Assembly: GCA_950295325.1 (NCBI GenBank)
Contig: OX485806.1
Coordinates: forward strand, 26,228,001-26,292,000
Source of the DNA: Polytrichum commune
Taxonomy: Eukaryota; Streptophyta; Polytrichopsida; Polytrichales; Polytrichaceae
DNA: 64,000 bases
Reading direction: 5' to 3'
Shown: one piece after another, positions 1 to 64,000 of the stretch
How positions within the stretch are numbered: the first letter of the stretch is position 1
How the letters are laid out: every line of letters starts with the position of its first letter
Notes under the pieces: generated by a model
Told to the model about the DNA's origin: nothing
Database searches by the model: none
Seen by the model: the letters and a program-made list of their open reading frames with translations, nothing else
Program-made: the position numbers and the translations under genes

Positions 1-3000
1 ATATACACTTTGAGGGAAGAAAAGATTCCATAGAGAATTGACCATTTTCAATCAAAAGAATATGAGGTTATTATACAAAGGGAAAAGTTAGTTCACTCTT
101 TAAAATTTTCTTGTGAACAACCATATTTTCAAATTGGAATGGGATTATTGTCATTGACAAGAAAAATTCATGAGGAACACAATGATACATGTTGTGACCT
201 TCCTAGTGCCTTTGTTTTGGATGAATTTGCCTTCAAGAGTCATTCATAAGCCCAAAACGGGCCTCTCAAGAAGTTAGGGGTTAACAATTGGAATCCCAAC
301 ACGGTTGGAATACCGAGAGGGTGTTTTCAATAATTCTTCATACTTATTTTTTTTAAACAAATTTGGACTTTCAATGCATCTTTGTGGGCCCTTTTTTGGT
401 CATCATAGAATCAAATGTTATGATTATCGAGAACTCGCCATCACGCCAACTTTCCTCCACATATCCTCCCAACCATCCTAAGATCCAGTTGCTAGTTGGG
501 GTGCATGCTACCAACCTAGTCAAACCCCCTTGGCTACCTCCCAAGTACATTATCAAACCCAACAATGAGGGCGTCAAATCTGAAGATTTTTGAGAAAAAT
601 TAATAAAACTTGAAACCAACAATAATATCTCAAAAAGATTGGAAAAGACCCCATAAAACAAGTTGAGGCTTTGAGGCCCTTGACGGTCTTTTGGACCATG
701 TATAGTTGAAATTTGCTATTGGTTTCTCTACAAATTTAATGTATCATTGCAAGTTTTGCACAACTCTACAACTTGTAACTAGTATAGCCTCCCTTTAATT
801 GCAATGAGATCATAATTAAAAATAATGATAGGAGGCCCAATAAGCCCAATTATATGAAAAATTGAACATAATAGGGTACATGATATTCTCCAAAACCCAA
901 GTGATATCCCTTGGGTAAAGACCCTTTGGTTGCAAATATAATGAAAAAATACCAAAGGGTGTATCCCCAAGGCATCGCCTCCATAGAACACGTATCCTAC
1001 CCTATGACAATTGGTGACATCCCACATTGCACATGTCCGAAGTTCATCCAAAGTTTATTTGAGTTGCATGAAGCTTTGCTCAAATAAGTATGTCTTCTCA
1101 TGCTTTATAAAAAATAAAAATAAAAAACTTCAAACATATTTATTATGTGTTTAGATTTTTGTGCAAGGTGGATTATGACAATGACATGTTCATTCATGTA
1201 CCAACATACACCTACAACAAGGTCATGCAACTACTTGAACTTGCCAATGTTGTAGAATGTGAGTAATGTTTCAAGCGTTTGTATTCTGCTATATGTTTAA
1301 AATGTCAATCTGTGATATGTATTGATATAGATTGTTATAGTAAGAATTAACAATGGACAGATTTTTTTAAAAGTATATGTGATAATAAGCCCACTTCACT
1401 CTTAAAATATTTCAATTATTAAATGTGCTTACAATTCTATGTCAAGTAAATACATAAAAACAAGTCCACTATAACTTTGGATACCACCTTTGACATTGGT
1501 GTTTGTAATTACTCTCTTTATACACTTATGGTGTTCAATGCTTGCCACAATGGAATTTTTGATGCGTGTAATATAACCAATAAACATGATTGCAAAAGTT
1601 TAGTTGTCTTTGTGAAACTTATTATGAGCAAGTTGCAAGCAACTCGTCCAAAATAATGCCTGAATGCATTCATTATGACATCAACGAGGCCAAGCATAAC
1701 ACTTTGAGGTGGGTGTTATTATTATATGGTTCATTGTCTATTACTTTATATATGTTTTATGATTTTTCAATATTTATATTTTAAAAAATTATGTGTAGTT
1801 TTTTTCAATATAATCTATTCATATTCATTATCCCTATCACTTAATTTTAAATATAGCCTATCCAAATCTTTATCCAAATATGAGAACCACAACGTATTAC
1901 TTACAAATTGAAGCTTGATATCACAATATTAATGTAATCTAAGCTCATTTTGAGGGATGGTATGAAGACTATGGTTTAATTAATTCACAATGACATAACT
2001 ATGGAAGAGAAAATATCATATATATTTAATTCCATTGATTTTAACATTGGGTACCATTAGGTTTTATTTATAACAAAAAAAATTCAAGGGTACATACATA
2101 TAGACAAAATATCAAAGATAATTTTTCATGCCAAACAAAACACAAATACATGTGTAAAAATATTATTATAAAGCAATGTCCAAATGGTTAATTTTTCTTA
2201 TGATACGATTATAGGGTCGGCAGCTTAATTGATTTATTAAAATGTTGAAATTTAAAAATTATAACTGTTACAAACACAATTTTGCGATGAAAAAATGATA
2301 TTAATAAAAAATTGCATAATTGCATAATATATTTTATTGAATATTTTTGTATTATGATTGTCCGTATAATGAGTATGCATTATGCATAAATATTTGCAAA
2401 CATCAAACCACTACTATTTTGAAAATAACGATACGCATATTACAGAACCACTTCTGCAGGATTGTTTCAGATTTTTATGTCATAGAGTGGATTTTATGAC
2501 GATAATAAAATGATTATCATTATTGATTTAACTGACACAAATCACAAAGAGACACTTCATCTATATGATATGAAAATAAAACTAGATATCTTACAAGCAA
2601 ATGATGCTATTGAAATGAATATTCTACGTATACTTCTCCCTTTTTCTTCTTTTAAATAGAAATAAATCTATTGCACTCCAAATTCTACTCCACTCATCTA
2701 AACTTCACAATAAAGTTCACTTCACTCTTAAAATATTATAATGTCCACTTCACATCCCTAACCCTAACCAACCCTACCTTTTGAGGCGACGTGGCCGCCT
2801 CAGAGCGCAACATTTCGGCAGGAGGCTCTAGGCCTCCTCCTCGACAAGTGCATGAGATAATGCACTTGCATAACAAAAAAAAACTTAGTTTAAAAAATTA
2901 TTAGTCTATATTTATATACTTATTATTTATTTATTTAAACATATTTATAACACATATTATTATATGTCATAATGTTGACTATTATTATTATTATTGATTT

Positions 3001-4696
3001 GTAAACCTTATCCACTTATTATATCAAAAAAATTGAATAGGCTCATTACATAAGGTTAAAATATCATACATTCATATTTTTAAGATTACATGCAACCAAA
3101 AATAATCAAGTATGATCTAAAAATAATTAATATATGACTTTAGCTTATCTCATAATTTCAGTCACTACAACATTAGATCCAGTACATTAAATTTATTGTT
3201 AATCAGCATAATTTTTTTAATTTATAAAATATTTTTTAACATGCTCAAAATTATTTTGAACTCTGAATTTTAATTTAATTTAATTTAATTATTTTGTTAA
3301 CACCATTCATTAAGTTCACTCTATTGCTATGTTCAAAATTTAATGTTGTTAAATTCATTTCTTTGATGTTTGTTTATATTTATATTTTTCAATCCAACAC
3401 CTTACTTGAAGCACATAAATATTAGACGAAAATGCATGAAGACATGTTTCTAACTTTACATAATATTTTTCTTTAAAAAAACTCGAAGTTATTGAAAGTT
3501 TGTCCTCATTCCAATCCGGATTTGCTTAACATAATAATCTTCGCAATGAAAGGTTTTTGTAATCAAAAGATCCTAAATTGTTCAAGTGAGGCCAATGTTT
3601 GAAGGATATAAAGAAGGCCTACATAATCTCACCTTGAAACTCAATAAACATGTTAGATTTATCAAGACGCATTTGCAAGTCAATGATTTGTGTTATAATA
3701 GTATAAATTTAATGGTTCACATTTTAATATCAGTGCTTGTAATGGGAAAGAAACATTTGCTATCATATTAAATATATCTTCTTCATTGGAAGCTAATAAT
3801 TTTGCATCTATTAAAGTTTGGCTAGATTTTTGGGATAATTAAATATTGGTCATAAAGTTGACCCTCATCTTTTGTAAGCTATAACGTTAATTAATTGTTG
3901 TTTGGATCCAATTCTAAGTCTCATTGCACAAATTATAAAAACATGTTTAAGATTGGATTATTTGTTTTGAATTTGTGCCATTATATTTGTAGTTCCACTG
4001 ATGCTGTCAAATCTTGTGTAGAGTTTAATCTTTCCATACCTTGGAGTTTTTTGTTTTGTTATTTTTTAAAAAAACTTTTTTTACATAATTTATCATGGTT
4101 GTATCATGTTATTCTTGGCATCAATTTAACAAAAAAATGTATTATATTTTTCCAAACAAGAATAATATAACATCATCTCACAAAATCAAAATAATATTTT
4201 ACTGACCGTATAGAAAATAAAATGTGAGGGGGAGAAATAATCCATCTAGCGTAATATTAACTACAATACCACGTAATATACTATCATGTTGTCCCTCAGC
4301 AGAAATGATTCACCTCGATATTATCATTGCATTTTTATTTTTATTTTTATACAAACATTTCAAAATACTCAAATTAGTTCAACATCTAACGTGTTGAATA
4401 AAAAATATTAGTGAACAAATATTCATAATCAAATGATATTATATTATATTATAACTAAATAAAATATGGTAATTAATTATGTTAGATATAAGCTTATAAT
4501 AAATACTATTATAATGGAAATAAGAGGTTTGCAAGAGAATATGACATCGAATATATATGAACCAAAAGAAGAGATTTTGTGCAAAAAAATTCATTTCAAA
4601 ATAATATGATCATGTTAATGGTTGTAAGATGAATATATATGTCAAAAAAATTGAATGAGATGAGAGATGCAAAATGAAAATTTAACCAATATGCTA
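1..4696. other. AT-rich intergenic DNA, no supported gene
   Basis: I see no coding region here. The open frames are all under 100 codons, AT-driven, and show no recognisable motif or plausible splice partner. Runs of A/T and (ATT)n are common, for example near 2980. The only compositional break is a GC-rich island near 2780-2870, described separately. Parts of 1-1060 could be decayed retroelement sequence, but I cannot place them in a family. Confidence 0.6.
2782..2868. repeat. Three consecutive perfect hairpins in a GC-rich island
   Basis: Three perfect stem-loops lie within 87 bp of otherwise AT-rich DNA. The first has stem TGAGGCG/CGCCTCA (2782-2802), the second AGGAGGC/GCCTCCT (2820-2838), and the third CAAGTGCAT/ATGCACTTG around loop GAGATA (2845-2868). 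An A-run follows. They could be the end of a mobile element or a structured transcript 3' end. I found no Helitron CTRR terminus directly after the last hairpin. Confidence 0.6.
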
Positions 4697-4998
4697 TAGT
4701 TTTTGGGGATTGCTATTTCCACACCTTTTTGGCTAGATTCACACCTTTTTGCCGGTTCGGTTGCCGTGTCACTGAGGCGCTATATATGAGATTCTTCATG
4801 GTGCATCCGGACCGTTGATCCACCAAGGCCCATCCAAGGGCCTCAATGATCCTAGATGGCGGTGGGGCGGGGGTGGTGCTTGCCACCAAGGCGGGGTGGG
4901 GCCGTGGGCCTCATGTCTTTTTTGGGGAGGCCGGATTTAGGGTAGTGTCGGGCCTAGTGGCTAGGCGGGCGCAGTGGCTAGGCCTACTTATTATATAA

Positions 4999-5202
4999 CT
5001 AGTTGGTTACCCTTACTCTACTTACTAAATAACTAGTTGGTTAGCCTTACTCTACTTACTAAATGACTAGTTGGTTACCCTTACTCTACTTACTAAATGA
5101 CTAGTTGGTTACCCTTACTCTACTTATTAAATGACTAGTTGGTTACCCTTACTCTGCTTACTAAATAACTAGTTGGTTACCCTTACTCTACTTATGGTCA
5201 CT
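4999..5202 (+). repeat. 34-bp tandem array in the foldback loop (6 copies)
   Basis: The anchor CTAGTTGGTT recurs at 4999, 5033, 5067, 5101, 5135 and 5169, an exact 34-bp period. Two inverted copies lie near 5395-5460 on the other side of the loop. The array may reflect replication slippage or unequal exchange inside the element. Confidence 0.92.
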
Positions 5203-5209
5203 CTTCTTA

Positions 5210-5395
5210 ATTGGACATGTATATTTGAGTGGTATATGTGCAAGTCTTGAAGTTAGGTATGGACACCTATATGATCATTATTGACACCATAATCTTCACT
5301 TTGATAATGACTAAGATATTCATATGAGCTCCTAAATTTTGATTTGGATTTGCTAACCATCTCGTACTAACCTACTTGTTTCATATCATGCCATA
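5210..5395 (+). repeat. Dispersed repeat family, copy inside the foldback loop
   Basis: This segment resembles 23310-23650 along much of its length. It shares the CTTAATTGGACA-like block, the ATATTTGAGTGGTAT block, the TCTTCACTTTG / AAGATATTCATAT block and CTAACCATCTCGTACTAA. Shorter relatives lie near 37745, 46455 and 63490. The family has no obvious coding content. Confidence 0.7.
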
Positions 5396-5762
5396 AGTAG
5401 AGTAAGGCTAACCAACTAGTTATTCAATAAGTAGAGTAAGGGTGACCATCTAGTTATATAATAAGTAGGCCTAGCCACTGGGCCCGCCTAGCCACTAGGC
5501 CCGACACCACCCTAAATCCGGCCTCCCCAAAAAAGACATGAGGCCCACGGCCCCACCCCGCCTTGGTGGCAAGCACCACCCCCGCCCCCCACCCCACCGC
5601 CACCTAGGATCATTGAGGCCCTTGGATGGGCCTTGGTGGATCAACGGTCCGGATGCACCATGAAGAATCTCATATATAGCGCCTCAGTGACACGGCAACC
5701 GAACCGGCAAAAAGGTGTGAATCTAGCCAAAAAGGTGTGGAAATAGCAATCCCCTAGTTTTT

Positions 5763-6822
5763 TAATACAAAATAGTTGATCATAATTCGGACATATATTG
5801 AAAATCATAAATTATACAAGGTTTATGATATATAAGAATTCCAACATATTACATTGCATTCCTAAAAATAAATATATTGATTTAGATCTAATAACCAAAT
5901 TTAATTAAAATCAATATCAATAATTTATTTCATGAAGGTGATTTATAGATCTATAAGATACAATTTCATGCAAACAATTACAAGGACTTTCATATTATAA
6001 GTATATAAATATGCAAATGATAATTTTTATAAGAAAAATATAATATAAAAATATAAAGAAGTAAGAAATCTTTATGCAAACTCATAAGAATAGAAGCCAA
6101 AAACTTCAAAGCTACAAACATGATGTAATTATGTAATTATGAAAATAATTGAATCCAAAATAACATATAGTTACTAAAATTAAAAGATTACAAGTGAAAG
6201 TTGAGGGGTCATGGAATATAATATGCACAAAAAAGTATGCCATGAAGATGTGATTTTAATATGAAAAATCTTGTTCAAGGATACAAAACATAAAAAGAGT
6301 TTTCAATGTGAAATTTGATGGAAGCATATCAAGCAGACATGAGATCCAATACTTATTAAAAAGAAATGTAGTTTTATTATAAAATTTACATTACTCAATC
6401 TTCCACACTATAATCAAAAGTTTATATCTTAATCTTCTAATCATTATTCAATCATAAACCTTGAACAAAAATGATCTTATATCTAATATGTTTTTCAATC
6501 TTATTTAGATTCAAATTGCACATCAACTTATGGATTCAGACTAAGCGTCAATATCAAAAACATAAAGCACATCAACTCTTATGAATCAAAATTGAACCAA
6601 ACTTGATAATAATGAGCAATGTCATATAAACAAATCTATGCATAATTCTTATTAGTTTTTTTAATAAGCAAATCTAAGAGAAAAAATCATATTATCCATG
6701 AAATTAGAAAGAAAAAATTGTTATGTTCCAAATTTATTGTGTGACTGAATTCAAAAGCAAGAAAAATAGTATGTATTCAAATCTAAGACCAAGAATCCTA
6801 CTAACAAAGCAAATATGAGAAG
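5763..6822. other. AT-rich intergenic DNA
   Basis: I see no gene, RNA or structured repeat between the foldback element and the large transposon. Every frame is stop-rich. Confidence 0.6.
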
Positions 6823-6844
6823 AAGGCTGCTCGGGGGGAGCACT
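6823..6844 (+). repeat. Left TSD and TIR of the P-like element
   Basis: The TSD AAGGCTGC occupies 6823-6830 and is followed by TCGGGGGGAGCACT. The same 8 bases recur outside the right end at 15272-15279. Confidence 0.82.
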
Positions 6845-7080
6845 AGATATGGTGTTTGAGGATCACGTGCGTTCAAGCCCCTATTACATGGGGGCTATGT
6901 ATGTAAATTTTGTTGATTATCGTAGGCCTATGTTTACCTAAATTTCTAAATTTTGTTCATTTCATGTGCCCTACTTTTCATTATAAATTTTTTGTTGGAC
7001 TAATTTTTTGTAGGCTATCTTCATTATAAATACAACATCAGACCCTATTTTCTAGGGGTTTAGACATGAATTTTCCAAAA

Positions 7081-7401
7081 GCGCCGCTTCTAGCATGGAT
7101 TCTGACTTAGAGGCGTTCAGTCATAATCCTACACATGGTAGCTTCGCGCCACTGGCTTTTCAACCAAGCGCAATGACCAATTATGTGAATCAACGGTTCC
7201 TCTCGTACTAAGTTGAATTACTATTGCGGCACCGTGCATCAGTAGGGTAAAACTAACCTGTCTCACGACAGTCTAAACCCAGCTCACGTTCCCTATTGGT
7301 GGGTGAACAATCCAACACTTGGTGAATTCTGCTTCACAATGATAGGAAGAGTCGACATCAAAGGATCAAAAATCAACGTCGCTATGAACGCTTGGCTGCC
7401 A
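7081..7401 (-). pseudogene. 25S rRNA fragment inside the transposon
   Basis: On the minus strand this is about 320 bp of the 3' domain of nuclear large-subunit rRNA, seen here as its reverse complement. Recognisable conserved blocks include those giving TCTCGTACTA, CAGTAGGGTAAAACTAACC and GGTGGGTGAACAATCC on the plus strand. Similarity stops abruptly near 7401, where the normal continuation is missing, and begins at about 7081. It carries scattered substitutions (for example the GGCACCGTGCATCAG stretch), so it is a non-functional fragment. It lies about 250 bp inside the left TIR of the P-like element. It may be a captured piece of rDNA or an rRNA-derived retroposon. Confidence 0.88.
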
Positions 7402-8048
7402 TCCACCCATTGCTAATCGGGATAACCAAGGGAACAAATTTTCCTACTTAGACAATTCCTCATCAAGAAAAACACTTCACATCGAGAAGACAGATGAAAA
7501 CTCCAGCTGCAACAACATCTCATGTACAAAGGGTCAACTAAAAGCCTGGAATTAATTGCCGTGTGTTGAATCATGAAGTTCAAACACACAAAACTACGCC
7601 AAATATATGTAATCACTAAGATGGACCATTCTGATCCAAAATCCTTCCTCATCAACATACACATGGTTTAGGGTTATGAAATGAAAACATTCATCATGCA
7701 CGAGTCCATACAAAAAAGCAGTCCAAGAGGAATAGGGTTAGGATAACATTCATTGAACAATATAGGGTTGTGTTCAAAAACACAATATTGTTCATTTACA
7801 AGGCTCACAACTGAACCTACGTGTCTACTTTGTAATATTGCTATACACTTCCATATCTATGCAAGGAAAAAAGTTTCCTAAACTCTAAGCCCTTTCATTG
7901 CTTCAACCCTGAATGCGCAATTTTTTTGGAAACCTGCATAACACCATAAATCCATTGATGTCAGTGGCATTCCAAGTTGATTATGTGCACACAAATGTTC
8001 ACAAACAATCGCAAAGTTCCGAAAAATCAAGGGGTAGGGTCATTTACC

Positions 8049-8558
8049 TTAACTTCTGTGTGCCGGTGTCAGCCACATACGCGGGGACTGGGATTCTCCG
8101 ACTCCTCCATGCGCAACTATCTCCTCATTCCAACCTCCATAAATCAGGTTTCGAAGATGTCGCAGTTCTCCTACGCTAAGCTCGTGCAACGAGCTTCTGC
8201 ATAAGTGTTCCGGGATTGGGGAGTCCACATTCCAATCCTTGCTGAAGACGTCCATGTTGATGTCAAATTCATTAAGGGCATGCGACATCGCCTCCACTGG
8301 AGATAAACTCCCCTTCATGAGCTGCACATCATGGGACGCCAGCCAGAGCGCTGCGAGCTGCACCGTGTTTGCAGCATCCTCCCGGGTCTTTGTCGAAACA
8401 CTCGCCAAAGTTGACAGCAATTTCAGCAGTGCGCCCCGGTCCACGTGAGAACGCTCGTATCGAACCCAAGGACACCCATAAAGGCAACAAAAATCAAGGA
8501 CATATTCAAGGAGTGCATCCAAGACAATATGGGTCTTATTCATTTGTGGCATCTCCAT
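8049..8558 (-). CDS. Second ORF of the P-like transposon, unknown protein (169 aa)
   Basis: I do not recognise this protein. The frame is continuous for 169 codons from an ATG at 8558 and is GC-richer than its surroundings, like the transposase. The middle region looks helical and is rich in Leu, Ala and Glu, with runs such as LLKLLSTLASVS and LRHLRNLIYGG. No catalytic motif or membrane segment is visible. It lies downstream of the transposase in the same orientation, across the 77-bp tandem array. A good splice donor (AAG|GTAAAT) lies immediately after the stop, as also happens after the transposase ORF. It may be an accessory transposon protein, a missed 3' exon, or a captured host fragment. 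Confidence 0.5.
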   Translation of the reverse strand: MEMPQMNKTHIVLDALLEYVLDFCCLYGCPWVRYERSHVDRGALLKLLSTLASVSTKTREDAANTVQLAALWLASHDVQLMKGSLSPVEAMSHALNEFDINMDVFSKDWNVDSPIPEHLCRSSLHELSVGELRHLRNLIYGGWNEEIVAHGGVGESQSPRMWLTPAHRS

Positions 8559-8949
8559 TGCAACAGTTCAAGAATTAGGGTCAGGGTGAAGAGGTTACCA
8601 AATTCCTACCATCAGCCACAAAAACCACTTGAGAAATAGGGTGGGCCATTCAACCTTTACCCTCAAACCTCCAAATTATTACCCTTTGAATCCCCCAACA
8701 ACACTTAACCCTAGCAATTATCCCTAAATTCACTAGCATAGTATCCTGCAAAAGGAAGAACCCAACAATGAAGCACATGGTAGGGTTTAGAAAACGCACC
8801 CTTTGTTCACAGCCACAGCAATGTCTCTCAGAGCTTAGATTAGGGTAGAAGCAACCACTTAAACCTTAGTATAAAAGCTTCCTCACCCCTCAAACATTCG
8901 TATAACCCTCAGTAAACCTCTGTAGCTAAAAGAGATGGATCAGAACACC

Positions 8950-9345
8950 AACTCCTAAACCCTTAGTGCCTGCTCAACCCTTTCAACAGTAGCTCAACCT
9001 TTAGAAACCCCTAAACCATTAGTGCCTTCTACACCCTGTGCAATGCAGCTCAACCCTGCAAAAATGTAGCTCAACCCTTAGAAACCCCTAAACCATTAGT
9101 GCCTTCTAAACCCTGTGCAATGCACCTCAACCCTGCAAAAATGTAGCTCAACCCTTAGAAACCCCTAAACCCTTACTGCCTTCTAAACCCTGTGCAATGC
9201 ACCTCAACCTTGTGTAAATGTAGCTGAACCCTTAGACACCCCTAAACCCTTACTGCCTGCTCAACCCTGTGCAATGCAGCTCAACCCTGAAAAATGTAAC
9301 TCAAACCCAAAATCCCTAAACCCCTAAACCCTTAGTAGCTGCTAA
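8950..9345. repeat. 77-bp tandem array downstream of the transposase
   Basis: The anchor CTAAACCMTTA recurs at 9011, 9088, 9165 and 9242, an exact 77-bp period, with partial units at about 8955 and 9320. Units contain GCAATGCAGCTCAACCCTG-like and AATGTAGCTCAACCCTTAG-like blocks. The array lies between the two ORFs of the P-like element. The frequent CCCTAAA words look telomere-like, but they are embedded in a longer unit. Confidence 0.88.
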
Positions 9346-9510
9346 ACCCTTAGTATCATTCAAGGCGTAACTCACAACTAACCTTAACATCCCACATAGA
9401 CTTAAACAGATAGTTTAATGTTCAGTAGGAGAAGCCCAAATATGCGCCAGATTTGAAGGAGAAGACTAAGTTGAGGAGAATGTTTAGGTCTTACCTTATA
9501 TCTTTGAATG

Positions 9511-12500
9511 CTATTCCACTCTCTTGTTCAATACATACTCATTCAAGTTCTCAGCATCACCCCTGTCCAAGCTGTAAACTTGAGTCTCATACTTATAAGT
9601 GAGAGTGACATTAGTAATTATCGACTCAAGACTAATCCATTTAGAGTCTGTTAAGTTATACTTGAATTTATATTGACCGGGTGCTCGGGTGTAATAATGC
9701 AAAATGACTTCTACACTAGAAATCAGGGTATTTTTTTTGCCTGTTAATACCTCCCTGTTCGCAATATCCACGGGGTGCTTCAGAGACCCCCACGACGTCC
9801 CACTAGCACGCCTTCGCATCTTTTGTATGCGGCCAACCCACCAGGTTCCCTCGTCCACCCCCTTTAGTGTTGACGCGACCCTGCCAGACTTTTTAGCTAG
9901 AGAATTTCCCCTTCTCTTTGCGGCAGTAACTGTAGACGGCCTCGTAATTGTAGTGCGTTGCAAAAAGTATACTCCGACATCAGACCCGATTTCGACAAAA
10001 CATGTATTAGAGCATTGAGCTGCTCTTAGATAATCCTCGCTATTATTAAAATACAACGAATTCCTTACCCGTGTCAACCTGTCCTTCGACAAGAATGGGT
10101 TACCATTCAGCTGCCCGACCAACGTAGATTTGAATATCCTGTGCCCATCAAACTCCACAAAGGCTTCTACTATAGCTGGGATAGGGAGTGAACGAACATG
10201 TCCTTCGTGGTTGCTCAACATCTCGGAAATTATGTCTCGCGTCTCACTCTCCACGATTGCAAGAGCTGGGACCCCGTCATCAATGAGGTCCTCTTCCACA
10301 TGCTCTACTGCGGCAGGTTCAGTATCATGCAGCTCACCCTGGAGCTGTGACTCGTCCTCCTTTTCATTTATATCTTCTCGAAGGACTTCCATGTCGCCAT
10401 CCTCACCGCGTACAGGCTTAGAAGTGGCTGCCCAGGCAAAAGATAGTTTGTCCGCCCGCTCAACTATCCATGGTTTATCAAACCATACCCTTAGCTTCGC
10501 AGCAGCTTGTGGATTGGGGGCCATGTTTAAACTAGTAATCACCCTTTGCGCCTCTTTCAGTCCCTGCTTTAAGGCTTGAACAACGCCCTCATTGGTTGAC
10601 ACAAGACTGTAGTCTCCAAGGTTGGGCTCCCCCTCTCCTTCACCCAGTGGATGCAACTTTGCCCAGATGTTCTTCATCTTGTTGTGTGCCCTCGCGAACT
10701 TGATCCCATTATGTCCATATTCAATCTGCGACAAATGGTTAACAGTATTTGCACAACCAACTAATTCATGAAAATCATAAGCCCTCTCCATGCCTACCAT
10801 GCCCCCAACCTTTGAGAAAAATATCTCGCATGAGTCACTACCAGTTAAGTGGAATGGCACACTCAAGTGAGGATACTTGTCACGGAAATGGCAAATAAGC
10901 AGAACTATGAAATGACACGACATCTGTATATCCAAGAAGCATTGTTGACTAACGAAGTTCACTTTCGGATCCACATGTTCAGTATTTCCCATAACACCAT
11001 GGTTACCGTGCCTCATCCACAATTTCCAGATTCGGAAAAAAAAGGAGACCTTACCTGCTTTCACAATCCGAGATCGAAGGTCGTGACTTGGGGAAAGAAA
11101 TATATCAATATAGTCAGCACATATCTCTAGGTACATCTCGGTTCCAAGTGTGCGTTCACGGTGCAAATCAGTAGACACACGAAAGGACCGCAGGCAGTCT
11201 CGAACTTTCTATGAGCATAATCTTTGAGCACTAGCCCAATTCTGCCGGTCCTTTCTGTCATAATCCTCCTGAAGTAACCCATGTTGATCCAGTGTGAATC
11301 GGTTGAACACTTGGCAAATGTGTTGGTGAAGGGCCAGATCACCCCCTAATCGCAACGTACGCACATTGCTATCAATGGGATTCAACAATTTCTTACCATT
11401 GTGAATATAGTCTTGGTCATGCAAGCCGGTTGCTTCTCCATCGACATTCATAGATGAAGTGAAAACCCAGCCTTCCCAATCCACACTTAACCTCGGCCCC
11501 TCTAAACCTCTATAATCTAGAAGCATTAACTGCCTCCTACGGGAGTCCCCATCACTAGCATGTCCTATAATGGGACCCACAGCCGCATAGCAATGTTTTG
11601 TCCACAACTCATCGATTCTATCCCATTGTTGTCTAACCCAACCTGAATCAAAACAACCGCAGGTACAAGAAGCAACCAACACCAATCGAGGAAGTTTATC
11701 ATGCAAGGGGTTCACAACAATTACTCTTGCAAACCCCCCCACCTTGTCAAGCCTAAACGAGTCTACCATTTTATTGTACCCTACCTCACCAACTCCGACA
11801 GTGGGCTTATAATGAGGGATACAAGTGTGATTCTCTTTCGGCCCACAAAACCCCACCAGAGTATCCCACCTCGCCTCCCAAGAAACCCGCCCCCTGACCT
11901 TTGTTTCATCTTCAGCAAGTATAACCGGGATGGGGCCACTTATGCCATGCGCAACTTTAGCAGCGGAATAGATGTAGGCAATGGATTCAAAGATTTCAGC
12001 ATGTTCCCCTGATATGAACTGTACGCCTTTTCTACATTCCCTTCGAATAGTGTCATAACTAGGTCCAGCAAAGTTGAGGGCAAATAAGTCACATAGACGT
12101 CGGCCCCCATAGATCCTCATTGCTTGCGAAAAACATTTAGTATTTTCGCTATAGCGATTCCCACTACCCTTCCTATTCAAGTTCCCTGCCACATCCTTCA
12201 TGAAGTCCCACAGTCCAGGTTTGCCTCCAAATGCTCCTATCCGATGGGCACTAATAATATTGTTACAGAATTTCATCAAATTTTTATATGATGAGGCATT
12301 TATGGCACTCTCACGCATCGTTGGTCTTCTGGCCTTCAATTGCACAATCCTTGTTCTAGCATGCCAGTAGTGTAGCTTTTCTAGCCGATATTTTCTAGCC
12401 AACTCTCTTGTATGTTTCGACACTTCATATACACCTAAATACCCTAACCGTATCCCTCCTGCAGTGGTTCTGTGGCCTCTCTTAACCAATGCCTGGTCCT

Positions 12501-14001
12501 CTCTTCTGATTCTCATTCTGAAATCATTTTCACGTGGGATCTGGGCACACATAGGGCAAGTCAGATTTGGGAAAGGCTCTAGTCCCATAGCCATGCGAAC
12601 ACACTTTCTATGCCGAAATGTACCATTGACATGCACAACTAAACCACGAACTTCTACATCGACACGAAGATGTGGTTCCGGATACCATTCAACACCAGAA
12701 TGGGGGTCGTTCAGTAAAGCATTCACAACATAAAAATTACCCCCATATTCAACTGTTGGACCACGATATCCATAGCACATCAAACCAACAAGAATGACCC
12801 TATTGACTACTTCAGGTGTACCTTCAACACTGTTTGATGAAGCCGTCCTAAACCATGTGTGTAGGTCACTTTGATTGGAGTGAGAACTTGCTGTGCTGGA
12901 CCTACTTGGGCGCCCAGCTCGACCCGTCCTCGCTGGTTCCTTCAGGAGTTGCTCTGCTACCTCGACAACCTTCATGTGTTTTGGACCACTGAGGTGATTT
13001 CTAAGATTCACTTCGAGTGTCTTCCGTGGTGGGTAGAGGACCATCATGTCCCTACAGTATGGGCACTTCACTTTGAACCAATAACACCTGGTATCCTCTG
13101 CCCCTAAATTCCCCAAAACTGTGAATTTTTTATGCCCATCTGGTAGAGAAGAGTTCACCCCTTCCAATATCTCAACCCCCTCTGAAATCAACCGTTTATG
13201 ATCCTCTGGAGTTAGGGTAAGAGGCCTTCCATTCTTGGCCTCAGACTGGGGGTGGTCATCGAAATTGACATTCTTGGCAGCACAAAAATTCCGAACGTGG
13301 GCTGTGCTGACAATGTGCGATCTCCTAAAATTGTTGAACAAGTTGTCGATATGTGCTTTGGTGTGATCCTTGCTGCCACCCCCGCAATCCTTTTTGCATT
13401 CCCCGCACCACAACTTCACCACTCCATTGCCATTCAAGTCGAATGTCTTCAACCACCAGTCGTGGTCAGACATGGCGACCTTCTTCAACTCCGCCCTCAA
13501 CTTCTTTGCCCTCTCCAAATATCGATCCATAACCTCAAACGGCAAGAGTTTGGACTTCAGAGGGTTGTGATCTACCTCGGCGGAGTCTGCGCTTCCAGTA
13601 ACCCTCGATGAACCCACGGGCAGGAGAGGTGGATCCACGCCTACGCCTCCGGCTCCGCCTTCATTTTCCAAAGCAGGGGCGGCGTCCACAGTGGTGGAAG
13701 TGAACAACCCCTCTTCAAGTCGACGGCGCTTGTTTCCAGGAAGATCACCTTCGGCGACCTTGATAACATGCACTTCTTTCTCAAACCCGTTCAGGCGCTC
13801 CAACTTCTTGCGCACGCGCCGCTTATCTTCGGCGTCCCAAAAATCAAAAGGCCACTCTAATGCATCGTTCGTTTCTAGTGCAATCCGAAGTGCCTGCAGC
13901 GTCGACGCGCCTCCAATGTTCACCTTCCCAAAGTACTCCGGATCTGCACCCTCCCCCTCCAACGTCCACAGCGTGATCCTATCGGGCGGAATCACAGCCA
14001 T
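9511..14001 (-). pseudogene. P-like DDE transposase, one in-frame stop
   Basis: From the ATG at 14001 one frame runs to 9511 (about 1,495 codons), interrupted once by TAG at 11211-11209. The halves before and after are 930 and 565 codons in the same frame. Residues about 8-80 look like a beta-grasp (ubiquitin/CRN-like) domain. Two Cys/His zinc-binding regions follow: C199-x2-C202 with H228, H235 and C240, and C313-x2-C316 with H336 and H342. CPMC at about 482 is a possible third. The RNase-H-like core shows D698 (AEDETK), D817 (ASDGD), a D864-x2-H867 motif (QDYIHNGKKLLN) and, after the stop, E at about 1059 (SDSCEIFFSKVGG, like the ENFF block of P-element/THAP9 transposases). The C-terminus adds acidic and basic stretches. 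I assign the P-like superfamily from motif order; hAT is the main alternative. The TAG could be a mutation or, less likely, readthrough. Confidence 0.78.
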
Positions 14002-14184
14002 ACCTCAAATCCAAAGCTGGAAGGTACCACTAAAACCCTACAGCAAACCTTAGTCTAAGCTCGCACACCAACTGCAACTTTAGCAATGTTCATTCAAGCA
14101 ACAAAAGAAACCTCAAATACAAACTGCAATGTTAACAATGATAAATCAACAAACACAAGATACCTCACACACAAACTACAAGGT

Positions 14185-14800
14185 TAGCAATGTTCACCTT
14201 CGGCGACAATAAACCAGACAGAACCTAAACCCTTAGCAATGATACTTCAAGAAACACAAAAAATCTGACAGAAGCTTAACCCTCCGCAATGTTCACCTTC
14301 GGCAACAAGAAACCCTTAAACCTAAACCTTAGCAAGTATCATTCAAGAAACCCAAGAAACTTGAAACAAGCTCAACCCTTAGCAATGTTCACCTTCGGCA
14401 ACAAAAAACCCTAAACCCCTATAGCAATGTTCGACTTCGGCGACCCTAAACCCTGAACCTACCTCAACCCTTAGCAATGTTCGACTTCGGCGACCTCAAC
14501 CCTGAACCTACCTAAACCCTTAGCAATGTTCGACTTCGGCGACCTCAACCCTGAACCTACCTCAACCCTTAGCAATGTTCGACTTCGGCGACCTCAACCC
14601 TGAACCTACAGAAACCAATGTTCGACTTCGGCGACCTCACAACTGAACCTACAGAAACCCTTAGCAATGTTCGACTTCGGCGACCTCAACCCTGAACCTA
14701 CAGAAACCCTTAGCGATGTTCACCTTCTGCGACAAGAAACTTGGAACAACCGAAACCCTTAGCAATGTTCACCTTCGGCGACAAGAACCCTGACACAACC
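14185..14800. repeat. 49-bp tandem array upstream of the transposase
   Basis: The core AGCAATGTTCGACTTCGGCG recurs with TCGACTTCGG at 14431, 14481, 14530, 14579, 14622 and 14671. The period is 49 bp with one 43-bp unit. Variants with TTCACCTTCGGC flank the array on both sides. It lies between the transposase start codon and the right end of the transposon, where the promoter would be, so it may carry transposase-binding or promoter sites. Confidence 0.88.
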
Positions 14801-15255
14801 TAAAGCCTTAGAAATGTTCATTTAGGAAACACAAGAAACCTCCCACACAAACTGCAACGTTAGCAAGGTTGTTTCTCGAAACACAACAAACCCTATCAGT
14901 GGTGAAAAAAACTGCAAGACACAGCAAAGCGAGGGAAGATTGAACGTTGGTTGTGGATGAACTGTTGGCCTCTATTTTTCATCCCCCATTATTCATTGAG
15001 GACATTGGATCCCATTAAGACCAGCCTAATTTACTTCCAAACAAATTTAACATCTGCTTTTGTTTTTTGGCAAGCCTATTGTAGATCAAATATTCAGCTA
15101 AAATTTAGTATTATCACCTACCCTTCATTATTTATAAAATTCATAATACCCATTTTGGTGATGCTATTTTACTTCGAAACCCTTTCTAAATTTTAGGACC
15201 AAGGCAATTATAATACCCCTTCATTTGATCGCACGTAAACTAACAAAAATGGGGG

Positions 15256-15279
15256 AGTGCTCCCCCCGGGGAAGGCTGC
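15256..15279 (-). repeat. Right TIR and TSD of the P-like element
   Basis: AGTGCTCCCCCCGGGG occupies 15256-15271 and is the inverted counterpart of the left end. The TSD AAGGCTGC follows at 15272-15279. Confidence 0.82.
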
Positions 15280-15760
15280 AAAGAAAAGCAAATATAAGAA
15301 GAAGGTGGCCATGGAGAACAAATATAAGAGAAAGGCAATAAGGGAAAAAAACCAAACATGATAGAGAGGAATCAAAAAGGTTGAGGGAAAAATGGAAATA
15401 GTAGGTTAAAAAGCCAAATTGTTCACTTGTTGTTTATTAAAGAATGATTAAGTGAGATGAGATCAAGCCATAAACGGTTAAACAAAATCAATGTTAGTAA
15501 TTTTAAAATATTCCAATTGGTAGCGATGGGTTGGTTTCCTATGATGCACATATTTGTTCCCATGAGAAGTATTTGTTTTCATAATTATCAAATTTTGTAT
15601 TATTATTTTCCTTTAGATTAGGCATGAAGTATTCAAACTTACTAAAATTAGGTTTTTTTTTGGGGTCTCCCCGAAGCATGAAGCCGACAATGTAAGATAA
15701 TGTCTAAAGTAGTTGCTTTCATCCACAAAGATGAATGAGTTTTCACTAATGATAATACAT
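15280..15760. other. Intergenic DNA right of the transposon
   Basis: No gene is visible. The sequence just outside the TSD (AAAGCAAATATAAGAAGAAGG) resembles the sequence just outside the left end (AAAGCAAATATGAGAAGAAGG), so the host target was itself a short local repeat. Confidence 0.5.
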
Positions 15761-15769
15761 GAGTCAAGC

Positions 15770-17570
15770 TCCAACATGGTCTTGTTCAAACCTTCTTTGC
15801 AGGCTTGCATAGGTTGCTTGTGCCTCCTTTTTCTATGTGCTATGATTTTCGTGATCATTGGAATTGAAAAGATTATGTATTCATCGTTAAAAACGTGAAT
15901 GTAATGTTTATTGTATTATTTTGCATGGATTTTGATATGTGCAAAGAAATTGGCCCACAACAAATACCTTACAATGTGATTTGTAAGAGTCAAAGACCGG
16001 AATATCGTGTGGCCAAGCTTTGGCATTCTTCTTGTTCAAGCTTTTTCTGCAAGTGGTCATTGAGTTTAAGCCCCCCTTTTTTTTTTACATTAGGGTTTCC
16101 TAATCATTGGAATTAATTGTAATGATGCACTAGACAGACAACTTTGTGAAGCTCCACCTACCACTAACCCTAGGCAAAAAAGTTATTTGGTCAACGTCTG
16201 GGAATAAACTTGTTGTGAGTTTGAAAACAACAATAACTTTATTCTTAGGTTTAGGACAAAATTATCCTTGAAACATAGCAAATCTTTCATTCAATTGGGT
16301 GAGGGAGCACAAGGATTAGTAATTTCATGACAATCAAGACCATTAATCTAGTGTTTTGTAATTCCATGTCTTTTACTTCCTTGGTTTACAAGTTCTATGC
16401 GATTGACCCATGGCAATTAGTACTTCTTGAAAAATGTAATTTATGGTAACCTAATGAATGAGAATGTGTGGCCAAGCTCTGGCCTTCTTCACAAACTTGC
16501 TTAACTTGTGTCCCATGTTTCCACATCCTAGGGTTGCACAATCACTGAAATAAAATTGAAAGGTCCACTGGATCATAGAGACATTATTGATTTATGTTAT
16601 AATAAAATGTCATTTTCATTTGATTTTTTGGTTTTATTCTAGATTGTTGACCTAATATAGCAAACACATAGCATTATGTAATTTGTGAGAATTTCTTTGT
16701 AGCTTTGATAAGCTTGCGTCCCTTGTTTATTGCTCACTAGGGCCCTTTACCATCATTGAATTTAAATTGAAAGGTGCAGTCGATCATTGAGATAAATTTT
16801 AATTATTTTTATTCCATATCTTTTACAATCCTTGGTATATTCTAGGCAGTTGGCCTATAGCAAACACCTAACATTATATAATTTGCGAGAACCTTCTTCA
16901 CAACGTTGAGAAGCTTGTGTCCTCGTATTTATGCTCGTTAGGGTTTCATGATCATCAAAGATTCAATTGAAAAGTGCATGTTGGACAAGGAAGACCATTT
17001 AATATAGTTTTTAATAATTCGATGTCTTTTATTTTCCCTTGGTTTTTTTTCAGTTTCAATCAACTGGCTCGTAGCAAGTACACTAAATAATCCTATTAGT
17101 GTGGGTGGAAAACAAGTGTGAAAATAAATAATGTGGACCACTCTAATTGTCTAGTCGGAGTGGAAATAACGTGGGTCCAAGACCCCGGATCTTCCCCTCA
17201 ATCTCTCCCGAGACTTCCAACCAACACATTGCATAAAGTAAAATAATCACTTTACACTACAAGTAGCATAAATACAAACATTCATCCACATATATCTCCT
17301 TAAAAAACCCACAATAATGTAAAAAAAAGAGATTTTATGTGGGTTCAAATCAACATGGCCCACATTAACTCCATTCACGAGAATTAGTGTGGTCCACACT
17401 AATAGGACTTATTTAGTGTTGTGCCTAATGTAATTTATGTGACCGGAGACCGTGTAGCCACGCAAAGCTTCGGCAGGCAGCTCCTTGTTCAAGCCTTCTT
17501 CGCAGCGTTGCTTACTTAGCTCGCGTCCCCTGTTCCCGCTCGCCTCGCTAGGGTTTCACAGCAAGCCCCA
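15770..17570 (+). repeat. Six diverged copies of a gene 5' end (promoter/leader)
   Basis: A block like CTTGTTCAAGCCTTCTTCGC, then GCTTGTGTCCC, a CTAGGGTTT block and a GATCATTGGAATT block, recurs with heavy decay. Copies lie at about 15770-15870, 16008-16120, 16467-16567, 16690-16785, 16885-16975 and 17453-17570. Between copies a second block recurs (CCATGTCTTTTACTTCCTTGG, then TAGCAAACACCTAACATTAT). The last, GC-richest copy is the leader of the zinc-finger gene whose ATG is at 17610. The array therefore looks like tandem duplication of a promoter/first-exon region, with only the gene-proximal copy kept under selection. Confidence 0.75.
17081..17418. mobile_element. CACTA-ended MITE, 338 bp
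   Basis: The left end CACTAAATAATCCTATTAGT is matched in inverted orientation by ACTAATAGGACTTATTTAGTG at the right end, with one offset base. CACTA/TAGTG ends suggest a CACTA-type non-autonomous element. It interrupts one unit of the promoter-like tandem array, because the neighbouring copies run uninterrupted through the same point. I could not see a clean 3-bp TSD. Confidence 0.65.
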
Positions 17571-17609
17571 TGGCCATGGACCGCCTCCGCTTTCTCGCCA
17601 GGGTTTGCG

Positions 17610-19452
17610 ATGGCAGAGGACGAGAATTCTCTTGACATCGATCAATTGCGGCCACATCATCAGGTGAGCATCAGCTGTACTTCAAATCGGTCGTTTCGCC
17701 GGTAGGTTCGTCAAGTTTGAAGCAACTTGGTGGAGGGAATTGGCACGTAATTACGGAAGCAGCAGGAGAAAGCATCCGTGCACTTTTAAGCTTCTTAAAT
17801 TCTGCTCGAGTTTTTGCAATCGAACGGCACAATTGGTGTGTGGTACGAGCCAATTAGTTAAGAGTTAGAATATTGCAATTGTGCGAGCGTGAGATTCCTC
17901 AGAACGAGTCTTGCAGGTTGGGAATTGTTGACGTGAGGGTTATTATACAGGACTGAAGCTACTTTCTGACTTCCAAGTAAATTGAATCAAGTGAGGAATC
18001 GTCGTTACCTAAGACAACTGGAAGAAGAGAAATGGAGGAATTGACGAAGTCCAAGGAGTAGGATTGGAGGTGACGAGGCTTTGGAGTTTTTGTGAAGCTA
18101 TATGTAGTTATGGTTATGCTGCTCGGGTGAAGTTTACTTGTTTTGGTTGTATCGTTGGCATAGTTCATCATGTTTAGTGTCTCATAGAAATTCCAGGTTG
18201 GTGGAATTTATGAAATGTTACTAGAAATTGTGTTTCACACTTGACGGCGAAGTCCTAGGAGGAGGATTGGAGGTTGCTTGTCAGCAGCGAAGAGTCTATG
18301 GAGTTATTATGAAACTATATGTATTTGTGGTTCTGCTCTTCGGGTGAAGTTTCCGTCGTTTTGGTTTGAATAGTTGGCACTGTTGTCCATGTCCAGTGTC
18401 TTATAAAAAGGCCAGGTTTGTAAAAATTCTGAACTGGTACTAAATTTTGTTTTGTGAGTGATGGCAGTGAGTGAGGCAAAGATGCTCGGCCATGGGGTGA
18501 TTTCCGAGCTTACGGCGAGGCGTCGTGCTCTGAATAAATGCCTCTACTTACGTTTTGTTAGAGTGTGGAGAAACTTGTTTCTATGAAGGTTTCTAGTGGG
18601 GCAGGTCCGGAGTTGTTGTTGCCAACGAGTTCCCTGTCTTTCTCACAGATGGCATCGCGGGGTAGGCCACGCAAGTACCCCCGACATTTGAGCATTAACG
18701 TATTATTCAACAGTCAGCAGTCCAGTGGGTCGGCACAAAGCATCGACATCGAGGGTGCAGAGATTGTTGAAGTGGAGCAACCGCAGCTGAAAAGAGTAAA
18801 GCGAGTCGGCTTTGAAGGTGTTGCAGAAACTGCTGAAGGTGAGCAGCAAGGGCAGCTGAGAAGATTGAAGGATTCGGATAGAGTCGAAAGTGGAGAGATT
18901 GTTGCAATTGAGCAACAACCTCAGCCTCCCAGAGTAAAGGGGGTGGAAAATGAAGAAGGTGTGGAAGTGGTTGGAATTATTGAGCAACCGCAGCCAAAAA
19001 GAGTGAAGAGAGTTTTTAGACATCAATGGAAAGAAGGAAATGATTGGCTGTATAACATTCGTCCTCACAGCGGACCTGGAGAAGGTGTTATGAAATGTAA
19101 AGCATGCGAGGAGGCAGGTTATGAATCAAGGTGGGGGAAGGGAACTGGTTGCACCACAATGCAAAAGTCTGCTGTGAAGGATCATGCACAAAGTGGGGAT
19201 CACAAGAGTGCACTAGCAAGGTGGGAGGCACTTCATTTGCCCCAATCAGGTGCAGGTCAGATCGATCAACATATTCCAAGCACAATTGATCGAGAGCAAG
19301 GTAGAATTGTCGTCACCGTGTTGACATTCTTGATGATTAACTCAGTGTGGAAGGTTGTACCAATCATAGCAAGTAAAGCCTCGTCTGAGATGCACAAAAA
19401 CTTGGTATTACCAAGACTGTCTATAAATATGGAGTTTTGGGTTGTATCTTGA
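17610..19452 (+). CDS. AT-hook and zinc-finger protein, probably transposon-derived
   Basis: My model joins 17610-17663 (18 codons, donor CAG|GTGAGC) to 18562-19452 (acceptor TTGTTAG), in phase, giving about 314 aa. An AT-hook (RGRPRKYP) lies at about residue 51. Four imperfect repeats of about 25 residues follow, each with an acidic stretch and an EQPQ-KRVKRV-like basic block that could act as a nuclear signal. A zinc finger has CKAC (about 197-200) and Hx5H (about 226-232), resembling the N-terminal fingers of hAT-derived ZNF862/C17orf113-like proteins. No transposase core follows, so it is a domesticated N-terminal fragment or a truncated gene. The end is uncertain, since a donor-like GCAAG|GTAGAA near 19301 could remove the last 50 codons. 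A DNA-binding role is inference. Confidence 0.5.
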
Positions 19453-20326
19453 AAACTTACAAGAGTCTATGCTTGACAGATGTTTGATGTTGCCTCTCTC
19501 TTATCTATGCTTGCGTGCAGATCAGTTAGAGGAAGAATTTAACAGTGGACTAGGCTTGAATATGCTGTTGGACACAATTGTGATACCCCTTGCTCTCCTG
19601 TGTGGACTTGGTTCATTCCATCTTGGGCGTTGTCCTATGTGTGTAGACAAGTTGAGGATTTTGCAGTGCTTGCTGGGATAACATGGTGAAACCTAATTTT
19701 TCCATTCAAAATTGTCCATTGAATTATTCGTTAAAGATTTTAATCTCTCATTTGGGAGGAATAGTGGAATGAGTGGAGAATATCATTCATATCTGTTGTA
19801 AATGTTATTTATCTCCAGTGATCTGGTGCACTTAGTTGATAATGGTGAAGTTTGTCTGAGATTGCTGTGAAGTCATGTAGGTGCTACTCATGGGTTGGAA
19901 GGGCCCCCCCTCAAGTTTTCTGCTCAAGAAAGGATGATTTTCCACTGAAGCCAGTGGAAGGTTTATGGTTGTCATTTGTCACAAATATGATAATATCAGT
20001 TTGTAGACAGATAATTCCTGCAGGCTGAAGTACATGGCCTTGAATTTGACTGCATTAGGTGCTGTGAAAATGGAGCACCTTTATTATGGTAAGGTCTGGC
20101 CTGGTCTTCGGCAAGACTGCAGTCAGCCTATACTTCAAAAATTAGAAGTGGAAACACATGAAATATGTGCTGATGTGACAGTTGGGTTCTGGCAATAGAA
20201 TGACTCTTGAGCCTGTAAAGTTATTGCCCTGTTTCCCTAGAATATGTGGTTACTTTTCCTTTCAGGGTTTGTTGGGATTTTGCAGTGTGTCTTCAAGATG
20301 TTGGTGGAGATGATAATGCACATATT

Positions 20327-22212
20327 ATGACAGAGGAGCTGGGCCAGGGGCTAGGGCAGAGTGCAGGAGGGATGAGCCAGCAGTGCCTGGCCTCCTTCAG
20401 TGCAGGCATCAAGCAAATCAATTTGTTGTCAGATTTGACTCTACAAGAGGCTCGCACCTGGGATGAAGGCCTTGCCTCCAGATTTTCCACCACTCCACTC
20501 TCCGATATATTCAAGGTAACCAACACCACACATTCATGCCTGGATGCCTATAGAGTAGATTACCAAAACCCTCAACCTATATTTCCACTGAATATAATTT
20601 AACGTAACTAGAGCTTGATTGACATCCGCCTACATGGATACTTGGCCATTTGGGGATAAGGTGGCTGACATGTGATAGAACTACTTGAGGTTTGAATGGA
20701 AGTTTCTGAAGCAAGTACAATGAGGTTCATACAAGGTGAGGTGTACTTGCTGTAAACTATTAGCCACATTGTAGCAGGTTATAATGTTCTATCCAAGGGA
20801 TACATTGTTTGTTTAAAATCACAGGTTTTTAACCTAGTATGACAAAAATACTCACAGTACTATTGATTGAATGCATTGCAGGGTAAACAAGTTGTCCTCT
20901 TTGGCCTCCCTGTAAGTGCTCTTCACTATCAAAATTTTCTGCTGCATGTCTGATCATATTTAGCCACCTCTATTTGAGAATGTTTTGCTAATAATACAGG
21001 TTAGTAAGGTTGTTGTCTGGTGACTAGAATTCCCAAGTAGAAATGAAATATAGAACCTGTTACAATAGGGAAGAGTCCTTGATAAATGACTCTCCACTTC
21101 TTACCAGTGTTGAATAACATTAGTAACTGTCCCTTGTCCTTAGTATTTTTCTGTGGAAATTTCTCAGGGTGCCTTTACAGGAGTATGTTCTCAAGCCCAT
21201 GTTCCAAGCTTCATCAAGCATTATGACAGATTGAAAGAGAAGGGCGTGGAGTCTATCATTTGCGTTTCAGTGAATGATCCTTACACCATGAATGCCTGGG
21301 CTGAGAGATTGGGTGCCAAGGGGAAGGTAATTGACTTTGAAACATCATGTATTACGTAACACATTATAATCAAACATTCTAACTTAATTCAATTTGACTA
21401 GGTGATGGTGATTGCCTTAACACCCTCGGGTTGAAAAGCACAAGGTCAAGGATCGCATACTTAGATATTGTGAAAACATTATACTATTTGGTTGTAATAG
21501 TTGTCTTTGCAGAAGTTGCACGTCCAAAGACACTGAAAGCTTTCTATATGTCTTAGGTTAAGCAAATACCTGGTCGTTTAGATGCAAACCTTGGCATAAC
21601 TGTGGTGAGCTACACTTGGCATCAGATTGCCAAAAGACTCTAGTTGCTTTATTTGTGTGTTATAGTATGTTAAGAATGTGTAACAGTTGTCTATGATCGC
21701 TGACCCAAAGTGTGCTCCAGATTGAATTTTATGCAGATTTTGATGGGAAATTCAATAAATCTCTTGGCTTGGACCTTGACATGACAGATGTACTTCTTGG
21801 ACCACGCTCTCAACGGTAGCTTTCTGGCACCTATTTTTGACATTCCGTAGGAAATGATGTCTTCTGACTATCGTCATCATACTTTGCTGTCTTCAATTTA
21901 TGTATATACATTTGGCCTTTCAAGATTTGATGCTAGAAGCTTAGTTTCAGAGTGAACAAAATGTTTTGTTTCAGTCCAGAATGTTTTGTGTATTATTGAA
22001 TGAAAACTTTATTGCACTAAAGTCTTCATTGTCAAGTAGTTGGTTTACTGCTTGGATAAGTGAAATTTGAGGAGCCGAATTGACCAAGAGATCATTGTCT
22101 TTGCAGGTATGCAGCTTTTATTGATGATGGGAACATCAAGGTTTTGCATGTGGAGAAGGCTCCTTCAGATTTCAAAGTCTCTGATGCTGAAACCTTATGG
22201 AAATCTCTGTAG
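20327..22212 (+). CDS. PRXIIF: Type II peroxiredoxin, PRXIIF-like (mitochondrial)
   Basis: This is a thiol peroxidase that reduces peroxides using an active-site Cys. Exons are 20327-20515, 20882-20911, 21168-21326, 21721-21815 and 22107-22212, with GT-AG junctions and matching phases, giving 192 aa. The block EARTWDEGLASRFSTTPLSD precedes the fold, then GKQVVLFGLP, GAFTGVCSQ with the peroxidatic Cys, and IICVSVNDP with the second Cys typical of PRXIIF. The ending DFKVSDAETLWKSL also fits this family. The start is uncertain. The frame is open upstream to an acceptor TTTCAG at 20265, so a 5' exon probably exists. The Ser/Arg-rich frame across 17485-17663 joins this acceptor in phase and looks like a mitochondrial presequence, but it has no ATG. 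The zinc-finger ORF would then lie in its intron. Confidence 0.92.
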
Positions 22213-23300
22213 AATAACTTGGTGGAAGTAGGTGAACCTTCACCTCATGTTAAAAAGACGAGCTCAGGACAAGAACCTCTTACACATGTACATGGAAGTT
22301 TACACAACATTAACAATTTAACACGATAGAAAGTTAGCAGTAGATTGAATATGCTATCAACCTGTATGCTGTTCCCCGAGGCCTACCTATTCTTTGTGAC
22401 TTGCACACCCTCCTCTCAAGCCCTTGAATGCAAGGAGGCTGGTAAACAGCACAGCAGAGTTTTTCTGATAAAAACTCTTTACGATTTCCAATGGGGAGTG
22501 TGGACAGTTCTGGTACAGATACTCCCTGTATTCTGTTTATTCCAGTTTTAATGTACATTATATTTCCTGTACCATAGCCTGCGCAAAGATCAAGTCACTG
22601 GAGGTTGATCACTCCTCATCTTATAGAATGGTGAAAGCCTTAACATGGCGGTAATTGCCATATTCTCTGGCAATAATAGGTGTAGGGCCCCAATTGAGGA
22701 TGTTATGAGCTGATTTTCTTCCTTGAGGTTTTCCGAAGTTATCTGACAAATCTGCCCCCATATTTCATATACCGTACATTGTTCCATGATCTGAGAGATC
22801 ATGATTTGCAGAGATGACTCGACAATTTTTTCCTCTTGGGTTAAGAGAGATAGGATGCATGATTTATACGCAGCCTGCTGTCCATGTCTCATATGAAGCT
22901 GAGGTTAGTAGGAAAGAATGAGATACATTATGAATATAGGACTGGCAGAATACAAAGTCAGAGGCACTGAAGGCAGGTTTAATGATATTCCTCAGTCCTC
23001 ATCAAGTCCAATGTATTAGTACCATCTGTCAAATGTTGGATTTTTGCCACACCAATCATTGGTTACAAAATTGCTTTCTGAAGTCACAATGAAGCTTCTT
23101 CAAAGGGTGGACTTTCTTTTAAATGCAAAGCTAGGGCATCCAAGGATCTATAGTGAACAAGTCTTTTCACAAAAGATTGAAATGGGAGAGTTATAAAAAG
23201 ACCTTGTGACGCAGTGACTGCACTCCACAGTTCTTCTACATTGAAGTGTCTCCTTTATCTTGAGATCTGAACACAATTATGCCTCAGCTGCTATCAAGTA
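22213..23300. other. Peroxiredoxin 3' flank, no further gene
   Basis: The first few hundred bases are probably 3' UTR and trailer. The short open frames on both strands have no recognisable domain. Confidence 0.5.
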
Positions 23301-23309
23301 CAGGGTAGA

Positions 23310-23750
23310 CGTGCTTAAGTTGGTTACGGTACTTATCTTAATCGGACACATGTATTTGAATGGTATGTGGTTAGGTGTGGCTCCAAGAACGGATATTAAA
23401 AAGATGTTTTTAAAAGAGAGTAATTTATGTACTCAAAGTAAGATAACCATTCTAGGTTCAATAGTCAACATAATTAAGTGAACCTATATGACCACTCAAT
23501 GAGCACAAGAATCTTCACTTTGCAAATGAATAAGATATTCATATAAGTTCCGAAAATTATGAGGAAAGTGGCTATGGCCTTGCTTTGGATTTACTAACCA
23601 TCTCGTACTAATTATGTGTTTTGTATCCTAGGAGAAGTGGGCTACTTGGAAAAAAATAACCATTAAAGATCCATCTATCTTATGCCGAATAGAATTTTAG
23701 TAAGAAGACCCAATCCAAAATTACAACGTGCTTGAGTTATATGGGGGGGT
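23310..23750 (+). repeat. Dispersed repeat family, longest copy
   Basis: It begins with a CTTATCTTAATCGGACACATG block, then GTGGTTAGGTGTGGCTCCAAG and CTAACCATCTCGTACTAA, and ends near GAGAAGTGGGC. Relatives are at 5210-5395, about 37745-37880, 46455-46535 and 63490-63560, with short matches near 63060. I see no ORF or TIRs. It may be a non-autonomous retroelement or LTR fragment. Confidence 0.65.
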
Positions 23751-24040
23751 GTGTGGGGGGGGGGTCATAAACCTTGACTTAGTCCAATGAGATTGATGGG
23801 GTGAATCAACCACAAACCATAGGAATCATCAACAATCCCAAGTTGGTGTACACACACTATAGAACTTGATGCAAATTGTAGAAGATATCTTTCTATGTTA
23901 TTTTAGTAGTGCCCAGAATGAACACAATGCTCTTGAGATCCTTGTCGTGTAAATAGCGATCGTGTGTCACTGCAGCTCGAGTACCAACCACCACTAACAA
24001 ACAACACTAAAACATAGCAAAGTCACACATAAACAACACA

Positions 24041-24060
24041 CCTCGACATGCCCCCCCTTA
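24041..24060 (-). repeat. Polypurine tract and start of the 3' LTR of the Gypsy element
   Basis: On the minus strand AAGGGGGGGCA is followed by TGTCGAGG, the usual arrangement of a polypurine tract next to an LTR beginning with TG. It lies about 270 bp past the last pol codon. The far end of this LTR is not clear, and I found no matching 5' LTR on the other side. Confidence 0.45.
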
Positions 24061-24332
24061 GCTGACTATGGAGTCCCGCCAAGCAGCTAGGACCAATGCC
24101 AATCTAAAGAGCATGGATAATGAAAGATTGCTCCGCAACTAACTAGTGTGGTAAACGTTATTCTAAGGAACTGTAGGTTGGGTGCAAGGTGAGCCTCATC
24201 CTTAATCGCCTCTGATGGTTGGCCATCAGATTCCACAGAATTAATTTCACCGTCTCATGTCGATTGCGTCTCTAAGCCATAACTCCTCATCTTCCATTTG
24301 AGCAGGCACAAGATGATGAAAACCACACATGA

Positions 24333-26339
24333 TCATTCAGTACGATTGGTGGGAGCACCGCGTACCGAAGATCCTCGACAGCGAGGATAACTCCACTGTC
24401 CAGATGGTAGAGAAGTCAAGGGTGGCCTCAAGCATGCATTGTGCCAACCACGTTGACACTGATCACACAAGAGCATAGTAGCCGCCCCTTTCTTCTCTCC
24501 ACACACAAAACATGGAAGACCCTCTGGCACGACGGCCAATTCAGGATGAATTGTACCCTCAATGGGTAGATGACATGGGGCACAATTCTTGGAATGCTCG
24601 TAACATTCCCTACCATCCTTGCCTTCCAACAACAACAAACCACTCGGCAACACCTCCTTCACCCGAAGGATAGTGCGCCCCGCCCTGACATCCAATGTCG
24701 TAGGTGCCTCACGTTGGAGAGAGACATAATCCCCCTGCCGGAATCTCCGCAACTGAGGTCGGTAAGCACCACTGCGAATGCGTGCATAACGCAATGTGTC
24801 ACGGTGCTGAGCAATGGACAAATTCTCCAAGGCCATAGGCATGGCCCTCTGGAAGAATTGAGCCCGCTCCTGCAAACACTCTGCCCAAATGTCTAGATCA
24901 TCCAAGTTCACAACATGAGCTAGTTTTTCCCGAATAGAACTCGGGAGTATAGGCTCACGTCCATACAACAACTGATACGGGTTGTAGGATGCCAAAGAGG
25001 CCTGCCTACTAAATCGATAGCTCATAGCAATCCAAGGCAACATAAGGTCCCAATCCCGGTGGTTTTCCCGAAGTAATCCATACTTCCTCAAGCCACGCTT
25101 GGTTGTCTGAACAACCCGTTCAGCCAAGCCATCTGCCTCCGGATGATCCCGAGAGGTGGTGCGGTGATCTATGAGCGCCTTAATGCACAACTCCTCAAAA
25201 GCACCAAGGAACTCCCTCCCTTGGTCTGTCAACACCTCAGCCGGTGCTCCAAAACGTGCTAACACACGATCCAAAAAGGCGGCCGCGGCCAACTCTGCAG
25301 AGTTTTGGGGTAGAGCAACAAGCTCAATCCACTTGCTAAAATGCTCCACCATCACCAAAACGTACTTTGCTTCACGTGGTGTAACGACCAACGGCCCTGC
25401 AAAGTCCAGCGACCAATGGTAGCCCAATCCCATGATAGGTAAGGGCTGTAACTGAGGTGATAAGGTGTTAAAGCTAGACCTGACCCGGTCACAAACTTCA
25501 CACCTCCCGACATATGCAGCCACTTGCTGATACATGCCAGTCCACCAATATTGGCCACGCAACATCGAATATGTCATGCGTATGCCAAAATGGCCAAGTT
25601 CCTCGTGCACTTGTCGCACCAATGAGGCCCTCTGATCCGACCTAGGAACAACACGCCTTGTCCCATCCGGCCACAATCGAAATAACAAACCGTTCTCCCA
25701 ACGGAACCTTGTTATTCGATGTCCAATCCTATCCCTTTCCATTGCCAAAATAGACAAAGGAAAGGTACCCTGTTGAAGCTTATGCAATGCAAGAAGATCC
25801 TCCCATATATCCGCAATAGCTTGAGGCCGATCAGTCTCATCATCCGAGCCCTGTATCGGAATCTCAACAGATGCACCAGAAAATAAAGTAAGGTAGGCAG
25901 CCGCGTGCCAACCTAGAACCGCCTCTCGATCACAATCTCCATGCCACCTGGCCCCGGTCAAATCTTCATCCGAAGGACTTGGATTGCGTGAGAATCCATC
26001 TGCATCCATGTTGGTAATCCCAGTACGGTGTACCACCTCAAAGTCATACTCCTGGAGCAACAAAGCCCACCTGGCAAGCTTGCCAGTAAGCTTATCCGAT
26101 TTCATGAGCCACCGTAACGGCTGATGGTCAGTCACCAAAGTAAAGTGTTGACCATAAAGATATGGCTGGAAATGGGCAATAGCCCACACCGCCGCCAATG
26201 TTTCTCCCTCATAGGACGAATAATTGGCCTCCGCCGTGTTGTTGCTTTGCGACGCGTAAGCAACAACATACTCCCGGCCAACATCATCTTTCTGAGTAAG
26301 AACTGCTCCCAAACCCAATGAGCTCCAGTCTGTATGCAA
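24333..26339 (-). pseudogene. RNase H - integrase - PHD finger part of Gypsy pol
   Basis: This 668-codon stretch follows the previous one in frame after a TAG. RNase H motifs are HTDWSSLGLGAVL, YEGETLAAVWAI and TDHQPLRWL. The integrase has the H-H/CxxC zinc-binding region (GHFGIRMT ... CEVCD), then catalytic D in DFAGP, D in TDQGREF and E in ADGLAERVVQ. A small basic C-terminal domain follows. The tail holds a PHD finger: CFVC, CDQCQRGWHNAC, then WSYPRC. The expected W-x-C-P-x-C ending has Tyr in place of the seventh zinc ligand. PHD fingers read histone H3 tails, so a targeting role is likely by analogy with the chromodomains of other Gypsy elements. The stop comes 14 codons after the finger. 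Confidence 0.85.
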
Positions 26340-26769
26340 CTAGAAAAATTTGGAGACATCTGGACGTCGAAGCACTGGAGCAGTATCCAGTTTTTGCTTC
26401 AATGTCTCAAATGCCTGTTGCTGCTCACGACCCCAAGTCCAAGGTTGGTCCTTGCTCGTGAGAATGGTGAGCGGCTTGGCAATCAAGCTAAAGTTCTTGA
26501 CGAATCGCCGATAGTAATTCGCCAAGCCCAAGAAAGCACGAAGTCTCGGCACATCTACCGGTGCCGGAATCTTCTGCAATGCGTCCACCTTAGCTTGTTG
26601 TACCCCAAGACCTCCTGGAACAATCATATGCCCCAAATATGCCAACCGGTCATGCAAAAACTTACACTTGCCGTGGTGCAAGCGCAATCCCCACCGCTGC
26701 AACCGTTCAAAAACGGCTTGCAGATGCCTCACATGCTCCTGTGGTGTTGTGCTGAAGATGATCACATCG
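26340..26769 (-). pseudogene. Gypsy reverse transcriptase, C-terminal part
   Basis: It continues the reverse transcriptase after the solo LTR with DVIIFSTTPQEHVRHL, GLRLHHGKCKFLHDRLAYLG (the primer-grip/thumb region) and FLGLANYYRRFVKNFS (the connection). It ends at TAG (26342-26340), just before the RNase H HTDWSS block. The LTR plus TSD is 978 bp, a multiple of three, so the frame on both sides is the same. Confidence 0.88.
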
Positions 26770-27742
26770 TGTCGCAACCCTTGCTAGCCCCCTTAGCAAT
26801 CTTGCCAATTTTCTTTTCTAGCAAAGGTTACGAGCGCTAACCCTTCGCATACCGCCATGCTAATGGTTAGCTCCTCTTACCCCGGACCATTAATTCAAAG
26901 GAGGGGAACCAACCCTCCTACTTTGCTTTCGGGACTCACCCCTTAATCGGTAACCCATTTCTTCGATGTGGACTTCCATCCATGGAAGTCCAATCCTATG
27001 TTGATCATCGCGTTGCCGGAGCAACACTACAACAACCCGAACCATACTAGGCAACTATGGCCTCACAATGGGCCAATGCCCATGGAGGCCGTGCCGTTCG
27101 GCCTCGGGTGGGTGAGGCCACACGACCTCACCCATATAAGCCTCTAGGACTTCACGCGGGGCCCCTACCCCACCGTCAACCAACCTCTTGTCTCTCTACC
27201 AAGAGTTGGGGCCAAGTGGACATTTTCCTTTAGCTGCTGGGCCTAGAACCCCCCAGCAGCTTCAGACCATCATAACTTCCTTGTATGATGTCTGATCATA
27301 ACAACCAACCACTCCATCTTCATCTACGCTTCACGTAGATGCCGATGGACACCTCACTTGCCCCATTCGGGCAAGTATTGAGGAAGTAATGCCTGTTTGA
27401 ACCTTGGCAGTCCCGGGAATCACTCCCAGGCACTTCTGTACCAGGGCGCTGTCCCGGGACAGCGCCCCACTCAAATGGCCATAACTCCTAGCTCACACCT
27501 CCGATTGAGGTGTTCTTGGGCTTTCTAGAATCACCACGCCATGAGCTACGCATAGCTCATGGCCTTACCCTTGTGCCTCCTAGTCTTTGTGGGTGGGAGG
27601 CGTTCCCAACGCCCGGGGCCCTCACCCACACTAGGATCACTTGGGCCCTCTCACCAACGGCGCCACAAGTCCCGGGTGTCACTCCGGGGTCCCCCTTGTG
27701 CCCATGGTGTTTCGGGCACTCCTCATGGAGAGGTGCGCGACA
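26770..27742. mobile_element. Solo LTR inserted in the reverse transcriptase
   Basis: A 973-bp block starts TGTCGC and ends GCGACA, the canonical TG...CA inverted ends of an LTR. It is flanked by the 5-bp direct repeat CATCG (26765-26769 and 27743-27747). It has no coding capacity. It separates the YIDD of the reverse transcriptase from the rest of the domain, and removing it with one TSD restores the reading register. It is more GC-rich than the window and includes a 24-bp perfect palindrome at 27444-27467. A single LTR left by recombination between two LTRs is the simplest reading. Confidence 0.85.
27444..27467. repeat. 24-bp perfect palindrome in the solo LTR
   Basis: The centre is GTCCCGGGAC, extended on both sides by GGGCGCT/AGCGCCC. 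It could be a protein-binding or promoter element of the LTR. Confidence 0.85.
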
Positions 27743-28457
27743 CATCGTCTATGTAACACCGAGCAAAGGGCAAGCCAGAGAGAACCTGATCCATCACCCG
27801 CTGAAACTCAGCGGGTGCATTCTCTAGGCCAAATAGAAGAAACTTCCAATGGTAAAGTTGATCCTTCCCATCTTGATCAACTCCCCAAAATGCGGTTTTC
27901 ACTCGGTCTCCCACAAGTAATGGGAGTTGGTGATAGCCGGATCTCAAGTCCAACGTGCTAAAAACTCGAGCAAATCCGAGGGCATCGAACAACTCCTCCG
28001 GGATTGGCATGGGATATCGATCCGACTTGGTCTTCCGATTAACTGGACGGTAATCCCCACACATCCGCTTCTCCGTCCAATTGCCAAAGATATCCTTCTT
28101 CGATGGCATAACCGTAGCACAAGCATACTCCCCGTTGGAAAGTTCGATTAGCCCTGCTGCCAAAAGCTCTTGGCAACGAGCCTGAACGCCAATCCGTTCG
28201 AAAACACTGAGCCTGTAAGGTCTCCGAAAAATGGGATGGTCGTCCTCCAACTGAATGTGGATGGATTTTCCTTTATAACCTTCAAGATCCTGAAGGCTAA
28301 AAGCAAAACACCTACGGTACGAGCGAATAAATGCTCGTACTTTCCGTGCCTCGGCACCAGTAAGATGAGGGCCTAATTCCAATGGCCAATCATCAAACTC
28401 TGTAGTCTCCCTCTCCACCAAAGGAGAACTACCTGATGTTGGCACAGACTCTAATTG
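27743..28457 (-). pseudogene. Gypsy reverse transcriptase, N-terminal part
   Basis: Recognisable reverse transcriptase blocks appear in order: a fingers region (RPYRLSVFERIGVQ), the SNGEYACATVMPSKKD block, RMCGDYRPVNRKTKSDRYPM, FSTLDLRSGYHQL, KTAFWG, LLFGLENAPAEFQRVMDQVL, and the catalytic YIDD near 27743. The first catalytic Asp lies in STLD. It is cut at YIDDV by the solo LTR. It is joined in frame to the upstream linker across a TAG at 28460-28458. Confidence 0.92.
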
Positions 28458-28754
28458 CTAATGAGAGGAGGGAGCATTAACCATGCCCCCAGTCTCAGTG
28501 CTAGCACTAGAGTCTGGCATTTCTTCATCACCACCAATATGTGATGATGAAGCCACCACCGGAGGCGAAAAAGCCGAAGCAGTGTAAAAATGTTGAGCTC
28601 GAAGCTCCTCTATTACATGCTGCTCGAATTGAGAAATTCGTTCGGCTTCTCCAACCATGGCATGAATTCCCTCCTCAATGGATGTGGACCGCTGTGCCCC
28701 CTGACCAGAGTTCTCTGCCCCCAGAGGCAACCACTGGTCACCACAATGCCTTTG
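28458..28754 (-). pseudogene. Linker between methyltransferase and reverse transcriptase
   Basis: About 98 in-frame codons lie between two stops (TGA 28757-28755 and TAG 28460-28458). The sequence is Ser/Glu-rich and low in complexity (PPVVASSSHIGGDEEMPDSS), with no domain visible. It shares the frame of both neighbours, so it was probably part of one polyprotein. Confidence 0.6.
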
Positions 28755-29875
28755 TCATGAAAGACATAAACCAACAGTCCACACCATAGTATGAAGATCC
28801 ATGGCTTGGCCCAACACGAAGCGTCGTTGGCCTTCAGAAAGGCCAAGAGCTGCGGTGGTGCCAGTGCGAAATCCCATTGCACGCTCCCATTCATCTGCCA
28901 ATGGTTCGGTGTGGGTTTTGGTGTGAGCATCCCACACCATACCTGGCCCCCGATCGCGGAAAGCAAATGACTGTGGAAACGTCATAAATGTGGGAAAAGC
29001 CCTCCGTGGTGCCCCCACTTTGTTGACCAATGCCAATGGGGGTAAATCATCTCGGACAACCGGCAAAGAAGTCCGGTTTAGATCCAAGATGTTGTCCACA
29101 TTTTGATCAAAAGGTGGGGCACTACAGAAAATGCTGCAGCTAATGTAGATGATGGTGTGAGGTTGGTCCAAATCCACCGAGGCCGGTGGGCATAAGAACC
29201 AATGCTCGCAACATCTACAAGAATGGGATCTCCAAGGTGTTGACGAACATAATGATCGCCTTCCAACACCTTGGCCCGGGAGTCTCCGAACATAGGTACA
29301 TTCTCGAAAATATACGCTGGAGGGGAAGATTGGTGGGAATACCACCACTGCATGAGACGAATGAGGTCCCAAAATAGACTAGACCTGGGATCCTCTAGTC
29401 CTCCGCCTGCTCCAGCACGTGAATGGCCCTGGCATGGCCATCCCGCAATCACTATATCCACTGGACCTAAGTGTCTTAAATCGGCCTCACTGATGAGTGT
29501 GACATCATGAGGGAGACGTGAAAAACACCCACGAATGGCAGTTGGAGGTAACTGCTGGGGGTACAATACCATCAATTGGTGAAGATGGTGATGAGCCACA
29601 CGGGTGGACACTTGAGAGTTGTCCACATAGACATATCGTCTAACCGTGAGGCCAGCCTCCAATACGGCCGCTAAGCCTGTGCCGATACCCCCAAACAGTT
29701 CCACCAAAGTAATTCCCGCATCTGGCGGCTGCCATAAAATGGGATGTGCCAATGCCGAGAGGACACCCGGTATGACCGGTATCCTAGGAATGAGAGAGTG
29801 AACAATATCCTCGCACCTCCGAAATAGCTCGGTGGAATCACACCAAGGAGGAAGGGGATCTTGGGATGGCACACC
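28755..29875 (-). pseudogene. DNMT3-like cytosine-5 DNA methyltransferase in Gypsy pol
   Basis: This region transfers methyl groups to cytosine in the intact family. In order it shows motif I LFGGIGTG (about residue 59), motif IV GWPCQGHS with the catalytic Cys (about 147), LFWDLIRLM, motif VI FENVP (about 190), motif VIII HRPRWIWTN (about 230), then after a frameshift near 29140 PRRAFPTFMTFPQS, motif IX/X ERAMGFRTGTT and RRFVLGQAMDL. Motif I precedes motif IV, as in DNMT3 and unlike the rearranged plant DRM order. The blocks around motifs VI and VIII resemble DNMT3. A second frameshift near 29880 separates it from the protease. It ends at TGA 28757-28755. This copy cannot make the enzyme, but every key motif is preserved. 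Confidence 0.88.
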
Positions 29876-29879
29876 AATG

Positions 29880-30477
29880 CACCCTTAGGTGCCATATCCC
29901 GTTGATTGTCTGTACTCCCCATGAATACCAATGACTCCTCCAACAATGTGGGACCATAAGGCAATGTGTCCACCATAGCACCACATCCAAAAATCATAGA
30001 TAATGGTGCTATGGTCGCGGCCGCGGTGAAAGCCACGGGAATAAGTTCCCTGCGGCCATCCCCGGCTGACCAACCTGGTCGGATCCACGCCTCCTCAGTC
30101 CAGTTGTCCAAACCAAAACCAAGAGGGTAAAGTGCTTGCTGACCAACTAAAATGTCATAGTTGGTCGCATCCGTCATCGCACACCTAAAAAGAAGAGGTG
30201 CGGGTGAATCTCCAGGATTCACTCGGAAGCTAAGCTGTAATGGCTCCCGAGTATAACCTATGGCCCGCTCCACGTGACCAATGGATGTAACAATGGTGAA
30301 TGGACAGGGAGCCAAATCCTCGGCCGTCAACCCCAACTCTTGGGCAAACATCTTGCCGATCATAACTGGCTGTGCCCCTGAATCCATCATCACACAACGG
30401 GGAGCAATCTGAGTAACATTGCTCCCAGTGCGACTGACCATCAAAATGCCGGTATCATTCACCATCCGTACACTCAT
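29880..30477 (-). pseudogene. Retroviral-type aspartic protease of the Gypsy element
   Basis: The frame from 30477 codes a protease-like domain with CVMMDSGAQPVMIG (catalytic Asp in DSG), a VTSIGHVERAIGYTREPLQL flap-like region and YDILVGQQALYPLG. It leads into the methyltransferase through a frameshift near 29880; beyond that the frame is nonsense to 29671. The frame is open for some codons above 30477, but no gag-like zinc knuckle appears. Confidence 0.78.
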
Positions 30478-30480
30478 AAT

Positions 30481-31300
30481 ACGAAGGAAGCGAGTAGAAC
30501 ACTCATAATAGCTCTAAATCTCTCTTCAAATGCACACAATTAGTCAAGCTATCTTTCACTCCACCAAGGGAGAATCCAAGAGTGTAAGTAGAGGGAGAAG
30601 AATTCAAGATTTATTGCAAAATCATGCAATCTACACCTCACACAAGCTCTCTCCACATCTAGATTCATCCATCCAAATCTAGATGGATGAAATCCAACGG
30701 ATAAGGTGCGGCCGTCGACACCACATACCGTGACATCCTTAACAAACTCAATATCTCTCACCAAATAAATTCACTAATGAGTAAATCCATAGAGAGGCTA
30801 GTGCCAACACTTAAGAATTTGGCATGAAATTTTGACATTGTACATGATTTAGATATAATTTATGAAAGTCAAGATATTTTGCAATCTAAAGTAATGACAC
30901 AAGCTTGCCAAGCCCATAGTATCAAAAAGTTTGTTTTTAAAAAATTTATTCCTTTCTGTTTTTTGTCAATCTCAATCAATGACCTACATTTATGGTCCTT
31001 GAAATAAAGTAATTTCGAAGTATGTGGCTACTCACTTTGGGACCAAATATAGGTGTTGGAATTGGTTCATTTAATGGGGTTCGGTGCTTCTATCTTACAC
31101 AATTTTCTTGGACACTCTCTCTACTTGAAAAAAAAAGTAAGATTTTGTGGGATGTAAAAAAGAGATAAAGGCATGTATGCTTATTGTGGGCATAAGACCA
31201 ATTTGAGCTAAAGAACTCATTTTGCAAGAATGCAACAAAGAGAAGAGGGAGGAGACGCGAGGATAGCACGAGTTTGTGAAGTTTTGTGGAGTCCAAAATG
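30481..31300. other. Non-coding flank of the Gypsy element
   Basis: No gag, primer-binding site or LTR pair is visible. On the minus strand a TGTTGGCACTAGCC block starting near 30811 could be an unrelated LTR start. The stretch 30550-30780 looks like an untranslated leader. Confidence 0.4.
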
Positions 31301-31314
31301 CAAGATGATTGCCT

Positions 31315-32143
31315 TCATCGTATGTAGCTCCCCTTTCTCTCATGCCCATTTACTGCAAGGTTTTCCACAAATTCTATCGCAGTCACCGAGTTCAATTTCT
31401 TCTTGTTCGGCTGAAATTTCTTAGAAACAAAGGAATCAGGAAGTCTGTTCATTTGTAGAGGCAACGGCACATCGTTACTGGGTATGACTTGAGCGCTACT
31501 TGCTTCTGTAAGGCTGAGTTTCCAGTTCCGTCCTAGGGAAATCTTCATGGTCTTGGAAAGGTCACCTTTTAGCTCGAGTTAGTAATTGTTGCAATCAGGT
31601 CTTCCCATCTTGGGAGGGTCACGTAACGTGATCAATTGAAACTCGGTTCGACTGTCTCGGGATTTTAACAATAGTTTGTATTACAAATATGAGATTGAAG
31701 ACTTCTAAGTGTTCGTACCGTAACCCTAAAAGCTCGGTATTTGCATTCTCTCAAGCAATTTGTGGACAATCGCATGATTCAGATGGCTTCGATGTCGGTA
31801 AAAGAAGAAATTTGAAGCCAAAGTTGTAGGTTTTGAAGATGGAGAAGAATGGTGGTGCAAACTGTGTGTTGATGCAAACCGTGTGGCTGCAATTTATGCT
31901 GCCTACATTACCCAAGACGTTGTTCAAGAGAATTTGTAAGCTTGCAACTTCCATGTCCAGTTTAAAGTCTCGAAGCATACCCATGTGTTGTTGACAAGTC
32001 TTTTCCAAGTTTTTGATGTGTGCAATGAAACAATAAGTGTGTTCTGCTAACATTTCTGAATTAGTAAGAATTTGAGTGAGAAATTCATGATCAAAGTTCG
32101 CTTGTAGGGATTGTCCATTCAAACTGAAGAATCCACGATTCAT
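31315..32143 (-). CDS. Unrecognised two-exon gene, divergent from ANKRD39-like gene
   Basis: I do not recognise the product. Exon 1 (32143-31912) starts MNRGFFSLNGQSL and codes 77 residues plus one base, ending at donor G|GTAATG. The intron has a perfect TACTAAC branch point just before acceptor AAAAG (exon 2 starts at 31565), and the phases match. Exon 2 codes DLSKT, SLGRNWKLSLTEASS and a Lys-rich VSKKFQPNKKKLN stretch. The first exon looks helical or coiled-coil. The 3' end is uncertain: the frame stops at 31315, but a donor-like GCA|GTAAATG near 31355 suggests further exons. Its ATG lies 190 bp from that of the ANKRD39-like gene on the other strand. It could still be chance, since no family is visible. 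Confidence 0.5.
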
Positions 32144-32332
32144 AAAGTGGCCATTTTGAGGTTCATCTGGGCTTTCTCTTTGCTTTCCAACGCTCTTGAC
32201 TGGTGTGATTTTTGTTTGCCGAAAACATGGAAGAGGGATTTCTGAAGTTGGTGGGCTGCAAGGAAGGATGAGGATGATGTGGAGCGTTGAAGGCTTGAGT
32301 TGTTGAGTGGTGGAGCTGAGGATTGTAATCGG
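32144..32332. promoter_or_regulatory. Likely bidirectional promoter
   Basis: This 189-bp gap separates two opposite start codons. I see no clear TATA box. Its role is inferred from the divergent layout alone. Confidence 0.4.
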
Positions 32333-34515
32333 ATGGGGACAAGCAGACAGAAAGCGGAGTGCAAATGTTGCGTGGGGGGAGTGCACAATGGAGTGACGGA
32401 GTCTATGGAAGAGATGGACTTCCAGAGGAGCTTGGCGGGAGCCGCGCAGCTGGGCGATGTGGGCAGGATGCGAGGCTTGATCGCCCGGGGCGCCGCTGTG
32501 GATGGAGATGCGGACTCGGGATACACTCCACTACATTATGCTGCTCGCCATGGCCATGTCCAAGCTTGCCTCCTCCTTGTGCAGGTATTCTCTGTCACTG
32601 TCTCTGTCTCTGTCTCTCTCTTTTTGCAGGTTTTTCTGTCTGTGGTTTTCGTCCTTTAGATTGTCTGTGTGGAGGTGAAGTTTGGTTGTTGGTAACGGAA
32701 AATGAGATGGCTGTAAAATGTTGACTTGCAATTCGTTCGCCAACATTTGGAGGCAGCCAAACCCTCGATAATAGATTGCAAGTCTCCTATCCTCTGTAGG
32801 TGTTAAACTTTGTCTCTCTTGTTTTGCATGTGTGTGTGTGTTTTTATCTATAATATGTAATCCTGTGATATTTTGAGGATGATTTTCTGTGCAAGTTGAC
32901 CTTCAGATTGTCACTGTGGAGGTTCAATTGTTTGTTGGTAATGGAAAGTGAAATGGCTGCCAATTGTTAACTTGCAATTTGCTCGCCAGCATCAGGAGGG
33001 AGCCAAACCCTGGATCAAAAATTGCAATTCCAATAACCTGTATAGGCATCATCTTCTTTATGAAATCGCTGAGCTTACCATAGTCTTCGTCTCTCTGGCT
33101 CTCAATTTCTTCCTCCCGATTGGCTGTGCGGAGGTTAAGTTGGCTGTTGTTAAAGGAAGGTGAAATGGCTGTCAATTGTTGATTCTCAATTCATTTTCTG
33201 GTAATTACAGCCATACCCTTGCTGAAAGATCACAAGTCCACTAACCTGTATAGGTATCATCTTGCTTATGAAGTCACTGAGCCTGCCACCATCTCCCACT
33301 ATTTTCTGGCATTTTTCTTATCTGTGATTTTCTTCCTTCAAATTGTTTGAAGGTAAAGTTGGCTACTGGTAATGGAAGGCGAAAGGAATGTCCATTGTTG
33401 ATGGGCAGAAAATGTTTGATTGAACGAGTCATTTACGAATTTTAGATTGCAGGACGCACCAGCCAAGTGACAAGCACTATTAAACCCTAACTTAAACCCT
33501 AACCTACAAATGGAGCAAGCTCATCAATATGCATGTGCACCAGGATTGCTCAAACTTTGAGCAGAAGTTGACCTGCATCTAGAGATGCTGATGTAAGTGT
33601 TGTATTTGTGGACTTGCAATTTCATTTAAATTTACAGAATGGTGCTCAAGTAGACAGGAGGACTCGAGCAGGACGAGCCACGAGTTTGCACCGAGCAGCA
33701 TATGCAGGCCATATGGATGTGGTGAAGGTGTTGTTGCAACACGGAGCGGATGTACAGGCAAAGGATACCGATGGTCAGACACCCCTCCATAAAGCCTGTA
33801 AGTGCACATTGTCAAGGATAAACAGGTCTTGTATTTGAGCATTAACTTTGTTTAAAGTTGTGACACGCACTTGGAAATTGTGATTGCTGATTGTTGGCAA
33901 ACTAAATGAAGCCAACCATCAAACCACAAAGGATGATAGGTATACACATGCTCTATATACTATGCAAGATCCTTCATACCTAGGTAAAATCAACTTAGTA
34001 CCAATCTGGTTTAGAATGGTGTCATAACTCAGGTATACAAAGATTCTCTCACCTTGACATACCCATTGAAGATTCTGATATTACAATTATGATATACGTG
34101 GATAAGTTCTTTGATATCATTAATGATGTTGAGTATTGATTCCATGCATTCACCTATATACCGATCCAACACTGGTTGATACATTGCGGTAATTTATCAC
34201 CTCTTTCAAGGTCGCATAGTGAACATGATAGGCACCAGATTTGAACCCCACATTTTTTGGTACATTCAGGATCCTTGAATTCATACCCTCACACTGTGCA
34301 ACTCGTGCAGCTATGCAGGGACACAGTAGTGTGGTCAAGTTGCTCAAAGAAGCTTGCCCTGCTGCTTGCTCAATTCCCGACAATCAGGTTTGTAGCTTCA
34401 TTAATACCAGCTCCTGAGTTGCTTTCTTTACATTTCTTTTATGGGTTTTAACCTTCATATATGCATCTAATCTTGGACAATCTTGGATTTGCAGGGGCGA
34501 TATGCAGCATGTTGA
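32333..34515 (+). CDS. Ankyrin-repeat protein, ANKRD39-like
   Basis: Exons 32333-32584, 33638-33797, 34311-34387 and 34495-34515 join with GT-AG junctions and correct phases to give 169 aa. Human ANKRD39 is about 183 aa with the same layout. The N-terminus keeps a CKCC pair and the SMEEMDFQRSL block seen in ANKRD39 (LEEMDFERG). Then come ankyrin repeats: GYTPLHYAARHGHVQACLLL, ATSLHRAAYAGHMDVVKVLL, and QTPLHKAS joined to MQGHSSVVKLL. The last exon adds only GRYAAC. Ankyrin repeats bind protein partners; the plant function is unknown. The first start used is the ATG at 32333, because the codons upstream have no ATG. Intron 1 contains a tandem array. The gene converges on the proteasome gene. 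Confidence 0.88.
32587..32640 (+). repeat. (CTGTCT)n-like simple repeat at start of intron 1
   Basis: Short CTGTCT/CTCT runs lie immediately after the exon 1 donor. Confidence 0.75.
32640..33420 (+). repeat. Four diverged tandem units in ANKRD39-like intron 1
   Basis: A GGAGGTTAAGTTGGCTGTTG-like block followed by GGTAATGGAAAGTGAAATGG and CAATTGTTGACTTGCAATT occurs at about 32670, 32915, 33128 and 33345, roughly 215-245 bp apart. A second block, CCTGTATAGGCATCATCTT followed by ATGAAATCGCTGAGC, occurs at about 33037 and 33254. The copies are diverged, so the array is old. Confidence 0.75.
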
Positions 34516-34952
34516 AAGGAATTGGTTTAGATAAACAACGTCCCTTGGAGCAAATACCCGGATGATTTGGTTAGTGTTTTCACAAATATCCTTATTTTCT
34601 TGTAATGTGTCGATGGAGCTGACACACATGTAAAATCGATTCTGTTGGTCCTCTTGCTGTGAAAAAATGTAGTTTTCAATGTCATGTTACAATACCTCAT
34701 CAATTGTTCAGACCTTGCACCATCCACAAACAAAATGTCTAACCCTGACAAAGACATCTACAGGTTTTCTTTACACAGTGATGTCCCTAGCTATACAAAG
34801 GGCAGGTGATGAGACTACTCACCCATTGGAAGTCCCAGATTTGCAACAATTTAATGATCGAACTGAAAGAATGAGGACAACTTTCATGATAGAAATAGTG
34901 TCCTTGTGTGTACGTCCTGTAATTGATCGTCAGGTACCAACACCAGCTGAAT

Positions 34953-36392
34953 CTATTGATCATTTTTAGAACCTTTCTTTGCTGCCTCCACAGCTGCCTT
35001 CTCTGCTTCTATGCCAGCAACAATCTCTTCAACCTCAGTTTCTTCCAAAAGCCGTAGACCCTCATTCTTTGTCATGACCGCTATCTCAATGTTCTTGCCA
35101 CCGCTTTCTACCACCTGCCACCACTCAATCGAGATTTTATTATTCATGGAAAAAGGACTGGGACAGGGTTATCAAGGATCTTGCCTCTTGCAACAGCAGT
35201 TGAACATTTCTACACATCTGATCATATTCCCGAGTTGAACAGTGATTAAATGGTTGGACTGGAAATGGACCTGATCATGCATAGTTGCAAGATGATCTCA
35301 TTCCATAAAATTATTTGTACCTCAATGATAACTTTGACATTATGGGTTTATTGTCATCCCTACATATGTTTTTTTCCAGTCTAGAGGACAACAAAAAAGG
35401 CGACTTACTTCTAGAAGTGCTCGCACAGCTAACTTGATTGTTTCAGCACCTGATGTCTCTGTGTAATTCTTCTCCAAAAACTCTCTCACGGAATTTGAGT
35501 TCCGACCTGTGGCGTTAGCTTTCCATGCTGAGAAAGTTCCTGAAGGATCAGTTTGGAAAAGTGATGGTGCACCTGTATAGGGGTCAAAACCAACAATCAA
35601 TGTAGAAATACCAAAAGGGCGAACTCCTCCACTTTGAGTGTACTTCTGCTGCAGGCCAGCTATAAAACGTGTGATGTACTCTACAGTCACAGGGTCCTCA
35701 ACACTAAGTCGGTGACTTTGGCACTCAATTCGAGCACGATTCACAAGAACACGTGCATCAGCAGTCAGGCCCGCGAAAGCAAGAGAAACATGGTCATCTA
35801 GTTTCAGGATCTTCCGCACTGTCCTGAAAATAGCAGTGAATTCAAGCTTTGTCAATGCAAATGAGCTCACATGAACATAATAAAAGTGGTATTTGAACAG
35901 ATAAGATAATGTATGAGATCAAATTTACACTCTCTTGGGCTCCCTTATTACTTGCCTTTCACGATCGGTGATACCTAGAATAAGTGCACTTTGTTTTTAT
36001 GCAATTTGAACAGATAGACCATGGTTCAAAATAAACACAGCAGAGTTCCTGTTGCACAACATTACAAACCTCTCTCAAACTATGACGTTCAGGAACTATA
36101 AATAATAATTCAAGTTTGATGATGATTTACACCAAAATGAACTGAAGACTCAATGGCCAAGAACTTGAGTTTCCATCAGTAGACTGGAGATATGATTCCT
36201 AACTGAAGCAGTGACATACCGGGCATCTTGCAACTTGGCAGTTGATTTCTTCTCAACACCTAGAACAATTGTGTCGGATCCACGCACCCCCACTGCTGCG
36301 TTGCCTTTCCTCACAGCCTCCAAAGCATACTCCACTTGAAACAAATGGCCGTCGGGTGAGAACACTGTAATTGCTCTATCATATCGTGCCAT
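34953..36392 (-). CDS. PAD1: 20S proteasome subunit alpha type-7
   Basis: This is a structural subunit of the outer alpha ring of the 20S proteasome core, which gates protein entry in nucleus and cytosol. Minus-strand exons 36392-36220, 35823-35409 and 35114-34953 join in phase to give 249 aa, against 250 in Arabidopsis PAD1. The start [20 protein letters not shown] carries the alpha-subunit signature. Further landmarks are [38 protein letters not shown], the [16 protein letters not shown] block and the charged tail ending GSKNDQ. The 3' end faces the ANKRD39-like gene 440 bp away. A probable 5' UTR intron lies upstream. Confidence 0.96.
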
Positions 36393-36415
36393 TGTATTCG
36401 CTTCCTGTCCTCAAC

Positions 36416-37044
36416 CTGAACCAAGAGGATACCCGAAACCCTAACGTCACAAAGACAACACCCTACTGAAAAGGGAAACATAAAAATTCTACAAATGAAA
36501 AACTAATTCTTTTGCAGCTGAGTGAAATATCAATGCTACCTACCAAAAATTCAACATCACGTGTCTACAAAAGGCTCTATGAGTAACCCAAGGCAGACAA
36601 GACCACATTCGAGACTCAAAAGTTGCAAGAAACAGCTGTGAATTCGACCTCACAGGAGCTAAAGAAATGCACAATTACATCATAATGCCGAAATCCAACC
36701 GAATACATTGCCATATCAAATTTACAAACAGCAAAAAAATTGAGAGCTCATTATTCGGAAACCTAAATTTACCAACACAATACCCTACTGCGAACTACTA
36801 AGCCAAATGAGCCTTCCGACAAGTTAACATACGTATGAACCAAAAAAGGATCCACAAGAGACACGATGCAAGAACGACCGTAACCGAATCTCAACACAAG
36901 AACTATGTAGTTCTAACTCCATCCTTCTAAGCAACCAACTCAATACATAATCACAACAATTGAGAACATTCTGTAAAAGGGATTGCATTACGAGCTAAAA
37001 AAAATGGAGCAATTGAGGAGCAAGATGGATCGAGAATGATATAC
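36416..37044 (-). other. Probable 5' UTR intron of the proteasome alpha-7 gene
   Basis: On the minus strand the donor CCAG|GTATAT (37044) and acceptor TTCAG|GTTGAG (36416) bracket 629 bp and end 23 bp before the ATG. Leader introns are common in plant housekeeping genes. A transcript would confirm it. Confidence 0.5.
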
Positions 37045-37344
37045 CTGGAAATTGGAAGGCGAGAATCATAGAGTGGAAGGCAGGTTAGTGGAAATTTGAC
37101 TAACAATAGCTTCCTTAACAATGGCAGAATAATTAGGGTTTAGTTTGATATGAAGTTGTTGATGGGAGGAAAGTGCAAGGAAGTTCCCTTTGAGTATTCT
37201 CCTTCTTTATAACCCCCTATGACTTTCCTAACTCCTCTAATAAGGCCCATTTTACACATGCGACCAAGGGCGGTGCGATGACCATGACCATGACCATGAG
37301 AAATCCACATCACATTTTCAAAGGCCTTGGTCACAGGATATAGT

Positions 37345-40300
37345 GTAAAGCGGACTTACAACAAGATATGGTGTTTTTTGATGGAAATAAATAAAGCTAA
37401 AATAATCAAAAATAATTAAATATGTTTTATTATAAACTAATTATCTTTATAAAATGTTTTTTTGGACTTGTCCACTTTCATTTCTTGTTGAGACATACTT
37501 ATTTGAGTTCTCTTGCCACAAAATTCAAGTGATCATCAAACATTATCCACTTTTGGACACGTAGAAATCCATGTCATTTTCATGTCACTATCTCATCCAT
37601 TCTTTGATATAATCACTTTTATATTTTATGACCTTGTGTAAAACGAAGTGGGACACCACTCATTTCTCAACTAATGTGACAATTCAAAAAGTGGTGGTCG
37701 TGGTTTGTGGTCACTTGTGTAAATGTGCTCTACGGTAAGTGGGGCTAAATTGGTAATTGAACACTTACATTTGAGTGGTGTGTAATTAGGCATGGATCTA
37801 AAACAGACATCCAAAAGGCATGTGTCTAGAAGAGATTCGGATTAAAATATGAAAAATTGTTGGCCTTCAACCTTCAATAAGTAGCCTCCTGTGATTGTTT
37901 GAACCTATGTTTGTTGCAACCGGATAGTAGTAGGAGTTTAGGGCATAGGCGACTTTTGTGAGTTGCCATTGCTTTATGGTTGTTGTGACTTGCGGTAGTC
38001 AGGGCCACTTGGTTTCTTGGTTTTTGCAACAAGCGATTGTTGTGTTCATTGATTTTTGCCTTTGGGCATTGGTTAGAGTTTAGGCGACTTATGATTGTTG
38101 GTAAGTGGTTGAATGTTTAAGGCTCAAGTTACATGGGCTCATTGCCTTCTAGGTATGAATTGTTGCATTCTAGGTATTGATTGTTTGCCTTTAGTGATTG
38201 CTTGATAGTTTTTAGAGATGTTCACTAATTACGTTATCGGCACCCAGTTGAATGTTGGATTGCGAGGTTGAATTTTGGGTTAAATAGCTTCACTAGGCTT
38301 GAAATTGTTGCAAGGCTAAGATGGTTCCACTAGGCAAATGATTGTTGCAAGTTGAATTCCAACTAGTATTATTGCCAAATGAACTTCTTTACACAACTTG
38401 TGGTGTAACTTATCTCGCCTCAAGTGATTTAGAAATCGCAATTGAGATTCATGATGGGTCTCTCCCAACATCAATGTCCTAGTTTTTCTCATATTCTACT
38501 TAGTTATAACACAATTTGATTAGGAGCTTCATTCTGGTAATAACCTAATTCTTTGGCCTTGTTCTACTATATCGTAGATTTATGAATTTTGATCTTCATT
38601 TCTTATTCAATTAATATGGCCACTACGACATAGGTTGTGTTTACCGTTGATGGGGTTGTGCAACCTCTACTATAACTATGAGAACTTATGTGGAAGACAA
38701 TTGAAAATGGCCAAGTGCTAGTGTCATCCAATGATGGTGTCATAGAGGAACTCACTCCATACTATTTATGGGATTTGTACTTAATTTTGCACGATGCAAC
38801 CACTTGGGAGTACTTTGAGTTTAGGTATCTTGATTTGTTTGAATTTTACATAACATGTAAGGAGAACTTGAGGTTAGGCTTAACCTAGAGCAAAGAGTAT
38901 TTAACCTAGCCGGGCGGCCTTTTATGAATCGCGTGAAACCAATTACATTGCCATATGTAACGCACTTGTGCATTGAGATGGATGACCTCCACTTAATACA
39001 ATTGTTTTCCTTCCATCCATTCACTTTAATTGTTTTCCTAAATTTTGTGTGTGATGAATCTTTTTTTATTTGTTTGTGTCCACGAGTCTTCTAATTATTG
39101 CACATATCAAATGCATACTCATGTGCAAGATGGTTATGGGTTGCTTGTGTACACATGCACATATAGTTCATGTAAGTGTTGGAAAATATTGGGTGGAATG
39201 ACAATTCGACTCTTATTTAGTTACATACTTGACTCCCATACAATAACCAACATTTTTTTATTGCTACATCCATGGCATGTGTCACATAAGCCTACTTCCA
39301 ATACATGTTGTAAGCATGGAGTTGTTCAAATGGATCGCCCATTGACACTTAAGTACATAGTGAGCTTTGCAGCACCATGAACGATCCCAATGTGCAACAC
39401 ATACATGGATTGCCTAATTATATTGTGTTAGACTTGATTTGGCCTATCCTAATCGATAGGTTTGCAGAAGGTGCATTATTGGATCCATTGTTGACTTCAA
39501 GATATTCACACATTGTCAAGCATCAATAGGTCATGAAGGATTATCGTGGCTACAACATGTTGCATATTGCCACGCTATTGAGATTGGTTATATGTTTCAT
39601 TGGTGTTGCATGAGAAAATCTTATACACATCAAATCTTTGCTCTCAATTCTAGCTCGCCAACACATACTTGAAGGAGGACATACGGCTATTGGAATCAAC
39701 ATCTTTGCCCAAATTACATGCTCCTTTCTTTTTGCTACCCAATAAATACTTGTGGTGTCTATACGAAGCATTGAAAACGACTCAATAGAGAAACCTAAAA
39801 AACCTCATCCAAACACGCTTGTTTTTTCTTGCTATACATCGGTACTCGGTTTGATCATATTTCCCAAGAGAACGAGACTTACCAATTTAATGATGGTTGG
39901 CATGGAGTACATATGGAGAAGGAATGTCCTGTAGAGAGTCCGTCCCAATGTGCACATGGCAAGGTTTCATTGGACATCCTTTTGAGCAATTATTCCTATA
40001 CCAATATAACCTCAACTATGTCATGTCATTAGTTACGGACAATGAAGAGCCCATGAAGAGATTATGAAGTCACTATCTAGGGATGAGAATTGCCTCGTGG
40101 TGGAGGGAATGGGTCTATAAACAATGGTGATTAAGAAACTTAGCCGTGGGAAGGTTAAAGTTGTTAAGAGAGAGGAGACATGTTGCTCGATGCTTGAATC
40201 ATCTATGTTAAGTGTTATACAAATGTACTATCTTAAAGATTTGAGAATTATTCTAGAAGGTAGGAAATAGTCGTATAATTACACACACATACACATATAA

Positions 40301-40562
40301 TCATACAACTTGCTTGTCTTTGTTGCAAAGGAAATGTTTGGGTGGGTATAACACAATCGTAACCCTAACTATATTAAGTGATAAAGTTAAACGATTCAGT
40401 GAAGAAATACCTTCAAAGTTAAGACTTCCTTCTCAATGACTAATGTTCCACATGGAGAAGAAAAACACCTTGTGTGTAGTATATAAATAAAGTTGAAGAT
40501 CTATATACTACGAAGGACATGTAATTCTCTTAACTACATAAGAAACATCTTAGGAGTGTGAT
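37345..40562. other. Intergenic DNA with repeat remnants
   Basis: No gene is supported. A copy of the dispersed repeat (CATTTGAGTGGTGTGTAATTAGG) lies at about 37745-37880. Short frames at 38688-38888 and 39045-39380 have no motif and could be decayed transposon coding sequence. Confidence 0.45.
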
Positions 40563-40564
40563 TA

Positions 40565-40942
40565 CTACACTAAATATGATATTTATTGTCACCGATTCTA
40601 ATTGTATTGCCCACTACTAATTGTAAATTGTGGTATAGTGCCACCAACACTAAATGTTAACCCAACATTATTTGTCATTCCTTGAAATTTTTTTGGGGGG
40701 ATTATAGATTTAAAGTGTTGCAATGACTGTCACTTACTTAGTGATTATTCATCCAAATTTCAATCATCCATGACACTATTTCATCACAAGTTGCTGATTA
40801 TAGAAGGTAGGGTTTTGGCCGATGGATGAACTCGTCCATCATCCATGACAATATTTGTCAACTTATTCGTAGAAGTGTCATCCGAAAAGTTACCATAGTG
40901 TCATTAAATACCATATGACACTAAATATCATATTTAGTATAG
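40565..40942. mobile_element. TA-flanked MITE, 378 bp
   Basis: The left end CTACACTAAATATGATATTT is inverted at the right end as AAATATCATATTTAGTATAG, giving TIRs of about 26 bp with two mismatches. TA dinucleotides flank both ends (40563-40564 and 40943-40944), as expected for Tc1/mariner-type insertions. There is no coding capacity. Confidence 0.75.
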
Positions 40943-40944
40943 TA

Positions 40945-42660
40945 CATGATCATTCTTGATGACAATATTTGAAAGATTGAAAATTATAATGGATTAAATG
41001 GACCTCATTTAGTTTTGTTCATTTGAATATCATAATTTGATATTTGTTTGTTAACTGCCATGTTAGGCATACCATACATAGGGTGGGTTTACATTAGGGT
41101 CCAAACCACCCCTCAATGAACCATATTTTTGGACTCAAATTGGACCCAAACTTGAAGATTGCTTTCTTAAACTAGGAGGGACTTTTTAAAGCTCATGAAT
41201 ACCAAGATTTGGTTGGGAAGTGAAACCACGTGAATGCCACTTCATTTTTGCATACCTTGGACCCTAAACCTAGTGTAAACTTCTTGGGTCTAGGATTTTG
41301 CTCTCAACCAATAAGAGCACTCAATTTTGAAGTTTCTTTGGTCTTGAACCCTAGTGTAAATTATCCATACTTAAAGTAGTAGCACCTTAAACTGAGAAGT
41401 CAAGGTATTTGGCATACATGTGGCAACCATATGAACCAAACAAATTATTCCCATGTCGGAAAAATAGACCAGATGTGCTGCAAGTTGTTGTTTTTTCCCC
41501 CCCAATATTGAAATAAATACAATTTCTTGAAGTGAAAACTATGTTGGCACCCAAAACCATTAGGTGGGCTTGATGTTCACATGGTGAACATTCTCAAATT
41601 CAATATGTATTTATCATGCAAGATTTTAAGGGTGTTGGTTTAACCCCCAATGCCCTATGCGATCATAATATGATTGTGAGCAATTTGCTTGACCCCCTTG
41701 TCACTAGTTCGGATGGTTTCTCGATTGTTTCAACTACTCCTGTTGTTCATGTTGAAGTTTGTTGTGTTCAGCCATGTGAATAATTTTGATTCAACAAAGT
41801 TAGTTGTTTTTTTGGATTGATTCAAATATAAGAGTGTGCTCTCAACCGGTTTCCAATGGAACCGGTCCACAAGCCAAAACTTGACATTATTCACCTCTGC
41901 AGTTTTAGGGGCAATATATCCTAAACACGTTTATTGATTGATTTATTTATAAATTTTTTTGTTGCACAATTGTGGCACCGATGCCTCAAATTGCAAAGCT
42001 TCCACAAAAGCAAGAAATAATGGTTTTCAAGATTTGTGAGCTGGTTTGGGTAGGTATATTGCCCCTCTTCTGAATGAGAATAATTTTTTTTTCATTTATA
42101 GATGATTTGAGTGGAAGTTCAATCAAAAAAACCAACCCTACTTTAATTTTTAAATTGTTGCCCCTCAAGATCATTATTTACATTCCTATTATAATCTCTT
42201 ACATAATAGAAATTCAACATTCAAAATTTGAATTGTGAATAGTCACTTCTAACTTGCAAATATCTGTATAGTTGGATTTGTCAAAAAAACTTTAGATTAG
42301 TTACGGTCGCTGAAATTGAGGTCACATTTTATGGGCAAATTTGAGGGAAATTGGGCATGGGAAGTTAAGGGTTAAGGTGCTTCTGCCTTACCTACTGTTG
42401 TGGAGCTTGGAGCCGTCACTACGGGATGAAGCACTGGAATGAACAGATCCATCCATAATTTCATCCATCCACACTTCATCCACGCAGGGTTGAATCCTCC
42501 ATCCAGTGGCGCAGGGGTTTAGGGTTTAGGGGTTCGGAAGCACGGCTTGGCTCTTTGTTGTTCTGCCTTCCTGAACAACGCCCCTTCCTTCCGACCTTCT
42601 TCTCTCTACTTACATTCGATTTGATCGCGTCGTTGCGACGAGCATAGCAAGCGTCGCAAG
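40945..42660. other. Intergenic DNA upstream of MAK16
   Basis: No gene is visible until the GC-richer 5' flank and leader of MAK16 from about 42370. That part includes short GGTTTAGGGTTTAGGGG runs near 42520, a frequent promoter motif (telo-box) of plant translation and ribosome-biogenesis genes. Confidence 0.5.
42515..42535 (+). promoter_or_regulatory. Telo-box-like motif upstream of MAK16
   Basis: Two adjacent TTTAGGG words lie about 135 bp before the start codon. In plants the telo-box (AAACCCTA, here on the other strand) is often found near ribosome-biogenesis genes, which suits MAK16. The assignment rests on sequence and context only. Confidence 0.45.
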
Positions 42661-45384
42661 ATGCAGTCGGACGAGATCATATGGCAGGTTATCAACCATG
42701 TTCACTGCAGCTTCAAATCGAAGTAAGTCTCTTGCATTTCTTTCCTGCCCCCGAGACTGTCTGTTTTCTGCGTCACGATGAAAAGGGTTTCGTAACAGCA
42801 GAAATTTTATAATTGTGTTTTTGGGTCAAGAAAGAGGGTGTTTTTTGGGCTCTGATGGTGTTGGTTTCGTTTTGTGCCGTGAAGGATGCAAACGCAGAAT
42901 TTCTGTAGGAATGAATATAATGTAACTGGGCTATGTAACCGGAGCTCATGCCCACTCGCCAACAGCAGATATGCTACAATTCGCGAACATGATGGTGAGT
43001 CTGTGTACCATGCACTCTGAACTTTTTTCTTTAAACCAGATTTTGGATAATCTAGAGCTGACTGTGAGGAATTTATGGTTTGTTCAGTAGTGGAATTTCA
43101 ATAGGGTTAGGCTTCGCTGTTAGTGAAATATCTCAAAATGGAATTGTGAAACTACAGGAACCTTATATTTGTACATGAAGAGTATTGAGCGAGCTCATTC
43201 GCCTAAGGAGTTATGGGAGCGTGTCAAGCTTCCCCGCAATTATGGCAAAGCCCTAGAGTTGATCGACAAGCATCTGGTAGTTCTCAAAACTTATGAAATT
43301 GATTGAGTGACTACTTTCAAAATCTGAGAACTTTAGAAGCATAGAATGCTATGTATGTGAAGATTTGTGCGGGATGGAGTAAATGGTTTTGTTTAACTAC
43401 CGGTCCTTACAGCTGTGGGGTGACTGGACTGGGTGTGTCATTTGCAGATTCATTGGCCGAAGTTTCTGGTGCACAAGAACAAGCAAAGACTTACAAAAAT
43501 GACCCAGTATCTTATTCGAATGCGCAAATTAGCTTTAAAAACAAAGTAGGTTACAGAATATCTTATGATGCTTTCTTTTGTCCTATTTTTCTATCATGTG
43601 CTGATGGTTGCAGAGTGCCACAAGATCAAATAGAATTCTGAATAATACCATCAAATGCTCTTAACTCATAAATTACACAATCATAAGTTGGCATGTGGTA
43701 TTGGAATTGTGAGGAATATCTGTCTCAAATGATTGTGTTGTTAGTTGCACCCAATTTCCTTTCCAAAGTTGTGGCATCCTCTCTTGCCACAAAGTCATAG
43801 ATGATTCATGACCTTGTTATTGCTGCAGGCGAAAACTTGTGACCATGCCTGCAAAGGATGTGAAAAGGGAGAAGCGTCGCGAAGCTAAGGCATTGACTGC
43901 CGCTGTCTTGGATAAGGTATACTCTACTAGCCAAGGTTGCTAACCTATGTTGTTTCTAACATTGTGCTAGTGTCTGAAGCCCTTGAGCTGACCTGATGGT
44001 TGTATTTTGTAATTATGAATGCAGTCCATAGAGAAAGAATTGTTGCAGCGACTCCAGAGTGGGACATATGGCGATATCTATAATTTCCCTGTAAAGGAGT
44101 ATGAGAAAGTGTTGGCCATGGAGGAGATGGAAGCTGCTGGGGAGGAGGATGAAGACGAGGAAGAGGTGATGTCTTTGTGTTCCACTTCCATGAGTGTCAG
44201 TGTTGTAGTCAGGAGAATGATTTTGGGAACAGATATAGAGTTCATGACCGTGCTTGGGAGGTAACAATGAAGTAATTTTGTAGCTGGTGAGGCCCAAGAG
44301 ACCTCGAGATCTATTGTATATACCTACAGCTGGAAATTGCCTGGAATACTTTTCCCTGCATCGCTGTTATGATGATTGCATTGACAGGAGCGTTTAATAC
44401 TGGTTTCTTTTTGTTGACTTCAGGAGGAAGAGCCAGAGGTTGAGTATGTTGAGGGTTACGAGATGGAGGATGAGGAAGAGGATGATCCTATGGAGGATTT
44501 TGGCAAAGGTGCCCAGGGACTCTCAGATTCAGAGGATGGTATGTGTTTATTACTTTTTTTGCATACATGTTCCTGCCTACACTACTTAGTTTGTGATTGT
44601 ATAGCTTATTTTTGGAATGGCATCCTAATCTCCAGGTTTTCAATTGCCCAGCTAAGTCCTACAAGTAATATTGTTCCCAAATGCTACTGGAGATTAGGTG
44701 TTCTAGGGTTTGCTATTGAGTGATTTGGGTGGTAGTGAACTCTTAAGTTGTAAGCAGTGTTGTCAAAGCATTGTACTTCACTTGTGCAGCTTGAAAGCTT
44801 AAAGGATGGCATCCTCGGTGGGATGCTTGTTTACATGTAGACACATCACTATGTGTCATCAAGTCATCATAATTGTTCACTGAAACAGAAATTTTGGTGC
44901 AATATGTGCCTGCATGTATTCGGAGAGGTAACTTCTGTTTGTGGTCTTCAGATGATGAGGAACAGGATGATGACGAATCAGACGAGGATGATGCTAAGCC
45001 TGTGAGAAAGTCAAGGAAACCAGAGAAGCCATCAAGATTACCCAAGGTACCTGCAAAGAGAGAAAGTCAGGATGATACTGCCGCAATGAAGAGGAAGAAA
45101 AGGAGACCACATGTGGAGGTACTTCATTCAATTCTTCTTTTTTTTGCCAGCCAATTATAGATTCTTGAGTTTATACATGGTTGGTAATTCTCTTATTTCT
45201 GATCATTTTTAAATGGCAAGAGTTGGATGTGGGAGGTATTAGCTAAGAGCATACTCTTTCATCTTTCTCCCAGCATCCTGTTTGCAAATCTCTCCTCCCT
45301 AGAGGTTGCTGAAATGATACTTGTGGTGGTGTGATGCAGATTGAGTATGAAGAAGAGCGTGAAATGCCTAGCATTGCGTTCTGA
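42661..45384 (+). CDS. MAK16: MAK16, 60S ribosomal subunit biogenesis factor
   Basis: MAK16 is a nucleolar protein needed for maturation of the large ribosomal subunit. Nine exons (42661-42722, 42885-42994, 43158-43276, 43448-43545, 43829-43916, 44025-44165, 44424-44538, 44952-45118, 45340-45384) join with GT-AG junctions in phase to give 314 aa; human MAK16 is 300. It begins [20 protein letters not shown]. Four cysteines follow in [20 protein letters not shown], the expected Fe-S/Zn site. Then come the conserved [33 protein letters not shown] and TYGDIYNFP blocks, and a long acidic tail with basic [14 protein letters not shown]. Codon-level agreement with the family runs throughout. Confidence 0.96.
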
Positions 45385-48300
45385 TCTTAAACTTCTTGGC
45401 CAACTTTGTTGTGCACACAATTTTGCTTGGATTTTACAGTAGTGAGTAGTCTCAAGAGAACGCAAAGAAAGGCTTTGCCAGTTTATTGTAAGTTCACATA
45501 TAGCTCCTGCCTGCAAGCACAAGGGGAGTTGAAACAGGGAAGTTGAGAAATTTTCCACTAAATTGATCTGTCAAGCTTGCAAATAGTGCACTTGAAGGGG
45601 GCTGTTAATTTCATCCTGGCAAGAGATACAGCAACCACATTCACCAGAGAACTTTAGCCATTTCAATTATCAGAATTTCTAGAGAATTGATCTGTTACCT
45701 CTTTTGTATAATAAACATGACCTTCTGAACTGGCTCTAGACACTGATTGCCTGTTTATTTGGTCCCTGGTCAGGAGGCCAGTCCTATCAGGAAAATGGAG
45801 TTTGATTGTTTATTTAATCATGCCACATGCACGTTCCCTCAATGTGTATATCGAGGTTTTGTGGATGAGCTTGTGGTGGCATATTCAAAAGTGAAAAGAC
45901 ATAAAGCGCTCAACTATGTCCAACCATGAGCTATGGAGAGGAGGCTTGAGGACAACAGGGAGAGGGAATCATCGTACATGAGCGTACCTCTCGCACTAAT
46001 TTAATATCATCACACTTCAATATCATGACACCCAAACAACCATTGAGGATTCACATATCTCCATGAAATTCAATTATATTGAAGCGTGTTGACAGATCTA
46101 TCCGTATTGTTTGAGGTAACCCAAAACTCTAAATTCTGAGAATATGTCCAATTTCACCTAAATTTGAGTCGCAAGAAGTGGCGACAAGTTGGTACCATTC
46201 ATCCTTCAAGAGGAGACAGAGACAACAATACTGTATTTGGTTGGATGCATGTGGAGGGAAGACATTCAACACCATTGTGGTCTTGCCATGAAGCACAATT
46301 TGGCAAGTAAGTTAGTAGAGGCACAAAGTTTTGCATCCAACTAATTGTAAGTGGGTGGTAATTGTAAGTTCACTTATGTGACATGGTTATGTTGAAGTCA
46401 CCCTGAAAGTTTTTATGCCAAGCTACGACTTAAGGTTCACGAACCTAATTCGATTACTTATCTTATTAGTCGGATACATGTAGTGGAGTGGTGTGTAATT
46501 AGATGTGGATCCAAGAACAGATGCCAAGTAATTACCAGATTATTATGCTTAATTACCCTGGTAAGCAGAATTTTTTATTTGATTAGACTAAATTGGGCTC
46601 AATTAGGTTCATTCAATTTAATTAGGCCTAATACACTTAATTAGTTTGAATATGTATGAATACTTGTGAGAGTAGAATGCATTAACTAAACTAAAATAAA
46701 TAAACTAATAATAGATTACTAACATAAATTTCATTTTCGAATGACAAAAGACCCTTTCAAATGGTAAGTCACATAAATTATAACCTCAATGCTGATTAGG
46801 ATTTTGTAATTTTTTTGACTTCCAAGTTAATTACATGATTTAATGACAGTTTCACTTCGGAAATGAAATCCTAATTAATTGCTTATTTACTAAGGGGAGG
46901 TGAACATATATTGGATTTTGGACCTTGAAAGTGAAGTGCACTCAATATGGGATTTGTGGACAAGTGGTATTCGAGAATGCAAAGGTTTTTATTCAATTTA
47001 AATTTTCAATAAATAAATTTTATTCCCAACGTGCGTGTGGGCGGGGTGGGCAACATTTTTTGGTCAGGGTCATAATTATTATTTTTTAAATTGGTGGGTG
47101 CCAAATGGTGGGCCCGGCCTTGACACCCCTTCTCCCTAAACCCGTGATGGGTCATAGCTAGTTGGGGCAGGGCCGATGCGGTTTGGCATGAGCTCTAGCC
47201 CCAACCAATTTGTTTATGTTGGATTGTTAAGCGAGAGTCACCACAAAATCACCTTATTGCGGGTCAAGATCTTTTATTAAATGAGGGTGTTGTTCCCCTT
47301 TTGTGGATCACTTCTTTACACCACCTCGTTGAGTAGATAGATCCCCAATTAACCATCATCATCAGTCAAAGTTGGTGCCCTACTGAAAGTGTTCCCGCAT
47401 CCTTCTTTACACCGTTATTATAAAACACCCAAAGGGGAGTTACTTCATACTCAATACCGCATATGATTAAGCACTTTCAAACAACGACTTACTTGATAGC
47501 ACCGTTACACTCACTTGTTGACAGCTCGAGAAATTCAAAATAGGTGTCAACAAAAGGAAGGTGTTACTTAAAAGCCTCAATACCTTATGCATAAGCAATG
47601 AGCATGGCTTAGTATCAACTTAGTACCTTAGTCATTGTACAAAAAATAATTCCACCTTGGAGCCTATCCATTTGGCTATAGTTAGTCACGGATTGAGATG
47701 AGGCCATCACAATAGCCATGGATCTAAGTAGCTGACCGGATGATTAGTCACCTGAACCTATCCCTACCAACAACCAAGCTCCATGGAAAGTGTAGTTTAG
47801 TGCCTTATATTTCAAGTTTGCACGCTCACCGAGTGTTCATGTAAAGGTGGCCTCAATATGATCTTATCATTTTCTCACGTTCCCTAAGGGTAGATGTGCC
47901 TTAGATGGATACTCTTTTTTAATCTGCACCCACTTCTCATAGGATATGAAACATGTGAATAAGGTAGAAATATATCATAACCTGTGAAAATAAGGCGATT
48001 CATTCGCATTGAAGATCTGGTCTGACAATCATGAGATGATTTTCCAAGATAGACGAGAAGGACTCGTGAAGAATGCAAGTTGTTTCGTATTTTTTTTGCC
48101 CTATACAAAAAAATGCTGCGATTTTTCAAAGTGGAAAGTTGTCCAAATCCCTACTCGTTCACTAGATTCTCCCTACACCGAACACGGTAATCCGCATTTC
48201 CATACCGAACATCGCCTAAATCGGTTACCTCGTGAGTACATTAACACTTGACTCCCATTGGCCACACTAAGTGTTCACACATTGAAGTTGCCACCGAGCC

Positions 48301-50249
48301 ATGATCGGTTTTAGAAATGGCAATTCACCATTATGACGGCGGTCTAGTGCACGGCTAGAGGGTGGTTAACGGGTTATGGTATTTCTACCTAAGTGCAAAA
48401 TGATTAGCAAATTGTGCATGTAGCCATTTGTCTCATGATTTTTGGAGTTCAATGAATGTTTTATTCATTATGAAAATGAAGGTTCTCGTGAGACTCTATA
48501 TGTTTGATCGTCCAATACTTCAATCATCTTCTGTTCAATTTCGTGCTCCAAGTTTCAATGTTTTGACTTCCAAATTAAAAGATTGGGATCTTATGATAAG
48601 GTACGTGCACCTGTTTTGGACAGTGTACCTAAACCATACACAATCTACGACATTCTTAGATTCTAAGCATGAGATGAAAACCAACCCTAGATTATGGTCA
48701 TATTAAGTACAATGTATGTAGTAAGTGCACATACTTTAATTTCCGAGTGAATTAAAGTTTCTGTTGATTGAGGCAAATGGGTGGTTCATTTCAAACATGC
48801 CTTGCTACATGACATTATTTGGAGTTTTTGAACTTCCGATGTCCAACCATCATTTTTTATCTTTAAAAATGATGGGATGCATAGTACAATTGAAAGGCTT
48901 TTTTTTATCTCACATGACGTGGGCTATGCGTTTGTGTATAATGCCTTCATCTCATTTTACAAGACAATGTATGAAATTCCAAGACAACATATGAGGTTAT
49001 GTATGAGGAGGCCTTTTCATTGGATCTTGAAAGACGACTTGTGGATGAGGCTAGGCAATGAATGGGAAGAACCGGCTGCTAGTTACAGATGAACTGGTTG
49101 AGTTTGAGAAATAATCGGTTGAAGTTCAAGACTTTAGGAAAATTACCGACCATTCTAGAGGAATTTATAGAATATACCCCAATTCAATAAAGAAGAACCA
49201 AAAAGATGTCGATGTGTAACTGGTTGGACTTGGAAACACTAGGCTCTGAGACGATTAGTAGTACATCATTAAATGATTTTGGAATGACTAGATGGAAATC
49301 AAAGAAAGTGGCATTGGACACTTGTCGCCATATGGCAGGTCATGCATGTCGTTGTGATTAACATGACACATCATTTTTTATTTCACACTACATCGTATGC
49401 CTAGTATGGTAGATTGAAGTTTATCGGGATGGAGGGTGAAACGCAAGGAAATTTTTTTGAGTCCTATAGAACTTCTATATTTGTAAAGTTTGCCTCTCCC
49501 ACATTAGGACTTACGAATGAATGCATGGTCAAAGAGTTTTTCCTCCTATTCTTTGCCTCACCTAAATTTAGTCTCAAATTTGTTTGATTTCTCTTTGGAA
49601 CATGTAAATCAAGCTTGGGAACTTATTGAGAGGCATGAGGTTAGTGGGCGTAGCATGTATATATCCCACAGAATTTGTTGCAGCACAAGACTTGAGAGTT
49701 TTTGACATACAAAATGCACCCTCAACCTATAAACTTCCTAGAATGCCATGTTTTGGCTTATTAATGACTATTGGAGGAAAATTCATCCAAAAGGAAGGTG
49801 TTGGGAAGATCACAATAGGCATCATCGTGTTCCTCATGAAATTTTATTGTCATATAGTGGTGATTCCATTCCAATAAAAAAACCCGGTTCTTCACAAGAG
49901 ACTTTCAAAGTCAAGAACGAGTTAACTTTTCCCTTGGTTGATAGGTTATTATATATAATATATAATAACTTATAATTAAAATCTTATTATTATTGAAAGT
50001 TGACATTCTTTATGAACTCTTTTCTTTATCTCAAAGTGCTTATTTATTCTTAGAATAACCTTGAAAGTTTGGACCATAATTTCCTTACATACAATATATT
50101 TATCACAAATTCTCGACGTTGAATGATTCTAAATTGATTAGGAAAAAATAATGAAATTTACTAAATATTTCTACCATGCTGAGGTAATCTTAAAATCATT
50201 AGCAACAACTTTACTTTCAAGTACAATCAAAATTTGAGGTTTAAAAGGC
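45385..50249. other. Intergenic DNA with dispersed repeats
   Basis: No gene is supported. The stretch 45385-45900 is the MAK16 trailer. A short dispersed-repeat copy lies at about 46455-46535. The region 47150-48420 has the look of decayed LTR or transposon DNA but no matching partner here. A repeat shared with 62.3 kb occupies 49055-49240. Confidence 0.45.
49055..49240 (+). repeat. Dispersed repeat, direct copy
   Basis: It matches the reverse complement of 62262-62445, sharing GGTTGAGTTTGAGAAATAA, GGTTGAAGTTCAAGACTT and GTAACTGGTTGG in the same order and spacing. The decayed frame has remnants such as LVEFEK. It is probably a piece of an old transposon. Confidence 0.75.
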
Positions 50250-50252
50250 TTA

Positions 50253-50628
50253 GGGCAAGCCCAGTGACCCTGCATTTGCGCTTTCTCATCCGCGATGTGG
50301 ATGCAGATGCAGTACACTGGCCCAGTCACCCTGCTATACCCTAAAATTGGATGTAAAGTAATACAGGAAGTGTAGAACTCCCTGCATTTCGGCGAGATAT
50401 GTAGGGAGCCTACTATCAGCTAAGGACAAACAACTTCATGGCGACTTTTAACTAAAGACAGCTCAATATGGTAGGGCCGCAAAAAACTACAAATCATTTT
50501 AGAGGAAATTATTTGGTAGTAAGGTAGAATGAGTGGCAGTTTTGCATGGATCTGCATCTGCATTATGGGTGGAGGCCACTTTTCATTCCGGGATGCAGAT
50601 GCAGATCCAAGAATGATTGGGCTTGCTC
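50253..50628. mobile_element. PIF/Harbinger-type MITE, 376 bp
   Basis: The ends GGGCAAGCCCAGT and, in reverse complement, GAGCAAGCCCAAT form a 13-bp TIR. A TTA direct repeat flanks both sides (50250-50252 and 50629-50631), the usual 3-bp TSD of PIF/Harbinger elements. Inside, GATGCAGATGCAG-like words occur near both ends in inverted orientation. Confidence 0.82.
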
Positions 50629-51229
50629 TTAGTATTTAGATAAACTAATGAAACAACGATATTCTCTAGGAAGTTGGGGGTTAATTAATAACGAATGGTT
50701 GCTCCCGACCTTTTAAAGATAGCTTTATTGTTGGGCACAAGCTATGTAGAAGAATTCAAAAATTTGTTACATTGGTTTGGGTGGGCTCTAATTGGTTGAA
50801 GGAGAGACCAATCCTTGCAATGTGCAATGATTGGAGACTTTAGCCTTATGGTGAATTCCATCGCCATTTCCAAGCCACAAATCCTGCCTACGTTGGGGGT
50901 CGAACACGCACCTTTCATATTTTCCTAAAGCCCCCCGACCCTGGTTCCGAACCTTATCTTCAGCCCCCCCGAGCCTGAGCCCTCCTGGCCCGGAGCGTTA
51001 CCCACCGTTTTCGCATCGTTTACCGACCCCGCGTGAACTGCAGCCCCTGCCGAGCCTCAGGCCCGGGTCTCGGTTCAGGGCTGCTTCCGGGCCGCTTCCT
51101 CCGCCCCGTGGTTTCCGAGCCTCACGCCAAGCCTGTGACCTGAGCCTCAACCGAACCTCAGGCTCGGGGGTCTCCTCCTTCCTTCCCCTGGCGTCATGCA
51201 GCTACATTCCTGAGGCGAGGACCATCGCA

Positions 51230-52262
51230 CCGACGCATTTGCAGCTCCAATCTCCTCAGAATTACGCAAGGGCAGGTGCATTTCATTTCCTATTCGATGT
51301 TTCTTTGTATTATCTTTCTTTCAAGCCATGTGTCACCTCCTATGGTGCAGAATTGAGGAAATTTGAGACAATCTCAGCTTTCGTACCTTCGAGAAAATCA
51401 ACTGTACAGATCTTTACCTACAAGAAATTCAATTGCATCTCCCCGTTTTCCTTTTGTTTGAAGCTCTGTATTCCCTGTCATGGTGTGGAGCTGAGAATTC
51501 GCAACATTTTTACAAACGCGTGAAGCGCTCTAGGTAGACACTCGGCTGTACAGATCTTAGAAAGATGAAAGAAGCCTGCGGTCGATTGTCTTTCTTAATT
51601 TTCCTTCTTTTCAATCCATGTGGCTACTCCTTTGGCGCCGAATTGAGAAATTGAGGGACAAGTTTCACAGGTTTCACAAGTTTCGCATAGAAACTGGCCT
51701 GTACAGGTGTTTGCATGAAGGAAGTCAATTATGTAATGGAAGCGGTGTTATTCTTGATCTAGTGTATTTGGAGCCATTCTCAGTGCGACTACTAGATTTT
51801 CTGCGCACTTGACTTCGACTGAGGTTTGATCGGCTTTAGAAGAAGTTCATCTTTTGTCGATTTCCTCGCATTCTGTAGTAATGTGAACGGTGGAGGGATA
51901 TCCTGTCATTTGAAACAAGTGTTTCTGAAAGAAATTTGAGGTAACCACGGGGAATTTGTAACGACGCATGAACTGCTCTAGAAACTGGACTGTACAGGTG
52001 TTTGCATGAAGGAAAGCAAATGTAATTTGGAAATTCGCAATGGAAGTGATATTATTCTAGATCTAGTTTACATGGAGCCATTCTCAGTACGATTACTAGA
52101 TTTGCTGCGCATTTGACTTCGTCTAACTTGGTACGATCGTCTGTAGAAGAAGTTCATCTTTGTCGATTTCCTCTCATTGTGTAGTAATGTGAACGGTGAA
52201 GGATATCCTGTCAGTTGCAACGAGTGTCTTTGGAAGCAATTTGAGTTAACCGAGGGGGAAGT
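51230..52262 (+). repeat. Tandemly duplicated 5' flank/leader of the FBPase gene
   Basis: Two long copies run at about 51690-51980 and 51981-52262 (period 291 bp), sharing the CTGTACAGGTGTTTGCATGA anchor, ATTCTTGATCTAG, GGAGCCATTCTCAGT and GTAGTAATGTGAACGGTG. Two older, shorter copies of the front part lie near 51290-51410 and 51500-51690, with CTGTACAGATCTT. The last copy ends about 120 bp before the FBPase start codon, so it includes promoter or leader sequence. Confidence 0.82.
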
Positions 52263-52385
52263 TGAGACTATAACGAAGACGGAATGTTAAAGAGCCTTCG
52301 TGTGTGTATTTTAATTATTTGTCTCGTTTGTTGTACTAGGTCATAAGAAAGTGAACATCCTGAAGGAGGTGCAAAGCTCGTAGCC

Positions 52386-55300
52386 ATGGATCACGCCGCA
52401 GACGCCATGCGGACGGACCTGATGACTATCACTAGGTTCGTTCTCAATGAACAAAGCAAGTTCCCAGAGGCCCGTGGCGACCTTACGATTTTGCTCAACA
52501 ATATCGTGCTCGGTTGCAAATTTGTGTGCTCTTCTGTCAGCAAGGTCTGTTCCTCTATTGTAAACTCCTTGACAAAGTGCATTCTGTAGCTCCTATGCAT
52601 GTGCAAATTGGAAGTCTTTAAGTCGGATGACACCATTTGAGGGAGGTAATGATCAAGCTTCCACTTGCCGATAACAAATAACCTTGTGAATATATTCTAA
52701 AGTCCAATGCTATTTACTACAAGCGAGTATCGTGCTCGGCTGCAAATTTGTGTGCTCCTCTGTTAGCAAGGTCTGGTCCTTTCCCTATAGTAAGCTTTGT
52801 GATAAAGTGCATCCTGTAGCTCCTATGCATGTGCAAATTGGAAGGCTCTGAGTTGGACGACGCCATTTGCGTGAGAGGGAGTGATCAAGCTTCCGCTTGT
52901 CCATAACGTAAGAGCTTGTGAATGTATTCTAGAGTTCATTGCTATTCACTACAAGTGAGATGTTGTAGTTTTGACCCTTTCAATCTCAGGTTCACCTCCT
53001 TTTTTGCATTTGATATTCATCCTAGGTGTAGACCTTGATTTCACCTTCGGAGATTTTATCCGTGTTGGAAATTTTTCAATGCAGAGGATGTATATAACCT
53101 CTCAGGGTAGGATTCATCTGTTTTTTCGTAATATTGGCAGTCGACATTATGACCACCACCTATCAGTGACAAGAGTGTTTTGTTTCTGGATTGTTAGTTG
53201 CTGTGTTAAGTGATGAAGCCAGTTGCAAAACTTGGTCAAAATTGGAGTAGGCGAAATTGAAAATTCCTTTTTGGGTTTTACACTTTGAAAGTGGTTCGGC
53301 CCTATCAATCTCATTTCCAATCCCTGTTCGCCCTGTAGGATAATCCAGCCAGAGCAACATGAATGTACCCAAGATGTTGTAGTGTGTTTTGTGGATCATT
53401 TTGGTTCTCCTAAGGTTCATGTCTGAGGTTCTGTTGACACTGGGAGTTAGCAATTTCACAGTTCAATAAGACCATAGAGATCTGTAAGGCACTCAGGTAC
53501 CAATCTGCATCGAAAGGACGAACCATTTCAGATAACACCAACGGTTTTGGGTCTCAGCAGAATACAACAAATATGTGACACCAATTATTATGGGTTCACG
53601 CGTCATTGACATCATATTGTCAGGTGAAAATGAGTTTCAACACTTAAATCATGTCGGTAAGGTGGTGACAGTATAAATTGGTGTCCACCACTCTAGTGGA
53701 GAAATGACAAGTAGGGAGTGTTCATGCAAAGTACGTCAGCCTTCTAGATAAATTACAGAAGTGGGCTACTATATAGAGAGTCGACTAAGCTCAGCACACT
53801 AGAAAGGAGTGGAAATCAGAGGCAGATCTGGTACACTGCCGTATGTAAACATTCGGATGTCAGCAGTCTGATTTAGGTGTCTTTCTCAACCTCTCTTGAA
53901 TTTTAAAGGTAGAGATAGTTTGGGAGCTGAAGGTATATCTTAATGGCTGTACAGGCAGGGTTGGCGAAGCTTCTTGGTGTGGCTGGAGAAACAAATGTTC
54001 AGGTAAGAAAGAGTACTTCACATATCCTCTGTGAGTTGCAGAAGCATACCAACAACACACGTTCATTCAAGTGTAGGCTTTATGCCTATCCTATTCAATC
54101 AAATGACTAGTTGTTACATAGCATTCCCTGACAACTTGTTTTCATACCTACTCGGTATTGTAAGAAGCGTTGTTCTTCAAACTTATGGTTGTTGGATGTA
54201 CATAGGCCTATGAGCATTGAATTTGTAGAGAACCTGTTCTTATAATCTCTTGAAGTATCTCACCAGAAGGACTTTGGAGAATGCAGGGAGAGGAGCAGAA
54301 GAAGCTCGATGTGTTGTCCAACGATGTCTTCATCAATGCTCTTGTGAGCAGCGGACGCACAGTAAGAAGCGGACCTTTCTTAGCTGTATTTCCTGACTCT
54401 CTTAACTGTTTACTATGATTCCCTTTCAAAGTCTGCAGTGTGCTCATGTCGTGAGCACTTTTCTGCAGAACGTACTCGTTTCTGAAGAGAATGAAGAACC
54501 AATTATTGTGGAAGCTTCAAAGAGAGGAAGGTAGGTACACTGAAAGCATCTCTGAATTGCCATATATGTATAGTGGTTCTCATTGCAGTTTCCATTTGTT
54601 AACAGTGGAAGAAGCTCAATTTACTCATAAAGGCATGTCTTACATTTACGTTCCTCTCTTTACTTTTGTAGGTATTGTGTTGTTTTCGACCCACTGGATG
54701 GGTCGTCCAACATTGACTGTGGTGTCTCCATCGGAACGGTATATTTTATCACCACATCGTTGCATATTTTCTTATGTCTTTGGTTTTCTATGTGAAACGA
54801 TAGAACAACAACGGCTAATACAGTTCTTTTTAGGAAACCCATATGATAAGGTGCAGAGCAATCAGGAGCTTCTGGAAGCATTATTGTGCATGCAAAGCTT
54901 TTCTGGGCACGTTGTACATGGAATACACAAATCTTAAGCAATTTTCTTCCAGAAAAGAACAATTTCAAAATAAATATCTATCTGAGGAAACACTCAGAAC
55001 TATCAGCACAGTCGTTTCCAAATTATTGGTAGGGAGATAGGGCCTGTTCAAAAATTAGGCCACTACTTCATGGACGTTTAAGTTATCGGAGGTTACACAT
55101 CTTGTTCAGAGATGCTCGGAAAAATTTATCATATCAACTTTATCTGCATGTGCTGGGCAATTAATTACCCCTTTAACCTTGTGTGAACAGATTTTTGGAA
55201 TTTACATGCTCAAGGAGGGTGTCCATGGTACGGTTGAGCATCTGTTACAGCCTGGATCCACAATGATTGCTGCAGGGTACTGTATGTATGGCAGCTCTTG

Positions 55301-57696
55301 CACAGTAAGGATCTAACCTCTCTGGAAGAGGATGTAGTCAGGGAGTGAACTAATGAGTCCAGAGCACGAATTTCTTTTAAAAAGGTGACAAGATGGATCA
55401 TCTTTGGCGTTTAAGGATGGGCAGAATGGATAACTTGTTTATTGGAATAACTTGCATTGTACTGAAGGATGTACTAGATTCAAGTGATGTCACTTAGGAG
55501 AAACATTGTGTTTTTTTTTAATGTACTCAACTTTTGAAAACTTACAGAAGAGATTGTTTCGCAGCTGGTGCTGAGCACAGGTAGCGGAGTAAATGGCTTC
55601 ACCCTCGATCCATCTCTCGGAGAGTTTATCTTGACACATCCAAATATCAAGGTACAGATACTGTCCTCAGGTTACGAAAATTTATCATTTTTTCACATAG
55701 AATGTCTAGTAGCCATTCAACTCCTGAGAAAGTGATAGTGATCACATAATGAACGAAATAACCAGAGAAATCTCGTTTATTCAATCTCTCAATGGTGGTT
55801 TTCATGTGCTTCACTATAAAAACTAGACTCTAAATTAAATTGGCTAAGGTCCCGTGTACATATTACACCACAGGTGCAAGCTGACTTAATCTTGAGAGTA
55901 TGACTCTGCAAGCAGTGATCTTTATGGAGGTTTTTTGAATTTCCCTAAGATCACTCTACCTGATGGTGGTGATTGCTTGTTGATCTGTATCTAAATGGCT
56001 ATCAGCTTTTGACGCCCACATGAAGTGTCAATAAGTGCTCATGAACTGATAGATTCCTAATCTACATGCAGATTCCCAAGAAGGGCAAAATCTACTCTGT
56101 AAATGAAGGAAATGCCAAGAACTGGGACAAGCCAACAACAAAGTACGTTCAGATTCATTCCTTGCAATGCAGATTTTCATATTTTGGTAACTTCATTTCA
56201 AAATCAAGGTTCATTTCTAAAGATAGTTTCCAGATTATTTAAAATTACAATTTTGATCAATTAGACAAGTGCAACAATGTCCAGGCCTTTTGAATCATGA
56301 TGTGCTGAACCTGTTCGTTTTCTTACGTCTAAAGAGAAGAGGGCTTGTGATGGAAGCTTTGCTTCTTTTACCACCCTTTGACATGTTGCACTTTTTACTG
56401 CTGACAGGTATGTTGAGAATGCTAAGTTCCCAACAGACGGGTCATCGCCCAAGTCTCTCAGATACATTGGCAGGTAATTACACATCAATGTGCATATTTT
56501 TGCTAGCTCACATTTAGAACATGTTCTGGGTGATGAAACTTGAGGGATTTGTAACATATTCTGAAGTGTGCATTGCTCTGGTCAGCTTAAGCAGATTTCT
56601 CACGTAGAGCTTACAATGTGTTTAGATGAAGTGATTTGATTTCTTTTCTGACGATGGTCTATACCGGGGGACAGTATGGTTGCAGATGTACATAGAACGC
56701 TGTTGTATGGTGGTATCTTCATGTACCCTGCAGACAAGAAAAGCCCCAAGGGCAAGTTGAGGTAGTTCAGCCTTTCCACTTGAATGTCACCAAGCCAGTT
56801 GTTCTGGCTGGCTGGTTGGTTGGCTAATCCATGCATCATGTACTCTTCCGGTTAATAGCAAGATATTGGATTTATTCAAATACCTAGTGATTTATAACCA
56901 GAAATTCTAACTTGCTGACTAGAATTATATTATGAGATTGCTAGTTATGTCATCGATCGTACAACGTTCTCATAGCAGCTAGGAGCATGTTGTATTTTCT
57001 GTGCACCAGTTATTGTTATTTGTTGCGAGGTTTCTATTTTCTCATCTGCATATGGGACAATGAATCAACTGATTATTGTCTTCAGTGTTTCACCAGATTT
57101 GTAAATCTCTTATCTCCACTTATCTGAGAATCATATTTTGCTCCATGTGTCTAGTGTTGTACTGATTTCAGCACCTGTTGCAGGGTGCTATATGAGGTAT
57201 TCCCAATGTCATTCTTGATGGAGCAAGCCGGCGGTCAAGCATTCACTGGCAAGCAACGGGTATGTTCCTTACCTTTAGGGCCATCATGCTATCGTCATGA
57301 TCCACATGTCTATTGTAAAGATCGGAGAAGAGGTTTTTGCAGTATGTATTTGCTCTATTTGGATGGTTTGTTATGAAATGTTGTGTGGCACACAATGCAA
57401 CAAGGGATTTCCCAACATTTGACCACAAAACTCGTGGAGTTGAAGTAAATAAATTTTGAAGGAAGAACTTTGTGTATTATCAGCAAGAACGTGCTATAGA
57501 TTACTCTACATGCTCTCCAAAGGAAAGGCTAATTTTGAAGTGGCAACAGACTTTGATAGGCATCTCATAGTTTCTTCATGCAATGCAGGCACTTGACCTT
57601 ATCCCTGAGAAGATTCACGACAGGTCACCCATTTTCTTGGGAAGCTACGATGATGTGGAAGAGATCAAGCGTTTGTACGCAGCCGAGACGGCTTAA
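52386..57696 (+). CDS. CYFBP: Cytosolic fructose-1,6-bisphosphatase
   Basis: It hydrolyses fructose-1,6-bisphosphate to fructose-6-phosphate, a regulated step of cytosolic sucrose synthesis. Twelve exons (52386-52544, 53955-54002, 54287-54361, 54469-54530, 54672-54738, 55191-55304, 55565-55651, 56072-56142, 56408-56473, 56675-56761, 57184-57259, 57589-57696) join in phase to give 339 aa; Arabidopsis has 341. It begins [20 protein letters not shown] with no transit peptide. Metal and substrate motifs are [32 protein letters not shown]-like [20 protein letters not shown] and [19 protein letters not shown]. The redox-regulatory insert of the plastid isoform is absent. Intron 1 contains a duplicated piece of exon 1. 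Confidence 0.97.
52502..52955 (+). repeat. Direct duplication of exon 1 end plus intron 1 start (FBPase)
   Basis: The two copies, 52502-52723 and 52728-52955, are 226 bp apart. Each contains TATCGTGCTCGG through GTTAGCAAG|GTCTG, that is, the last 14 codons of exon 1 and its splice donor. The second copy (pseudo-exon 52728-52770) keeps the same frame and a good donor but has no obvious acceptor before it. Confidence 0.9.
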
Positions 57697-58610
57697 GAAG
57701 TTGGATGAAATGTTTTTAAACATGATGTACAAGATCTAAGTCATTTTCTGATCTGGTGCAAGAACGCTGTAGTTTTTTTCATTTTTCTTTTTTTGGGGGT
57801 TCAGGTACTAGCTGGCAAGAGATGCTTCCAGTTTCAGGAAGAGCTAATGCTCTCTAATTTTGCAACTGCAATCGCTTTGTAAGTTGTACATTTTGTGTGT
57901 CCCTCCGTATGCATGTATGAGGGGACTGCCACTTTTTCAAGTAATGTATTGCAATTTTGAGAACTCGTTCTATGGAAGGAGACATTGTTTCTTTGTCCGG
58001 AGAGGCAGGAACTCGTGGACCGAATCAGGTGCACAGGTTAAAGTGTTCACTGCAGTTTTGCAAAAGCCCTTGATTTTATAATCTGCAAACGATCATGTAA
58101 TTTTTATATATTAATCGTGTCTTCTTCATTTGCAAGTATGTTCATTACATTTGTAGAATGCTTTCTACTTTCTTCTACTTCCCAACCAATAGGTATTTTA
58201 AAGCCTAGAACAGAAGGCTCTAAAGTTACAAGAGACAATCTCTCCCCAATTGCACGTTTCCTGAATTGTGTTTTATGGTGGCATTTCAACACACAGAACC
58301 TCACAATAACATCTAAAGGAGTTCCATGGTATATATCTAATCTTTGTGGGGAAAGTAAGAGGGAGGGGGAGAGGTTCCAATGTAGAGCTTTTAGTGCTTT
58401 GACAAGCCCTTGGGGTCCAAAGGTCTTGTGACAAGTCCATTGGGTGTGGGGTATCCAATTCTCTCCATTTGGTGGGGGCACATGAGTGGGCTTGAGAAAT
58501 ATGAAAAATTAACAAAATGTGTCCATGATGGTTTTCAACCTTCAAAGCATGTGGGACCTCAATGTATGGCCATATACGCAATCTATACGGGCTTCACCAA
58601 GTTCATAAAT

Positions 58611-58641
<31 letters not shown>

Positions 58642-60047
58642 GTGTTTGAAACCTTATTATATGCATCGTATTTTGTTCAAATGGAGAGAATAGAAATATA
58701 TTCATACTCGACTTTCATGATCAAAATATAACATATGTATTTGCATCCAAAGCCATCCCAAGCTGCAAATTTGAACTTAAATCATCAACAACATCAAAGT
58801 GTTCAACTTATTCAAATAGTGCACTTGTACAATAACTTAGATAAGGTCATTTTTTATTTGATTAGCTAAAATTGAAAGTATGTACCTCAAATACATTGTC
58901 TTTTCGCTTGGAGAGGCCATGTTTGGGCCTCTTAGATGCTCAGGGGTTAAGGAGGGCACTTAGGAAGTTATCATGTTCGAGGGCTGGGGATTTGCAACGT
59001 CTACATAAGCTCATGTAGCAACAAAATGTGAATGTTTTATTAGGAGCATGGGATGTGGCTTGTTTTAGTGGGTGAACTGCAAGTTGACATGTAGGTCCTC
59101 CTTGTCCCCTCTTTGCGAATCTCAATCAAATAAGGAAAAACATGTGACTATGTCCCAACTCAAACCCATAATTAGCTCAAAGGAGGCATGTTGTGTACCA
59201 ATGGCGGTTATCTTGTGGAGGTTAGTGAATTTGCAATGTCACTAACCCTACACAGCCAACTGCCATGCAAGCCTTTAGCCTTAATCCCCTCACATCCAGA
59301 ATGCAAACTGCATGGCAAACGCTTGGCTATGGGACACCCTAGACCTTTGCCAAGCAGGGTTTAGGGTTGGGAGTCACTTGACCCTCAATCTTGCGGATAT
59401 GCCCCCAACCCCCCTGTAAGCTACCGTTATCATTCACTAGCCTTGGGATGCTCAAATATGAGTTCATGACATGCCCTCACTAGTGCACTAATGACCAAAT
59501 GGCTCAATCGGAACTAGCCGCACTAACCTGGGAGTGGGAAAAAGTCCCAGAATTGCACCACCTCATGACTCTACCCTTTCCCACTCATCATGATAACCTT
59601 TGATCGTCCGTGCAAGGCCCCTACGTCACCAGCAAGGAATGGAATATCCACCCCAACTGAGGCCACTTGCCACTTTGGGCTAACTACCCAATTGATAAGC
59701 CAAGGCAGTTAATTGATCCGATCATAGTAAATTGATGCGATACCTACAACTCTATTCATGTCACGGAGGCACTGCGAGTGAAGGGTGTGTGGTCATGGGC
59801 AGACCACATCCAAGCCATCCATTCACGAGCCCCATCCTACAGTCTACGAAACTGCTTAGGTAGCCCCCAAAAAAACTTCCAACGGATAAAATTTTGGTGG
59901 ATGAAAAATCAACATTTGCAAGATGAAGGGGTTGATTGTTCATCCCATTGTATGAGAGCATTTGTGTGGGATTTTTTAAGGTTCCCAAGTGACCCTCCCA
60001 AGTTCCCAATGGAGTTCCCCAAGCTTATGACTATCATGTGTTTTTAA
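57697..60047. other. FBPase 3' flank and intergenic DNA
   Basis: The trailer of FBPase occupies the first few hundred bases. No further gene is visible. A TAGA microsatellite lies at about 58612-58640. The stretch 59150-59760 is GC-richer and could be a retroelement remnant, but I cannot assign it. Confidence 0.45.
58612..58640 (+). repeat. TAGA microsatellite
   Basis: About seven TAGA units with one AAT interruption. Confidence 0.9.
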
Positions 60048-60420
60048 TGACTCAAAATCTCCGCAATTAACAAACTGTGATGCAATCAATACATTGAAAT
60101 CCAATACTCAACATCTCCACTATTAACAAACGATGCAGTCAGTGCTTTCAATTTCAAAACTCAAGATCTCTGCGACTAACAAACTTTGCAATTTGTACTT
60201 CAAAATCCAATACTCAAGATCTCTGCGATTAACTAACAACATAATTAGAACTTTAGGATCCAATTACTCAAGATCTCCACGATTATCAAAATATACAATT
60301 GATTCTTTGAAATCCAGTACTCGGCGAGTAACAAACTACACAATCAATGCTTTCAAATCCAATACCAAAGATCTCTGCAATTAACATACAGTTGATGCTT
60401 AAATTTTCATTACTATTATA
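60048..60420 (+). repeat. 53-bp tandem array, about 7 copies
   Basis: The anchor CTCAAGATCTCTGCGATTAA (with variants) recurs at about 60051, 60107, 60160, 60213, 60267, 60320 and 60367. Each unit also holds a GCTTTGAAATCCAATA-like block. The copies are moderately diverged. No coding role is apparent. Confidence 0.85.
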
Positions 60421-61113
60421 ATGCAATTGATACTTACAACTTCAATATTACTCAAAGCTCTTGTAATCAAACATGCAAGTGATGACGTGGGAACGCAATG
60501 CAAGTGTCAACACTGCTACCCAAGTGCTTATGAATGTGCGATGTACTGGAGAATGTGAATCTAGAACCACACACGCCCCTCAAACACTGTGCGAGCTGCA
60601 TGAATGGCCTTGCAAGGGACACGGAAACAAGAATGCGTTAACCTAGGCGATGGCGGTGGGAACAAAGTCATCAATTCGACATTCAACTTTGCAGAATTGA
60701 GCAGCAAATTAATACACTCGCAATAACTTAAATCTGAAAGTCGACACATCGCCTGGAAAGCAGCAGGATGAATCACCCCATTTTCTTCACTGCAATTTGT
60801 AGGCTACAAACTGATACAAATTCTGCAACACTTAAGTAGATCATGGGAGTATATAAAGATCTTCTAGCTCAGCATCACCGCAGGCGATATAAGATAATCA
60901 CACTCCCTCATGAAAAGTATCAACCCCAAAAAATTCAACCTCCCACTGACTCATCAATATCGATCGATCTCGAGCCAACTGCAGGTTCAAATATTTTTGC
61001 GAATGGTGCTAGTCTCTTCCCATATAGATATATATATGAGTGTAAAGAAGAGTAAGAAACATCAGCTGATTGCACTGTAAGAAGAAGAAAACTTGGGATG
61101 CTTCCATTCGATG
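60421..61113. other. Intergenic DNA
   Basis: I see no supported gene or element between the 53-bp array and the first TA-flanked MITE. Confidence 0.5.
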
Positions 61114-61115
61114 TA

Positions 61116-61452
61116 CAACCCTAAACTCCATAATATCGACCTCCTTAACGTTCTCTCCTTCTCTTGTATCGTGAAACCCTAGGGAACAAATGTTTCTCAA
61201 TCTAAATCTCACTCCTTGTTATCATGTTTCCCTCTCATATTTCACGGGTTTTGACGTTAAAATAAACCCCCATGGAATTCAAACCACACGCTCGCACGCT
61301 ATCATTTATTGCACTGTCGACTTCGTGTAATTCCGTAATATCACATGCTAGATTAATCCTCTTTTATCATGTATCCATGTTAACACTACACAAGTCCTTG
61401 ATACCAAGTGCACTTTCGTCGCCACACGCATGATATTACGGAGCTTAGAGTG
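61116..61452. mobile_element. TA-flanked MITE A, 337 bp
   Basis: The left end CAACCCTAAACTCCATAATA and the right end, in reverse complement CACTCTAAGCTCCGTAATAT, match over about 22 bp. TA flanks both ends (61114-61115 and 61453-61454). An additional inverted CCGTAATATCAC word sits inside at about 61333. The ends match those of MITE B. Confidence 0.65.
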
Positions 61453-61727
61453 TATCTTGTATGCATCGGATGTATCTAGATTGTGCCGGAAGATTTGTAG
61501 CTGAGGAACGTGCGGTGTTATTATACAGCACGACGAATTTCATATGCGACGGAATAAGTTGCATAGGTTAGGAGTTGGCATCGGAAAGTCTTGACCAGCC
61601 TCTGATTCGTGTAAGCAGGGGACTTGGCCGCCCATGACTATCTTGAGCCATGGGTAAAGTTGTGTGCATTATTGGTCGCCATTCTGACACCCCTGGATGA
61701 TGTTGTGTGACATATTGGAAAGTCATA

Positions 61728-62201
61728 CACTCTAACCTCCGTAATATCACACCTGTGGCAACCAAAGTGCCGTGATATTACGGAGTTTTGTAGTGTGTAC
61801 ATGGATGCATGATACTATAGAATTAGTGTAGCATGTGACACTATGGAATAACACAAAGGAGATGTGAGGATAATTTGAATTCGTTCTCCCGTCACTTATG
61901 CTAGTGTGGTCCACTCCACTTGGCCTTCCCGGGCCATGTGCCGGACACACGCACCAACATTCAACAAGTGGCATAAGAAGAATAAGAATAAGGTGACACT
62001 CCACATGTTGACACATGGCGCAATGTGAGGGTGTGGGTTGACTTCTTCGGTGGTTTGCATTAATGACAAATTGTGTGATATAAGGGAGAGAAATGTGACA
62101 ATAAGTAGTGAGATTTGAAGTACGAACATCTGGTCCCTAGGGTTGTGGGATATTAGAGAGTGTGTGGCATTATGGGGGTTGATATTACGGAGTTTAGGGT
62201 G
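61728..62201. mobile_element. TA-flanked MITE B, 474 bp
   Basis: The left end CACTCTAACCTCCGTAATAT is inverted at the right end (ATATTACGGAGTTTAGGGTG). TA flanks both ends (61726-61727 and 62202-62203). A further right-end-like copy, GTGATATTACGGAG, lies inside at 61772, so it may be a composite of two insertions of the same family. Confidence 0.65.
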
Positions 62202-62261
62202 TACTTCTGATAGTGCCCGGGAAGCTTTTGGGTATAGTCGGTCAAGATCCTAGGTGATTCT

Positions 62262-62445
62262 AAATCCAACCAGTTACATGTTGACATCTTCCGGTTTTGC
62301 TTCATTCATTTGAGGTATGTTCTATAGATTCTTCTAAAATGATCGGTAATTCTCTTGAAGTCTTGAACTTCAACCAGTTATTTCTCAAACTCAACCAATT
62401 CATTTGTAACTAGCTGTCAGTTCTCCCCGTTCAATGCTTCCAATA
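62262..62445 (-). repeat. Dispersed repeat, inverted copy of 49.1 kb
   Basis: This is the reverse-complement counterpart of 49055-49240, with the same block order and about 80 percent apparent identity by eye. Confidence 0.75.
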
Positions 62446-64000
62446 ATAATACTTATGGCATTTGAAAATTGGGACCTAATAACGTATCAAGGACCTCCTT
62501 CCTAACTAAGGTATGGTGGATGCTATTCGGTTCATTTTTCATGTTCTCCAAGTTCAACCAATTAGCTTTACACAATGGAAACTCCATTGTGTTACACTAG
62601 CAAATCTATGATAAAGTATTAAAATAATTGGATTGAATGTTGGATCTCTCCCGATTTAGTTATCAATATCATAATTGCATGTTTGTTGATCCCTCAACTG
62701 AAAATATATAGCTCCTCCCAATTGTGTTCAATATTGAATGTGGAGCAGTTGATATAATTTCAAGATGTAGTCCAATTTCTTGTAAACATGTGGCTTTATG
62801 GTGTTTGTCCTTTGTTCGCCACTTAACCACACACCAACCAATCTAATACAAGTCTCTATTTTAAGAACAATTAATAGATTTTAGGTTCATTGTCAAGCCT
62901 AAAATGGTCAACAAATTCTAAGCACGTAGTCCAATATGTATTAAACATGAGTTTTTTTCCTTCTCTATGGCCATTCTTAGATCCACACCCCACTCAAATC
63001 TAGGTGTTGGTTAAAATTTGTAACCAAATTAGTCTTGGTTGACCTTAATCATGTGTTCTGTATTCTAGAAGAAGTGGGCAGACACAACTTAAAGTTTTTC
63101 TTTTGGGCCCACTTATCTTAGTGCACTAATTATCCCATGTAGTCAGGGCGGGCTAATAGTGTGTGTGGGAAATTTAGTGAAGGTGATACCAAATTTCCAT
63201 ACTCTATGTATTTAGTGCCACCAAAAGATCTAGGAAACATTGTTCCATTCATCTTGGCATTATTCATTTAAAATACTATTCATAGTAGTGCTCACTATTC
63301 ATTGAAAGTACCAACACTATTAATCATGGTACTATTCATAGCAACATTATTCACAGACAATATCATCACTATTCACAATATTCTATTTATCATGGTACAA
63401 TTCATAGCAACATTATTCATTGAAAGGACCGGCACTATTCACAATATGCATACCACTCATACTGGCCTCAATTCCTTCCTAAGGTATATGGGTCTTATGT
63501 GGTTACTTTTCTTAATTGGACCCCTAGATTGATTGGTATGTGGTTCAGTGAGGATTAAAGAAAAAAAAACATCATAAAAACACATGTTTAAAAAAGAGAT
63601 TAGACTACATCATCAAATATTAAGAACTGCTCTACACTCAATAGTGAACACAATTGGGAGGACCTACGTATCAAGTTCAAAAACCAATAGACATGCACTT
63701 CCCATAACCATACCCCAAAACATGGGGAGGTCCAATTTTCAATCCAGTTTTTGCACATGTTTCATCATAGGTATGCTAGTCCAACACAAGTTTTGTTGTG
63801 TAGATCTAATCAGTAGAAGTTGGAGGACATGAAAAAAGGACCCACAAACCTTATTATCTGAGCTCCTCCCCATAAAGGTAAGACGGTGGAGGCCCCTGTC
63901 AGATGCTAGATGTAGAAATGGAACTCAACCATAGGGTTGAATAATGTTATGCTGACAAGCATGTGTTTGCGTTGATTTGCAACCCATCAATTTGCAACCG
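62446..64000. other. Intergenic DNA to the window end
   Basis: No gene is supported. The segment 63297-63450 contains a direct duplication of about 117 bp with ATTCATTGAAAGTACC and ATTCATTGAAAGGACC blocks. Pieces of the dispersed repeat family lie near 63060 and 63490. Confidence 0.5.

What the first reader, a model, noticed from the sequence alone, without database searches (positions are those of the whole stretch)
28755..29875. A DNMT3-like DNA methyltransferase encoded inside a Gypsy retroelement
The sequence shows motifs I, IV (Pro-Cys-Gln), VI, VIII and IX/X of cytosine-5 methyltransferases between protease and reverse transcriptase, in one reading direction and polyprotein order. The motif order is that of DNMT3, not of the rearranged plant DRM enzymes. 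Captured methyltransferases have been reported in retrotransposons of a few algal lineages; I do not know of one in this genome context. A retroelement that methylates its own or its host's DNA could be setting its own silencing state, marking its copies, or competing with the host system.
Basis: partly seen in the sequence, partly recalled or inferred. Interest (0 to 1): 0.88.

Follow-up and report, generated by a model that had tools for sequence, protein, structure and literature searches.

The report
Moss jumping gene carrying a methyltransferase
The window holds an old, broken copy of a Gypsy retrotransposon that carries a DNA-methylating enzyme of the DNMT3 type as a built-in part; other copies with full-length reading frames sit elsewhere in the same (probably moss) genome, so a transposon here brings along the kind of enzyme that hosts use to silence transposons.

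Summary
Minus strand 30735-23943 is a Gypsy element with 4-bp target-site duplications (AGGA) holding protease, a DNMT3-type cytosine methyltransferase (MTase), RT, RNase H, integrase and a PHD finger. This copy is dead: gag is deleted, frames are broken, and a 973-bp insert splits RT. The family is not: PF00145 matched at least 123 places in the 408-Mb genome (one is host DRM); 10 of 10 long-frame copies read have this domain order, and 8 with paired terminal repeats show 94.6-99.8% repeat identity and 4-bp duplications. MTase and RT distances correlate (r 0.98, 55 copies); dN/dS between lineages is about 0.1. In 55 of 57 copies the MTase ORF ends in UAG-CARYYA, the tobamovirus-type leaky stop, with RT in frame 153 nt on. 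So Gag-PR-MTase is probably the main product and RT-integrase is made by readthrough. A DNMT3-bearing Gypsy with split repeats is already published from the alga Klebsormidium (PMC5890265); this is a variant from a land plant (inferred, probably moss), with relatives in liverworts, plus the leaky stop and PHD finger. What the enzyme methylates is untested; the element's own cDNA is my leading guess.

The parts
23943..30735 (-). Whole element copy (TG...CA ends), including a 973-bp nested insert; a deletion has removed the rest of repeat A and gag
   Evidence: Ends and AGGA duplications printed; alignment to the relative L007; domain hits
30736..30739 (-). Target-site duplication AGGA, 5' side
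   Evidence: 4-bp duplications, read by eye from printed flanks, also in 8 of 8 copies with paired repeats
23939..23942 (-). Target-site duplication AGGA, 3' side
30528..30735 (-). Remnant of 5' terminal repeat A
   Evidence: matches the L007 repeat region at 30735-30705 and 30599-30543 and repeat A of an own-genome copy at 30607-30528
29815..30471 (-). Protease region (DSGAQP...YDILVG)
   Evidence: 59% identical to L007 ORF1 over 212 aa; no Pfam hit of its own; among relatives P0274 passes the gag-asp_proteas cut-off, P0270 and L007 stay below theirs
29120..29740 (-). DNMT3-type methyltransferase, N-terminal part (motifs I-VIII), ORF A
   Evidence: PF00145 E=1e-12; PDB best matches DNMT3A/B; place in the family tree
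28758..29117 (-). Methyltransferase, C-terminal part (motifs IX-X) in a second frame (ORF B), followed by a premature stop at 28755-28757
   Evidence: alignment with relatives that have an open frame
28452..28460 (-). Conserved leaky-stop context TAG CAATTA between the Gag-PR-MTase ORF and the RT ORF
   Evidence: TAG-CARYYA in 55 of 57 copies at this site; type I consensus UAG CARYYA from PMC5382211
27743..28457 (-). Reverse transcriptase, first part (up to YIDDV)
   Evidence: PF00078 E=3.7e-12; 86% identical to L007
26770..27742 (-). Nested 973-bp insert, TGTCGC...GCGACA, flanked by 5-bp CGATG duplications: LTR-like, probably a solo LTR of another element
   Evidence: no internal repeat reported in the window self-comparison; type inferred
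26343..26769 (-). Reverse transcriptase, second part
   Evidence: PF00078 E=2.4e-09
24336..26339 (-). RNase H, integrase (H2C2, rve) and C-terminal PHD finger (about 24512-24378)
   Evidence: PF17917, PF17921, PF00665, PF00628; PHD finger best PDB matches CHD4, PHF12 and KDM5-type fingers by sequence
23943..24050 (-). Single copy of repeat B at the 3' end, after a G-rich tract (copies with paired repeats have B-A-B)
   Evidence: weak: 23982-23943 matches B of an own-genome copy, 72.5%, E=0.08; terminal TTTACACGACA identical and followed by the duplication; extent inferred

Best explanation
This is a dead copy of a multi-copy Gypsy family in which a DNMT3-type cytosine methyltransferase is a permanent domain between protease and reverse transcriptase. 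Shown from sequence: domain order, target-site duplications, integral position, relatives with open frames, conservation. Strongly suggested: the MTase lies upstream of a leaky UAG, so most ribosomes make Gag-PR-MTase and a minority read through to make Gag-PR-MTase-RT-RH-INT-PHD; the MTase would thus be packaged at Gag-like amounts. Inferred: it methylates the element's newly made cDNA in the particle or at the moment of insertion, so that the copy arrives already CG-methylated, which may hide it from sensors of foreign or unmethylated DNA, or set a mild silent state that spares the host; the PHD finger on the integrase probably steers where the copy lands. My likelihoods: permanent DNMT3-type domain 0.97; UAG readthrough 0.8; catalytically active in copies with open frames 0.75; own cDNA as main target 0.4.
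For: DNMT3 class: with host DRM as control. Integral domain: 10 of 10 own-genome copies chosen for long frames show CCHC-PR-MT-RT-RH-INT-PHD (one of them has a deletion in RT); 4-bp duplications in 8 of 8 copies with both repeats found and in the window copy; L007, from a metagenome bin, has the same order in two long ORFs; 70 of the 80 best RT hits have an MTase hit upstream. Matching the lists by eye, 14 loci have both ORF1 (1356-1386 aa) and ORF2 (1045-1048 aa) open without stops. Co-inheritance: MTase and RT subfamily agree in 55 of 55 copies, counting L017 with its near-identical L022 class (53 of 55 otherwise); Mantel r 0.984, 0 of 2000 permutations reach it. Constraint between lineages: dN/dS 0.13 for MTase, 0.05-0.07 for RT/INT, 0.17 for PR; PCQ, ENV and AHRxR kept in 13 of 13 copies with the whole MTase open. 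Recent activity: repeats A and A' 94.6-99.8% identical in 8 copies. Readthrough: TAG-CARYYA in 55 of 57, RT in frame at +153 nt; 8-9 of 9 motif bases kept between three lineages against 20-32 of 60 just upstream; 24 of 55 copies, the window and L007 among them, have no in-frame ATG in the first 51 codons after the stop.
Against: No methylation, expression or protein data were available. Among young copies median MTase dN/dS is 0.59 against 0.12 for RT (14 and 16 pairs, median dS 0.026 and 0.040), so short-term constraint on the MTase is weaker. dS between lineages is near saturation, and for ORF B it could not be estimated. Some distant relatives have a changed catalytic block: P0266 and P0274 read WECQG and P0178 lacks PCQ. 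In 31 of 55 copies ORF2 has an ATG at codons 5-14, so re-initiation is not excluded there, and 3 of 55 have a stop within the first 51 codons of ORF2. CpG content does not separate open from broken copies (median 0.71 in 39, 0.69 in 18). The isolated K. nitens domain gave no methylation in yeast, which its authors call inconclusive (PMC5890265). The readthrough contexts are not independent: they fall into two main subfamilies plus L007.
Confidence: 0.62

Rival explanations
1. The MTase acts in trans on host chromatin or on other DNA, for example to change host methylation or compete with host silencing, not on the element's own cDNA.
For: The enzyme would be made in excess over RT (inferred); many copies exist (123 and 150 matches scored of 353 and 493 first-look candidates). 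That DNMT3 enzymes methylate chromatin is recalled.
Against: K. nitens, with a similar element, has a plant-like methylome (PMC5890265), though its authors note that it has fewer copies than Symbiodinium. Nuclear targeting was not tested.
Confidence: 0.2
2. The domain has lost or does not need catalysis and serves as a DNA- or RNA-binding or structural domain, as DNMT3L does for DNMT3A (recalled).
For: Weak short-term constraint (dN/dS 0.59); changed catalytic block in P0266, P0274 and P0178; no yeast activity for the K. nitens domain, inconclusive.
Against: Catalytic Cys (PCQ), ENV and R-x-R are kept in 13 of 13 copies with the MTase open, and GWPCQ is at least 90% conserved across 36 relatives.
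Confidence: 0.15
3. Chance insertion of a host DNMT3 gene or retrocopy into one Gypsy copy.
For: Only the window copy viewed alone.
Against: Same position in 10 of 10 long-frame copies and in L007; PR-MTase fusion in Calypogeia P0214, and PR, MTase and INT-PHD pieces in the Marchantia model P0190; co-inheritance with RT.
Confidence: 0.01
4. The stop between MTase and RT is not leaky; RT is expressed by re-initiation or from a separate transcript.
For: 31 of 55 copies have an in-frame ATG at codons 5-14 of ORF2.
Against: 24 of 55 have none in the first 51 codons; exact frame and spacing kept; UAG-CARYYA kept while flanks diverge.
Confidence: 0.15

Closest known systems
KnitGypsy-Dnmt3 of Klebsormidium nitens (de Mendoza et al. 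2018, PMC5890265; abstract, parts 1, 3 and 4 of 7 of its main section, and passages seen)
   Same: Gypsy domain set with an unrearranged DNMT3-type MTase; purifying selection; terminal repeats arranged as in DIRS elements (their Fig. 4 legend), as found here: A at the left end, B-A-B at the right
   Different: That paper places the MTase in the Pol ORF, and its main text holds neither 'readthrough' nor 'PHD' (figures and supplements not seen). Here the MTase ends a Gag-PR-MTase ORF before a conserved UAG-CARYYA, a PHD finger follows the integrase, and the host is inferred to be a land plant. Copy numbers and MTase sequences of the two were not compared.
SymbioDIRS-Dnmt3 and SymbioLINE-Dnmt of Symbiodinium (PMC5890265)
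   Same: Retroelement-encoded DNMTs; the DIRS type is shown to methylate CG de novo in yeast
   Different: Tyrosine-recombinase or LINE elements, not Gypsy with a DDE integrase; separate acquisitions according to that paper
Plant DRM and animal DNMT3 host enzymes
   Same: Catalytic domain class; DNMT3 colinear motif order
   Different: Host genes with their own N-terminal domains (recalled); this one sits in a retroelement polyprotein
Type I readthrough of tobamoviruses (PMC5382211, passages)
   Same: UAG followed by CARYYA
   Different: Here in a retroelement between MTase and RT

Membership tests
DNMT3 cytosine methyltransferases | Catalytic domain closest to DNMT3 among known classes | tested here: met
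   29 best of 52 and of 50 PDB sequences are DNMT3A/B/C; none named DNMT1 or CMT listed
DNMT3 cytosine methyltransferases | Motifs in order I-IV-VI-VIII-IX-X (not rearranged) | tested here: met
   DRM chains match only at residues about 226-350
DNMT3 cytosine methyltransferases | Tree position inside DNMT3 against DRM, CMT, MET1 | not tested
   No host DNMT3, CMT or MET1 sequences were fetched for a tree; profile ranking only
DNMT3 cytosine methyltransferases | Methylates cytosine in DNA | not testable with these tools
   catalytic residues present in 13 of 13 copies with the MTase open
Ty3/Gypsy LTR retrotransposon | PR-RT-RH-INT order with DDE-type (rve) integrase | tested here: met
Ty3/Gypsy LTR retrotransposon | Terminal TG...CA and short target-site duplication | tested here: met
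   4-bp duplications in 8 of 8 copies and in the window copy
Ty3/Gypsy LTR retrotransposon | Two identical complete LTRs | tested here: not met
   Split repeats A ... B-A-B in 8 of 8 copies with paired repeats, so not a standard LTR layout
KnitGypsy-Dnmt3-type element | Gypsy domains, DNMT3 MTase and DIRS-like split repeats | tested here: met
   against the Fig. 4 legend of PMC5890265
KnitGypsy-Dnmt3-type element | MTase homologous to the K. nitens element's MTase by descent | not tested
   No K. nitens MTase is named among the 120 listed of 204 hits; K. nitens integrase-PHD P0160 is 51% identical to the window's over 67% of the query
Type I stop-codon readthrough | UAG followed by CARYYA with an in-frame downstream ORF | tested here: met
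   55 of 57 copies; downstream frame open for 51 codons in 52 of 55
Type I stop-codon readthrough | Measured readthrough | not testable with these tools
   needs a reporter or proteomics

The most novel reading that the evidence does not exclude
An ancient streptophyte Gypsy lineage, found in charophyte algae, liverworts and the window's plant, carries both a DNA-methylation writer (DNMT3-type MTase, made at Gag-like amounts by a leaky UAG) and a chromatin reader (PHD finger on the integrase). It delivers already methylated copies to chosen chromatin, so the element, not only the host, writes the first epigenetic state of each new insertion.
Probability: 0.3. Interest if true: 0.82.

Novelty: new variant of a known kind. 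Interest (0 to 1): 0.62.

Why it matters
DNA methylation is usually the host's weapon against retrotransposons. A young, multi-copy family that keeps its own DNMT3-type enzyme makes it possible to ask, in what is probably a moss, whether a transposon gains from methylating DNA. The conserved leaky stop gives a concrete prediction (MTase in excess over RT), and closely similar copies allow direct tests by methylome and proteome. The metagenome relatives and liverwort copies suggest that this kind of element is widespread in bryophytes rather than an algal curiosity.

Tried and rejected
Chance insertion: rejected. Bacterial or phage origin: viral contigs gave 6 loci at 32-58% over short stretches, and 4 of 5 genome-contig loci were Streptomyces of the same sort; rejected as close relatives. 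A scan of viral contigs with the RT-INT profile found nothing. LTR pair inside the window: none by self-BLAST; explained later by the split repeats and the internal deletion. Pairing metagenome MTase and RT proteins by equal contig length was dropped because one of the pairs contradicted itself (86% MTase against 41% INT). RNA structure after the stop: L007 z -3.4, window z -1.0, not consistent, not used. CpG depletion: uninformative. The tree used 43 of 173 rows with an MTase hit (those covering motifs I-VIII); it lacks host DNMTs, so it does not place the family within DNMT3. dN/dS used the 13 of 57 copies whose whole MTase was in the stretch read and open; the 40 stretches start just before motif IV and could not qualify. 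The RT/MTase cross-match used the first 80 of 150 listed RT hits. In one search, 2 of 10 copies showed no A/A' pair in the stretch fetched. A search of the own genome for other MTase lineages (P0214) did not complete. Structure prediction was not obtained, so no fold search was run. Host name: given by no tool; the seven long contigs are 42-78 Mb in a 407.8-Mb assembly; land plant is inferred from the DRM gene and the named bryophyte relatives; that n=7 is typical of haircap mosses is recalled and unverified, and a paper search for Polytrichum listed no such paper among the 10 shown of 1,399.

Full report
What is in the window. On the minus strand, ORF A (29884..29081) matches PF00145 (E=1e-12) and holds motifs I, IV, VI and VIII; ORF B (29378..28758), in another frame, holds IX-X. 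A protease region lies upstream; RT, RNase H, integrase and a PHD finger lie downstream. Aligned to a relative with open frames (L007), the copy runs from a remnant of the terminal repeat (30735) to the repeat end at 23943, with AGGA on both sides. Most of the left repeat and gag are deleted; a 973-bp TG...CA insert with its own CGATG duplication interrupts RT at YIDD. Two frame changes and two premature stops add to this: the copy is dead. One stop, at 28458-28460, is conserved in the family (below).

The enzyme is DNMT3-type. The window's ORF A and the family profile both rank DNMT3A/B/C as the 29 best PDB sequences, ahead of DRM, HhaI and HaeIII; no chain named DNMT1 or CMT is listed. DRM matches are confined to the end of the DRM chain that carries motifs I-IV, as expected for a rearranged enzyme. 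The same test on a host exon of this genome (L078) returns DRM2 at 116.6 bits, so the test can tell the two apart. No tree with host DNMTs was made.

It is a permanent part of a multi-copy family. The window lies in a 407.8-Mb assembly of 64 contigs, seven of them 42-78 Mb long. PF00145 matched 123 places (353 first-look candidates; at least one is host DRM) and the window MTase 150 (493 candidates); both lists are capped lower bounds. I read 58 of the 123 places: 8 best-scoring, 10 chosen for long open frames, 40 in rank order; one (L078) was the host DRM. Ten of ten long-frame copies show CCHC-PR-MT-RT-RH-INT-PHD, one with a deletion in RT. In 8 of these 10 a repeat pair was found: A (about 440 bp) at the left and B-A-B at the right, A/A' 94.6-99.8% identical, TG...CA ends and 4-bp duplications in 8 of 8. 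So the family moved recently. Matching the listed frames by eye, 14 loci have ORF1 (1356-1386 aa) and ORF2 (1045-1048 aa) both open. Of the 80 best RT hits (of 150 listed), 43 have an MTase hit within 2.5 kb upstream, 27 more have one within 6 kb, 2 of the other 10 have an MTase remnant, and 8 are unresolved. MTase and RT subfamilies agree in all 55 copies compared if L017 is counted with its near-identical L022 class, otherwise in 53 of 55 (Mantel r 0.984).

Constraint. Window against L007 (NG86): dN/dS MTase 0.13, PR 0.17, RT 0.07 and 0.05, RH-INT-PHD 0.05, with dS 1.3-2.1, near saturation; ORF B could not be estimated because its synonymous sites are saturated. Among young own-genome copies the median MTase ratio is 0.59 against 0.12 for RT, on very few changes. 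The MTase is therefore kept over long times but is looser in the short term. PCQ, ENV and AHRxR stand in 13 of 13 copies with the whole MTase open; a few distant relatives (P0266, P0274, P0178) have a changed catalytic block.

A leaky stop. In L007 and in the own-genome copies with open frames, the MTase ORF, which also holds the protease and CCHC region, ends in UAG; RT-RH-INT-PHD follows in the same frame. Of 59 MTase copies examined (57 own-genome loci, the window, L007), 57 have RT in the stretch read. In 55 of these 57 the site reads TAG + CAATCA (31), CAATTA (19), CAGTTA (4) or CAACCA (1); L040 has it shifted by one base; L019 has none. All these variants obey CARYYA, the type I readthrough consensus used by tobamoviruses (PMC5382211, passages). 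Between three lineages 8-9 of 9 bases are kept at the motif against 20-32 of 60 just upstream and 35-37 of 54 downstream. ORF2 has no ATG in its first 51 codons in 24 of 55 copies, and one at codons 5-14 in 31 of 55; 3 of 55 have a stop there. I take readthrough as likely, not proven.

Relatives elsewhere. Metagenome proteins (84 hits, 82% identical over 86% of the query for the best; 204 with the profile) include PR-MTase fusions (25 of the 289 listed proteins). Named hosts: Calypogeia fissa (P0214, P0266), Marchantia polymorpha (P0190, a gene model with PR, MTase and INT-PHD pieces), and integrase relatives in Riccia, Sphagnum, Klebsormidium and Closterium. A few proteins have the MTase elsewhere: fused to RT (P0225), after RNase H (P0267), before integrase (P0247, P0178); the last three form a clade of their own (100/99), so the domain has changed place or was taken up more than once.

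Against what is known. de Mendoza et al. 2018 (PMC5890265; abstract, parts 1, 3 and 4 of 7 of its main section, and passages seen) describe DNMT3 in a Gypsy element of K. nitens with DIRS-like repeats and purifying selection, and CG methylation in yeast by dinoflagellate retroelement DNMTs; the K. nitens domain showed none there, inconclusively. My ten paper searches, seen as listings except for three papers looked into, showed no report of such an element in a moss or liverwort; the library lacks many journals. The kind is known; new here, as far as those searches go, are the land-plant family, the UAG-CARYYA arrangement that puts the MTase on the Gag side, and the PHD finger in the same element.

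How it most likely works. Shown: architecture, integration signature, recent copies, conserved catalytic residues. Likely: Gag-PR-MTase in excess, RT-integrase by readthrough. Inferred: MTase inside the particle methylates the new cDNA, so the copy enters the genome already CG-methylated. Rivals are action on host DNA and a non-catalytic role. None can be decided from sequence.

Noticed in passing
window 24378-24512 (-): PHD finger at the integrase C-terminus, common in the family (33 RT-RH-INT-PHD, 22 INT-PHD and 11 RH-INT-PHD proteins); best PDB matches CHD4, PHF12, KDM5-type. In the window copy one Cys of the CPxC pair seen in relatives is replaced.
   Followed up: partly
window 9511-14004 (-): Two large ORFs (931 and 565 aa) in one frame separated by a single TAG (followed by AAA, not a CARYYA context), with zinc-finger-like Cys patterns but no Pfam family over its cut-off (both) and no PDB match (931-aa ORF); perhaps an undescribed transposon.
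   Followed up: partly
window 6940-7453 (-): Fragment of the 3' end of a eukaryotic large-subunit rRNA gene standing alone in an AT-rich stretch.
   Followed up: no
window 4705-5754: Inverted repeat of about 360 bp, 96% identical, overlapping 34-bp tandem repeats.
   Followed up: no
L007 (CADCWO010000201.1): A plant-type Gypsy element binned in a 'Synechococcales cyanobacterium' MAG; its two ends overlap by 127 bp, as in a circular assembly path. Likewise P0009 is filed under 'Candidatus Obscuribacterales'. Both look like eukaryotic contamination of bacterial bins.
   Followed up: partly
own-genome copies L024-L039: Split terminal repeats A ... B-A-B combined with an rve integrase and 4-bp duplications; no TGG tRNA primer-binding motif (recalled) directly after the left repeat. 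How such ends are made by reverse transcription is unexplained.
   Followed up: partly
P0267, P0247, P0178: Related proteins with the MTase next to RNase H or integrase instead of between protease and RT; P0178 also lacks the usual PCQ.
   Followed up: partly
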